From an uncultured Leifsonia sp. (GTDB lineage: Bacteria; Actinomycetota; Actinomycetes; Actinomycetales; Microbacteriaceae), in NCBI RefSeq assembly GCF_945957465.1, contig NZ_CAMFLC010000029.1:1-49569 (forward strand): a DNA stretch of 49,569 nucleotides, in the 5' to 3' direction. Every line of letters begins with the position of its first letter. The first letter of the stretch is position 1. The notes under the pieces are model-generated. The model had not been told where the DNA came from, did no database searches, and was given only the letters and a program-made list of their open reading frames with translations. Shown here in pieces: positions 1 through 49,569 of the stretch. The position numbers and the translations under genes were made by a program.

Positions 1-66
1 CGCACCCCTCGCGCACCCCTCGCGCACCCCTCGCGCACCCCTCGCGCACCCCTCGCGCACCCCTCG
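1..66. repeat. Tandem repeat at contig edge, 11-nt unit x6
   Basis: Six exact head-to-tail copies of CGCACCCCTCG fill the first 66 bases. The unit resembles the outer end of the 57-nt palindromic elements found elsewhere in the window (GCGTGCCCCTCG). The contig starts inside the array, so the true copy number is unknown, and the array may be why assembly stopped here. Confidence 0.9.
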
Positions 67-334
67 GCGGCGCCTCATGCGCCCTTCGCTCGGCCTTCGG
101 CGCCCCCTCGGCCGTCATGTCGGTTGCCATGGGCCGCGTGGCGCCGATTTCGAGCGAAGGGGCGCCGAAGGGCGCCGAAATGCCCTTATAACGGCACTTT
201 AGGGGCGTTTGCGTGCCCCTCGGGTGCCCCTCGCGGGCCCCTCGAGCGGTCCTTCGGCGGCCCCTCGGCGGGCCCCCGGGGCCCCTCAGGCGGCGGCTCG
301 GCGCGAGGAGCGCTGCCGGGCGTCTTCGACGCCG
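67..334. other. Non-coding low-complexity region rich in CCCCTCG
   Basis: No convincing gene is visible. After the edge array the sequence is built from many diverged copies of a CCCCTCG or CCCTTCG core, especially around 205-300, on either side of a full-length palindromic element at 166-222. Short open frames here have biased, repetitive composition and no family match. The region lies downstream of the minus-strand gene ending at 335, so it probably holds its 3' flank. Confidence 0.6.
166..222. repeat. 57-nt palindromic element, copy 1 (degenerate)
   Basis: Begins CGAAGGGCGC and ends GCGTGCCCCTCG, with total length 57 nt like the other four copies. About 19 of 28 arm positions pair. Its right half (TTTAGGGGCGTTTGCGTG followed by CCCCTCG) is nearly identical to the right half of the perfect copy at 8254-8310. 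Confidence 0.7.
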
Positions 335-1243
335 CTACATCCCACGCGGGGGCATGTTTTCGCGGCCTGGGACGAGCCTCCCGACCCGACGGATCAGCTC
401 GGCCGGAGTGCGGAGGTCGTCTGCGGTCACGCGGATCATCCTCCAGCCGAGATCCTCCACCCGTTCGCGGCGGCGGATGTCCTTCTGCCAGGTCTGACGG
501 TCGACACGATGGACGTCGCCTTCATACTCGAGGGCGACGCGCGCGTGCGGGTACGCGAGGTCGATGCGGGCGACGAACGCTCCGGACGCATCGCGCAGTT
601 CGTGATTGAGCAGTGGCACGGGGAGTCCGGCATCGGCGAGCAGCAGTCGCAACCGCGACTCGCCGGGTGATTCGGCTCCGTGCCTGATCGATCCGATCGC
701 CTCGCGGGCCCGGCCGATGCCCCGGCGGCCCGGCGCGGCGGCGATGGCGCGCGCCAGCGCGAGGCGATCGCTGAGAGGAGTCTCGCCACCGACGAGGAAG
801 TCGCCTGCGACCACCAGCGCATCGCGACCGAGCAGCTGGGCGAGGTCGAGCCAGGTCTGCTCGGGGGTCGTCACCGGCAGACCGTGGACCGTCCGGGTCT
901 CCCAGCGCGAGAGCTTGTGGCCGACGTACCCGCGGATGGCGGGCGCGCGAGCCGGGGCGCGGACCGTGACGTGGATGAGGTCGCCGACGCCGGGCAGCGG
1001 CACACCGTAGAGCAGCGCCGCGGTGGTGTGGCTGAACGCGAAGTCGAGGGGCCGGTGCAGTGCGTAGGCACGGCAGCGCGCGATGAGTCCGTCCGCCTCC
1101 ACCGAGACGCGCGTTCCGCGCACGGGAGTCAGCAGATCGCCTCCGCGGAGCCGCTTGCGCCCCACGCCGCCCGCGGTCGCGGCTGTGACGGTGAACGCGG
1201 AGTCGAGGAGGTGCGGTGGAAGTGGGCTGCGCTGTCGTGCCAT
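335..1243 (-). CDS. AbiEi-like / DUF559 (Vsr-fold) domain protein
   Basis: A protein of about 302 residues. The C-terminal third has the look of the DUF559/Vsr-like PD-(D/E)XK fold: a GESRLR motif, then ARIDLAYP, then VALEYEGDVHR, and a final strand-helix ending near DLRTPAELIRRV. The N-terminal part resembles the AbiEi-type region common in actinobacterial proteins of this architecture (LTPVRGTRVSV, then SHTTAALLYGVPLP). Such proteins are numerous in Microbacteriaceae and mostly uncharacterised; nuclease activity is only inferred, and no toxin partner lies beside it. The ATG at 1243 is chosen because a CAGGGT box sits exactly 7 nt upstream, the leaderless spacing seen at other genes here; an in-frame GTG at 1252 is the alternative. 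A 57-nt palindrome lies just upstream. Confidence 0.75.
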   Translation of the reverse strand: MARQRSPLPPHLLDSAFTVTAATAGGVGRKRLRGGDLLTPVRGTRVSVEADGLIARCRAYALHRPLDFAFSHTTAALLYGVPLPGVGDLIHVTVRAPARAPAIRGYVGHKLSRWETRTVHGLPVTTPEQTWLDLAQLLGRDALVVAGDFLVGGETPLSDRLALARAIAAAPGRRGIGRAREAIGSIRHGAESPGESRLRLLLADAGLPVPLLNHELRDASGAFVARIDLAYPHARVALEYEGDVHRVDRQTWQKDIRRRERVEDLGWRMIRVTADDLRTPAELIRRVGRLVPGRENMPPRGM

Positions 1244-1302
1244 GCGCGCCACCCTGCCAGACCGGAGGCACCGCTCCCGGAGTTATCCACAGCGCCCGGC
1301 GT

Positions 1303-1359
1303 CGAAGGGCGCGTAGGCGCCCTCAAAACGGCGCTATAGGGACATTAAGGCGCCCTTCG
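1303..1359. repeat. 57-nt palindromic element, copy 2
   Basis: Begins CGAAGGGCGC and ends GCGCCCTTCG, exactly 57 nt. The outer 10 bp pair perfectly, and about 18 of 28 arm positions pair overall. It lies 28 nt beyond the stop codon of the lacI-type gene, a position suited to a transcription terminator. Confidence 0.8.
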
Positions 1360-1387
1360 GCGGAGGGGAAGAGCCATCCCACCCGCG

Positions 1388-2386
1388 CTACGCCGGCGGT
1401 GCCGTGCTCGCGCGGCGGACCAGGCGCGTCGGGAGGCGGACGTGCGTCGGATCGGGCGTCTCGCCCGACATCAGCGCGACGACCAGCTCCGCAGCCGCGG
1501 CGCCGAGCCGCCCCATCGGCTGGCGCACGGTGGTCAGCGGCGTCGAGAACCGCGATGCCTCCGGGATGTCGTCGAAGCCCACCACCGAGAGGTCGCGGGG
1601 CACCTCCAGCCCGAGCTCGTGCGCGACCTCGATCACGACGATCGCCGAGAGATCGTTGGCTGCGAAGATCGCGCTCGGGCGCTCGGGGGCGGCCAGCAGC
1701 CGCCGGGCGGCCTCCCGTGCGCTCTCCTGCTCGTAATTGCCGACGCCCACGATGGCGGGGTCGTACGGGATGCCGGCCTCGGCGAGTGCGCGGCGGTAGC
1801 CGGCGTCGCGGGCCGCCGACGAGCGGAGGTCCGGCCGGCCGGCCACGAAGCCGATGCGCCGGTGGCCGAGGCCGATCAGGAAGTCGACGGCGCTGCGCGC
1901 CCCGCCGAAGCTGTCCGACTCCACCGTGGGCAGGTCGGCGCGGCCGGTGTGCGGGTCGACCGCCACGATCGGGACGTCGGCGTTGGCGTTGACGACCGTC
2001 GGTGTCACCATGATGACGCCGTCGATGAGGGTTCCGCTCAAGCGGCTGAGCGACCGCCGCTCCCAGCCTTCCTGCGCGAGCTGGCGGGAGCCGCTGTAGG
2101 CGAGGAGGTCGTAGCGGGACTCGGCGAGCGCCGCCCCGACGCCCTTGAGCACCTCCGCGCTGAAGGGCTCGAAGTCGGCGACCAGCACCCCGATCACGCC
2201 CGTCTGCCGCGAGCGCATGCTGCTGGCGACCAGGCTGGACTCGTAGCCGAGCTCCTCCACGACCTGGAGGACGCGCTCGGCCGTGTGGGAGGCCACGCCG
2301 TAGCGGCCGTTGACCGCCTTCGACACGGTCGCGGCGGACACACCGGCCGCCTCGGCCACGTCGTTGATGGTTGGTCGTCGTCCCAT
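1388..2386 (-). CDS. LacI-family transcriptional regulator
   Basis: About 332 residues, normal for the family. The N-terminus reads RPTINDVAEAAGVS then AATVSKAVNGR, the typical LacI helix-turn-helix and hinge, followed by a periplasmic-binding-protein-like effector domain (GVIGVLVADFEPF, then GFVAGRPDLR, then AIFAANDLSA and LSVVGFDDIPEA). The ATG at 2386 is preferred because it gives the standard MGRRPTINDV start; an in-frame start six codons upstream is possible. It is divergent from the sugar ABC transporter and GH3 genes, so it most likely represses them and itself, with a sugar released by the glycosidase as inducer. Two LacI-type palindromes lie in the shared intergenic region. A 57-nt palindrome follows the stop codon. 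Confidence 0.93.
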   Translation of the reverse strand: MGRRPTINDVAEAAGVSAATVSKAVNGRYGVASHTAERVLQVVEELGYESSLVASSMRSRQTGVIGVLVADFEPFSAEVLKGVGAALAESRYDLLAYSGSRQLAQEGWERRSLSRLSGTLIDGVIMVTPTVVNANADVPIVAVDPHTGRADLPTVESDSFGGARSAVDFLIGLGHRRIGFVAGRPDLRSSAARDAGYRRALAEAGIPYDPAIVGVGNYEQESAREAARRLLAAPERPSAIFAANDLSAIVVIEVAHELGLEVPRDLSVVGFDDIPEASRFSTPLTTVRQPMGRLGAAAAELVVALMSGETPDPTHVRLPTRLVRRASTAPPA

Positions 2387-2434
2387 GACCGAGCAGCATA
2401 GCAACCTGGAAAAGGATTTCGAAAAGGATTTCGA

Positions 2435-2470
2435 AAACGTTTGACACCCGTCAGAAGCGCTTGCGACACT
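2435..2470 (+). promoter_or_regulatory. Promoter with two LacI-type operators before the sugar ABC operon
   Basis: A TTGACA -35 box (2441-2446) is followed 18 nt later by GACACT (2465-2470) as a possible -10. Two perfect 8-nt palindromes with the central CG typical of LacI-family sites flank or overlap it: AAACGTTT at 2435-2442 covering the -35, and AAGCGCTT at 2455-2462 inside the spacer. Just upstream, AAAAGGATTTCG is repeated in tandem (about 2410-2433). This arrangement fits repression by the divergent LacI-type regulator. Confidence 0.7.
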
Positions 2471-2623
2471 GACACGGTCCGGTCAGCCTCCCGGACCCCG
2501 ACGAGTCCGCAGATCGGCGACGGCGAGAGGCTTCGCCCGTCCGAACAACCCGCGCGGACTCCTGTCACCGGGCATCGACGAACACGTGGATGCCGCTCAA
2601 CGAAGAGAACAGGTTGGAATCAC

Positions 2624-3910
2624 ATGAAAGCCAAGAAGCTCCTCATCGGAGCAGCTGTCCTGGCCGCCGGCTCGCTCGCACTCACTGCCTGCAGCGGCAC
2701 CAACGACAGCTCAAGCAACGGCAAAGTCACCATGTCGCTCTGGCAGAACTCCACCACGGGGCCCGGCCAGCAGTACTGGAAGGACGCGATCGCGGCGTTC
2801 GAGAAGAAGAACCCCAACGTCACCATCAAGATGCAGTCGATCCAGAACGAGGACCTCGACGGCAAGCTCCAGACGGCGCTGAACTCGGGTGACGCCCCCG
2901 ACATCTTCCTGCAGCGCGGCGGCGGCAAGATGGCCGCCATGGTGCAGGCCGGCCAGCTGATGGACCTCACCGACAAGGTGTCCTCCGACACCAAGAAGGT
3001 CATCTCCGCCGGCTCGTTCAAGGCGGAGACCTACCAGGACAAGGTGTGGGCGATGCCGCTCGCGGTCCTGCCCGGCGGCCTGTTCTACAGCCAGGACCTC
3101 TTCAAGGCGGCCGGGATCACCGAGGCTCCCAAGACCATCGACGACCTCAGCTCCGACGTGCAGAAGCTGAAGGCCACGGGCGTCGCCCCGATCGCCCTCG
3201 GCGCCAAGGACGCCTGGCCCGCCGCGCACTGGTTCTACTGGTTCGCGCTTCGCGAGTGCGCCCCTGCCACCATGGAGAAGACCGCCGACTCGAAGAGCTT
3301 CAGCGACCCGTGCTGGACGAAGGCCGCTCAAGACCTCCAGGACTTCGCCGCGCAGAAGCCGTTCAACGACGGCTTCCTGACCACCTCCGCCCAGCAGGGC
3401 GCCGGCTCGTCGGCCGGTCTGGTGGCCAACCACAAGGCCGCGATGGAGCTCATGGGCGCCTGGGACCCGGGAGTGATCGCCTCGCTCACGCCCGACCAGA
3501 AGCCCCTGCCCGACCTCGGCTTCTACCCCTTCCCGGAGCTGTCCGGCGGCAAGGGTGAGCCCGGCTCGATCATGGGCGGCGTCGACGGCTACTCCTGCTC
3601 GGTGAAGGCTCCGAAGGAGTGCGCCGACTTCCTCAACTTCATCGCCACCACGCCGCAGCAGATCAACTACTACAAGGCCTTCAACTCTCCGCCGGTCAAC
3701 ACCGAGGCGCAGAAGCAGGTCACCGAGCCCTACCTGAAGGAAGTGCTGTCCGCCTACAACAAGGCTCCGTACGTCTCGCAGTGGCTCGACACGGTCCTCG
3801 GCCAGAACATCGGCAACGCGCTGAACGTCGCCGTGGTCGACATGCTCGCCGGCAAGACCGACGCCAAGGGCATGATCCAGGCCGCGAACGACGCCGCGAA
3901 GAAGGGCTGA
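2624..3910 (+). CDS. Sugar ABC transporter substrate-binding lipoprotein
   Basis: 428 residues. The N-terminus MKAKKLLIGAAVLAAG leads to a lipobox ending LTAC with the lipidated Cys at residue 23, so the mature protein is anchored outside the membrane. The body has the family 1 extracellular binding protein pattern (ITLW-like VTMSLWQNS, DIFLQRGGGKMAAM, GVAPIALGAKDAWPAAHW). The ATG at 2624 is chosen because the signal peptide starts there; the open frame extends upstream without any signal. A weak AGGTTGG lies upstream. It is the first gene of an operon with two permeases and a GH3 glycosidase. The likely ligand is a beta-linked gluco- or xylo-oligosaccharide, inferred only from the neighbours. 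Confidence 0.93.
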   Translation: MKAKKLLIGAAVLAAGSLALTACSGTNDSSSNGKVTMSLWQNSTTGPGQQYWKDAIAAFEKKNPNVTIKMQSIQNEDLDGKLQTALNSGDAPDIFLQRGGGKMAAMVQAGQLMDLTDKVSSDTKKVISAGSFKAETYQDKVWAMPLAVLPGGLFYSQDLFKAAGITEAPKTIDDLSSDVQKLKATGVAPIALGAKDAWPAAHWFYWFALRECAPATMEKTADSKSFSDPCWTKAAQDLQDFAAQKPFNDGFLTTSAQQGAGSSAGLVANHKAAMELMGAWDPGVIASLTPDQKPLPDLGFYPFPELSGGKGEPGSIMGGVDGYSCSVKAPKECADFLNFIATTPQQINYYKAFNSPPVNTEAQKQVTEPYLKEVLSAYNKAPYVSQWLDTVLGQNIGNALNVAVVDMLAGKTDAKGMIQAANDAAKKG

Positions 3911-3921
3911 GAGGCCGCACT

Positions 3922-4989
3922 GTGAGCAACACCCGCGAGTCAACCTCGACCGTGCACGCGTCGACGGCGGATCTCGCGCAGCACGACGGGAGCGGCGCAG
4001 CCGCGTCGCTCCCGTCGCAGCCGCGCCGCCGCCGCGGCGCGGGCTGGGGCCTCCGCGCCGAGATCCTCCTCCTGGCCGGCCCCGCCGTCATCGTCTTCCT
4101 GGCGTTCGTCATCTTCCCCGTCGTGATGGCCGCTTACTACGGCTTCTTCCGCTGGGCGGGCTACGGTACGCCCACCGACTTCGTCGGCCTCCAGAACTAC
4201 GCCGTCATCCTCACCGACCCCGCCTTCCTGGCGGCCCTCGGCCACAACGCCTTCATCGTCGTGATGTCGATCGTCATCCAGGGCCCGATCGCCATCCTCC
4301 TGGCGCTCCTGCTCAACCGGCGGATGAAGGGCCAGTCGATCATCCGCGTGCTGATCTTCGTGCCCTATGTCATCTCGGAGGTCGTGGTCGGCACCGGCTG
4401 GAGCCTGATGCTCGCCACCAACGGCGCGCTCAACGGCTTCCTGCACAACGTCGGCCTGGGCTCATGGGCCCACGACTGGCTGTCCGACCCGAACATCGCC
4501 ATCTGGACCCTGATGGGCATCCTGACCTGGAAGTACGTCGGCTTCGCCGTCATCCTCTTCCTCGCCGGCCTGCAGGGCATCCCGGAGGAGCTGTACGAGG
4601 CCGCCGCCCTCGACGGCGCGTCGTACTGGCAGATCCAGCGCAGGATCACCCTCCCGCTGCTCGGCCCGACCCTGCGCATCTGGGCGTTCCTCTCGATCAT
4701 CGGCGCACTGCAGCTGTTCGACCTCGTCTACATCATCTGGGGCCAGTACGTGGCCTCCACCGCCGGCACCTCGACGATGGCGACCTACATGGTGGCCAAC
4801 GGCCGCAACGCCGGCAACTTCGGCTACGGCAACGCGGTCGCCGTCGTGATCTTCCTCATCTCCCTGATCGTCGCCCTCGTCTACCAGCGCTTCGTCCTCC
4901 GCCGCGACACCGCGGGAGCCGTCACGACCGCCAAGAACGCCGAGCGCAAGGGCCGCCGCAACAGGGCCGCTCAAGAAAGGACGGCGTGA
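3922..4989 (+). CDS. Sugar ABC transporter permease (MalF/UgpA type)
   Basis: 355 residues, starting at GTG 3922, 11 nt after the binding protein stop. After a cytoplasmic tail of about 45 residues there are about six membrane segments (for example ILLLAGPAVIVFLAFVIFPV and VIFLISLIVALVYQ). The EAA loop that contacts the ATPase is clear (EELYEAAALDGASYW, then ITLPLLGPT). This is the first permease of a CUT1-type importer. Its stop codon overlaps the start of the second permease by one base. No ATPase gene is present in the operon, which is usual in actinobacteria where one MsiK-type ATPase serves several sugar importers. Confidence 0.94.
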   Translation: MSNTRESTSTVHASTADLAQHDGSGAAASLPSQPRRRRGAGWGLRAEILLLAGPAVIVFLAFVIFPVVMAAYYGFFRWAGYGTPTDFVGLQNYAVILTDPAFLAALGHNAFIVVMSIVIQGPIAILLALLLNRRMKGQSIIRVLIFVPYVISEVVVGTGWSLMLATNGALNGFLHNVGLGSWAHDWLSDPNIAIWTLMGILTWKYVGFAVILFLAGLQGIPEELYEAAALDGASYWQIQRRITLPLLGPTLRIWAFLSIIGALQLFDLVYIIWGQYVASTAGTSTMATYMVANGRNAGNFGYGNAVAVVIFLISLIVALVYQRFVLRRDTAGAVTTAKNAERKGRRNRAAQERTA

Positions 4990-5870
4990 TGACCACTCTC
5001 ACCGCCCCCTCCACCCGTCGCTCGCGCTCCGCGCGCAAGGCCGAGCGCAAGGCCCTGCCGTGGGGTTCTCCGGCCGTCTACTTCATCGCGCTGATCGTCA
5101 TCGCGCTGATGATCGTGCCGATCGCGTACATCATCATCGGCGGATTCCGCACCAACTCGCAGATCACGGTCGATCCGGCCGGCTTCCCGAACCCGTGGAA
5201 CCCGGCGAACTACGTGAACGTCCTCACCGGAGGAGTGTTCTGGGGCCAGGTGCTGAACTCGACGATCGTCGCGCTGGTCACGACCGTCGGCGCCGTCGCA
5301 CTCGGTCTGATGGCCAGTTACGTGCTCGCCCGCTACCCGTTCCGCGCCAACGGCTTCCTGTATGCGCTGTTCGCCGCCGGGCTGATGTTCCCGATCACGG
5401 TCGCCATCACGCCGCTCTACATCGTCGTGCGCAACCTCGGCCTGATGAACTCGCTCGCCGGCGTCATCATCCCCCAGATCGCGTTCGCCCTGCCGACGAC
5501 GATCATCATCCTGGTGCCGTTCCTGCGGGCGATCCCCGACGAGATCCAGGAGGCCGCGTTCATCGACGGCTGCAGCCGCCTGGGCTTCTTCTTCCGGATG
5601 GTGCTGCGGCTGTCGCTGCCCGGTGTCATCACCGTGGGGATCCTGGCGTTCATCGCCAGCTGGAACAGCTACCTGCTGCCCTTGTTCATCCTCAACGACC
5701 AGGCCACGTTCACCCTCCCGCTGGGCGTTCAGGCGTTCTCGTCGCAGTACGCGACGGACACCTCGAAGGTGCTGGCCTTCACCTCCCTCTCGATGATCCC
5801 GGCCCTGATCTTCTTCAGCCTGTTCGAGCGCCGCATCGTCGGCGGTCTGACCGGCGCGGTCAAGGGCTGA
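4989..5870 (+). CDS. Sugar ABC transporter permease (MalG/UgpE type)
   Basis: 293 residues. The ATG at 4989 shares its A with the stop codon of the preceding permease (TGATG), indicating translational coupling; AAGAAAGGA lies just upstream. About six membrane segments begin at FIALIVIALMIVPIAYIII. The EAA motif reads DEIQEAAFIDGCSRLGFFF. It pairs with the MalF-type permease to form the membrane channel of the importer. Substrate not determinable from sequence; context suggests an oligosaccharide cleaved by the GH3 enzyme encoded 45 nt downstream. Confidence 0.94.
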   Translation: MTTLTAPSTRRSRSARKAERKALPWGSPAVYFIALIVIALMIVPIAYIIIGGFRTNSQITVDPAGFPNPWNPANYVNVLTGGVFWGQVLNSTIVALVTTVGAVALGLMASYVLARYPFRANGFLYALFAAGLMFPITVAITPLYIVVRNLGLMNSLAGVIIPQIAFALPTTIIILVPFLRAIPDEIQEAAFIDGCSRLGFFFRMVLRLSLPGVITVGILAFIASWNSYLLPLFILNDQATFTLPLGVQAFSSQYATDTSKVLAFTSLSMIPALIFFSLFERRIVGGLTGAVKG

Positions 5871-5914
5871 GCGCGTCCCGCGCCCGTCGGACATCCCGTA
5901 CGCAGGAAAGAAGC

Positions 5915-8227
5915 ATGACTACTGACAACCTCCCGGCCGTATCCGAGCGGGTCCGCCGCCTGCTGAGCGAGATGACGCTCGAAGAGAAGCTCGCGCAGAT
6001 CGTCGGCTACTGGGTCGACAAGGGCGACGACAACGTCGCGCCGCTCGACGGCGAGATGACGACGGGTCAGACGTACGCAGAGGCGACGGCGGCCGGGATC
6101 GGGCATCTGACCCGCGTCTACGGCACCCGCCCGGTCGACCCGGTGGAGCGCGCGAGCTGGCTGTGGTCGGAGCAGCGCCGCCTGCGGGAGCAGACCCGTC
6201 TCGGCATCCCCGCGCTGGTGCACGAGGAGTGCCTGACCGGGCTGGCGGCGTGGAAGGCAGCGACCTTCCCGACGCCCCTGGCCTGGGGCGCCGCATTCGA
6301 TCCCGCGCTGGTGGAGGAGGTGGGCGCCGCGATCGGGGCGTCCATGCGCGAGCTCGGCATCCACCAGGGCCTCGCCCCGGTGCTCGACGTGATCCGCGAC
6401 CCGCGCTGGGGCCGGGTGGACGAGTGCATCGCAGAGGACCCGTACGTGGTCGGGACGATCGGAACCGCGTACGTCCGCGGCCTGCAGTCGTCCGGGGTGC
6501 ACGCGACGCTCAAGCACTTCGTCGGCTACTCGGCATCGCAGGCGGGCCGCAACCACGCACCGGTGCACGCCGGGACGCGCGAGGTGCGGGATGTGCTGCT
6601 GCCGCCGTTCGAGATGGCGATCCGCGACGGCGGCGTGCGCTCGGTGATGAACTCGTACGCCGAGATCGACGGGGTGCCCGTCGCGGCGAACCCCGAATAT
6701 CTCACCGGCGTGCTCCGCGACGAGTGGGGCTTCGACGGGACCGTCGTGGCCGACTACTTCTCGGTCGCCTTCCTGCACACCATGCACCGCATCGCGGCCG
6801 ACCGCGGCGAGGCCGCGGAGCTGGCCCTGGCCGCGGGCATCGATGTCGAGCTGCCGACGGGTGACGCGTTCCTCGCACCGCTCGCCGACCGCATCCGCGC
6901 CGGCCTCGCCGACGAGGCGCTCGTCGACCGGGCGGTGCTGCGGCTGCTCGCGCAGAAGGAGGAGCTCGGTCTGCTCGACGAGACCTTCGACACTCCGCCG
7001 GCTTCGGTCGACCTGGACTCCCCCGCACACCGCGCGCTCGCGCTGCGGCTCGCCGAGGAATCGCTCGTGCTGCTCACCAACGACGGCACGCTGCCCCTCG
7101 AGGGGGACAGCGCCGCCGCGCGGATCGCCGTCGTCGGGCCCAATTCCGACGCGGCGGAAGCGCTCATGGGCTGCTACTCGTTCGCGAACCATGTGCTCGC
7201 CCATCACCCGGAGGTGCCGCTCGGCTTCGAGCTGCCCTCGATCCTGGCGGGACTGCGCGAGGAGTTCCCGGCCGCCGAGCTGGTGCACGCCCGCGGCTGC
7301 GATGTCGAAGGCGACGACCGTTCCGGCATCGTCACCGCCGTGAGCGCCGCCGCCGACGCCGACGTGGCCGTCGTCGTCGTGGGCGACCGCGCGGGTCTCT
7401 TCGGCCGCGGCACGGTCGGCGAGGGCAACGACGTCGAGAGCCTGGAACTGCCCGGCGTGCAGCGCGAGCTGGTGGAGGCGGTCGTCCGCACCGGCACGCC
7501 CACCGTCGTGGTCGTGCTCTCCGGCCGGCCGTACGCGATCGACTGGGCGGTGGAAGGCCTGGACGCCCCGGCCGCCGTGCTGCAGGCCTTCTTCCCCGGC
7601 GAGGAGGGCGGCCGCGCGATCGCCGCGGTGCTCTCCGGACGCGTCGCTCCCTCGGGCCACCTCCCCGTCTCGCTGCCGCGGTCGGCCGGCGCCCAGCCGT
7701 ACTCGTACCTCCACCCGCTGCTGGGCGGCCCGTCTGACGTGACGAGCGCCGACAGCACGCCCGTGCTGCCGTTCGGGCACGGCCTGAGCTACACGACGTT
7801 CGAGCGCAGCGGACTGGAGGCCGACGCGACGGTCGCCGCCGGCGCCGAATTCGAGGCGCGCGTGACCGTCCGCAACACCGGTGACCGCGCGGGCACCGAC
7901 CTGGTGCAGCTCTACGCGCGCGACGTGTTCGCCAGCGTGACGCGTCCGGTCGCCCAGCTGCTCGGCTACGCCCGCGTCGTGCTGGAGCCGGGCGAGGAGG
8001 CCGTCATCGCCTTCCAGGTCCCGACGGCCCGGCTGGCCTTCACCGGCCGCGACGGCGTGCGCATCGTGGAGCCCGGAGACGTGGAGCTGTGGGTCGGCCC
8101 GTCGTGCGCGCAGCGCGAGACGGTCGCGGCCATCGCGGTGGCGGGCCCGACGCACGCGGTCACGCCGGCCGACGGCCGCCTCGTGCGCGTCTCGGTCTCG
8201 GCTCCCGCTCCCGCCGAGCTCGCCTGA
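5915..8227 (+). CDS. Glycoside hydrolase family 3 (beta-glucosidase or beta-xylosidase)
   Basis: 770 residues. The ATG at 5915 follows AGGAAAGAAG. The order is a GH3 N-terminal barrel (KLAQIVGYWVDKG, then DPRWGR, then LKHFVGYSASQAGRN), the catalytic nucleophile Asp280 in GTVVADYFSV, the GH3 C-terminal sandwich (VVVVGDRAGLFGRGTVGEG), and a fibronectin-III-like C-terminal domain (GTDLVQLYARD). No signal peptide is visible, so it is probably cytoplasmic and cleaves sugars brought in by the ABC importer. The GIDVELPTGDAF segment and the short linker resemble cytoplasmic beta-xylosidases or beta-glucosidases; I cannot separate the two by eye. A perfect palindromic element follows 26 nt after the stop. 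Confidence 0.92.
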   Translation: MTTDNLPAVSERVRRLLSEMTLEEKLAQIVGYWVDKGDDNVAPLDGEMTTGQTYAEATAAGIGHLTRVYGTRPVDPVERASWLWSEQRRLREQTRLGIPALVHEECLTGLAAWKAATFPTPLAWGAAFDPALVEEVGAAIGASMRELGIHQGLAPVLDVIRDPRWGRVDECIAEDPYVVGTIGTAYVRGLQSSGVHATLKHFVGYSASQAGRNHAPVHAGTREVRDVLLPPFEMAIRDGGVRSVMNSYAEIDGVPVAANPEYLTGVLRDEWGFDGTVVADYFSVAFLHTMHRIAADRGEAAELALAAGIDVELPTGDAFLAPLADRIRAGLADEALVDRAVLRLLAQKEELGLLDETFDTPPASVDLDSPAHRALALRLAEESLVLLTNDGTLPLEGDSAAARIAVVGPNSDAAEALMGCYSFANHVLAHHPEVPLGFELPSILAGLREEFPAAELVHARGCDVEGDDRSGIVTAVSAAADADVAVVVVGDRAGLFGRGTVGEGNDVESLELPGVQRELVEAVVRTGTPTVVVVLSGRPYAIDWAVEGLDAPAAVLQAFFPGEEGGRAIAAVLSGRVAPSGHLPVSLPRSAGAQPYSYLHPLLGGPSDVTSADSTPVLPFGHGLSYTTFERSGLEADATVAAGAEFEARVTVRNTGDRAGTDLVQLYARDVFASVTRPVAQLLGYARVVLEPGEEAVIAFQVPTARLAFTGRDGVRIVEPGDVELWVGPSCAQRETVAAIAVAGPTHAVTPADGRLVRVSVSAPAPAELA

Positions 8228-8253
8228 CCCTTCCCCCCTTCGGCGCCTTCCGT

Positions 8254-8310
8254 CGAGGGGCACGCAAACGCCCCTAAAACCTGGTTTTAGGGGCGTTTGC
8301 GTGCCCCTCG
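8254..8310. repeat. 57-nt palindromic element, copy 3 (perfect inverted repeat)
   Basis: Two 28-nt arms (8254-8281 and 8283-8310) are exact reverse complements around a single central T. Outer ends are CGAGGGGCACG and CGTGCCCCTCG; the inner part reads CCCCTAAAACC then T then GGTTTTAGGGG. The element sits 26 nt after the GH3 stop and just before the bdhA promoter. It can form a very stable hairpin, so it probably ends transcription of the sugar operon, but its conserved length in five copies suggests a dispersed repeat family. Confidence 0.95.
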
Positions 8311-8345
8311 GCGACGGATCCTTTCGCGCGGAGACGCCCCGCGGG

Positions 8346-8351
8346 TAGGGT
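8346..8351 (+). promoter_or_regulatory. Probable -10 box for bdhA operon
   Basis: TAGGGT matches the TANNNT pattern. It leaves a leader of about 30 nt that carries GGAAGGAAG as the ribosome binding site for bdhA at 8390. No good -35 is visible. Confidence 0.45.
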
Positions 8352-8389
8352 GCGGGTGTGGGCGGGCGCGCCCGGGAAGGAAGCAGCCG

Positions 8390-9136
8390 ATGGCGGAACT
8401 CTCGGGGCGCAGGGCGCTCATCACCGGCGGAGCCAGCGGGATCGGTCTCGCGTGCGCCGAGGCGTTCGCGAACGCGGGCGCCCACGTCACGATCGCCGAT
8501 CTGAACGGAGAGGCTGCGCGCGCTGTCGCCGCCCGGCTGGGCGGGGAGGCGTGGGAGGTCGACCTGTCGCAGACCGGACCGCTGGGCGACCTCCGGCTCG
8601 ACACCGACATCCTCGTCAACAACGCCGGGCTCCAGCATGTGCGCCCCATCCCCGAGTTCGAGCCCGAGAGCTTCGCCCTCATCCTGCGGATCATGCTCGA
8701 ATCGCCGTTCCTGCTGATCCGCGCGGCGCTGCCCGGCATGTACGAGCGCGGCTTCGGGCGCATCATCAACATCTCGAGCGTGCACGGGATCCGGGCGTCG
8801 GAGTTCAAGTCGGCATACGTCGCGGCCAAGCACGGGCTCGAGGGGCTGTCGAAGGTCACCGCGCTCGAGGGCGCCGCACACGGCGTCACCTCCAACTGCA
8901 TCGAGCCGAGCTACGTGCGCACGCCGCTCGTCGAGAAGCAGATCGCGGACCAGGCGCGCGTGCACGGCATCCCGGAGGACGAGGTGGTCGAGAAGATCAT
9001 GCTCACCGAACCCGCGATCAAGAGCCTGGTCGAACCGGAGGAGGTCGCCGGGCTCGCCCTCTGGTTGGCCGGGGAGGGCTCGCGCATGGTCACGGGCGCG
9101 AGCTACACGATCGACGGCGGCTGGAGCGCGCGGTGA
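8390..9136 (+). CDS. bdhA: 3-hydroxybutyrate dehydrogenase (SDR family)
   Basis: 248 residues, classic short-chain dehydrogenase. The cofactor motif ITGGASGIG is at residues 11-19, NNAG at 77-80, and the catalytic set is Ser130, Tyr143, Lys147 (YVAAK). The stretches NNAGLQHVRPIPEF and SNCIEPSYVRTPLVEKQIAD are characteristic of D-beta-hydroxybutyrate dehydrogenases (NAD-dependent, acetoacetate to 3-hydroxybutyrate). The ATG at 8390 follows a strong GGAAGGAAG. Its stop overlaps the GTG of the next gene, an alpha/beta hydrolase. The grouping suggests catabolism of a hydroxyacyl ester or polymer fragment, which is inference. Confidence 0.88.
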   Translation: MAELSGRRALITGGASGIGLACAEAFANAGAHVTIADLNGEAARAVAARLGGEAWEVDLSQTGPLGDLRLDTDILVNNAGLQHVRPIPEFEPESFALILRIMLESPFLLIRAALPGMYERGFGRIINISSVHGIRASEFKSAYVAAKHGLEGLSKVTALEGAAHGVTSNCIEPSYVRTPLVEKQIADQARVHGIPEDEVVEKIMLTEPAIKSLVEPEEVAGLALWLAGEGSRMVTGASYTIDGGWSAR

Positions 9137-10044
9137 GCGACACCGGACCGGTGCGTGCCCCGGCTCCTTTCCGCGTCCCCGTGGCCGGCGGCGACCTCGC
9201 GGGCGGCCAGTGGCACGCCGATGCCGACGGGATGCCGCTGGTCGGCATCCACGGGATCACCGCGAACCACCTCTCGTGGTCGCTCGTCGCCGATGCACTC
9301 CCAGGCGTGCGCGTCGTCGCTCCCGACCTGCGCGGCCGCGGGCGCAGCGGCGAGCTCCCCGGACCGTACGGGATGGCCGGCCACGCCGACGACGTCGCGC
9401 GCATGATGGACGAGCTCGGCATCGAGCGCGCCGTGGTCGCCGGCCACTCGATGGGCGGGTTCGTCGCGGTGTGGCTCGCCGCGCGGCACCCCGACCGGGT
9501 GGAACGCCTGGTCCTCGTCGACGGCGGACTCCCCGTGACCGGCACGGCCGATCTCGGGCCGGCGCGCGACCGGCTGCGGATGACCTTCGCGAGCGTGGAG
9601 GACTACCTCGCCTTCTGGCGCCGGCATCCCGCCCTCGGCCCCTGGTGGAACGACGCGATCGAGCAGTACGCCCGCTACGACCTCGTCGGAACGCCGCCCG
9701 CGCTGCGGTCGAGCGTCTCAGAAGAGGCCATGTCCGTCAACGCGCTCGAGCTGGACGGCAGCGGCGGCTACGCGGAGGCGCTCGCCGGGCTGACCCTGCC
9801 GATCGCGTTCGTGCGCGCGCCGCGCGGGCTGCTCGACGCCGACCCGCTCTACCGGCCCGAGGAGGTCGCCGAGTGGCGCGGGCGGCTGCCGTGGTTCGAG
9901 GCCTACGAAGCCGACGACGTGAACCACTACACGATCGTGATGACGGAGGCCGGCGTCCGCCAGCTGAAGCCGCACCTGCCGGGCGGCTTCCCTCCGCATC
10001 CCCACTTCCACTCCGAACCGCACACCGAACCGCATCGGCCCTGA
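9133..10044 (+). CDS. Alpha/beta hydrolase
   Basis: 303 residues, GTG start at 9133 overlapping the bdhA stop by 4 nt (GTGA), so translation is coupled. Alpha/beta-hydrolase fold signs: oxyanion region LVGIHGITANHLSW, DLRGRGRS, nucleophile elbow AGHSMGGF with Ser106, and a late DDVNHYTI that may hold the catalytic His. No signal peptide, so cytoplasmic. Substrate unknown; the neighbour bdhA suggests an ester or short-chain acyl compound. The last 20 residues are rich in His and Pro and look disordered. It is followed 16 nt later by a second alpha/beta hydrolase in the same direction. Confidence 0.85.
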   Translation: MSDTGPVRAPAPFRVPVAGGDLAGGQWHADADGMPLVGIHGITANHLSWSLVADALPGVRVVAPDLRGRGRSGELPGPYGMAGHADDVARMMDELGIERAVVAGHSMGGFVAVWLAARHPDRVERLVLVDGGLPVTGTADLGPARDRLRMTFASVEDYLAFWRRHPALGPWWNDAIEQYARYDLVGTPPALRSSVSEEAMSVNALELDGSGGYAEALAGLTLPIAFVRAPRGLLDADPLYRPEEVAEWRGRLPWFEAYEADDVNHYTIVMTEAGVRQLKPHLPGGFPPHPHFHSEPHTEPHRP

Positions 10045-10060
10045 CCCGAAGGAGGCCCTC

Positions 10061-11116
10061 GTGACGGGAACACTGCTCCCCGGCATCGCCGCCCGCAGCA
10101 TCCCCACCACCCGCTACACCGCGAACGTGCTGGAGCGCGCGGCAGAACCGGACGACTCCGGCACGACGATCGTGTTCGTGCACGGCAACGTCTCGTCGTC
10201 GCTGTTCTGGCAGCCGCTGATGCTCGCACTCCCGCCGGGCGCACGCGCCCTCGCGGTCGACCTCCGAGGCTTCGGCGACAGCGAGACCCTGCCGGTCGAC
10301 GCCACCCGCGGTGTCGGCGACTTCGCCGACGATGTCGCCGCCGTCCTCGACGAGCTCGGGACCGGGGCCGTGCACCTGGTCGGCTGGAGCATGGGCGGCG
10401 GCGTGGTCATGCGGCTCCTCCTCGACCGTCCCGACCTGGTGCGCAGCCTCACGCTCGTCTCGACGGTGTCCCCGTACGGTTTCGGCGGCACGGCGAGCGA
10501 CGGCAGCCTCCTGAACGCCGACGCGTCCGGCACCGGCGGCGGCGGGGCGAACCCTGACTTCGTCGCCCGCCTCGCGGCGGGCGACACGGGCGCGGAGTCT
10601 CCGACGTCGCCGCGCGCGGTCTATCGCGCGGCGTACGTCGCGCCCGGCTTCACGACCGAGTACGAGGACATCTGGGTCGAGTCGATGCTGTCCACCGCGA
10701 CCGGCGAGGACAACTATCCGGGCGACGCGAAGCCGTCCGAGCAGTGGCCGGGCTTCGCGCCGGGGACGCGCGGTGTGCTCAACACGATGGCGCCGACCTA
10801 CTTCGACACCTCAGGCATCGTCGATCTCGACACCAAGCCGCCGATCCTCTGGATCCACGGCGCGCTCGACGCGATCGTCAACGACGCGTCGTTCTTCGAC
10901 CTCAACCAGCTGGGAGCGGCCGGGGTCGTCCCCGGCTGGCCGGGCGAGGAGGTCGCTCCCCCGCAGCCGATGCTCGCCCAGATCCGGGGCGTGCTCGGTG
11001 CGTACCGGGCGCAGGGCGGCGTGACCCGCGAGGTCGTCTTCGAGGACTGCGGCCACTCGCCGCACATCGAGAAGCCGGAGGAGTTTTTGGCCGAGCTCAC
11101 CGCCTGGGTGGCGTGA
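10061..11116 (+). CDS. Alpha/beta hydrolase
   Basis: 351 residues from GTG 10061, with an excellent GAAGGAGG site 5 nt upstream. Motifs: IVFVHGNVSSSLFW (HG oxyanion loop), VDLRGFGDSE, nucleophile elbow VGWSMGGG with Ser110, a late acid near LWIHGALDAIVND, and a C-terminal DCGHSPHIEKPEEF carrying the catalytic His. An insertion rich in Gly (about residues 153-170, TGGGG) forms part of the cap. It is the last gene of the bdhA operon and converges on the TetR gene, with only 30 nt between. Exact substrate unknown. Confidence 0.86.
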   Translation: MTGTLLPGIAARSIPTTRYTANVLERAAEPDDSGTTIVFVHGNVSSSLFWQPLMLALPPGARALAVDLRGFGDSETLPVDATRGVGDFADDVAAVLDELGTGAVHLVGWSMGGGVVMRLLLDRPDLVRSLTLVSTVSPYGFGGTASDGSLLNADASGTGGGGANPDFVARLAAGDTGAESPTSPRAVYRAAYVAPGFTTEYEDIWVESMLSTATGEDNYPGDAKPSEQWPGFAPGTRGVLNTMAPTYFDTSGIVDLDTKPPILWIHGALDAIVNDASFFDLNQLGAAGVVPGWPGEEVAPPQPMLAQIRGVLGAYRAQGGVTREVVFEDCGHSPHIEKPEEFLAELTAWVA

Positions 11117-11148
11117 CCTGCAGCACGGGCGCGCCGACGACGCAGGTC
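11115..11148. terminator. Weak hairpin between convergent genes
   Basis: GACCTGC (11115-11121) and GCAGGTC (11142-11148) are exact inverted repeats around a GC-rich 20-nt loop, spanning the stop codons of the hydrolase and the TetR gene. It may act as a short bidirectional terminator; there is no U-tract. Confidence 0.35.
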
Positions 11149-11758
11149 ATGCGGGGGTGAGTGCGCCCACGGCCAGTCCGAGCATGCCCTCCAGTGCGTG
11201 GGCGAGCAACGAACCGCGGTCGGCCGCGCCGCCCCAGCGCACGAGCGCTTGGGCGTTGAGGCCGTCGATCATGCCGAGGAGCTGCCAGGCGACGGCCTGC
11301 GGGTCGTGGGCCCGGAAGTCGCCCGAGGCCACGCCGCCCTCGATGACGCTCTCGATCACCTCGCTCCAGGCGTCCATCTGACCGCGCACCGCCGCCCCCA
11401 GCACGGCGTTGCGGCGGCCGAGCGCGAACGCCTCCACCCAGATCACGGTCACGTCGTCGCGCGATCCGTCGAGGAGGGTGCCGACCAGGGCTCTCAGCCG
11501 TTCGACCGGGTGCGCCTGGGCCGCCAGGAGCGCCCGCACCTCGGCGATCTCGGCCGTGACCACGCTCACGAACGTCTCGGCGACGAGCCCGTCCATCGAC
11601 TCGTGGTAGTGCGCGACCAGCGCCGGCGTCACTCCGGCGCGCGCCGCGACCGCCCGCAGCGTCACCGCGGCGAGGCCTTCGTCGAGCGCGAGCGCGCGGG
11701 CGGCGGCGGCCAGTTCGGCGCGGCGCTCGGCGGGCGGTTTGCGGGCTGCTCTTGACAT
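11147..11758 (-). CDS. TetR/AcrR-family transcriptional regulator
   Basis: 203 residues, standard for the family. The N-terminal helix-turn-helix spans roughly residues 10-55 (ALALDEGLAAVTLRAVAARAG, then VTPALVAHYHESMDGL). The C-terminal part fits a BetI-like ligand and dimer domain (QLLGMIDGLNAQALVRWG). It is divergent from the agmatine deiminase and amidase genes, with a 57-nt intergenic region holding a perfect TetR-type palindrome. It probably represses that operon and itself; the inducer may be the substrate of one of the two enzymes. Confidence 0.92.
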   Translation of the reverse strand: MSRAARKPPAERRAELAAAARALALDEGLAAVTLRAVAARAGVTPALVAHYHESMDGLVAETFVSVVTAEIAEVRALLAAQAHPVERLRALVGTLLDGSRDDVTVIWVEAFALGRRNAVLGAAVRGQMDAWSEVIESVIEGGVASGDFRAHDPQAVAWQLLGMIDGLNAQALVRWGGAADRGSLLAHALEGMLGLAVGALTPA

Positions 11759-11779
11759 CGTGGGTCCAGTATAGGTATT

Positions 11780-11799
11780 TATTGATCATCCGATCAATA
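11780..11799. promoter_or_regulatory. TetR operator (8+4+8 palindrome)
   Basis: TATTGATC and GATCAATA are exact inverted repeats separated by ATCC. The AT-rich 20-nt palindrome is central in the short gap between the divergent TetR gene and the agmatine deiminase gene, so binding would cover both promoters. It stands out from a background of about 70% GC. Confidence 0.8.
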
Positions 11800-11815
11800 G
11801 AGCCCGGAGGTTCAC

Positions 11816-12850
11816 ATGACCTGGCGCATGCCCGCCGAGACCGCACAGCACGAGCGCACCTGGATGGCCTTCCCGCGCGCCGGCATCACCCTCGGCGACG
11901 ACGCGGCCTCGGCCGACGAGGCGTACGCCGCCTGGACCGCCGTCGCCCACGCCGTCGCCGAGTTCGAGCCCGTGACGATGGTGGTCGACCCCAGCGAGCG
12001 CGAGCGCGCCGCCCGCCTGCTCGGGTCGCACGTCGAGCAGGTGGAGGCGCCGCTCGACGAGTTCTGGATGCGCGACTTCGGTCCCACCTTCGTCGTGGAC
12101 GATGAGCGTCCCGGGGTACTCGGCGCGGTCGACTGGAGCTTCAACGGCTGGGGCGACCCGGCCTGGTCGGAGTGGCGCAAGTCGGCCGAGATCGCCCGCT
12201 ACGTCGCCGAGCGCACCGGCGCCGAGCTGATCAGCTCGGTCCTCGTCAACGAGGGCGGCGGCATCCACGTCGACGGCGACGGCACCGTGCTGCTCACCGA
12301 GACGGTCCAGCTCGACCCGCGCCGCAACCCCTACGCCGACAAGGCACGCGTGGAGGCCGAGCTCGCGCGGACGATCGGGGCCACGCACGCGGTCTGGCTC
12401 CCCCGGGGCCTCACCCGCGACTACGACGACTTCGGCACGAACGGCCACGTCGACATCGTCGCCACCATCCCCTCGCCCGGCCGCCTGCTGCTGCACACGC
12501 AGCGCAACCCGGAGCACCCCGACTTCGAGGTCTCGCGGGAGTTGAAGGCGTTCCTCTCGGGCACGACCGACGCCGCCGGGCGCTCGTGGGAGATCGTCGA
12601 GCTCCCCGCGCCGGCGACCCTGCGCGACGAGGAGGGCTTCGTCGACTGGAGCTATGTGAACCACCTGGTCGTCAACGACGGCGTCATCGCGTGCGGCTTC
12701 GGCGAGGAGCGTGCGGACGCCGAGGCGACCGAGATCCTCGAGGCCGCCTATCCGGGCCGCCGGGTCAGCATGGTGGACTCGCGTCCGATCTTCGCCCGCG
12801 GCGGCGGCATCCACTGCATCACCCAGCAGCAGCCGGCGGTCGCGCGATGA
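11816..12850 (+). CDS. aguA: Agmatine deiminase family protein
   Basis: 344 residues of the agmatine deiminase / bacterial peptidylarginine deiminase family, which hydrolyses guanidino groups (agmatine to N-carbamoylputrescine and ammonia). Visible motifs: MPAETAQHERTWMAFP at the start, EFWMRDFGPTFV, FNGWGDP, EGGGIHVDGDGTVL, FGTNGHVDIVA, and the catalytic Cys334 in GGGIHCITQQQP. These match AguA closely. The ATG at 11816 follows CCGGAGG. Its stop overlaps the amidase start (ATGA), so the two enzymes are co-translated. The pairing with an amidase suggests stepwise breakdown: the deiminase product carries a ureido group that an amidase-signature enzyme might cleave. The TetR operator upstream suggests induction by substrate. 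Confidence 0.9.
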   Translation: MTWRMPAETAQHERTWMAFPRAGITLGDDAASADEAYAAWTAVAHAVAEFEPVTMVVDPSERERAARLLGSHVEQVEAPLDEFWMRDFGPTFVVDDERPGVLGAVDWSFNGWGDPAWSEWRKSAEIARYVAERTGAELISSVLVNEGGGIHVDGDGTVLLTETVQLDPRRNPYADKARVEAELARTIGATHAVWLPRGLTRDYDDFGTNGHVDIVATIPSPGRLLLHTQRNPEHPDFEVSRELKAFLSGTTDAAGRSWEIVELPAPATLRDEEGFVDWSYVNHLVVNDGVIACGFGEERADAEATEILEAAYPGRRVSMVDSRPIFARGGGIHCITQQQPAVAR

Positions 12851-14559
12851 CCCGCTTCGACGTCGTCGAGACCGGCATCGCCGAATTGCGGCGAGCGCTG
12901 GAGGCCGGCGAGACGACCAGCGCCGAGCTGGTCGACGCCTACCTCGCCCGGATCGACGCGTACGACTCCGCAGGGCCCGCTCTCAACGCCGTGGTCGTGC
13001 GCAATCCGCGGGCCCGCGAGGAGGCCGCGGCCTCCGACGAACGCCGGGCCCGCGGTGAGACCCTGGGCCCGCTCGACGGCATCCCGTACACCGCCAAAGA
13101 CAGTTACCTGGCGCAGGGGCTCACGGCCGCCGCCGGGTCCCCGGCGTTCGAGCACCTGGTCGCGCAGCGCGACGCGTTCACGATCGGGCGGCTCCGCGCC
13201 GGCGGCGCGATCCTCCTCGGCCTCACCAACATGCCGCCGATGGCGAACGGCGGGATGCAGCGCGGCGTGTACGGCCGCGCCGAGAGCCCGTACAACGGCG
13301 ACTATCTGACGGCCGCGTTCGGCTCGGGATCGTCGAACGGCTCCGGCACCGCCACCGCCGCCAGCTTCGCGGCGTTCGGGCTCGGGGAGGAGACCTGGTC
13401 GTCCGGCCGCGCCCCGGCCTCCAACAACGCCCTGTGCGCGTACACGCCGTCGCGGGGAGTGATCTCGGTGCGCGGCAACTGGCCGCTCGTGCCGACCATG
13501 GACGTCGTCGTGCCGCACACCCGCACGATGGCCGACCTGCTCGAGGTGCTCGACGTCATCGTCGCCGACGACAGCGAGACCCGCGGCGACTTCTGGCGCG
13601 CCCAGCCGTGGGTGCCGATCCCGCCCGCGTCGCGGTTGCGTCCGGCGTCGTACCCGGCGCTCGCGCCCGGCGACGCCGGCAGCGCTCTCGCCGGCAAGCG
13701 CATCGCCGTGCCGCGCATGTACATCAACCGCGACGACGACGCGGGAACGGCGGAGGACGGCGGCATCGGCGGCCCGACCGGTCGCCGCATCGAGACGCGC
13801 GCGTCCGTCATCGCGCTGTGGGAGGCCGCCCGGCGCGACCTGGAGGCGGCAGGCGCCGAGGTGGTCGAGACCGACTTCCCCGTGGTCTCCAACTATGAGG
13901 GCGACCGTCCCGGCGCTCCGACGATCGCCTCCCGCGGCCTCGTCACGCCGGCGTACCTGCGGCGCGAGATCATCGACCTCTCCGCGTGGGCGTGGGACGA
14001 CTTCCTCGCCGCCAACGGCGACCCCGCGCTGAACACGCTCGCCGACGTCGACGGTGCGCGGATCTTCCCCGCGCCGCCCGGCGCGCTTCCCGACCGCTAC
14101 GACGGCTTCGACGACGACATCGCCGAGTACCCGGCCTGGGTGCGCGAGCACCCCGGAACGACGCTCACCGCCATCCCGGAACTGGCCGACGGCGTCCGCG
14201 GCCTCGAGGAGACCCGCCGGGTCGACCTGGAGGAGTGGATGGACGCGCTGGGCGTGGACGCGGTCGTCTTCCCGGCCGCCGCCGACGTGGGACCGGCCGA
14301 CATGGACGTGAACCCCGCCTCCGCCGACCTGGGCTGGCGCAACGGCGTCTGGGTGTCCAACGGCAACCTGGTGCCGCGGCATCTCGGCATCCCCACCGTG
14401 ACGGTGCCCATGGGCACGATGGCCGACATCGGGATGCCGGTCGGGCTGACGTTCGCGGGCCGGGCCTACGACGACGCAGCGCTGCTGACCCTGGCGGCGG
14501 CGTTCGAGGCGACCGGCCGGCGGCGCACCGAACCCCCGCGCACGCCGCGGCTCACCTAG
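12847..14559 (+). CDS. Amidase signature family protein
   Basis: 570 residues. The start ATG overlaps the aguA stop by 4 nt. Amidase-signature features: LDGIPYTAKDSY with the catalytic Lys84, AFGSGSSNGSGTAT holding the likely cis-Ser (about residue 162-163), and GLGEETWSSGRAPA holding the likely nucleophilic Ser (185 or 186). The last motif departs from the common GTDTGGSIR form, so the substrate is probably not that of the GatA-like group. The C-terminus (LGIPTVTVPMGTM, then GMPVGLTFAGRAYDD) is typical of the family. No signal peptide. Function with AguA, possibly on a carbamoylated or amide product, is inferred from coupling only. Confidence 0.88.
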   Translation: MTRFDVVETGIAELRRALEAGETTSAELVDAYLARIDAYDSAGPALNAVVVRNPRAREEAAASDERRARGETLGPLDGIPYTAKDSYLAQGLTAAAGSPAFEHLVAQRDAFTIGRLRAGGAILLGLTNMPPMANGGMQRGVYGRAESPYNGDYLTAAFGSGSSNGSGTATAASFAAFGLGEETWSSGRAPASNNALCAYTPSRGVISVRGNWPLVPTMDVVVPHTRTMADLLEVLDVIVADDSETRGDFWRAQPWVPIPPASRLRPASYPALAPGDAGSALAGKRIAVPRMYINRDDDAGTAEDGGIGGPTGRRIETRASVIALWEAARRDLEAAGAEVVETDFPVVSNYEGDRPGAPTIASRGLVTPAYLRREIIDLSAWAWDDFLAANGDPALNTLADVDGARIFPAPPGALPDRYDGFDDDIAEYPAWVREHPGTTLTAIPELADGVRGLEETRRVDLEEWMDALGVDAVVFPAAADVGPADMDVNPASADLGWRNGVWVSNGNLVPRHLGIPTVTVPMGTMADIGMPVGLTFAGRAYDDAALLTLAAAFEATGRRRTEPPRTPRLT

Positions 14560-14884
14560 AACGGCGCCGCGCCCCGCCGACATTCGTCACGAATCCCCCG
14601 ATTCGTGGCACGAATGTCGACATTCGTGCCGAATCTCCGCTGCGCCCCGCCGAGGCACCTCGCACACGCTGGCGCCCCAGCCCCGTTGGGATTAGTGACG
14701 AATCTCATGATTCGTGGCACGAATGTCGACATTCGTGACGAATGTCGAGATGCTTGGGGCGCACGGCGGCGGGGTGCGCGCCGCGGCGCCGCGTGGGGCG
14801 CGTACGGCAGCATCAGCCTCGCGACCGATGCGATTACCTCCGAAGGCCGAGGACGATCGCGGGGGCGGCTGCGACCGTGGAAGC
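14560..14884. other. Intergenic region with duplicated palindrome cluster
   Basis: No gene is convincing here. The stretch 14582-14745 holds two copies of a cluster of ATTCGTNACGAAT-type palindromes, listed separately. From about 14745 to 14884 the sequence is GC-rich and leads into the damaged vanY-like gene. Open frames crossing the region translate the repeats and look spurious. Confidence 0.6.
14582..14745. repeat. Two-copy cluster of ATTCGT/ACGAAT palindromes
   Basis: Copy A covers about 14582-14636 and copy B about 14691-14745. Each contains ATTCGTGGCACGAAT followed by the 20-nt perfect palindrome CACGAATGTCGACATTCGTG (14609-14628 and 14718-14737), with a further ATTCGTNACGAAT-like half on each side. 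The cores are identical and 109 nt apart. AT content is far above the surroundings. They could be multiple operator sites, nested terminators, or a decayed repeat element. Confidence 0.85.
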
Positions 14885-15464
14885 ATGCTTCCCCCTCGCT
14901 CCGCTCCCGCACGTCGCCCCCTGCTCGCCGGAGCGCTCGCGCTGGCCGCTCTCGTCGCCCTGACGGGCTGCACCGCCGCATCGGCGGGCGTCGGTGTCGA
15001 GCCGGTGCCGACCGACTCCGCGCAGCTCACCGACGACGACGGGTACATCCCCGACGGCACGTCGCTCACGCTGGACAGCGGGCTGCCCGCCGTCTAGCGG
15101 CTCGACCCGCAGCTCCTGGAGGCCCTGCGCGCCGCCGACCGGGTCGCCGTCGCCGAGCACGGCACGACGATCACGATCGTGGACGGCTGGCGCTCCCTGC
15201 GCTACCAGGAGTACCTGTTCGCGCGGGCCGTGCAGAAATACGGGAGCGAAGAGGAGGCCGAGCGCTGGGTGAAGCGGGGAGCGGACTCGTCGCACGTCTC
15301 CGGACGCGCCGTGGACGTCGGCACGGCGGACGCTATGGACTTCCTCAACCGGTTCGGCTCCGAGTGGGGGCTCTGCCAGACCTACGCGAACGAGCCCTGG
15401 CACTTCGAGCCGGCCACCCGCGCGGGCGGCGAGTGCCCGGCGATGTCGTCGGACGGGCGCGGTT

Positions 15465-15466
<2 letters not shown>
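14885..15466 (+). pseudogene. VanY-like D-Ala-D-Ala carboxypeptidase, interrupted by TAG
   Basis: The frame starts at ATG 14885 with a lipoprotein-type signal (LLAGALALAALVALTGC) and reads to an in-frame TAG at 15095-15097. The same frame continues at once with RLDPQLLEALRAADRVAV and runs to a stop at 15464-15466. The second part carries the peptidase M15B (VanY) motifs SSHVSGRAVDVG (SxHxxGxAxD zinc site) and ANEPWHFEPATR (second His ligand). Intact relatives are single secreted lipoproteins that trim peptidoglycan stem peptides. Only one base need change to restore the gene, so it is either a recent nonsense mutation or a sequence error. The neighbouring MarR gene is also damaged, which favours real decay. 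Confidence 0.8.
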
Positions 15467-17358
<1,892 letters not shown>

Positions 17359-17366
17359 GGCGCACC

Positions 17367-17909
17367 GTGGCGCGGGTGGCGAGCACCGACGGCGGGCGGC
17401 CCGGCCGCACGCCCGGTGGCGCGCAACCCGGGCGGGCCGACCGCGACCCCGAGTCGCCGGACTCCACCACGCCCGACGCGGACCGGAACGAGCACGAGCC
17501 CGGCAACTGGCCCCTCGGGCGCCTTCTCGGGGCCGCATCCCGCGCCGTCGAGCGAGCATGGTCCGAAGCCCTGGAGGCCCGCGGGCTCACCCACGCCGGA
17601 CTGATCGTCCTGCACTTCGTGGAGCTCGGTTTCAGCTCGCAGAGCGATCTCGCGCGGGCCGCCCAGGTGGAGGCGCAGACCATGTCGCGCACCGTCGACC
17701 GGCTCGAGCGCGAGGGGCTCGTCACCCGCGCACCGGACCCCACCGACCGACGGCGCCACATCGTCGCGATCACGCCGCGCGGTCGGACGGCCTTCGAAGC
17801 GGTACGCGGCTTGGAGGACGAGGTCTTCCCCCAGGTCGACGACCCCGCTGCCCTGCGCGCCGCCCTGATCCAGATCGTGAGTGCGGCGCCGGTGCGTCAG
17901 TCGCGCTGA
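17367..17909 (+). CDS. MarR-family transcriptional regulator
   Basis: 180 residues from GTG 17367, 8 nt after the argG stop. The first 45 residues are rich in Gly, Pro, Asp and Arg and look disordered; the real start may be one of the later GTG or ATG codons. The winged helix follows: SQSDLARAAQVEAQTMSRTVDRL as the recognition region and APDPTDRRRHIVAITPRGR as the wing. Target unknown. It overlaps the 3' end of the convergent tatA gene by 13 nt, so the two genes share coding DNA at their ends. Confidence 0.85.
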   Translation: MARVASTDGGRPGRTPGGAQPGRADRDPESPDSTTPDADRNEHEPGNWPLGRLLGAASRAVERAWSEALEARGLTHAGLIVLHFVELGFSSQSDLARAAQVEAQTMSRTVDRLEREGLVTRAPDPTDRRRHIVAITPRGRTAFEAVRGLEDEVFPQVDDPAALRAALIQIVSAAPVRQSR

Positions 17910-18250
17910 GCCGGGTCCGCTCCGGCCTCGCCCGGCGTGCCGTCACCGGTCTCGCCAGCGGTCTCGCGGCCGGTCTCGCCAGCGGCCGCGCTGCCGGTCT
18001 CGCCGGCGGCCGCGCTGCCGGTCTCCCCGACGGCCGGAGCGGCCGGTGGATCACCCGCCGGATCGGACGCCGGGTCCGCCGCCTGTTCGTCCGACTGCCC
18101 GTTCGCCGGCTTCCGAGTCTCCGTGCGGAGGATCCGAAGCGACTCGCCGAGCCCTTTCGCCAGGGCGGGGAGCTTGGTGGCGCCGAACAACAGCAGCACC
18201 AGAGCCACGAGGATGACGATGTGCCATCCGCTGAAGAGATTCCCGAACAT
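17897..18250 (-). CDS. tatA: Sec-independent translocase protein TatA
   Basis: 117 residues. One N-terminal membrane helix (IVILVALVLLLFGATKLP) followed by an amphipathic helix (ALAKGLGESLRILRTE), the standard TatA layout that forms the twin-arginine pore with TatC. The FGATKLP hinge matches the family. The C-terminal tail is unusually repetitive, with GETGSAAA and related 8-residue blocks, mirrored by DNA repeats at about 17940-18035. GGAGGGAA lies ahead of the ATG at 18250. tatB and tatC are not here. The gene is 23 nt downstream of the LuxR-type gene on the same strand and may be co-transcribed. Confidence 0.92.
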   Translation of the reverse strand: MFGNLFSGWHIVILVALVLLLFGATKLPALAKGLGESLRILRTETRKPANGQSDEQAADPASDPAGDPPAAPAVGETGSAAAGETGSAAAGETGRETAGETGDGTPGEAGADPAQRD

Positions 18251-18273
18251 GCGGCCGTTCCCTCCTGACCGGA

Positions 18274-20916
18274 TCAGGCGATCCGGTCGTCACCCTCGTA
18301 ACGAGTGCGTCCGAGCGGGAGCCGGGGCCTCAGGAGCCCCAGGTCGTAGGCGATGCGGACGGCCTCGTCGCGCGAGTTGGCTCCGAGCTTGCGATAGATG
18401 CTCCGCGTCTGGGTCTTCACCGTGTTGATGGAGACGACCAGGGACCTCGCGATGTACTCCAGGCTCGCCGTCGACTGCAGGCGGTCGAGCACGATGCGCT
18501 CGCGCTGCGTGAGTTGCGCGGCCATCGCGGCCTCCGAGAAGAGCGGCTTGACCTTGGCCAGCGCGGTCTCGGCAGGGTTGTCGTCGACGGCGTCCGACGA
18601 CACCGCGAGCGACGGCGTCGAATGGCCGGCGATCGTCAGCACGAACGGCGTGAGCAGGTTGTTGGCCTCGGCGACCTGACGGGCGTTCACCCGGATGGTC
18701 GCCGCCCGGGCGCTCTTGAGTCGCTGCAACGCCTCGGCCTGCACGAGCAGCATCTCGACCCGGGTGCGTGGGCCCGCGCCGTCCCCGAGCACCGCCTCGG
18801 CCAGCAGCTGGGCGCTGCGGTACTCGCGGAACATCAGCAGAAGGCGAGCGGACACGGGCCGCAGGGCGTTCGTGCCGTCCGGGAACGACTTGATCAGCTT
18901 CTGCGCGGCGACCAGGTTGCCCTGCGACATCAGGAGGTCGGCCTCGAGAGCGACGAATCGTGCCCGTTCGCTGTTGCTCGGCGTGTGCGGGGACTTGCTG
19001 AGCAGCTCCGCGTCGATGACCTGCTGTGCCTGCTCCAGCTCGCCGGCCGCGAGTGCGCGCAGCGCCGACGCGTAGGCCGAGTAGCTGTGCAGCTCGCCGA
19101 GATCGGCCTCGAGGCCGCTCCAGGGAGTGGTCGGGTCGCTCTCGTCGCCCGGCTGCGCCTCCGTGACGATCAACCGTGAGGCGACGGCCACGGGGATGAA
19201 GGCGCTGGACCGCAGGGTGTGGTCCCCTCCGGCATACGCCTCCAGCCGAGCCGCCACCGCCTGCGCGCGGTCGATCTCTCCGTGCAGGGCATAGGCGAGG
19301 GCGGCAGCGCCCGAGGAGTAGGCGTGGAGGTTCGGATCGGCGCCGGCCCCGGCGGCGGCTCGCTCGAACGCCGTCGCCGCCTCCTGGTCGCGGCCGAGCC
19401 GCAGCTGGGTGAGGCCGATCTCGAGCCAGGCGAGGGGCGGCTGGGCCACGGAGACGTCGGGGGACGACAACGACGACAGGAATTCGTCGGCCTGGGAGAG
19501 CCGTCCCACCTTGCGAAGCGCGATCATGCTCGTGAGGTCCGTCCAGTACTGCCGCACCGGCTCCAGCCGGCGACCGCGCAGTGCCTGCGGCTCGGCCGCC
19601 GCGTGGTAGTAGTCGAGGGCTCCCAGCGGGTCGCCTCCGACGTTCTCGCGGAGCAGCCCGGTCACCGTCAGCAGGATGACCGAGGACCGCAGCGCCCCGA
19701 GATCGAGGGAGCCGAGCTCCTCCAGGTAGTCGTCGGCCTCCTCGGTGAACGCGGACGTCCAGTTGCGAGCCAGGATCGTCTCGGCCGCCACGATGTCGCT
19801 GCCCCGCAGCGCCTGCCGCAATGCGGTGATCGGGTCGCCGTTCGCCTCGAGGACGTCGAGAAGCTCGCCCGCGAGCCGATCGCCCTCACCGGGCGACTCG
19901 ACCTCGAGCTGGGAGCGGAGGAGCGCGCGCACCGGGTCGAGGAGCTCGTAGACCAGACGCCCCTGGCCCCGCGCGTACGTCCACATGCCGAGACCGGCGG
20001 ACTCCGCGACGAGGAGCGCGCCGTCGTCGGCTCCATCCGGCTCGATGCGCGCGACGATGTGCGGCGCGAGGTACGGCGCGACGGCCGCGCGCTGCAGCGC
20101 GGTCCTCTCGTCCGCTCCGATCGTCGCGTGCGACAGCAACTCGGAGACCACTGTCTCGGAGATGTCCTCCAGCGCCCGTGCCACGACCGCCTCGGGCATG
20201 ACCGCACGCGGATCGTCGAAGACGCGGATCATCGCGCGCGCCGCGAGCGGCCAGCCGCGGCTGCGCTTCCACACGTGGTCGAGCACGCGCGGCTCGACGT
20301 CGGCCCCGAGAAGCCGAACGACTTCGTCGAGCTCGTGCCGTGCGAAGGCGAGATCGTCGTTCTGCACGATGACGAGGTCGAGCACCGCGGCGAGAGCAGG
20401 GGCTTCGAAGGTGGTCAGGGCACGCGTCAGGACCATGAGATGCAGGTTCGGGGTACGACGGAGCAGCTGGACCAGCTCGCCCGAGAGCAGCCCGTCCCAC
20501 TCGCGCGTGTAGCCGTCGAGGACGAGAACGACGGTGCCGACGCTCCGGCCGACGCCCTCCTGCGCCGCGGCGAGCGGGTCCGCATCCCAGAACGCGGATT
20601 CCTCGCGGGGGTCGAACGCCCGACGGACGGCCTCCCAGAAACCGGGGAGGCCCGTGCTGACGAGGTCGAGGTCGATCCACGTGGCGGCCGCCCGCCTCGC
20701 GCCGCCCTCGCGGTCGAGCCATTTGCGGACCAGCGACGTCTTCCCATAGCCCGCGGGGGCCCGGACGATGGTCGCCTGCTCGCGCAGGGCTCGGTCGAGT
20801 CGCTCGAAGAGCTCGGGCCGCTCGATGGTGTAGCGCGACAGGCGCGGAAGCCGCGACGGCTCCGCTCCGTTCTCCGGCTGGCCGGTGCGCGTCTCGTGCA
20901 GGTGCGTGGTGGTCAT
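18274..20916 (-). CDS. Large MalT-like LuxR-family ATPase regulator
   Basis: 880 residues. An N-terminal STAND-type NTPase has the P-loop APAGYGKTS with Lys59 and a Walker B-like VVLVLDGY. A long helical TPR-like middle follows. The C-terminus carries a LuxR helix-turn-helix (TQRERIVLDRL, then SLEYIARSLVVSINTVKTQT and YRKLGANSRDEAV). This is the architecture of MalT and related LAL regulators, which are switched on by ligand and ATP binding. The ATG at 20916 is chosen for its GAAGGAG site; a GTG at 21048 would add 44 charged residues. The gene lies directly downstream of the SipW operon on the same strand and is its best candidate regulator, although this is inferred from position. Confidence 0.9.
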   Translation of the reverse strand: MTTTHLHETRTGQPENGAEPSRLPRLSRYTIERPELFERLDRALREQATIVRAPAGYGKTSLVRKWLDREGGARRAAATWIDLDLVSTGLPGFWEAVRRAFDPREESAFWDADPLAAAQEGVGRSVGTVVLVLDGYTREWDGLLSGELVQLLRRTPNLHLMVLTRALTTFEAPALAAVLDLVIVQNDDLAFARHELDEVVRLLGADVEPRVLDHVWKRSRGWPLAARAMIRVFDDPRAVMPEAVVARALEDISETVVSELLSHATIGADERTALQRAAVAPYLAPHIVARIEPDGADDGALLVAESAGLGMWTYARGQGRLVYELLDPVRALLRSQLEVESPGEGDRLAGELLDVLEANGDPITALRQALRGSDIVAAETILARNWTSAFTEEADDYLEELGSLDLGALRSSVILLTVTGLLRENVGGDPLGALDYYHAAAEPQALRGRRLEPVRQYWTDLTSMIALRKVGRLSQADEFLSSLSSPDVSVAQPPLAWLEIGLTQLRLGRDQEAATAFERAAAGAGADPNLHAYSSGAAALAYALHGEIDRAQAVAARLEAYAGGDHTLRSSAFIPVAVASRLIVTEAQPGDESDPTTPWSGLEADLGELHSYSAYASALRALAAGELEQAQQVIDAELLSKSPHTPSNSERARFVALEADLLMSQGNLVAAQKLIKSFPDGTNALRPVSARLLLMFREYRSAQLLAEAVLGDGAGPRTRVEMLLVQAEALQRLKSARAATIRVNARQVAEANNLLTPFVLTIAGHSTPSLAVSSDAVDDNPAETALAKVKPLFSEAAMAAQLTQRERIVLDRLQSTASLEYIARSLVVSINTVKTQTRSIYRKLGANSRDEAVRIAYDLGLLRPRLPLGRTRYEGDDRIA

Positions 20917-21311
20917 GCTGGACTCCTTCGGCTGGGTGTCACTGCGTACGATCCGGCTACCGCGCGGAACGTAACGCGCAGCTGTCTCGCGGCGACCCTT
21001 CTCTGACTCATCCCGTGTCTCCCCCTCATGCTCGGTTCCGGTCTCCACCCGTCCCCCGATCGGTCGGGCGCGCCGCCGGAGCGCATGTGCGATGATCCCA
21101 GGCCGATCGCGAGGGATACCGCTCAGCGGAAGACCATCTCGGTGGTCTTCGCGGCCCGCGTTCGGGGGTCTTCATCCGCTGAATCACCCAACGTATGTGT
21201 GTAATATGGTAGAGATCATACGTGGCGTTCATTATTGTCACCTGTGCGCTCACCCGCTGGCCCGCTGGGCGGAAAGGGGGCGCCGACGACGAGTCGCGCG
21301 CGCGCGACCGG
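20917..21311. other. Intergenic region upstream of the LuxR-type gene
   Basis: About 395 nt without a supported gene. The part nearest the LuxR gene is ordinary GC-rich sequence. Between about 21180 and 21240 it becomes AT-rich and carries the inverted repeat listed at 21191-21223, which probably marks the promoter. A small minus-strand open frame (21026-21334) crosses the region but has biased composition and no recognisable domain. Confidence 0.6.
21191..21223. promoter_or_regulatory. Inverted repeat ACGTATG-N19-CATACGT
   Basis: ACGTATG (21191-21197) and CATACGT (21217-21223) are exact reverse complements, enclosing an AT-rich stretch with GTAATATGG. On the minus strand the enclosed sequence offers TACCAT as a -10. 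The layout suggests a regulator pair of half-sites around the promoter of the LuxR-type gene. Confidence 0.5.
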
Positions 21312-21935
21312 CTAGAGCGGAATGTACGTCTCACGGTGGGCGACGGGCGCAGAGTTGCCGCGCCGTGCGTTCCGCACCCACGAGACGATCGAGAGCAGGG
21401 AGTACAGGATCAGGAGCGCTCCGATCCCGATCAGCCAGGGCTGCAGCGAGGTGCTGTTCTTCAGGATCGCGAGCCATCCGACGCCCGGAACGGCATACCA
21501 GACCCGCCCGCGCACCTGCTCCGCCCGCACCGGTGCCGCATCGGCGACCGCATTGGCGTCGCCCCGGGTGACGTATCGCGTGGTCCCGTCCGAACTCGTT
21601 TCGACGCGGACGATGCGGTGGGTGACGACATCGGGCTCGCCGGATCGGAGCTGGTACGTCACCACGTCACCGACGTGGAGGCCGCCCGCGCCGGCGGGAC
21701 GCACGACCAGGAGGGTGCCGGGCGGCAGGCCGGGCTCCATGGACCGGGTCAGCACCGTGTAGGTGTTCGACCCCGTCGCGATGGGGACGACGACGGTCAC
21801 CACGAGCAGCCCGCAGACCAGGATGAGCAGTGCGGCGGTGACGACCGTCCCGACCGCGCGGGCGATCCGCGCCACGCGGCCCGGCGGGCGCGTCCCGGTC
21901 GATCGACGTCGGTGCGCGATGCTCACCGTGGTCAT
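21312..21935 (-). CDS. sipW: Signal peptidase I, SipW (ER-like) type
   Basis: 207 residues. A membrane segment at about 31-52 (VVTAALLILVCGLLVVTVVV) precedes the catalytic Ser65 in LTRSMEPGLPPGTLL. The base is His106 (VVTHRIVRVE), not Lys, and Asp126 lies in YVTRGDANAV, which is the Ser-His-Asp pattern of SipW and eukaryotic ER peptidases. A second membrane helix lies near the C-terminus (LIGIGALLILYSLLSIVSWV). Such peptidases process a dedicated set of exported proteins with ALWN-type signals; two of these are encoded just upstream. The ATG at 21935 follows a GAGGGATGAG site; a GTG directly before it is possible. Last gene of the operon. Confidence 0.92.
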   Translation of the reverse strand: MTTVSIAHRRRSTGTRPPGRVARIARAVGTVVTAALLILVCGLLVVTVVVPIATGSNTYTVLTRSMEPGLPPGTLLVVRPAGAGGLHVGDVVTYQLRSGEPDVVTHRIVRVETSSDGTTRYVTRGDANAVADAAPVRAEQVRGRVWYAVPGVGWLAILKNSTSLQPWLIGIGALLILYSLLSIVSWVRNARRGNSAPVAHRETYIPL

Positions 21936-21938
21936 CAC

Positions 21939-22764
21939 TCATCCCTCGTCTCGTGCGCGGCGGCGGGTGCGCCGCCGAGCTCCGTGAGCGCGCGCCACGA
22001 GCGCGGCCCCGGCGACACCGAGCGCTGCCGCGATCCCGACGGCGGCCATGACGTCGGATCCCGTTGCGGCCAGCGGTGGCGCTCCAGGACGCCCGCCGGC
22101 CGACGGCGGAGCCGCGCCGGCGTCGCCGTCACCGGACCCCCCTCTGTCGCATCCGGCGCCGAGCGGATCGGCGTCCAGAACCACCAGGATCGAGAAGCCG
22201 ATCGGCGCCGCCTGGCCGGTGGTCCCGTTCAGATCGCCCACGGACAGCGCCGCCGTCGACGTCGACGGCGGCGCCCGCGGCCACCGGCTGCGGGTCGAGC
22301 AGGGTCGTGCACGCGCCGGAGGCATCGAGCGGCACCGTCGGTCCGGATCCCCGCGGCGTCGAGACCGTGAGCGAAAGAGAGCGACGCAGAGCCTCGTCGG
22401 GGACGTCGACGGACGTCAGCGCCACACGGAGATACGCGATGCCCCCCGAAGCGTTCTGGACCGCGAAGCGATCGTGAGCGCTCGTCCGCGGCACGAGGAT
22501 CGAGCCGTCGAAGAGCGGATGCGAGGTCCGCACGACGCTGTCCGACTGCGCTGTCAGGACGTATACCTCCGCTGCCGGGGACGGCGAGGCGGGAGCCACG
22601 GCGAGGGGGGAGAAACCGGCGGTTCCGGCGAGGGCGAGCACGACCGCGGCGGTGAGGGCGGCCATCAGCTGCCGCCCGGGTGTCCGGGCGCCACCGCGGA
22701 GGGGGCGGCCTCGCCGTGCGCTCGCATGCGCCGTCTCATGGTCATGGTCGGTACTGATTCGCAT
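21939..22764 (-). pseudogene. LAxTG-anchored surface protein, frameshifted at a perfect palindrome
   Basis: Two overlapping frames together make one protein of about 275 residues. The first (from 22764) gives a signal peptide (MAALTAAVVLALAG, then FSPLAVA) and an exported domain ending near LLDPQPVAAGAAVDVD. The second picks up at LSVGDLNGTTGQAAPIGF and ends with a sorting signal: LAATG (22059-22073), a hydrophobic helix and an Arg-rich tail. LAxTG is the motif used by class E sortases of actinobacteria. The switch needs one extra base to be skipped, within the 28-nt perfect palindrome at 22247-22274. It may be a true mutation, a programmed shift or a sequence error. The start overlaps the preceding gene; the exact start is uncertain. 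It lies immediately before sipW. Confidence 0.75.
22247..22274. repeat. 28-nt perfect palindrome at the frameshift
   Basis: The sequence equals its own reverse complement over 28 nt: a GCGCCGCCGTC half, a GACGTC centre and the mirrored half. The two reading frames of the LAxTG protein switch here. Such a GC hairpin could cause polymerase slippage or base-calling errors. Confidence 0.9.
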
Positions 22765-23299
22765 CGAGGAGGAGCGTGAAATCGGCGATGGTGGTACCGG
22801 CCGCCGCAGCGGGGACGTCGGGATTCAGGTCGACCGTCAGGCAGAACGACGCGAAGGTGCTCGCGGTCAGGGGACCCCCGACGTTCTGCGGAGTCGAGCC
22901 GAGCGGGACCGCGGCGCCGGCCGGCGCCGCGCAGGCCCCGGGCGCCAGGGCCCACGACACGTACGGATTCGCCGCCGACGCGGCATCCACGAAGGCGGCC
23001 ACGGCGAAGGGCGTCGTGCCGACGTTGCCCACCGTGAGCGTCGCCGAACGCGTCTCGCCCGGCAGCATTCCGTCGAACGCGGCCGGGTCGAATGCGGCGG
23101 AGGTCGCGGTCGGCGAGCCTGTATCGCCGACCGCGACCGTTGCGGTCAGGGTCCCGGAACGGATCTGCGTCCCTGAGATCGGTGCGTCTCCGTTCCAGAG
23201 CGCGTAGCTTCCCCCGACGCTGAGCCCTGCAACGAGCGCGAGCGACGCGATCAGGACGGCGAGGGGTAACGCAGACCGCGCCGCCTTGTGTGCCCTCAT
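22742..23299 (-). CDS. SipW-dependent (TasA/CalY-like) exported protein
   Basis: 185 residues. The signal region (LPLAVLIASLALVAGLSVGG) ends with SYALWNGDAP, the ALWN-type cleavage zone of SipW-dependent proteins. The mature part is small, beta-rich and low in charge, with one likely disulphide pair (PGACAAP and FCLTVDL) and alternating Thr, Ala and Val strands, similar to TasA or CalY fibre subunits. The ATG at 23299 follows GGAAGGGG; a GTG two codons upstream is the alternative. It is the second gene of the SipW operon, 40 nt after the first, and its 3' end overlaps the presumed start of the LAxTG protein. Confidence 0.85.
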   Translation of the reverse strand: MRAHKAARSALPLAVLIASLALVAGLSVGGSYALWNGDAPISGTQIRSGTLTATVAVGDTGSPTATSAAFDPAAFDGMLPGETRSATLTVGNVGTTPFAVAAFVDAASAANPYVSWALAPGACAAPAGAAVPLGSTPQNVGGPLTASTFASFCLTVDLNPDVPAAAAGTTIADFTLLLDANQYRP

Positions 23300-23339
23300 C
23301 GTCACCCCTTCCGTCGAGCGTCACTCGATCGCGCTGCCG

Positions 23340-23873
23340 TCAGGGGGTCTGCTGCAGCAGGAACTGGAGTCCGCTGAGCTGAACGGACTGCCCTTGGGCC
23401 ACGGTCCCGGTGACGGAATCCGGCGGGAATGTGACGGTCACGGTCACGGGCGCGGTGATCGGGGCCGTGGTCGTGGGAGCGGCGGAGACGACGTCGAAGG
23501 TGTTGGGCACACCGGCGACGGGGGTGAGGGTGCCGCCTGACGTCGTGCCGACGGTCATCGTGATCTGCAGTGCCGCGAGCAGCTCCGGGTCGCCGGTGAT
23601 CGACGACGGGTCGATCGAGAGCTGGGAGTGCAGGTTGTCGCCCTGCGCGACGATCGACACATCGGCGGTGTAGGTGGCCGTGTCGCCGGGCGACCAGGCA
23701 GTGATGGAGTTGTCCCATGCGCCGCCCGTCGCGTCCACGGTCAGCACACCGGAGTCGACCGCGCCCGCGTCGAGAGTGGCTGCGTCGTTCCACAGGGCCA
23801 GCGTGCCGGCCGATCCGATCAGCAGCGCCAACCCGGCGCCACCGGCGATCAACCCTTTGGTGAGTTTGTTCAT
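23340..23873 (-). CDS. Alternate-signal exported protein (RER_14450-like)
   Basis: 177 residues. The N-terminus MNKLTKGLIAGGAGLALLIG leads to SAGTLALWNDAATL, the SipW-type signal. The mature protein has the TasA-like pattern: SGVLTVDATGGAWDNSI, then Thr- and Val-rich strands (TAPITAPVTVTVTFP). I recognise it as resembling the TIGRFAM group called alternate signal-mediated exported protein, RER_14450 family. The ATG at 23873 is chosen because GGAGAG lies just upstream and the signal starts there; the frame extends 49 codons further without a signal. It is the first gene of the SipW operon and probably the major exported subunit. Confidence 0.87.
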   Translation of the reverse strand: MNKLTKGLIAGGAGLALLIGSAGTLALWNDAATLDAGAVDSGVLTVDATGGAWDNSITAWSPGDTATYTADVSIVAQGDNLHSQLSIDPSSITGDPELLAALQITMTVGTTSGGTLTPVAGVPNTFDVVSAAPTTTAPITAPVTVTVTFPPDSVTGTVAQGQSVQLSGLQFLLQQTP

Positions 23874-24340
23874 CGGTCTCTCCAACCGTCTCTGATGAGT
23901 TCCTCGGCCGTTCGAAGAGTCGGGTCGTGGAGCACCTCGATCCGCCTCGGTCCCCGAACGTCCGGCCCACGGTAGCGACGGATCGGGTGAGTGCCGAGGC
24001 GAGGCGGAGGTGAAATACATGCAACGCGTGCATTTCGGGAGGGGGGGTGATCTTCGGCCCGCCGGTGGGTGAATTGCCCTTCAGGACGTTGCGGCGAACC
24101 GCCACTAGCGCACAGAATTTCACACATCGCGACGAGATTCGGGAATCGCCGCGGTCAGCCCGCTGCCACCATCATCCCCTCCGGCGGCGAGTGGTGCGGG
24201 TGCCTCCCCTGACATCGAGCGGCACCCGCACCGGCACCGTTCGACGAGGTCCTCCGCGGATCCGCTTCGGCCCGAACAGCCTGACACTCGAGCAGCCGAC
24301 GAACCACGAGCCGTCCAAGACAGACAGAGGAGAACGATTC
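23874..24340. other. Divergent promoter region between SipW operon and ugd
   Basis: About 467 nt with no supported gene, serving both divergent transcripts. It contains ATGCA-ACGCG-TGCAT at 24019-24033, a short inverted repeat within GAAATACATGCAACG that could be an operator, followed by a run of seven or more G. The 150 nt before ugd are GC-rich with repeated GGCACC blocks. Open frames crossing here show no family features. Confidence 0.55.
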
Positions 24341-25648
24341 GTGAGGATCTCGGTGATCGGCGTGGGTTATCTGGGTGCGGTGCATGCTGCGGCGATGGCG
24401 GATCTGGGTCACACGGTGGTGGGTGTGGACGTCGACGAGGCCAAGATCGCGGCGTTGTCGGAGGGGCGTGCGCCGTTCTTCGAGCCGGGTCTGCCGGGGG
24501 TGTTGGCGTCGGCGTTGGGTAGTGGCCGGTTGTCGTTCACGACGGATTTCGCGGCAGTGGCGGGTGCGCAGGTGCATTTCGTGGCGGTGGGGACGCCGCA
24601 GTCGGCGGGGTCGGATGCGGCGGATCTGCGGTTCGTGGACGCGGCGTTCGCGTCGCTGTTGGAGCATGTGGCCCCGGGTGAGGTGATCGTGGGCAAGAGC
24701 ACGGTGCCGGTCGGCACCGCGGGACGGCTCGCCGAGCTCGTGGAGGAGCGAGTCCCGGGCGCGACCCTGGCCTGGAATCCGGAGTTCTTGCGGGAAGGCT
24801 TCGCGGTGCAGGACACGGTCAGCCCCGACCGGCTCGTGTACGGCGTCCCGGCAGGTCCGCGTGGGGAACGCGCCGTGCGGGTGCTGGATGAGGTGTATGC
24901 GTCGGCGGTCGCGGCCGGGACACCGGTGGTGGTGACCGATTACGCGACGGCGGAGCTGGTGAAGGTCGCGGCCAATGCGTTCCTGGCGACCAAGATCTCG
25001 TTCATCAATGCGATGGCCGAGATCGCGGAGGTGACGGGCGCCGACGTGACACAGCTGGCAGACGCCATCGGCCATGATGCCCGCATCGGCCGCCGGTTCC
25101 TGAACGCCGGCGTCGGTTTCGGAGGCGGCTGCCTGCCGAAAGACATCCGCGCTTTCAGCGCGCGGGCACGAGAACTGGGACACGGCGAGTCGGTGCGGTT
25201 CCTGGATGAGGTGGACAAGATCAACCTGCGCCGTCGCGAACGCGTCGTGGAGCTGGTGCGTGAGGAGGCCGGTGGTCTCGAGGGCGTCCGGGTCGCGGTG
25301 CTGGGCCTGGCCTTCAAGCCGCATTCGGACGACATCCGCGATTCGCCGGCGCTCGACATCGCGGTTCGCCTCGCCGAGGGCGGGGCGGTCGTGACGGCCA
25401 CCGATCCGGAGGCCGTCCCGAACGCCCGGCGGCGCGCGCCCCAGCTCGTGTACGCCGATTCCGCCATGGAGGCGGCGCGAGACGCCGACATCGTGGTTCT
25501 GATCACGGAGTGGCCCGAGTTCAGGAGCCTCGATCCGCGTGAACTCGGTGACCGCGTGAAAGTGAGGACCGTCATCGACGGCCGCAACACCCTCGACCCC
25601 CACACCTGGCGCACCGCCGGCTGGACCTACCACGGCCTCGGCCGCTGA
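24341..25648 (+). CDS. ugd: UDP-glucose 6-dehydrogenase
   Basis: 435 residues; oxidises UDP-glucose to UDP-glucuronate with two NAD, for surface polysaccharides. The NAD-binding motif GVGYLG is at residues 7-12, Lys218 in NAFLATKISF, and the catalytic Cys264 in FGGGCLPKDIR. The C-terminal UDP-binding domain is complete (VLGLAFKPHSDDIRDSPA). The GTG at 24341 follows AGAGGAGAA. The first 360 nt use GTG, GCG, TTG and GGT codons heavily, unlike the GTC, GCC and CTC preferred by neighbours and by the rest of the gene, which suggests a recombined 5' part. No glycosyltransferases lie nearby. Confidence 0.94.
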   Translation: MRISVIGVGYLGAVHAAAMADLGHTVVGVDVDEAKIAALSEGRAPFFEPGLPGVLASALGSGRLSFTTDFAAVAGAQVHFVAVGTPQSAGSDAADLRFVDAAFASLLEHVAPGEVIVGKSTVPVGTAGRLAELVEERVPGATLAWNPEFLREGFAVQDTVSPDRLVYGVPAGPRGERAVRVLDEVYASAVAAGTPVVVTDYATAELVKVAANAFLATKISFINAMAEIAEVTGADVTQLADAIGHDARIGRRFLNAGVGFGGGCLPKDIRAFSARARELGHGESVRFLDEVDKINLRRRERVVELVREEAGGLEGVRVAVLGLAFKPHSDDIRDSPALDIAVRLAEGGAVVTATDPEAVPNARRRAPQLVYADSAMEAARDADIVVLITEWPEFRSLDPRELGDRVKVRTVIDGRNTLDPHTWRTAGWTYHGLGR

Positions 25649-25658
25649 AACTCAGCGG
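25642..25658. terminator. Short bidirectional hairpin between ugd and the kinase gene
   Basis: CCGCTGA (25642-25648) and TCAGCGG (25652-25658) pair perfectly around AAC. The hairpin includes the stop codons of both convergent genes, which are only 3 nt apart. Confidence 0.5.
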
Positions 25659-26977
25659 TTGCCCTTGCCTTTGCCGTTGCCCTTGCCGTTCCCCGGCCCC
25701 TGGTTCGGAGCGCCTCCCGTCTGCGGCGCGGGCTGCGGCTGAACCTGCTGTGCGGGCGCCGGTGGGGGCTCGGGTGACTGCACCTGCTGCGCCGGTTGGG
25801 TGGTCTGCGCCGGTTGGGTGGTCTGCGCCGGCCGGACCGTCTGCGGAGGAGCCGTCACCGTGGGCGTGGGCCGAGGAGCCGGTTCCGTCTTCGGCTCGGA
25901 GGAGGCCGGGGCCAAGACGGTGCCGAAGCTCAGCGCGAGCGCGACGATCGCGGTCGCGCCCGAGGAGAGGAGCACCACATCCGTCGCGCGCCGACGGCGG
26001 GCGGTGCGCCGCTCGGAGCGGCGCGGCGGCGCTGAGGGCGGCGCCGACGGCGTCGCCATCGCTGGAGGCAGAGAGAGCGGCGTCATCGCCACGGTCGGAC
26101 CGTCCCATCCCGGTCCCGACGGCTGCGCGACGCCTTCCGGCGCCTCCCAGCCGGCGAGCTGCGGCGCCAGCTCGCGCGCCATGACCGCGACCTCGAGCGC
26201 GGTGGGGCGGATCCGAGGATCGCGGGACGTCATCGCCCCGATCAACCCGCGCCAATCGTCGGGAAGCGACGCCGGGATGCGGGGGTCGCGCGCCACGCGG
26301 GCGGTCACGGCCTCCACCGGGGTGCCCGGGTACTCCCGCACGCCGGTCAGCGACTCGAGCACGACCAGCCCCAAGGAGTAGATGTCGGCCGGCGGGCCCG
26401 GCTCGCTCCCGTACGCCTGTTCCGGGCTCAGGTAGCCGGCGGTGCCGATGATCGTTCCCGCCGTGGTCAGCCGTTCGCTGCCGACGAGGTGGGCGATGCC
26501 GAAGTCGGCCAGTTTCGCGTGCGGCAGCGCGCCCGGCACCTCCGAGTCGGCGAGGAGGATGTTCGCGGGCTTCAGGTCGCGGTGAACGATGCCGGCGGCG
26601 TGCACCACGACCAGCGCTTCGGCGATGCCCGCGGCGATCGCGGCGACCTCGGCTCCGGGCAGCGGACCGCGGTCCAGCCGGGTTCCGAGATCCTCCCCGT
26701 CGACGAGTTCCATCACCAGACAGCTCGGGCCCGCCTCGTCGTCCGCCGAGAGGTGGGCGTCGTGGAGGCTCACCAGGTTCGGATGCGACAACCGCGCCAG
26801 GGCGGTCGCCTCGCCGCGGCGACGTGCGTCGTCACCCGCCTCGCCCGGCGCGAACACCTTGATCGCGACGGAGCGTTCCAGCTCGCGATCGTAGGCGCGA
26901 TAGACGGTCGCCATGCCACCGCGACCGAGGCGGTCGCGAAGCTCATAGCGGTCCAGCAGGACGGTGTCGGGTAGCAC
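25652..26977 (-). CDS. Serine/threonine protein kinase (PknB-like, no PASTA)
   Basis: 441 residues. An N-terminal Hanks-type kinase domain is complete: GRGGMATVY glycine loop, Lys40 in VAIKVF, HRDLKPANILL with the catalytic Asp134, DFG at 158-160, and GTAGYLSPEQ as activation segment end. A single membrane helix follows near residues 337-360. The outer part is a short low-complexity tail rich in Pro, Gln and Thr (repeats of TQPAQ) ending in Gly-Asn-Lys repeats (GNGKGNGKGKG); it has no PASTA sensor domain. Probably a membrane signalling kinase. The start is a GTG at 26977 with a poor ribosome site, so the start is not certain. Confidence 0.92.
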   Translation of the reverse strand: MLPDTVLLDRYELRDRLGRGGMATVYRAYDRELERSVAIKVFAPGEAGDDARRRGEATALARLSHPNLVSLHDAHLSADDEAGPSCLVMELVDGEDLGTRLDRGPLPGAEVAAIAAGIAEALVVVHAAGIVHRDLKPANILLADSEVPGALPHAKLADFGIAHLVGSERLTTAGTIIGTAGYLSPEQAYGSEPGPPADIYSLGLVVLESLTGVREYPGTPVEAVTARVARDPRIPASLPDDWRGLIGAMTSRDPRIRPTALEVAVMARELAPQLAGWEAPEGVAQPSGPGWDGPTVAMTPLSLPPAMATPSAPPSAPPRRSERRTARRRRATDVVLLSSGATAIVALALSFGTVLAPASSEPKTEPAPRPTPTVTAPPQTVRPAQTTQPAQTTQPAQQVQSPEPPPAPAQQVQPQPAPQTGGAPNQGPGNGKGNGKGKGNR

Positions 26978-27074
26978 CTCGCGAGCATACGCGCGTCGGG
27001 CGATGCCGTGAATCCGCCGAAAGTCATCGAACTGCCCGTTGAAATCGGCGGCGACACGGAGATGACTGAGAGGA

Positions 27075-27581
27075 GTGAGGGAACGACCGGAAGCGCCGCC
27101 CGCGGATGTGCCGCCGCCGGACCACGGCGTGCTCGAAGCCCTCCAGGTCTATCGAGCGGCTGAGACGGCGATGCGCAGGCGCACCGGAGCCGCCATGGGC
27201 ATCGGCGAGAACGACTTCCTCGCCCTCCGCCTCATCATCGACAACGCGGCGGGAGGCCGCCGCACGGCGGCCAAGGACGTGAGCGCCTACGTCGGCGTCT
27301 CGAGCGCCTCCACGACGGCGCTGATCGACCGGCTCGTCCAGGCCGGCCTCGTCGAACGGCGGACCAACGACGCCGACCGGCGGTCGGTCGACCTCGTGCC
27401 GACCCGAGCGGCGTTCGGCGACACCGGGCCCATGATGGCGGCCCAGGAGGAGATCGCCGCGCAGGCGGCGGAGCTGAGCGAGGAAGACGCCCAGACCGTG
27501 ACGCGTTTCCTGACGAAGATGAGGGAGACGGTCGACCGGATCAGCGCGGAACGACACGCGAATAGGCCCGAAAGCCCCTGA
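27075..27581 (+). CDS. MarR-family transcriptional regulator
   Basis: 168 residues from GTG 27075. The winged helix-turn-helix is clear: GENDFLALRLII, TAAKDVSAYVGVSSASTTAL, IDRLVQAGLVERR and NDADRRSVDLVPTR, followed by a C-terminal dimer helix. The start is uncertain because AGAGGA almost touches the GTG; no better in-frame codon is visible. It is divergent from the kinase gene and is followed by two small membrane protein genes 72 nt and 249 nt downstream, which could belong to its regulon. Confidence 0.85.
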   Translation: MRERPEAPPADVPPPDHGVLEALQVYRAAETAMRRRTGAAMGIGENDFLALRLIIDNAAGGRRTAAKDVSAYVGVSSASTTALIDRLVQAGLVERRTNDADRRSVDLVPTRAAFGDTGPMMAAQEEIAAQAAELSEEDAQTVTRFLTKMRETVDRISAERHANRPESP

Positions 27582-27652
27582 CGTCAAGGGGATTGTTCGA
27601 TAACCGAAGCAGTTGTTCGGTGGACTACGTCAAGGAAAGGACAACCCCTCCC

Positions 27653-27817
27653 ATGAACATCCTGCTCATCATCATCGCAATCATCGCGATCATCCTGCTG
27701 CTCACCGGCGGCTTCGTGCAGTCCCTGAACTTCCTCCTGTGGGTCGGCATCATCCTGCTGGTCCTCGCCGTGATCGTCTGGCTGGTGCGGCTGCTCACGG
27801 GCAGCCGACGGGTATAA
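27653..27817 (+). CDS. Small membrane protein, 54 residues
   Basis: Starts MNILLIIIAIIAIILL and contains two membrane helices separated by a short turn (GGFVQSLN), ending with an Arg-containing tail (RLLTGSRRV). AAGGAAAGG lies about 12 nt upstream of the ATG. Similar tiny hydrophobic proteins are common in Microbacteriaceae and have no known function. It is followed 12 nt later by another small membrane protein, probably in the same transcript. Confidence 0.75.
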   Translation: MNILLIIIAIIAIILLLTGGFVQSLNFLLWVGIILLVLAVIVWLVRLLTGSRRV

Positions 27818-27829
27818 GGAGGCGGTTCC

Positions 27830-28084
27830 ATGAGTCTGGGCACCGGAATCGTCCTGTTCGTGATCGGAGCGATCCTGGCGTTCGCCCTCAACGTGCAGGT
27901 CAGCTGGATCGACCTCCATCTCGTCGGATACATCCTGATGATCGCCGGCGCCGTCGGCATCATCCTCGGGATCGTCCTGATGACCCGCCGTCGCCGCACC
28001 GTCGCGACCACGCGCACCGCGGTCGACCCGGTGAACGGCGAGCGTGTCACCCGACGGGTCGGCGAAAGCGACGACATCGCCTGA
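27830..28084 (+). CDS. DUF6458-like small membrane protein
   Basis: 84 residues. Two membrane helices (GIVLFVIGAILAFALNV and GYILMIAGAVGIILGIVLM) flank the conserved-looking VSWIDLHLV loop; a basic tail (TRRRRTV) marks the cytoplasmic side. This is the pattern of the actinobacterial DUF6458 family, of unknown role. The ATG at 27830 follows a strong AAGGAGG. It forms a pair with the preceding 54-residue protein and is followed by a good terminator. Confidence 0.82.
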   Translation: MSLGTGIVLFVIGAILAFALNVQVSWIDLHLVGYILMIAGAVGIILGIVLMTRRRRTVATTRTAVDPVNGERVTRRVGESDDIA

Positions 28085-28098
28085 CCCCCTCATCACGG

Positions 28099-28130
28099 CG
28101 AAGGCCCCTGCCGACCGGCGGGGGCCTTCG
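28099..28130. terminator. Bidirectional terminator hairpin
   Basis: CGAAGGCCCC (28099-28108) and GGGGCCTTCG (28121-28130) are exact inverted repeats around a 12-nt GC loop. It lies between the DUF6458-like gene and the convergent decarboxylase gene, 15 nt and 22 nt from their stops. Confidence 0.8.
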
Positions 28131-28152
28131 TCGTGCCCTGATCCGGCGGGGC

Positions 28153-29523
28153 TCAGTCCTCCATCGTGTCGAGGATGTCGACGAGATCCTCGAACGTCGT
28201 CAGCGGGTTGAGCACGGCGAACCGCGTGTTCGGGCGGCCGGCGTGCGAGCTCGGCGTCACGAACGCGCGCTGGTCGTCGAGGAGGCGCGCGGACCACAGC
28301 GCGTAGTCCTCCTTCGTCCAGCCCTCCCGCTCGAACACGACGACCGAGAGCTGCGGCCGGCGGACGAGGTGGAATCCCTCGCGCCGGTCGATCTCGTCGG
28401 CGATGCGTCGAGCCAGCTGCAGGGACGCCGTGACGGCATCGCGATAGGCGGCCGCGCCGTGGGAGGCCAGCGAGAACCAGAACGGGAGGCCGCGGGCGCG
28501 TCGGGTGAGGTGCGCCGCATAATCCGATGGGCTCCACTCGGCGTTCTCGGTGAGCGTGTCGAGGTACTCGGCGTGCTGCGTGTGCGCACGACGGCCCGCC
28601 TCGGGGTCGCGGTAGAGCAGAGCGCAAGCGTCGAAGGGGGCGAAGAGCCACTTGTGCGGATCGACGATGAGCGAGTCCGCGCGCTCCACGCCGGAGAATC
28701 GCGGACGCGCCAGCGGTGACAGCATCCCGGCCAGGCCGTACGCGCCGTCGACGTGCAGCCAGAAGCCGAATTCGTCCTTGAGCGCCGCGATCGACGCGAT
28801 GTCGTCGACGATTCCGAAGTTGGTGGAGCCGGCGGTCGCGACGACGGCGAACACCGCGTCGCCGTGCTCTTCGAGGGCCGGGCGCACGGCGTCGCCCGTG
28901 AGCACACCGGACTCGCCGGGCGAGACCGTGACGACCTCCACATCCATCACACGGGCGGCCGAGGCGACCGACGAGTGCGCCTCCGCACTGCAGACGATGA
29001 TCCAGCTCCCCGGAGGGTTGCCGCGCTCGGCACGGGCGCTGTCGCGTGCCGCGACGAGGGCGGAGAGGTTTCCGAGCGTGCCGCCCTGCACGAAGACGCC
29101 ACCGGCCTCCGGGGGCAGCCCGAACTCGGAGGCCAGCCAGGCCAGCACCTGATTCTCGGCGTAGACGGCCCCCGAGCCCTCGAGCCACGACCCGCCGTAG
29201 ACGGCGCTGGCCGAGACCACCAGGTCGAACGCGGTCGCGGCCTTGGTGGGGGCCGTGGGGATGAACGAGAGGTAGCGCGGGTGGTCGGTGGTGATACAGG
29301 CCGGCGCCAGCACGTGCTCGAAGACCGCCAGGGCACGCTCGGCGCCCATCCCGTCCTCCGACACGGTGCGCCCGGCGAGCCGGCGGAGCTCCGACTCCGG
29401 CAACGGCTTGTCGAGCGGGGTGTCCGTGGCGAGGATGCGCCGGCGCGAATAGTCGAGCACGAGGTCGACCAGCTCGCTGGTCTCGGTGGTGACGCTGTGC
29501 ATGCGAGCGGAATCGGTAGTCAT
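28153..29523 (-). CDS. PLP-dependent group II amino acid decarboxylase
   Basis: 456 residues of the aromatic-L-amino-acid / glutamate decarboxylase group. The cofactor Lys291 lies in DSLIVDPHKWLFAPFDAC; the PLP-contact segment LHVDGAYGLAG and GGVFVQGGTLGNL are clear. Substrate could be an aromatic amino acid, diaminobutyrate or another; the motifs seen do not settle it. The ATG at 29523 follows GGAGG; the frame extends 13 codons upstream without support. It stands alone, convergent with the small membrane proteins and divergent from an APH-type gene. Confidence 0.88.
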   Translation of the reverse strand: MTTDSARMHSVTTETSELVDLVLDYSRRRILATDTPLDKPLPESELRRLAGRTVSEDGMGAERALAVFEHVLAPACITTDHPRYLSFIPTAPTKAATAFDLVVSASAVYGGSWLEGSGAVYAENQVLAWLASEFGLPPEAGGVFVQGGTLGNLSALVAARDSARAERGNPPGSWIIVCSAEAHSSVASAARVMDVEVVTVSPGESGVLTGDAVRPALEEHGDAVFAVVATAGSTNFGIVDDIASIAALKDEFGFWLHVDGAYGLAGMLSPLARPRFSGVERADSLIVDPHKWLFAPFDACALLYRDPEAGRRAHTQHAEYLDTLTENAEWSPSDYAAHLTRRARGLPFWFSLASHGAAAYRDAVTASLQLARRIADEIDRREGFHLVRRPQLSVVVFEREGWTKEDYALWSARLLDDQRAFVTPSSHAGRPNTRFAVLNPLTTFEDLVDILDTMED

Positions 29524-29698
29524 GGGGCCTCCGGATCCATGCTGACACACGCTCCGCCTCACCTTTTCGCCCGAGGGCGCAGCTTTTCTGCGCGTTTCGA
29601 CCTCGTCACGCGAGTTCCCTGCGCCTTGCCGTGTGATCGTGGCCGGAACGGGTCGGAAGTGGCGCCGGGCCCAGTGGGTGATGCGCGGCGGCGTGCGT

Positions 29699-29704
29699 TA
29701 GGGT
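29699..29704 (+). promoter_or_regulatory. -10 box of leaderless APH-type gene
   Basis: TAGGGT (TANNNT) ends 6 nt before the GTG at 29711, with no ribosome binding site between; the transcript probably starts at the start codon. Confidence 0.55.
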
Positions 29705-29710
29705 CGTGCG

Positions 29711-30595
29711 GTGCCGTTGACCCCCGCCGCCGACATCCCCACCGACGCCGCGCTCGTCGCCGCGCTGGTCGCGGCGCAGCATCCCGACCTCGCCGCGCCG
29801 CTGCGGCTCGTGTCCGACGGCTGGGACAACCAGCTCTACCGGCTGGGCGACACCCACGCCGTGCGCATCCCGCGGCGGGAGGTCGCAGCTCACCTGATCG
29901 AGCACGAGCAGCAGATGCTGCCGGGAATCGCCGCCCGCGTGCACACGCGGGTACCGGTGCCGGTTCGGGTCGGCGTTCCCTCGGACGCGTTCCCGTTCCC
30001 GTGGAGCATCGTCGAATGGATCGACGGGATCGACGGCGCTTCGGTCGGCGCGGACGCGCGCGCCGGCCTGGCCGAGCCGCTGGCCGCGTTCGTCGGCGAA
30101 CTCGCCGTGCCCGACCCTGACGCCCCGCGCAACCCGGTGCGCGGCGTTCCGCTGGCGACTCGGGCGGACGCCGTGCGCACGCGGCTGCGGTCGCTGTCCG
30201 GGCGCATGGAGGTCGCCGCGCTCGAACAGGCCTGGCGTCAGGCGCTGGCCGCGCCCGAATGGGAGGGGCCGCCGCTGCTGCTGCACGGCGACCTCCACCC
30301 CGGCAACCTGCTGCTCACGCCGGCCGGCGGCCTCGCCGCCGTGCTCGACTTCGGCGACGTGACCTCGGGCGACCCGGCCACCGACCTGGCGACGGCGTGG
30401 CTGACGTTCGACGGCGAGGCGCGGGAGCGCTTCCGCCGGGCACTGCCGGCGCCACCCGACGCCGCGACCTGGCGGAGGGCCCGCGGCTGGGCGGTGACGA
30501 TGGCGAGCGCGCTCGCGATGTCCTCCGACGACAACCCGCGGATGTCCTCCCTCGCCCGGCACACCCTCGACGAACTCGTCGACGAGGCTGACTAG
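29711..30595 (+). CDS. Aminoglycoside phosphotransferase (APH) family kinase
   Basis: 294 residues. The kinase-like fold is shown by the Brenner motif LLHGDLHPGNLLL with the catalytic Asp194, and by VLDFGDVTSGDPATDLA, which supplies the metal-binding Asp. The N-terminal lobe has SDGWDNQLYRLG and AVRIPRRE. Many chromosomal members act on small molecules other than antibiotics, so drug resistance should not be assumed. GTG start, probably leaderless. The stop codon TAG falls inside the first unit of a 16-nt tandem repeat that continues for four more units. Confidence 0.88.
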   Translation: MPLTPAADIPTDAALVAALVAAQHPDLAAPLRLVSDGWDNQLYRLGDTHAVRIPRREVAAHLIEHEQQMLPGIAARVHTRVPVPVRVGVPSDAFPFPWSIVEWIDGIDGASVGADARAGLAEPLAAFVGELAVPDPDAPRNPVRGVPLATRADAVRTRLRSLSGRMEVAALEQAWRQALAAPEWEGPPLLLHGDLHPGNLLLTPAGGLAAVLDFGDVTSGDPATDLATAWLTFDGEARERFRRALPAPPDAATWRRARGWAVTMASALAMSSDDNPRMSSLARHTLDELVDEAD

Positions 30596-30660
30596 CGACG
30601 AGGCGGACTAGCGACGAGGCGGACTGGCGACGAGGCGGACTGGCGACGAGGCCGACTGGC
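30581..30660. repeat. 16-nt tandem repeat, five units, spanning a stop codon
   Basis: Five units of GACGAGGCGGACTGGC or close variants (30581, 30597, 30613, 30629, 30645), with a partial sixth. Unit 1 encodes the last residues and TAG stop of the APH-type kinase, unit 2 repeats the TAG in another frame. The unit is not a multiple of three, so changes in copy number would alter the tail if the first stop were lost. Confidence 0.9.
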
Positions 30661-30731
30661 GACGAGACGGCGCGAACTGCGCCCGCACCCGCCCGGGCGG
30701 CGCGCTCTCAGCCGCCTCGACGCAGGCAAAA

Positions 30732-30767
30732 GCCCCCGTGCGGCAGCCGGAGCTGCCGTACGGGGGC
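30732..30767. terminator. Strong terminator hairpin between APH-type gene and helicase gene
   Basis: GCCCCCGTGCGGCAGC (30732-30747) pairs with GCTGCCGTACGGGGGC (30752-30767) around CGGA, 16 bp with one G-T pair. It serves the convergent transcripts; on the minus strand it follows the helicase stop by 12 nt and is followed by a short T-run. Confidence 0.85.
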
Positions 30768-30778
30768 CTCTGGATCGA

Positions 30779-32773
30779 TCAGGCCTCGCGCGCCTCGTCG
30801 GCCGCCGCCGCCAGGGCGAGGTCGGTGATGAGCTGGTCGCCCGGGATCGCGGGGACGAAGTCCGCCTCGATCTCGGCACGCTGCAGCAGGTCGCTCATGC
30901 GACGCTGACGCTGGCGCGGGATGAGCGTCACGACCGTGCCCTGCTTGCCGGCGCGGCCGGTGCGGCCCGAGCGGTGCAGATACGTCTTGTACTCGTCCGG
31001 CGCGTCGGCCTGGATCACCAGATCGATGTCGTCCACGTGGATGCCGCGGGCGGCGACGTCGGTCGCGACCAGCACGTTCACGCGGCCGCTGGTGAGCTGG
31101 GCCAGGTTGCGCGTGCGGCGCGACTGGTTGAGGTCGCCGTGGAGGCTGACCGCGGGGATGCCCGCGTCGTCGAGCTGGTCGGCGAGCATCTCGGCGAATG
31201 CACGAGTGCGGGCGAAGATCAGCGTCTTGCCGTCGCGGTCGGCGAGCTGCTCGATGATGGCCGGCTTGTCGCGGTGCTCGATGACGAGCACGCGGTGGTC
31301 GATGGTCGAGGACGCCTGGTCCTCGCCCGCCACCTCGTGCACGGCCGGGTCGACGAGGAACTCGTCGACGAGCTGGGCCACACCGGTGTCGAGGGTCGCC
31401 GAGAACAGCAGCTTCTGGCCGCCCTCCCCGGTCTCGCGGAGGATGCGCTGCACCGGCTCCAGGAAGCCGAGGTCGCACATGTGGTCGGCCTCGTCGAGGA
31501 CGCTGACGACGACCTGGCTGAGGTCGAGGCGACCCTGCTCCACCAGGTCTTCGATGCGGCCGGGGGTGCCGATCACGATGTCGACGCCGCGCTGCAAGGC
31601 GCCGACCTGGCGGCCCTGCGGGACGCCGCCGTAGATCTGCGTGGTGAACAGGCCGACGCTGCGGGCGATCGGCTGGACGGTGCGGTCGATCTGGAGGGCG
31701 AGCTCGCGGGTCGGCGCAAGGATCAGCGCACGGGGGGCGCGGCCCAGCTGGCGCTTGCCGCCCGACTTGCCCTGCTCGGCCCACAGCTGCATCAGCCGCT
31801 CGACGAGGGGGGCGCCGAAGGCGATCGTCTTGCCCGAGCCGGTGCGTCCCCGGCCGAGGACGTCCTTGCCCGCGAGCACGTCGGGGGTGGTGGCGGCCTG
31901 GATCGGGAACGGCGTCTCGGCGCCGAGCTCAGCGAGGGCACGCACGATGTTGCCGCCGAGCCCGAGGTCGGCGAAGGTCACGCCCTCCACGTCGGACGCC
32001 TGGATGGCGTCGGCCTGGAGGCGCTCGAGCACGACGTCGTCCTGCGCGCTGAACGCGGGCTTGTCGTCGCGCGACGGGTAGAAGGACGAGTCGCGACGCG
32101 GACGCTCGGCCCGGTCGTCGAACGAACGGCGGGGACGGTCGTCACGATCGAACTGGCGGCGCGGACGGTCGTCACGGTCGAAGTCACGACGCGGACGCTC
32201 CGCCCGGTCATCGAACTGACGGCGCGGACGGTCGTCACGATCGAACTGACGACGCGGACGGTCGTCACGGTCGACGTCACGACGCGGACGCTCCGCCCGG
32301 TCATCGAACTGACGACGCGGACGGTCGTCACGATCGAACTGGCGACGCGGACGGTCGTCACGGTCGAAGTCACGACGCGGACGCTCCGCCCGGTCATCGA
32401 ACGAACGGCGCGGACGGTCGTCGTAGTCGCGACGCGGACGGTCGTCGTCGCGGCGAGCGCCCGAACGGTTGTCCCACTCGCGCTCGGTGCGACGTGCGTC
32501 CTTGCCGCGCGGTTCCCAGTTGGGCCGGCCGCCACGGCCGGCGGATCCGCTGCGCTCCGAGCCGCCACGTGCGGAGTCGCGGGTGCCGAAGGTGTCACGG
32601 CCGCGGGCGGCGCGGTCCTCGGCGCTCCACCGGGCCTTCTTGCCCGATGCGGGCGCCTCGTCGCGGTATCCGCGGTGCTTGGGGCTGCGGCTGCCCGCGC
32701 CTCTGGGGGCGCCGTGGGAGGCGCCGTCGTGGGGCTGCGAGGATCGTCGATCGGTCTTCTTGTACGGGGGCAT
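30779..32773 (-). CDS. DEAD-box ATP-dependent RNA helicase
   Basis: 664 residues. The N-terminal ~290 residues are disordered and rich in Arg and Asp, with a 31-residue unit (DRAERPRRDF, then DRDDRPRRQF twice) repeated three times. The helicase core follows with all motifs: RTGSGKT (Lys315), PTRELALQI, GTPGRI, VLDEADHM, SAT, TDVAARGI and HRSGRTGRAG. Proteins of this type unwind RNA in ribosome assembly and mRNA decay; the charged tail probably binds RNA. The ATG at 32773 follows AGGAAGAA and gives the natural MPPYKK start. The N-terminal position of the charged tail is notable, since it is usually C-terminal. Confidence 0.94.
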   Translation of the reverse strand: MPPYKKTDRRSSQPHDGASHGAPRGAGSRSPKHRGYRDEAPASGKKARWSAEDRAARGRDTFGTRDSARGGSERSGSAGRGGRPNWEPRGKDARRTEREWDNRSGARRDDDRPRRDYDDRPRRSFDDRAERPRRDFDRDDRPRRQFDRDDRPRRQFDDRAERPRRDVDRDDRPRRQFDRDDRPRRQFDDRAERPRRDFDRDDRPRRQFDRDDRPRRSFDDRAERPRRDSSFYPSRDDKPAFSAQDDVVLERLQADAIQASDVEGVTFADLGLGGNIVRALAELGAETPFPIQAATTPDVLAGKDVLGRGRTGSGKTIAFGAPLVERLMQLWAEQGKSGGKRQLGRAPRALILAPTRELALQIDRTVQPIARSVGLFTTQIYGGVPQGRQVGALQRGVDIVIGTPGRIEDLVEQGRLDLSQVVVSVLDEADHMCDLGFLEPVQRILRETGEGGQKLLFSATLDTGVAQLVDEFLVDPAVHEVAGEDQASSTIDHRVLVIEHRDKPAIIEQLADRDGKTLIFARTRAFAEMLADQLDDAGIPAVSLHGDLNQSRRTRNLAQLTSGRVNVLVATDVAARGIHVDDIDLVIQADAPDEYKTYLHRSGRTGRAGKQGTVVTLIPRQRQRRMSDLLQRAEIEADFVPAIPGDQLITDLALAAAADEAREA
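32117..32395. repeat. 93-bp coding tandem repeat, three units
   Basis: Three nearly identical 93-bp units encode the DRDDRPRR blocks in the helicase N-terminal region. Both nucleotide and protein repeats are in frame, so units can be gained or lost without frameshift. Draft assemblies may misjudge the copy number. Confidence 0.85.
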
Positions 32774-33047
32774 GCGTGTTCTTCCTGGGTTGCTCGTGCG
32801 AAATGCGCGGCGGCACGCTGAAGCGCACCGGAGAATCCCCTGCAGACATCGCCCGGGGCCGTTCACATCGTGATGAATCCGCTCGCCGAATGGCTGCGGA
32901 ACCGGCCCACCTGACTGACAAACCCATCCGCGTCGAACTGCGCGGTGTCAAGAGCCGACCGATCAACGATACAGGAAGAAGCCTGGGAAGACACTCCCGA
33001 TCGCGCACACCCCTGCCGGGCCGCGAGGAGCGGGGTATACAGGAGGC

Positions 33048-34538
33048 ATGACCTCCCTCGACGCGATCGTCATCGGCTCCGGGCCGAACGGCCTGGCCGC
33101 CGCCGTGACGCTGGCCCGAGCGGGCCTGAGCGTCCACGTCTACGAACGCAACGCGACGGTCGGCGGCGGGATGCGCACCGAGGAGGTCACCCTGCCCGGG
33201 TTCCGCCACGACATCTGCTCGGCTGTGCACCCGCTCGCGTTCGCGTCCGGCTTCTTCCGGCGGTTCGGGCTGGCCGACCGGGTTCCCTTCATCACACCGT
33301 CCGCGTCGTACGGCCACCCGCTGCCGGGCGGGGAGGTCGCGGTCGCCTACCGCGACATCGAGCGCACCGCCGAAGCGCTGGGGCCGGACGGCCCGGCGTG
33401 GCGCGCGCTCCTCGGGCCGCTCGCCCGCGATGCCGACGCGGTCGCCGAGTTCACCGGCTCGAGCCTCATCCGGGTGCCGCGGCACCCGCTCGTCGCCGCC
33501 CGTTTCGGCCTGACCGCGCTCTCGCAGGGCGGTCCGTGGTGGAATCTGCCGTTCCGCACCGAGAAGCCCGGCGCTCTGCTGACCGGCGTGATCGCGCACA
33601 CCACGCTTCCGTTGCCGAACCTCGCCGGCGCCGCGGCGGGGCTCGCGCTGGCGACGTACGCGCACGCACGCGGCTGGCCCATCCCGGTCGGCGGCTCGCA
33701 GTCGATCGCCGATGCCCTGGTCGCCGACCTCCGCGCGCACGGCGGGGAGGTCGTCACGGGCGCCGAGATCGAATCGCTCGGCGAGCTCCCGGACGCCCGC
33801 GCCGTGCTGTTCGACACGCACGCAGCGATCGCCGCCCGGCTCGGCGAGGACCGCCTCCCTGCCGACTACCTGCGCAGGATCGCACGTTTCCGCAACGGCA
33901 ACGGGGTCTTCAAGATCGACTTCGCGCTGTCCGGCCCGGTTCCCTGGCGCAATCCCGAGCTGCTCGAGACCGCGACCGTCCACCTCGGCGGCGAGCGCGC
34001 GGCGATCGCCCGTTCGGAGCGCATCGTCGCAGCGGGACGCGAGAGCGACGACCCGTACGTGCTGGTCACGCAACCCACCCTGTTCGACACGACGCGCGCC
34101 CCTTCCGGCAAGCACGTGCTCTGGGCGTACACGCACGTGCCGCGGGGGTCGACCTCCGACCGCAGTGAGTCGGTCATCGCCCAGATCGAGCGGTTCGCGC
34201 CCGGTTTCCGCGATCTCATCCTCGCCACGGCCACCAAGACCGCCCACCAGATGGAGAACTACAACCCGAGCTACATCGGCGGCGACATCTCGTCGGGCAT
34301 GCCGGATCTGTCGCAGCTCGTGATCCGGCCGACGCTGTCGAGCGACCCGTGGCGGATGCCGGGGCGCGGCCTCTACCTCGCGTCGTCGTCCGCGGCCCCC
34401 GGGCCGGGGGTCCACGGGCTGGCCGGCTATTACGCGGCCCGCAGCGCGCTGCATCACGAATTCGGCGTCACGCGCATGCCGTCGCTCGCGCCCGGGGTCT
34501 CCGCCCCCGGCGCACCCGTCGAAGAGGAGATCGCCTGA
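33048..34538 (+). CDS. FAD-dependent oxidoreductase (phytoene desaturase-like)
   Basis: 496 residues. The N-terminal dinucleotide motif IVIGSGPNGLAAAVTLARAG and VYERNATVGGGMRTEE identify the NAD(P)/FAD-dependent carotenoid-desaturase-like family (CrtI / PYROXD2 type). The C-terminal FAD contact is GRGLYLASSSAAPGPGVHGLAGYYAAR. It is not next to carotenoid genes, so a carotenoid role is not supported. The ATG at 33048 has an AGGAGG site. It overlaps the next gene, an SRPBCC protein, by one base, so the two are translated together and may act on the same hydrophobic compound. Confidence 0.88.
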   Translation: MTSLDAIVIGSGPNGLAAAVTLARAGLSVHVYERNATVGGGMRTEEVTLPGFRHDICSAVHPLAFASGFFRRFGLADRVPFITPSASYGHPLPGGEVAVAYRDIERTAEALGPDGPAWRALLGPLARDADAVAEFTGSSLIRVPRHPLVAARFGLTALSQGGPWWNLPFRTEKPGALLTGVIAHTTLPLPNLAGAAAGLALATYAHARGWPIPVGGSQSIADALVADLRAHGGEVVTGAEIESLGELPDARAVLFDTHAAIAARLGEDRLPADYLRRIARFRNGNGVFKIDFALSGPVPWRNPELLETATVHLGGERAAIARSERIVAAGRESDDPYVLVTQPTLFDTTRAPSGKHVLWAYTHVPRGSTSDRSESVIAQIERFAPGFRDLILATATKTAHQMENYNPSYIGGDISSGMPDLSQLVIRPTLSSDPWRMPGRGLYLASSSAAPGPGVHGLAGYYAARSALHHEFGVTRMPSLAPGVSAPGAPVEEEIA

Positions 34539-35017
34539 TGTCGGTCAACGTGCGCCGGTTCGCCTGCACCCCGGAGGAGGTCTTCGCCGCGCTGGCGGAC
34601 CCGTGGGTCTTCCCGACCTGGGTGGTGGGAGCGTCACGCCTTCGCGCGGCGGACGGCCACTTCCCCGAGCCCGGGTCGCGGCTGCACCACTCGATCGGCA
34701 TCTGGCCGCTGGTGCTGAACGACGAGACGACGATCGAGGTCTGGGACCCGCCTCGGCGCTTCCAGCTCGAGGCGAAGACCCGGCCGGTCGGCACCCAACG
34801 CGTCGTCATCGACGTCCAGCCGCGCCGGAGCGGCTGCGTGGTGCGCATGGAGGAGGAGGCGATCACAGGCGTGGCCACGCGGATCCCGAAGCCGATCGCG
34901 GATCCGATCCTCTGGGTGCGCAACCGCGAGGCGCTGCGCCGCTTGGAGTGGGTGGCGCGCGGGATCAGCCGGCAGCAATCCCGCGGGTCGGAGCGCGGGG
35001 GCCGTCCGACCGAGTGA
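34538..35017 (+). CDS. SRPBCC-family protein
   Basis: 159 residues starting MSVNVRRFACTPEEVFAALADPW, the start typical of polyketide cyclase / START-like SRPBCC proteins, with FPTWVVGASRLR and a C-terminal long helix (ALRRLEWVARGI). These form a deep pocket for hydrophobic ligands. The start overlaps the oxidoreductase stop (TGATG), with GAAGAGGAG just upstream. The pairing suggests a shared lipid or terpenoid substrate, which is inference. The last 20 residues are charged and probably disordered. Confidence 0.84.
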   Translation: MSVNVRRFACTPEEVFAALADPWVFPTWVVGASRLRAADGHFPEPGSRLHHSIGIWPLVLNDETTIEVWDPPRRFQLEAKTRPVGTQRVVIDVQPRRSGCVVRMEEEAITGVATRIPKPIADPILWVRNREALRRLEWVARGISRQQSRGSERGGRPTE

Positions 35018-35050
35018 TCGGTCGGAAACCTTCCCGACACACGCCATCGC

Positions 35051-35056
35051 TACGAT
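35051..35056 (+). promoter_or_regulatory. -10 box of leaderless GNAT gene
   Basis: TACGAT (TANNNT) ends 7 nt before the ATG at 35064 with no ribosome binding site, the same layout as argG and hutG here. Confidence 0.6.
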
Positions 35057-35063
35057 CGACCGC

Positions 35064-35531
35064 ATGATCACGAGCGTGTCCGTCGAGTCCGCCCGCGCCG
35101 ACGGCGTGGCCGAGCTGCTGCAGCTGAGCAATGAGTTCACGCTCGCGCTCTACCCCGCTGAGAGCTGCTACCTGCTCGACGCGTCCGAGCTCGACCGCGC
35201 CGAGGTCACCGTGTTCGTCGGTCGCGACGAGGTCGGCGCCGCGCTGGGCATGGCGGCACTGGTCGACAAAGCGGACGGCACCGCCGAGCTCAAGCGGATG
35301 TTCGTGCGCCCGGAGGCGCGGGGCCGCGGTCTCGCCGCCGGTCTGCTGCGCGCAGTGGAGGCTCAGGCGGCCGTGGCCGGCATCCCGCTCCTGCGGTTGG
35401 AGACCGGCCCTCTGCAGCACGCAGCCATCGCCCTGTACGAGAGCCGCGGCTACGAGCGCATCCCGAACTTCGGCGAGTACGTCGGCGACCCGCACTCGGT
35501 CTGCTACGCGAAGACGCTGCGCGCCGCCTGA
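35064..35531 (+). CDS. GNAT-family N-acetyltransferase
   Basis: 155 residues. The acetyl-CoA site is visible as LKRMFVRPEARGRGLAAGLL (the R-x-x-G-x-G/A pattern), followed by LLRLETGPLQHAAIALYESRGYERIPNFGEY, which is the strand and helix that close the fold. The substrate is unknown; the last segment resembles the PhnO/YafP-like small-molecule or amino-acid acetyltransferases. Probably leaderless. It converges on the holin-like gene, 7 nt away. Confidence 0.88.
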   Translation: MITSVSVESARADGVAELLQLSNEFTLALYPAESCYLLDASELDRAEVTVFVGRDEVGAALGMAALVDKADGTAELKRMFVRPEARGRGLAAGLLRAVEAQAAVAGIPLLRLETGPLQHAAIALYESRGYERIPNFGEYVGDPHSVCYAKTLRAA

Positions 35532-35538
35532 ATCGGGC

Positions 35539-35937
35539 TCAGCCCCGGGCGCCCGCGTCCCGGCCGGCCACCTTCTTCTTCAGGAAGATCAACGGCAGCA
35601 GCCAGCCTCCCAGCGCCGTGACGACCCACACCACCAGCGCTGCGAGCACCCAGGTCACGAAGTCGTCCACTCGGATGCCGCCGGGGAACAGCGACGCGAT
35701 GATCAGGGCGATCAACGTCGAGACCAGGCCGATTCCGCCGAGGACGGCCGAGGCGTACTTGCGGGCGAGATTGAAGATGAAAGGGGCAAGGATGCTCTGA
35801 GCCGCGGCGAAGACCACCACGGCGATGAGGAGGCCCTCCCAGTCCAGATGGAATCCGGGGAGGAGCCACGACGCGACCAGCAGGCCGAGCGCAGCGGTGA
35901 CGACGAAGATGGCCGCACGGATCAGGAATCTCACCAT
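35539..35937 (-). CDS. Four-helix holin-like membrane protein (PF04020 type)
   Basis: 132 residues with four membrane segments: FLIRAAIFVVTAALGLLVASWL, EGLLIAVVVFAAAQSILAPF, ASAVLGGIGLVSTLIALIIA and WVLAALVVWVVTALGGWLLPLIF, ending with a basic tail (LKKKVAGR). This matches the actinobacterial family annotated as 4-TM phage holin superfamily IV, which is mostly chromosomal and not linked to phage; there is no phage gene nearby. The start ATG at 35937 gives MVRFLIRA. Function unknown. Confidence 0.82.
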   Translation of the reverse strand: MVRFLIRAAIFVVTAALGLLVASWLLPGFHLDWEGLLIAVVVFAAAQSILAPFIFNLARKYASAVLGGIGLVSTLIALIIASLFPGGIRVDDFVTWVLAALVVWVVTALGGWLLPLIFLKKKVAGRDAGARG

Positions 35938-36045
35938 GGACGAAGGGTAGCGCCCCTCCAGACGCCCGCGGCGATGGCGCGGACGGTCCTGGCGCGCCCG
36001 CGACGCTACCGCTAGCCTGGCGCCACCGTCGAGAAGAGGCCGCCT

Positions 36046-37110
36046 GTGACCCCCACCAAGACCACCCTCCGCTCCTGGACCGTCGCACTGCTCGTCGTGG
36101 GCTCGGCGCTCGTGCTCATCGGGGGTGGGATGGTCGCGGGAGGGTTCGCCGTCGCCGCGCTCTCGGCCGGCCGCAGCGGTTCGTGCGATGCCGCCCGGGT
36201 GGCCGACCAGGTGCTGCCGAGCGTGGTGACGATCGCGGTCGTCGGCCAGCGGGGCACCAGCAACGGAAGCGGCGAGATCATCACCGACGACGGCCACATC
36301 CTGACCAACAACCACGTCGTCGCCGACGCCGCTTCGGGAGCCCGGCTCACGGTGCGGTTCAGCGACGGGCACGAGCTGCCGGCGAAACTCACCGGACGGG
36401 ACCCCAAGACCGACCTCGCCGTGATCACCGTGTCGGACGACGAGCCGCTCCCCGTCATCGCCACCGGCGACTCCGGGTCGCTGGCCGTCGGTCAGCCGGT
36501 CGTCGCTCTCGGGGCTCCGCTCGGGCTCTCGAGCACGGTGACCGCCGGCATCGTCAGCGCTCTCGGCCGCACCGTCCCCGTGCCGAGCGACGACGACCGC
36601 AATGCGGTGCTCGCCGGTGCCATCCAGACCGACGCGTCCATCAACCCGGGCAACTCGGGAGGCGCGCTCGTGGACTGCAGCGGCCGGCTGGTCGGGATCA
36701 ACACCGCGATCGCGACCGTTCCCGGCTCGGCCGGCCAGAGCAGTACCGGCAGCGTCGGCATCGGCTTCGCCGTGCCGGAATCGCTCGCGCTGCCGATCGC
36801 GGACGAGCTGATCGCGCACGGCAGGGTCGCGCACCCCGAGGCGGGCCTGACCGTCGTGCCGATCCCTCCGGCCGCCGCCGCCAAGTTCGGCGTCACCGAC
36901 GGACTCTTCGTGCAGTCCATCGTCTCCGGCGGCCCCGCGCAGGAGGCCGGTCTGCGGGTCGGCGACGTGATCACCTCGGTGAACGGGCACGCGGCGACGA
37001 ACATCGACGTGCTCACCGCGATCCAGGTGACCAACTCGGCCGGTGACGAGGTGAGGGTCGAGTACATCCGCGACGGCGCGACGCACACGACGACGCTCAC
37101 GCTCGAGTAG
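36046..37110 (+). CDS. Membrane-anchored HtrA/DegP-type serine protease with PDZ domain
   Basis: 354 residues. One N-terminal membrane helix (about 12-40) anchors an extracytoplasmic trypsin-like domain with His90 (LTNNHVV), Asp123 (KTDLAVI) and Ser204 (NPGNSGGAL). A C-terminal PDZ domain begins near GLTVVPIPP and includes SIVSGGPAQEAGLRVGDVITSVNG. Such proteins degrade or repair misfolded exported proteins. Start GTG 36046 with GAGAAGAGG upstream and a TAGCCT box at about 36014. A 57-nt palindrome lies 16 nt after the stop and separates it from the convergent IclR gene. Confidence 0.93.
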   Translation: MTPTKTTLRSWTVALLVVGSALVLIGGGMVAGGFAVAALSAGRSGSCDAARVADQVLPSVVTIAVVGQRGTSNGSGEIITDDGHILTNNHVVADAASGARLTVRFSDGHELPAKLTGRDPKTDLAVITVSDDEPLPVIATGDSGSLAVGQPVVALGAPLGLSSTVTAGIVSALGRTVPVPSDDDRNAVLAGAIQTDASINPGNSGGALVDCSGRLVGINTAIATVPGSAGQSSTGSVGIGFAVPESLALPIADELIAHGRVAHPEAGLTVVPIPPAAAAKFGVTDGLFVQSIVSGGPAQEAGLRVGDVITSVNGHAATNIDVLTAIQVTNSAGDEVRVEYIRDGATHTTTLTLE

Positions 37111-37126
37111 CGGCGCGAGGGGTTGC

Positions 37127-37183
37127 CGAGGGGCGCGCAGACGCCCCGAAAACGGTCCGATAAGGGCGTTTGCGCGCCCCTCG
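37127..37183. repeat. 57-nt palindromic element, copy 4
   Basis: Begins CGAGGGGCGCGCAGACGCCCC and ends GGGCGTTTGCGCG then CCCCTCG; 57 nt. About 20 of 28 arm positions pair, including 13 at the outer end. It fills the gap between the convergent htrA-type and IclR genes, 16 nt from each stop, as a shared terminator would. Confidence 0.9.
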
Positions 37184-37198
37184 ATCGGTCGGCAGGCG

Positions 37199-37957
37199 TC
37201 AGCTGCCGCGGATCCGGCGGGACAGCTCGGCGGCGGCCTCGCGCACCCGGGCGGCGAGCGCGTCCCACTCGGCGGCAGGCACGTTGTCGCGCGGGAAGGT
37301 GACCGCGATGCCGGCCGCCGGCCAGCCGGCGTGGTCGCGCACCGACACCGCGACGGACGCGAACCCGGGGGTGACATCGCCGTCCTCGGTCGCGTAGCCG
37401 CGTTCCCTCGCCTCCACGACGAGGCGGCGGAGTTCCGCGTACGAGTGCGGCCCGGCGCCCGTGCGATCCTCGAAGGCGCCCACGTCGGGGTACAGCGCCC
37501 GCAGCTGGCCCGGCGGCAGGGAGGCGAGCAGGGCTCGGCCGCTCGCCGTCAGGTGTGCGGGCAGCCGCACACCGACGTCGGTGACCAGCCGCGGCCGGCG
37601 CCGGGCCCGCTCCTCCACGATGTAGACGACGTCGCGGCCGTGCAGCACGGCCACGTGTCCCGACTCGCCGATCGCGTCGACCAGGGCGGCGACGATCGGG
37701 CGCCCGAGCCGGCTCAGCGGCTGCTGGCGGGAGAAGCCGCTCGACAGTTCGTAGGCGGCCACCCCCAGTCCGTAGCGGCGGGCCTCCGGGAAGTGCAGCA
37801 CGAATCCGTGCTCGGTCAGCACGGTGAGCAGGTGGTAGACCGTCGAGCGCGGCAGGCCGAGGGAGGCCGCGATGGCCGCCGCAGGCACCGGCCCGCGCTG
37901 GGTCGCCAGGAACGCGAGGATCCGCAGAGTGTGATCCGCGGCGGGGACCTTGCTCAT
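37199..37957 (-). CDS. IclR-family transcriptional regulator (probable hut regulator)
   Basis: 252 residues. N-terminal winged helix (ADHTLRILAFLATQ, then AAIAASLGLPRSTVYHLLTVL) and a C-terminal effector domain (LTASGRALLASLP, then GYATEDGDVTPGFASVAVSV, typical of IclR). The ATG at 37957 follows GGAGG; the frame extends only four codons upstream. It is divergent from hutH and so most likely controls histidine use, with urocanate or a later intermediate as ligand. A palindromic site at 38015-38032 lies in the shared region and recurs before hutG. Confidence 0.9.
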   Translation of the reverse strand: MSKVPAADHTLRILAFLATQRGPVPAAAIAASLGLPRSTVYHLLTVLTEHGFVLHFPEARRYGLGVAAYELSSGFSRQQPLSRLGRPIVAALVDAIGESGHVAVLHGRDVVYIVEERARRRPRLVTDVGVRLPAHLTASGRALLASLPPGQLRALYPDVGAFEDRTGAGPHSYAELRRLVVEARERGYATEDGDVTPGFASVAVSVRDHAGWPAAGIAVTFPRDNVPAAEWDALAARVREAAAELSRRIRGS

Positions 37958-38014
37958 CGGCTCCTCCATCGGCGGGTGCTCGGTGCGTGCACAGGTGCCT
38001 ACCGTTCGCGCGCG

Positions 38015-38032
38015 TGTCTGGTATCCCGGACA
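38015..38032. promoter_or_regulatory. Candidate hut operator, copy 1
   Basis: TGTCTGGTATCCCGGACA is an imperfect inverted repeat (TGTCNGG / CCNGACA) between the divergent IclR gene and hutH. The same sequence, with two changes over 20 nt, occurs before hutG (43658-43675). Two sites in front of the two hut promoters strongly suggest a common regulator. Confidence 0.75.
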
Positions 38033-38086
38033 GCGAACAGTCTAATCCCGAGGCGCGGAGGTGGCTCCTCGGCGCATCATCGGAGC

Positions 38087-39676
38087 ATGTCCGCCCTCAC
38101 CACCGGTTCCACCCCCGCAACCACCCGACCGTCCGAGTCCGACACCGCGACGGTCACCGTCGGCGCGCGTCCGCTCACCATCGCCGAGGTCGTCGCCGTG
38201 GCACGCCACGACGCCCCCGTGCAGCTGGACGCCGCCGCGCTCACCGCGGTCGAGGCCTCCCGGGCGATCATCGAAGCGCTCGCCGACGACGTCGAGCCGC
38301 ACTACGGGATCTCCACCGGGTTCGGCGCGCTCGCGACCACCTTCATCGCGCCCGAGCGCCGGGCGCAGCTGCAGGCCTCCCTGGTGCGCTCGCACGCGGC
38401 CGGGTCCGGCCCGGAGGTGGAGCGCGAGGTCGTGCGCTCTCTGATGCTGCTGCGCCTGGCGACCCTCATGACCGGCCGCACCGGCGCGCAGCGACGCACC
38501 GTCGAGACCTACGCCGCCCTGCTCAACGCGGGCATCACACCGATCGTGCGCGAGTACGGGTCGCTCGGCTGCTCGGGCGACCTCGCCCCGCTCGCCCACT
38601 GCGCACTGGCCGCCATGGGCGAAGGACAGGTGCGCGTCGACGGACACCTGATGGAGGCGGCCGACGCGCTCGCGGAGGCGGGCATCGAGCCGGTCGTCCT
38701 GGCCGAGAAGGAAGGCCTCGCCCTCATCAACGGCACCGACGGCATGCTCGGGATGCTGGCTCTCGCCCTGACCGACCTCGGCACCCTGCTGACCACGGCC
38801 GACATCACCGCGGCGATGAGCGTGGAGGCCCTGCTCGGCACCGACGCGGTCTTCGCCGCCGATCTCCAGCAGCTGCGTCCGCAGGCCGGCCAAGCGGTGT
38901 CGGCCGCCAACCTCCGTGCCCTGCTCGCGGATTCGCCGCTCGTCGCGAGCCACAAAGGCCCGGAGTGCACGCGCGTACAGGACGCCTACTCGCTGCGCTG
39001 CGCGCCGCAGGTGCACGGCGGCGCGCGCGACACGGTCGCCCACGCGACCGCCGTGGCGGAGCGCGAACTCGCCTCGGCCATCGACAACCCGGTGCTCACG
39101 CCCGACGGCCGCGTCGAGTCGAACGGCAACTTCCACGGCGCTCCCGTCGCCTACGTGCTCGACTTCCTCGCGATCGTCGTCGCGGATGTCGCCAGCATGT
39201 CGGAGCGCCGTACCGATCGGTTCCTCGACAAAGCGCGCAACCAGGGCCTCCCCCCGTTCCTCGCCCACGAGGTCGGTGTGGACTCCGGACTGATGATCGC
39301 GCAGTACACCGCTGCGGGGATCGTGTCGGAGCTGAAGCGGCTCGCCGCCCCGGCCTCGGCCGACAGCATCCCCTCGTCTGCGATGCAGGAGGACCACGTG
39401 TCCATGGGCTGGGCCGCCGCGCGCAAGCTGCGCCGCGCCATCGACGGGCTGGGCCGCGTGCTGGCGATCGAGCTGATGACCGCCGCGCGGGGCGCAGAGC
39501 TGCGCGCCCCGCTGCGGCAGGGTCCGGCCACGGCCGCCGTGACCGCGGCGCTGCGGGAGACCGTGCCCGGGCCCGGATCCGACCGCCATCTCTCGCCCGA
39601 GATCGAGGCCGCCGTCGCCTTCGTCGCCTCCGGCACCGCTCTCTCCGTCGCCACCACCATCACCGACCTCCACTAA
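38087..39676 (+). CDS. hutH: Histidine ammonia-lyase
   Basis: 529 residues; first step of histidine breakdown, giving urocanate and ammonia. The catalytic Tyr73 (HYGISTGFG) and the MIO-forming triad Cys162-Ser163-Gly164 (GSLGCSGDLAPLAHCAL) are visible; the triad has Cys in place of the more common Ala. Other family stretches: EGLALINGTDGMLGML, VQDAYSLRCAPQVHG and SSAMQEDHVSMGWAAARKL. The ATG at 38087 follows GGAG at close spacing; the frame runs far upstream without support. First gene of the hut cluster, divergent from IclR. Confidence 0.95.
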   Translation: MSALTTGSTPATTRPSESDTATVTVGARPLTIAEVVAVARHDAPVQLDAAALTAVEASRAIIEALADDVEPHYGISTGFGALATTFIAPERRAQLQASLVRSHAAGSGPEVEREVVRSLMLLRLATLMTGRTGAQRRTVETYAALLNAGITPIVREYGSLGCSGDLAPLAHCALAAMGEGQVRVDGHLMEAADALAEAGIEPVVLAEKEGLALINGTDGMLGMLALALTDLGTLLTTADITAAMSVEALLGTDAVFAADLQQLRPQAGQAVSAANLRALLADSPLVASHKGPECTRVQDAYSLRCAPQVHGGARDTVAHATAVAERELASAIDNPVLTPDGRVESNGNFHGAPVAYVLDFLAIVVADVASMSERRTDRFLDKARNQGLPPFLAHEVGVDSGLMIAQYTAAGIVSELKRLAAPASADSIPSSAMQEDHVSMGWAAARKLRRAIDGLGRVLAIELMTAARGAELRAPLRQGPATAAVTAALRETVPGPGSDRHLSPEIEAAVAFVASGTALSVATTITDLH

Positions 39677-39689
39677 CCCCGTCTACCGA

Positions 39690-39753
39690 CCGCCGAGTCG
39701 CGGACATTTAGCCGAAAACCGCCGAATACGCAGAGAATCCGCGTACTCGGCGG
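39690..39753 (+). promoter_or_regulatory. Mutually exclusive hairpins between hutH and hutU
   Basis: CCGCCGAATACGC (39719-39731) can pair with GCGTACTCGGCGG (39741-39753). An earlier CCGCCGAGT (39690-39698) can instead pair perfectly with ACTCGGCGG (39745-39753). The two structures exclude each other, as in an attenuator. The hutU binding site AAAGGA follows within 10 nt. Confidence 0.45.
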
Positions 39754-39772
39754 CTACCGAAAGGACCACACC

Positions 39773-41448
<1,676 letters not shown>

Positions 41449-41449
<1 letters not shown>

Positions 41450-42609
41450 TGTCGCACGCGACGCTGCTGACGGGGATCGGCGAGCTCGTCACCTTCGACC
41501 CCGTGCACGAGGGGCCGCTCGGCATCGTCCGCGACGCCGCGCTGCTCGAGGTGGACGGCCGGGTCGCCTGGACAGGCCCCGCATCCGCGGCGCCGCGCTC
41601 GGACGCGGACGAGATCGTGGAGGCCGCCGGAGCGGCGGTCATCCCGGGCTTCGTCGACAGTCACACGCACCTCGTGTTCGGTGGCGACCGCGCCGCGGAG
41701 TTCGAGGCGCGGATGGCGGGACGGCCGTATTCCGCCGGCGGCATACGGAGCACGGTCGCGGCGACACGCGACGCCACCGACGCCGAACTCCGTGCCCGGC
41801 TGGGGCGGCTGGTCACCGAGCTCCGCGCCCAGGGCACCACGACGTTCGAGATCAAGAGCGGCTACGGCCTGACGGTTCGCGACGAGGAGCGCATCCTGCG
41901 CGTGGCCCGGGAGGTCACCTCGGAGACCACATTCCTGGGAGCGCATGTCGTGCCTCCCGAATACGCCGACGACCGCGACGCGTACGTCGACCTCGTCACC
42001 GGGCCCATGCTGGATGCGTGCGCACCGCACTCGCGATGGATCGACGTGTTCTGCGAGACCGGAGCCTTCACCGTGGAGGAGTCTCGGCGCATCCTGACCG
42101 CCGGAGCCGATCGCGGGCTCGGGGTGCGCGTGCACGCCAGCCAGCTCGGCCCCGGCGGGGGCGTGGCGCTCGCGGTCGAGCTCGACGCCGCGAGCGTCGA
42201 TCACGGAACCTACCTGACCGACGACGACGTCGCGCTGCTGGCGGAGTCGGGCACCGTGGCGACCCTCCTGCCCGGTGTCGAGTTCTCGACGCGCCACCCC
42301 TACCCCGACGCCCAGCGCCTCATCGACGCGGGCGTGCGCGTGGCGCTGGCGAGCGACTGCAATCCGGGCTCGTCGTTCACGTCGTCCCTGCCGTTCTGCG
42401 TCGCCGTCGCGGTGCGCGACATGGGCATGACCGTCGCGGAGGCGCTGCGAGCGGCGACCCTCGGCGGTGCGGAGGCGCTGCGCCGCGACGACGTCGGACA
42501 CCTGCGCCCCGGCGCCCGGGCGGACTACGCGGTGCTCGCAGCCCCCTCGTACGTGCACCTCGCCTACCGCCCCGGCGTCCCCCTCGTCGCGCGCACCCGG
42601 GTCGCCTGA
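41449..42609 (+). CDS. hutI: Imidazolonepropionase
   Basis: 386 residues; an amidohydrolase that opens the imidazolone ring to give N-formimidoylglutamate. Metal ligands are visible in [15 protein letters not shown] (HxH), in [10 protein letters not shown] (His) and in [11 protein letters not shown] (Asp). [17 protein letters not shown] is typical of HutI. Its ATG shares its A with the hutU stop codon (TGATG), indicating translational coupling. It converges on hutG, with a GC hairpin between them. Confidence 0.95.
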
Positions 42610-42670
42610 GCCGGCCGAGCGCGAAGAAGCGGCGCGAAATCCGCCGCAAACCGCCGGAGCGGCCGACAAT

Positions 42671-42687
42671 GCGCCGCCTCGCGGCGC
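42671..42687. terminator. Hairpin between convergent hutI and hutG
   Basis: GCGCCGC (42671-42677) and GCGGCGC (42681-42687) pair exactly around CTC, adjacent to the hutG stop and 60 nt after the hutI stop. Confidence 0.55.
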
Positions 42688-42688
42688 G

Positions 42689-43603
42689 TCAGCGGGAGGC
42701 GAGGCCGGCGGCCGCCTCCAGGACGAGGAGGGCGGCGAGGCGCACGGTGCGCTGGTCGTCGGTGTCCGCGGTGGCGTCGACCTCCGCGATGTCGATGGAC
42801 CTCACTATCGGGGAGGCGCCGGCCAGGCGGGCGAAGCGGCGCAACTCCCACGCTGCCAGCCCGCCGGGGACGGATGCCGGGCAGCCCGGCGCGACCGACC
42901 GGTCGCAGACGTCCACGTCGAGGTCGACGTGCACCGGCCCGCCCGCCGCGCCCGCGATCGCCAACGCCTCGGCCATCACGTCGTCGAGCGGCCGGCCGTG
43001 GAGCGCGTCGCGACGGACCACGGTGATCCCGAGGTCCGCGGCGCGTTCTGAGTACGCGGCCGAATTCGCGAAGTCGGCGATGCCGATCTGCACGACACGG
43101 TGGCCGTCGAGCCCGGCCTCCACCAGGCGGCGCACCGGCGAGCCGTTCGAGGCGCCGTCGCGGAGGTCGTGGTGCGCGTCGAGGGTGATGAGCCCGGCCG
43201 TGGGGAGGGCGTCGGCCCACGCACCGAGCGCCGCCGGCACGGTCAGCGCGTTGTCGCCGCCCACGGCGACGGTCAGCCGCGAACGCTCCGCGGCCTCCCG
43301 CATCGCCGCGGTCGCGCGGTGCTCGCCGTCGGCACCGTCCGGCTCCGAGACGTCGCCGGCGTCGGCGAAACGCAGCGACTCCACGGCCAGCCCCGGCACG
43401 TGCTGCGAGTAACGGCGGAGCGCCTCGCGCACCGCCGCCGGCGTGGCGTGCGCTCCCGTCGGCGACAGGGAGGTGCGCCACGTCGGCAGGCCGAGCAGCG
43501 TCAGGTCGACGGCCGTGCCGCGCGGGAGGTCCGCGAGCGCCGGCCACGACCCGGCCCGGGGCCACAGCGGGTCGACGGGCAGGGCACCGGTGGTCAAGCT
43601 CAT
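42689..43603 (-). CDS. hutG: Formimidoylglutamase (arginase/ureohydrolase family)
   Basis: 304 residues; cleaves N-formimidoylglutamate to glutamate and formamide, the last step of the pathway. Ureohydrolase metal motifs: LDAHHDLRDG (Asp142, His144, Asp146) and HVDLDVDVCD (Asp227, Asp229). The first expected ligand His of the GGDH motif is Asn118 here (AVGGDNALT). The start at 43603 (MSLTTGALP) has no ribosome site but a TAGCGT box 7 nt upstream, so leaderless. The operator shared with hutH lies 55 nt upstream. Confidence 0.88.
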   Translation of the reverse strand: MSLTTGALPVDPLWPRAGSWPALADLPRGTAVDLTLLGLPTWRTSLSPTGAHATPAAVREALRRYSQHVPGLAVESLRFADAGDVSEPDGADGEHRATAAMREAAERSRLTVAVGGDNALTVPAALGAWADALPTAGLITLDAHHDLRDGASNGSPVRRLVEAGLDGHRVVQIGIADFANSAAYSERAADLGITVVRRDALHGRPLDDVMAEALAIAGAAGGPVHVDLDVDVCDRSVAPGCPASVPGGLAAWELRRFARLAGASPIVRSIDIAEVDATADTDDQRTVRLAALLVLEAAAGLASR

Positions 43604-43610
43604 ATCCAGG

Positions 43611-43616
43611 ACGCTA
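43611..43616 (-). promoter_or_regulatory. -10 box of leaderless hutG promoter
   Basis: On the minus strand TAGCGT ends 7 nt before the ATG of hutG, with no ribosome binding site. The candidate operator at 43658-43675 lies just upstream of the -35 position, where it could act on this promoter. Confidence 0.6.
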
Positions 43617-43657
43617 GCAACGCTCCCGGATGCCCGCCCGACGCGCTGCGCATCCCG

Positions 43658-43675
43658 CGTCTGGCATCCCGGACA
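43658..43675. promoter_or_regulatory. Candidate hut operator, copy 2
   Basis: CGTCTGGCATCCCGGACA matches the site before hutH; counting two further bases on the left, 18 of 20 positions are the same. It is about 55 nt upstream of the hutG start. Its presence at a separate hut promoter about 5.6 kb away supports coordinate control. Confidence 0.75.
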
Positions 43676-43695
43676 TCCGAGCGGCCCGTGCCGGA

Positions 43696-43752
43696 CGAGG
43701 GGCGCGTAAACGCCCTCATCCGCGCAGGATGAGAGCGTTCGGGCGCCCCTCG
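43696..43752. repeat. 57-nt palindromic element, copy 5
   Basis: Begins CGAGGGGCGCGTAAACGCCC and ends GCGTTCGGGCG then CCCCTCG; 57 nt. About 22 of 28 arm positions pair. It lies 8 nt after the stop of the RND transporter gene, between it and the hutG promoter. Confidence 0.9.
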
Positions 43753-43760
43753 ACGCCGGG

Positions 43761-46700
43761 TCAGAGCTGCTGCCCGCCCGCCGGCGTGGTGAACACCGGA
43801 GGCTTGGGAGCACCCTCGGAACCCTGCTCGGCGGCGCCGGGGCCGTCGGAGCCGGGCACCTCCGGGCCGGAGCCGTCGGGACCGCCCGCGCCGCCGGCGC
43901 CCCCGGTCCCCCCCTCGCCGTGCTTGGCCGCCCGGCGCGCCATCCGGCGCTCGCGGGCGCCCTCCACCAGGTTGTACAGCGTCGGCAGCACGACGAGCGT
44001 GAGCACCGTCGACGACAGCAGGCCGCCGATCACCACGATCGCGAGCGGCTGCGAGATGAAGCCGCCGTGACCGGTGAGGCCGATCGCCATGGGCGTGAGC
44101 GCCGCGATCGTCGCCAGGGCGGTCATCAGGATCGGCCGCAGACGGCGGGAGGCGCCGTGCGTCACCGCGTCGGCCACCGAGAGGCCTCTCGCCCGATACT
44201 GGTTGACCAGGTCGATGAGCACGATCGCGTTGGTCACGACGATGCCGATCAGCATGAGCACGCCGATCAGCGACGCCACTCCGAGCGGGATACCGGATGC
44301 GAGCTGCAGGAGGATCGCGCCGGTCGCCGCAAACGGCACCGACACGAGCAGCAGCAGCGGCTGCCGCAGCGAGCGGAAGGTCGCCACCATCACGATGTAG
44401 ACGATCAGGATGGCCGCCAGCAGAGCGAGACCCAGCTGACCGAACGCGCTCGACTGGCTCGACGAGACACCGCCGATCTTCGCGGTCGCCCCCGCGGGCA
44501 GGTCGGCCGCCTTCAGCGCCGCGCTGACCTCCTGGTTGGCCGTGGTGAGGTTGTCGCCCGGCGTCGCTGTCACGGTGGAGGTGCGCAGGCCGCGCTGGGT
44601 CGTGACGGTGGCGGGACCCTTCGCCTCCGCGACCGTCGCGATCGAGTTCAGCGGCACCACGCCCGTCGCGGTCGGGATCGGCAGGTCGGAGAGTCCGGCG
44701 ACGGTCGTCGGCGGGTTCTCGGTCTGGAGGTAGATCTTCAGCGTCGAGTTGTCGATCGCCACGGTTCCGATCTGTGTCGGCTGCATCGTCTGCGACACGA
44801 TCGTGCCCACTGCGACCTCGCTCAGGCCGACCTGCGCCGCCTTCGTGCGGTCGACGGTCACCGACACGTAGGGCAGCGACGCGCTCAGGTTGTCGGTGAC
44901 CTGGCTGAGGGACTTCTGCTTCTTCAGTTCGGCGACGACCGAGTCGGTGGCCTTCTGGAGGTCGGCGTTGCTGGTCGCGGTGATGTCCACCTGGATGTCG
45001 GTGGAGCCGCCGAAACCGCTCGAGGCCGACACCTGGATGCTGCCGGCGTCGCTGATCCCGTCCAGTTCGCTCTGGATGGTCGACTGGAGTTTCTCCTGGT
45101 CGGCGTTCGGATCGGTCGTGATCGAGAAGGTGGTCGCTCCGCCGCCGCCTGTGAAGGCGTCGCGCAGCGACGAGCCGCTGGAGCCGATCGAGACCTGGAC
45201 CGTCGTGACGCCCTTCGTGTCGAGCAGCTTCTGCTCGACCTTCTTGGCGGCGTCGTCCTGAGCCTGGAGGCTTGTGCCCGGGTCGAGGGACTGCGTCACG
45301 GTCAGGGAGTTCTGGCCGCTGGAGCCGAGGAAGTTCGTCTTGAGGAAGGGGAACGCCGCGAAGGTCAGCACCAGCACGATCGCGGCGGCGATGATCGTCA
45401 GCCAGGAGTGCCTGAGCGTCCAGTGGATGATCGGCAGGTAGCCGCGCTGGAGCAGCGACGGGTGCTCGAGCTCGTCGTGGCCGGACGCGATCGCTTCGGC
45501 GACCGACAGGTGCGCCGCCTCGTCGTCGTGCTCGCCGCCTTCGTGCTTGCGCGCCTTCGGCGCACGCAGGAACCAGTAGGCCAGCACCGGGACGATCGTC
45601 AGCGCCACGAGCAGCGACGACAGCAGTGCGATGGTCACGGTGAGCGCGAACGGCCGGAACAGCTCGCCCGTGACGTCGCCCACGAACGCCAGAGGCAGGA
45701 ACACGGCGACCGTGGTGATGGTGGAGGCGGTGATCGCGCCGGCCACCTCGCGCACCGCGCGCACGATGGTGACGGCTCTGTCGACGCCGGGCACGAGTTG
45801 CCGCTTGATGTTCTCGATGACCACGATCGAGTCGTCGACGACGCGGCCGATCGCGATCGTGAGGGCGCCGAGCGTGATGATGTTGAGCGTGTAGCCGCTC
45901 GCCCACATCACGACGAAGGTGATCAGCACGCTGGTCGGGATCGAGATCACGGTCACCAGCGTCGAGCGCACCGAGAGCAGGAACACCAGGATCACGATGA
46001 CGGCCATCGCGAGGCCGAGGAGGCCCTCCTCGGCCAGCGAGTTGATCGACTGGGTGATGAACGGTGCCTGGTCGAAGACGACGGTGATCTTCGCCCCGTT
46101 GCCGAGCTTGGTCTCGAGGTCGGGGATCAGCGCGGAGACGCTGTGCGACACTTCCACCGTGTTCGCGGAGGGCAGCTTGGTCACGGCGATGGTCAGGGCC
46201 GGCTTGCCGTCGACGCGCGAGAGCGAGGTCACCGGGTCGTCGGTCTGGGCGACGGTGGCGACGTCGCCGATCGTGACCGGCGTGGAGGCTGCGGCCGCCT
46301 GGGCCGCCGCCGCCTGCTGCGCGGCCGTGGAGCCGGCGCCCGAAGCGCCCTGCTGACCCGAAGCGCCCTGCTGACCCGAAGCGCCCTGCTGCCCCGTCGC
46401 CGAGCCGGCACCGCCCGAGCCGGAGCCTGCGGAGGCCGACGACACCTTGACCAGCGGCAGCGACGAGATGTCGGCGACCGAGGTGAGTTGCGACCCGGAC
46501 TGGATCGTCAGGGTCTTGCCGTTCTCGGTGAGTGAGCCGCCGGGCAGCAGCACGCCGTACTGCTGCAGCGAGTTCTTAATCGCCGAGCTGGTGACCCCGG
46601 CCGCCGCCAGCTTGGCCGGATCGGGCGTGATCGTGATGCGCTGGCCGACCTCGCCCACGAGCTGGGCGTCGTTGACGCCCGTCACGTTCTTGATGTCGGG

Positions 46701-47183
46701 CAGGGCGAGCTTGGTGATGTCGTCGCCGAGGGTGCGCTGGTCGGTGTCGCCGGTGACGGCCAGCTGGATGACCGGAAGGTCGTCGATGGATCCCGAGAGC
46801 ACCTGCGGGTCGACACCGGAGGGCAGGGTCGACTTGATCCGGTTGATCGCCTGGTCGATCTTCTGCTCCGCCGTCGCGAGATCGGTGCCGTACGTGAACT
46901 TCGCCGTGATGATCGACTGGTTGGTGCTGCTGACCGCGGAGGTCGACTCCAGATCGGGCACCCCCTGGATCGCCGCCTCCACCGGGGTGCTCACGTCGTT
47001 GTTGACCACCTCGGGAGAGGCCCCCGGATACGAGGACAGCACCACGAGCTGCGGGAACGAGATCGACGGGGCGAGCTCCTGCTTGAGGTTGGTGAGTGCG
47101 ATGCCGCCGAACACGGCGGCGACGATCGTGACGAGCGCGATCAGGGCGCGGTTCCTCATGCTGAGGACAGCGAGATAGTGCAC
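43761..47183 (-). CDS. RND-family efflux transporter (AcrB/SwrC-like)
   Basis: 1140 residues. The first membrane helix follows the start (MRNRALIALVTIVAAVFGGIAL), then KQELAPSISFPQLVVLSSYPGASPEVV, the usual RND entry. Membrane blocks at LLGLAMAVIVILVFLL and later FGQLGLALLAAILIVYIVM, and GRVVDDSIVVIENI with the proton-relay Asp pair, are clear. Two large extracytoplasmic loops are present; the first carries a low-complexity insert rich in Gly, Ser, Gln and Ala with three GQQGAS repeats. The tail of about 70 residues is Gly- and Pro-rich. No adaptor or outer membrane gene is linked, as expected in an actinobacterium. Start GTG 47183 is chosen for GAGGGG upstream. Substrate unknown. Confidence 0.92.
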   Translation of the reverse strand: MHYLAVLSMRNRALIALVTIVAAVFGGIALTNLKQELAPSISFPQLVVLSSYPGASPEVVNNDVSTPVEAAIQGVPDLESTSAVSSTNQSIITAKFTYGTDLATAEQKIDQAINRIKSTLPSGVDPQVLSGSIDDLPVIQLAVTGDTDQRTLGDDITKLALPDIKNVTGVNDAQLVGEVGQRITITPDPAKLAAAGVTSSAIKNSLQQYGVLLPGGSLTENGKTLTIQSGSQLTSVADISSLPLVKVSSASAGSGSGGAGSATGQQGASGQQGASGQQGASGAGSTAAQQAAAAQAAAASTPVTIGDVATVAQTDDPVTSLSRVDGKPALTIAVTKLPSANTVEVSHSVSALIPDLETKLGNGAKITVVFDQAPFITQSINSLAEEGLLGLAMAVIVILVFLLSVRSTLVTVISIPTSVLITFVVMWASGYTLNIITLGALTIAIGRVVDDSIVVIENIKRQLVPGVDRAVTIVRAVREVAGAITASTITTVAVFLPLAFVGDVTGELFRPFALTVTIALLSSLLVALTIVPVLAYWFLRAPKARKHEGGEHDDEAAHLSVAEAIASGHDELEHPSLLQRGYLPIIHWTLRHSWLTIIAAAIVLVLTFAAFPFLKTNFLGSSGQNSLTVTQSLDPGTSLQAQDDAAKKVEQKLLDTKGVTTVQVSIGSSGSSLRDAFTGGGGATTFSITTDPNADQEKLQSTIQSELDGISDAGSIQVSASSGFGGSTDIQVDITATSNADLQKATDSVVAELKKQKSLSQVTDNLSASLPYVSVTVDRTKAAQVGLSEVAVGTIVSQTMQPTQIGTVAIDNSTLKIYLQTENPPTTVAGLSDLPIPTATGVVPLNSIATVAEAKGPATVTTQRGLRTSTVTATPGDNLTTANQEVSAALKAADLPAGATAKIGGVSSSQSSAFGQLGLALLAAILIVYIVMVATFRSLRQPLLLLVSVPFAATGAILLQLASGIPLGVASLIGVLMLIGIVVTNAIVLIDLVNQYRARGLSVADAVTHGASRRLRPILMTALATIAALTPMAIGLTGHGGFISQPLAIVVIGGLLSSTVLTLVVLPTLYNLVEGARERRMARRAAKHGEGGTGGAGGAGGPDGSGPEVPGSDGPGAAEQGSEGAPKPPVFTTPAGGQQL
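46341..46394. repeat. 18-nt tandem repeat in RND gene, three units
   Basis: Three units of CGAAGCGCCCTGCTGACC (the last with one change) encode GQQGAS repeats in the extracytoplasmic insert of the transporter. In frame, so copy changes would lengthen or shorten the linker. Confidence 0.9.
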
Positions 47184-47304
47184 GGAGGATCCCCTCGGCG
47201 GATGTGGGTGCAGGGCAGGCGGCGGCGACGGCGCTGCCAAAGTATCTCATTGCAGGCTGGGCGGATTCCTCATGCCGTGGTACCACTTCGGCCGGCGTGG
47301 ATGC

Positions 47305-48786
47305 TCACACCACGTTGGGCAGCGCAGGCGCCTCGAAGTAGGGGGCCGGCTCCGAAGAGGCCACCGCCCACGCCCGTTGCAGGGCCGCGAACGCCCGCTC
47401 GGTCTCATCCTGGCTGTACGTGATCGGCACCCGCAGGAACCGCTCGAACGCTCCATCGAGCCCGAAGCGTGGGCCGGCAGCGATGAGCAGGCCGTGGTTG
47501 CGTGCGGCGAGCGCGAGCGCCGAGCTGACCGGCGCGCCGATGCCGATCCAGGCCGCAAGGCCGCCGTGCAGCGCCGGGACCCGCCACTCCGGGAACGCCT
47601 CCGCCGTGAGCCGCCGCACGGTCGCGCGCCCGGCCGCCAGCTGCGAACGACGCTCCTCCATGATCTCCCGCATCTGCGGGAGCATGCGCGCGACGACCAG
47701 CTGCTCGATCATCGGCGTGCCCAGGTCGGTCGACGGCTTCGCCGCGATCAGGCGTTGGATGAGCGGCCGCTCGGCGCGGATCCAGCCGATCCGCAGGCCG
47801 CCCCAGAGGCTCTTGCTCGCCGAGCCGATCAGCAGCACCGGGGCGTCTCCCGCCCTCCGGTGGGCGTAGGTCGGCAGCGGGAGGTATTCGCCCACCCGGT
47901 CGATGTCGAGGTCGGCCGTCGTCTCGTCGCCGACCACGATGGTCCCGTGCGCGGCGGCCGCCGCGAGGAGGCGCTCGCGGGTCCCCGGGGACATCGAGGC
48001 GCCGGTCGGATTGTGGAAGTCCGGGATGAGATAGGCCACGGTCGGGCTCGCGCGCCTGATCGCCTGCTCGGCGGCATCGGCGTCCCAGCCGTCGATCCCC
48101 TCCGCATCGAGCGCGTGCGGGCCCTCCTCCGGTGGGGCGACCGAGATCGGCAGGAGCCGGGCCCCGGCGAGCTTCAGCGCCTCCGTCGCGTGCGGGTAGG
48201 TGGGCATCTCCACCAGCGCCCGGTCTCCTCGGGAGAGGAAGGTGCGGGCGATCAGCGCGATCGCCTGCTGCGCGCCGACCGTGACGAGCACCTGGTCGGC
48301 CGAGGTCGCCAGGCCGCGCTCGGTGTACCGGTCGGCGATCGCCTGGCGCAGGTGCGGGAGCCCGACCGGGTCGTAGCCCGAGTCGGGAAGGAAGTGCGGC
48401 AGCTCCTCCGCCGCTGCGCGCGCGGCCGCCGGGAGGGAGGCCGCCGCCGGCAGCGCGGCCTTGGTGAAGTCGAGCATCCCCTCACCGCCCGCGAGAGGGA
48501 GGGCGAGCGCGGGGCCGGGAAGCCGCGCGACGCTCCCCGAACCGCGCACGCTGTCGAGGAAGCCGCCTTCGCGCAGCTGGCGGTAGGCGGCGCTGACCGT
48601 GGTGCGACTGAGGTCGAGGCGCCCGGCGAGGTCGCGTTCGGCCGGCAGCCGGGTGCCGATCGGGATGCGGCCGTCGAGCACGAGCAGGCGCACCCGATCC
48701 GCGAGCGACTGGTACCCGGGCGCCCCCGATCGCCAGTCGCCGAGGAGCGACTCGAGCGAACGGGCGGTCAGGTGCGCGTCGGACAT
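47305..48786 (-). CDS. MocR-type regulator (GntR DNA-binding plus aminotransferase domain)
   Basis: 493 residues. N-terminal GntR winged helix (YQSLADRVRLLVLDG, PAERDLAGRLDLSRTTVSAAY, LREGGFLDSVRGSG) joined to a fold type I aminotransferase domain with the PLP-binding Lys325 in IGSASKSLWGGLRIGWIR and the PDFHNPTG motif. MocR proteins sense PLP or amino compounds. The ATG at 48786 is chosen: a TAAAGT box lies exactly 7 nt upstream, the leaderless pattern. It is divergent from a YczE-family membrane gene, a conserved MocR partner (YczR/YczE pairs), so it probably controls that gene. Confidence 0.9.
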   Translation of the reverse strand: MSDAHLTARSLESLLGDWRSGAPGYQSLADRVRLLVLDGRIPIGTRLPAERDLAGRLDLSRTTVSAAYRQLREGGFLDSVRGSGSVARLPGPALALPLAGGEGMLDFTKAALPAAASLPAAARAAAEELPHFLPDSGYDPVGLPHLRQAIADRYTERGLATSADQVLVTVGAQQAIALIARTFLSRGDRALVEMPTYPHATEALKLAGARLLPISVAPPEEGPHALDAEGIDGWDADAAEQAIRRASPTVAYLIPDFHNPTGASMSPGTRERLLAAAAAHGTIVVGDETTADLDIDRVGEYLPLPTYAHRRAGDAPVLLIGSASKSLWGGLRIGWIRAERPLIQRLIAAKPSTDLGTPMIEQLVVARMLPQMREIMEERRSQLAAGRATVRRLTAEAFPEWRVPALHGGLAAWIGIGAPVSSALALAARNHGLLIAAGPRFGLDGAFERFLRVPITYSQDETERAFAALQRAWAVASSEPAPYFEAPALPNVV

Positions 48787-48849
48787 GCAGGCCACTTTAT
48801 CGCAATTGGCATCTTGTTGTAAGGCCAATCGAGCGATTGGATTGTCATC
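48787..48849. promoter_or_regulatory. Divergent MocR/yczE promoter with ATTGG boxes
   Basis: ATTGGC (48805-48810) faces GCCAAT (48824-48829), and CCAATC (48825-48830) faces GATTGG (48835-48840) around GAGC. ATTGG also recurs directly at 48805 and 48836, 31 nt apart, about three helix turns, as in MocR sites made of direct repeats. On the minus strand TAAAGT (48794-48799) serves as -10 for the leaderless MocR gene. AT-rich against a GC-rich background. Confidence 0.6.
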
Positions 48850-49521
48850 ATGTCCCGGTTCCTCCTCACCCGCCGCATCGGCCAGCTCCTGGTCGGTCTG
48901 TTCCTGTACGGCATCGCCATCGCACTGATGGTCCGTGCGAGCATCGGCGTCTCACCCTGGGACGTGCTGGCGCAGGGGGTCTCGTACAAGACCGGCATCC
49001 CGTTCGGGCTCGTGACGAACATCGTCGGCCTGCTGGTGCTGGCCTTCTGGATCCCGCTGCGGCAGCGGCCGGGTCTCGGCACGGTGCTCAACGTGCTCCT
49101 CGTCGGGCCGAGCGCGCAGCTCGGACTGTGGCTCATCCCGCAGCAGACCAAGCTGTGGGCGCAGGTCCTGCTCTTCGCGGCGGGGCTCGCGCTCCTCGCG
49201 ATCGCCACCGGCCTCTACATCGGCCCCAAGCTGGGTCCGGGGCCCCGCGACGGCCTCATGACCGGCCTCAACGCCCGCACCGGGTGGCCGATCTGGGCGG
49301 TGCGCACGGCCATCGAGGTCACGGTCCTCGTGATCGGCTGGTTCCTCGGCGGCGACGTCGGCATCGGAACGCTCGCGTTCGCGCTGCTCGTCGGACCGCT
49401 GTGCAGTCTCACCCTCCCGTTCTTCGCCATCCGGCTGCCGCAGCCCGCGCCCGCGGACGCAGCACTGGAGGGCGAACTCGAAGGCACGGCGGAGCAAGGC
49501 CCCGGCCTCCGTGGGGAGGGT
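48850..49521 (+). CDS. YczE-family (DUF6198-like) membrane protein, cut at contig end
   Basis: The visible 224 codons begin MSRFLLTRRIGQLLVGLFLY and have about five membrane helices. Motifs of the family: ALMVRASIGVSPWDVLAQGV, GIPFGLVTNIVG, ATGLYIGPKLGPGPRDGLMTGL and WAVRTAIEVTVLVIGWFLGG. The family is widespread, unknown in function, and often divergent from a MocR regulator as here. The open frame ends LSLIHI only because it reads into Nextera adapter sequence from 49522; the true C-terminus is missing, although little may be lost, since the hydrophilic tail (ALEGELEGTAEQGPG) has been reached. No ribosome binding site is obvious. Confidence 0.85.
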
Positions 49522-49569
49522 CTGTCTCTTATACACATCTGACGCTGCCGACGAATTAGACGGTGTAGA
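49522..49569. other. Nextera adapter contamination at contig end
   Basis: CTGTCTCTTATACACATCT (transposon mosaic end) continues as GACGCTGCCGACGA to 49554, the Illumina Nextera read-through adapter. Then ATTAGACG (49555-49562) is the reverse complement of the S510 i5 index CGTCTAAT, and GTGTAGA begins the next adapter part. This is not genomic sequence. Confidence 0.98.

Follow-up and report, generated by a model that had tools for sequence, protein, structure and literature searches.

Five palindromes of 57 nt each occur in the window, i.e., the whole stretch of 49,569 nucleotides of Leifsonia DNA analysed here, and they raise the question of what kind of element they represent and how such sequences come to stand behind genes. 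The original prediction described them as palindromic elements with mirrored ends, placed after stop codons and probably forming a dispersed family of fixed length. Their coordinates, length and pairing counts (18-28 of 28) were all reproduced (Table 1; each copy is named by its first position), and 5/5 copies lie behind stops, copy 166 at 112 nt. Fold energies were 2.6 to 12.6 sd below those of dinucleotide shuffles in ten folds, i.e., the five copies on both strands. The half-site pattern, with up to 2 mismatches, was found 17 times in the window vs 5.6 expected, a count reached by 0/100 shuffles. No match in the window lay above the gathering threshold of any Rfam family.

Table 1. Palindromes, outward units and the bracketed gene in the window (family A; pairs are Watson-Crick pairs of 28; stop is the distance to the nearest preceding stop codon)
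Position	Strand	Feature	Context	Pairs	Stop (nt)
155..165	+	Outward 11-nt unit CGAAGGGGCGC	In phase with palindrome 166..222		
166..222	.	57-nt palindrome	3' of the putative nuclease gene	19	112
223..244	-	Two outward 11-nt units, + strand letters GGTGCCCCTCG and CGGGCCCCTCG			
335..1243	-	Putative nuclease gene, 302 aa, inferred ATG start	Flanked by palindromes 166 and 1303		
1303..1359	.	57-nt palindrome	59 nt 5' of the inferred nuclease start codon; behind LacI-type gene 1388-2359 (minus)	18	28
8254..8310	.	Perfect 57-nt palindrome	Behind GH3 gene 5915-8227 (plus)	28	26
37116..37126	+	Outward 11-nt unit CGAGGGGTTGC	Two departures from motif		
37127..37183	.	57-nt palindrome	Convergent gap, trypsin-PDZ (36046-37110) / IclR-type (37199-37969)	20	16 and 15
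43696..43752	.	57-nt palindrome	Behind AcrB-type gene 43761-47183 (minus)	22	8

Distribution and conservation in the genome

In the own genome (G000; Leifsonia, 4.06 Mb in 112 contigs), a strict pattern that allowed lengths of 52-64 nt gave 37 sites genome-wide, each 57 nt long, while the reversed control gave 0. A covariance model trained on 39 copies yielded at least 150 both-strand matches in this genome and, at E <=0.001, at least 80 sites of the family (family A) within 847 kb of tiles that were partly picked for holding sites. Second-strand rows and places that recurred in a second locus do not count towards the 80, nor do three irregular places, of which one was truncated at a contig end and the others measured 36 and 58 nt. 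The predicted dispersed family of fixed length is therefore borne out, and the search for further copies found them mostly behind the 3' ends of genes.

The placement of the 80 sites is far from even. None was inside a gene predicted by a simple codon-usage gene caller; 37 were in convergent, 32 in tandem and 2 in divergent gaps (2/71 classifiable), and 9 were at contig edges, whereas the tiles offered 120 convergent, 483 tandem and 123 divergent gaps. Relative to these available gaps, the sites are over-represented in convergent ones (Fisher p 1e-10) and under-represented in divergent ones (p 5e-4). When each of the 61 spacers was counted once (30 convergent, 23 tandem, 2 divergent, 6 edge), both the enrichment (p 1e-9) and the depletion (p 0.007) were retained. 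Within tandem gaps the upstream stop was closer than the downstream start in 26/32 sites, and the suspected enrichment at 3' ends is thus real.

Hardly any variation is seen at the arm ends CGARGGGC and GCCCYTCG; the centre is approximately AAAACnnnGTTTT, and the mid-arm is variable. End positions 1-3 and 5-8 of CGARGGGC were conserved in 155-160 of the 160 arms of the 80 sites, which were chosen by the model. The mid-stem columns 11/47, however, were paired in 19/39 copies and showed no covariation, and stem pairing alone is therefore insufficient to explain the conservation; a pure RNA-hairpin reading is ruled against by the same columns. Changes on both sides were seen at 8/27 pairs of the orthologous 43696 site. 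No T-run followed the stems, T making up 13% of the next 10 nt in 87 transcript-side flanks, and no target-site duplication was detected in 77 sites (k 2-9, z between -0.55 and 2.0).

Extra CGARGGGC units step outward from the family A elements of the own genome at 11, 22 and 33 nt. The unit at +11 was present at up to 43/77 sites, with 0 or 1 at neighbouring offsets, and as a result of these steps the end-to-end lengths cluster at 57, 68, 79, 90 and 101 nt. The units are close to specific for the own genome, being found in 1/18 copies of the relative G027.

Tandem clusters of family A were also observed, with eight copies at L045 1260-1991 (contig C30), four at L042 5218-5652 (C5) and four at L046 12488-12852 (C71). 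An attC-like array was considered for their steps of about 83-140 nt, but the clusters look like local tandem duplications. As contig C71 terminates within such an array, family A repeats may break the assembly.

The bracketed gene

Copies 166 and 1303 flank gene 335-1243, which, judging from its domain matches, likely encodes an AbiEi-like part joined to a DNA-cutting domain of the Vsr/homing-endonuclease type. Residues 63-198 matched the PADLOC AbiEi profile (E 3e-9), and residues ~190-300 matched the MTES_1575/DUF559 Vsr-like endonuclease domain. Pfam AbiEi_1 was hit below its cut-off only, in 2/8 proteins scanned, the window protein not being one of the two. The acidic and His residues of the predicted endonuclease domain were invariant in 30/30 aligned sequences. 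A single-sequence fold was poor (pLDDT 41) and a three-sequence fold was usable for residues ~192-290 only; the predicted fold of the catalytic domain was of Vsr type, closest to the homing endonuclease I-Bth0305I (3r3p) and to Vsr (1cw0, 1vsr), and the comparison rows also included TnsA, VRR_NUC and mitoribosome proteins. Sequence searches of the PDB gave weak matches only, the best with the profile being 3r3p (E 0.11), and de novo proteins with the single sequence.

The annotated neighbours of the nuclease include a LacI-type gene (window) and an oxidoreductase gene (G020), and AbiEii is not among them. In G008 (Leifsonia sp. Leaf336) and G020, the nuclease and the oxidoreductase gene stand between the LacI-type gene and a gene for 219 aa, the own-genome contig stops past the nuclease gene, and in G024 and G027 the LacI-type gene adjoins the 219-aa gene, without nuclease and oxidoreductase. 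Where G008 and G020 hold those two genes, G027 has a foreign-looking ORF of 272 aa (L135 5649-6467) adjoining a truncated family A palindrome, which lies at the end of the LacI-type gene.

Among G000, G008 and G020, identity of the nuclease is 74-79% by gene call and 77-82% within the aligned core, compared with 92-98% for its LacI-type, solute-binding and 219-aa neighbours. The oxidoreductase gene, however, has diverged as much as the nuclease (77-80%), which is a point against fast divergence specific to the nuclease. Relatives of the nuclease in collections of mobile DNA amounted to one weak record in phages, four in plasmids (<60% identity) and none in viral contigs, and owing to this rarity there is no sign of movement between cells.

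Bracketing and pairing by lineage

A total of 119 homologues of the nuclease occurred in 27/28 Leifsonia genomes, and 70 of these (30 automatic, 40 hand-picked, mostly the best first plus members of the own clade) were examined for a palindrome on each side with at least 16/20 bases alike between both. This bracketing was found in 52/70 nuclease loci vs 4/907 control genes, the latter taken from tiles that are themselves palindrome-rich. Palindromes on both flanks were present in 53/70 nuclease loci and 91/907 controls, so that, given both palindromes, they matched in 52/53 and 4/91, respectively. Bracketing was also seen in 15/30 loci of other Microbacteriaceae genera and, with flanks wider than those of the control, in 19/30 of another Micrococcales family. 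In nearly all of the failures (18/70, 15/30 and 11/30), a palindrome went undetected on at least one side. Within pairs, the shorter palindrome had a median of 58 nt, with 47/67 within 53-63 nt.

As for named genomes, Leifsonia poae passed the test and Root227, a partial match, failed; the passing locus of Diaminobutyricibacter tongyongensis is probably L296 again, since it has the same palindromes. The clearest of the four control genes that passed, at L102 12714-13361 (G011), was not recognised as a nuclease and stands between two palindromes of family B.

Every lineage of the nuclease is paired with a palindrome family of its own, and the two diverge in parallel. Distances between nucleases and between palindromes were correlated over the 52 passing loci (Mantel r 0.635; 0/2000 permutations), and the correlation was lost when palindromes were shuffled among paralogues of the same genome (0.095 +/- 0.054; 0/2000). 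The palindrome was common to 94% of the 35 nuclease pairs less than 30% apart, and shared in 2.6% of 38 pairs of same-genome paralogues. A second family of the own genome (CGAGACGTGA...), cognate to a 56% paralogue at C7, was traced from 28 half-sites to 14 copies, each of 58 nt end to end. Its presence in G010 (TF02-11), G026 (L. shinshuensis DP-L11) and G027, where no homologue of its nuclease at the 54-56% level was among those listed, counts against such pairing.

Long intergenic palindromes matched a nuclease-bracketing family of some genome in 24/31 cases in G027, 11/24 in G011 and 70/98 in the own-genome tiles, a figure inflated by the partial choice of these tiles for family A; arm-shuffled palindromes of the own genome matched in 0/98. 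A sub-family, A2 (L085 3564-3620, L005 2138-2194, L010 2039-2095), has 57 nt and the ends of family A with a different interior, and one orthologous site of A2 is common with G027.

Presence and absence in relatives

At E <=1e-5, both-strand matches of family A numbered at least 60 in six of the 28 Leifsonia genomes and at most 8 in the other 22. The six are the same genomes that hold a nuclease homologue of at least 71% identity, but they are close relatives, and the link between copy number and nuclease is therefore confounded with ancestry. G024, placed in the same clade by its trypsin-PDZ protein, has no such homologue and 8 both-strand matches. The close homologue of G010 (contig C45 231294-232042) looks broken, with pieces in different frames. 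Gene-end palindromes of other families occur in other species, e.g., a 59-nt family in G011 and G002.

Empty sites in relatives, which the original prediction had suggested looking for, do exist. At 37127, the element is present in G000, G026 and G010, whereas G008, G024, G020 and G027 have an empty site with a spacer of 6-29 nt. At the 43696 site, an element is present at the same place in 6/8 species compared. Filled minus empty spacers had a median of 62 nt and ranged from -90 to 109 nt in 58 directional comparisons, which represent 29 pairs from a handful of sites.

Identity among copies within a genome was 0.69 in G000 and 0.76 in G027, and three orthologous pairs of these two genomes had 0.72-0.86 identity vs 0.683 for random pairs. 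The consensus sequences of G027 and G000 differ at both ends together. Strong concerted evolution was considered and is not clearly supported, 21 orthologous pairs having a mean identity of 0.76.

Interpretation

Dispersal, constant length, 3'-end placement, presence and absence among species, bracketing of the nuclease and coupled divergence are the observations to be explained. The 57-nt palindromes probably belong to a REP-like element of two parts, in which they are the dispersed and non-coding one and nuclease gene 335-1243 is the other. The protein would most likely recognise its cognate palindrome, mainly by the conserved outer ends, with the AbiEi-like part as reader and the Vsr-like part nicking or cutting the palindrome. 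Repair or strand transfer might then copy palindromes to new extragenic places, and copies would persist mainly behind stop codons, where they are presumably least harmful and may act as two-way transcript-end hairpins. Several results count against this explanation: a clean insertion boundary is absent, as seen from the spread of spacer differences; family A copies are still numerous in G010 despite its broken-looking nuclease; and the closest nuclease of G027 is bracketed by sub-family A2, not A.

The main alternative, which seems rather unlikely, is that the palindromes are fixed, non-mobile sites that arise and are kept by selection and to which the AbiEi-Vsr protein binds (as operator, supercoil or chromosome-structure sites), the protein regulating or marking DNA. 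The strong conservation of the outer motif with non-covarying columns 11/47, the phasing of the extra motifs at 11 nt, about one helical turn, in the own genome, and the operator-like position of one bracketing copy in the nuclease leader would fit such sites. A length of exactly 57 nt, a copy number in the tens, the concentration in one clade and presence or absence at orthologous spacers, however, look like the copying of a unit, and the near absence of the 11-nt units in G027 also speaks against fixed sites. Transcription-end hairpins, i.e., terminators or mRNA stabilisers spread by ordinary duplication with a secondary link to the nuclease, are a still less probable reading. The 3'-end placement, the strong stems on both strands and the eight pairs changed on both sides at the orthologous 43696 site agree with it, but the stems have no T-run, a terminator does not need constant length, and the bracketing of the nuclease and the lineage-specific pairing would be left unexplained.

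Equally improbable is a nuclease of the homing or restriction type, selfish or defensive, for which the palindromes serve as recognition or self-marking sites changed by break repair (gene conversion) and not by new insertion. The modelled likeness of the catalytic domain to I-Bth0305I and Vsr and the joint difference of the G027 and G000 consensus at both ends could be understood in this way, but a separate source of new sites would be required, and orthologous copies keep some extra similarity over random pairs.

Returning to the two-part element, its wider generalisation is possible, if somewhat short of an even chance: a separate class of mobile, REP-like palindromes that evolved independently and is widespread in Micrococcales, in which a Vsr-like enzyme of the homing-endonuclease type with an AbiEi-type DNA reader replaces the Y1 transposase, and each enzyme lineage builds and rewrites a family of ~57 nt that supplies much of the host's long intergenic palindromes. 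If this is true, the same layout with an unrelated nuclease would mean that this lifestyle arose more than once; a common actinobacterial gene family that has so far had little more than a number (DUF559/MTES_1575 plus an AbiEi-like part) would gain a function; many gene-end hairpins of these genomes would be accounted for; and tens of natural enzyme-site pairs would be available for studying the evolution of DNA recognition.

Comparison with known systems

The textbook example of a bacterial palindrome linked to a domesticated transposase is the REP element with its RAYT. AbiEi binds its own operator at inverted repeats, and terminators lacking a T-run are common in actinobacteria. To our knowledge, no system pairs such a nuclease with palindromes. 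Among the papers listed from the open PMC literature, most subscription papers being outside this scope, none was found, by title and the beginning of the abstract, that connects dispersed palindromes to nucleases of the DUF559, AbiEi or Vsr-like kind or that describes a Leifsonia repeat resembling the 57-nt palindromes.

The suggestion of a REP- or MITE-like nature can be followed in its first half, in view of the 80 sites, the fixed length, the 3' placement and the empty sites. The palindromes resemble MITEs in being short, non-coding, extragenic and dispersed with inverted ends; unlike MITEs, they have no target-site duplication (77 sites) and no identified transposase. A RAYT (Y1, PF01797), which had been proposed as a possible partner, was rejected, as PF01797 had no match in the 28 Leifsonia genomes, the own included, with a search that was positive in 5/14 control genomes; the associated gene is the AbiEi-Vsr-like nuclease instead.

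The nuclease differs from I-Bth0305I (3r3p) and Vsr (1cw0, 1vsr) by its fusion to an AbiEi-like part and its position between palindromes, with no intron context seen. The profile match relates that part to AbiEi, the antitoxin of a type IV toxin-antitoxin pair, from which it differs by its junction to a nuclease domain. The strong G+C-rich stem is like that of an intrinsic terminator and, unlike it, is followed by no T-run.

The closest parallel is with REP/BIME and RAYT (TnpA-REP, "REPtron"; PMC2817692, PMC8266576), which likewise combine tens of extragenic palindromes, some clustered, with a chromosomal enzyme gene between two copies that diverges together with the palindrome. According to PMC2817692, RAYT genes are bracketed by two REPs and show coupled and fast evolution, REP abundance is tied to the presence of the enzyme, a GT(A/G)G head is a REP feature, and RAYTs with abundant REPs are reported from gammaproteobacteria only; REP palindromes measure 20-40 bp according to PMC3733652. 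The present palindromes, in contrast, measure ~57 nt, end in CGARGGGC on both arms without a GT(A/G)G head and occur in Micrococcales, and their partner is an AbiEi-like protein with a Vsr-type nuclease, not a Y1 transposase. Since protein, palindrome and host group differ and two defining features are lacking, the system is not filed as a REPtron, although it would work like one.
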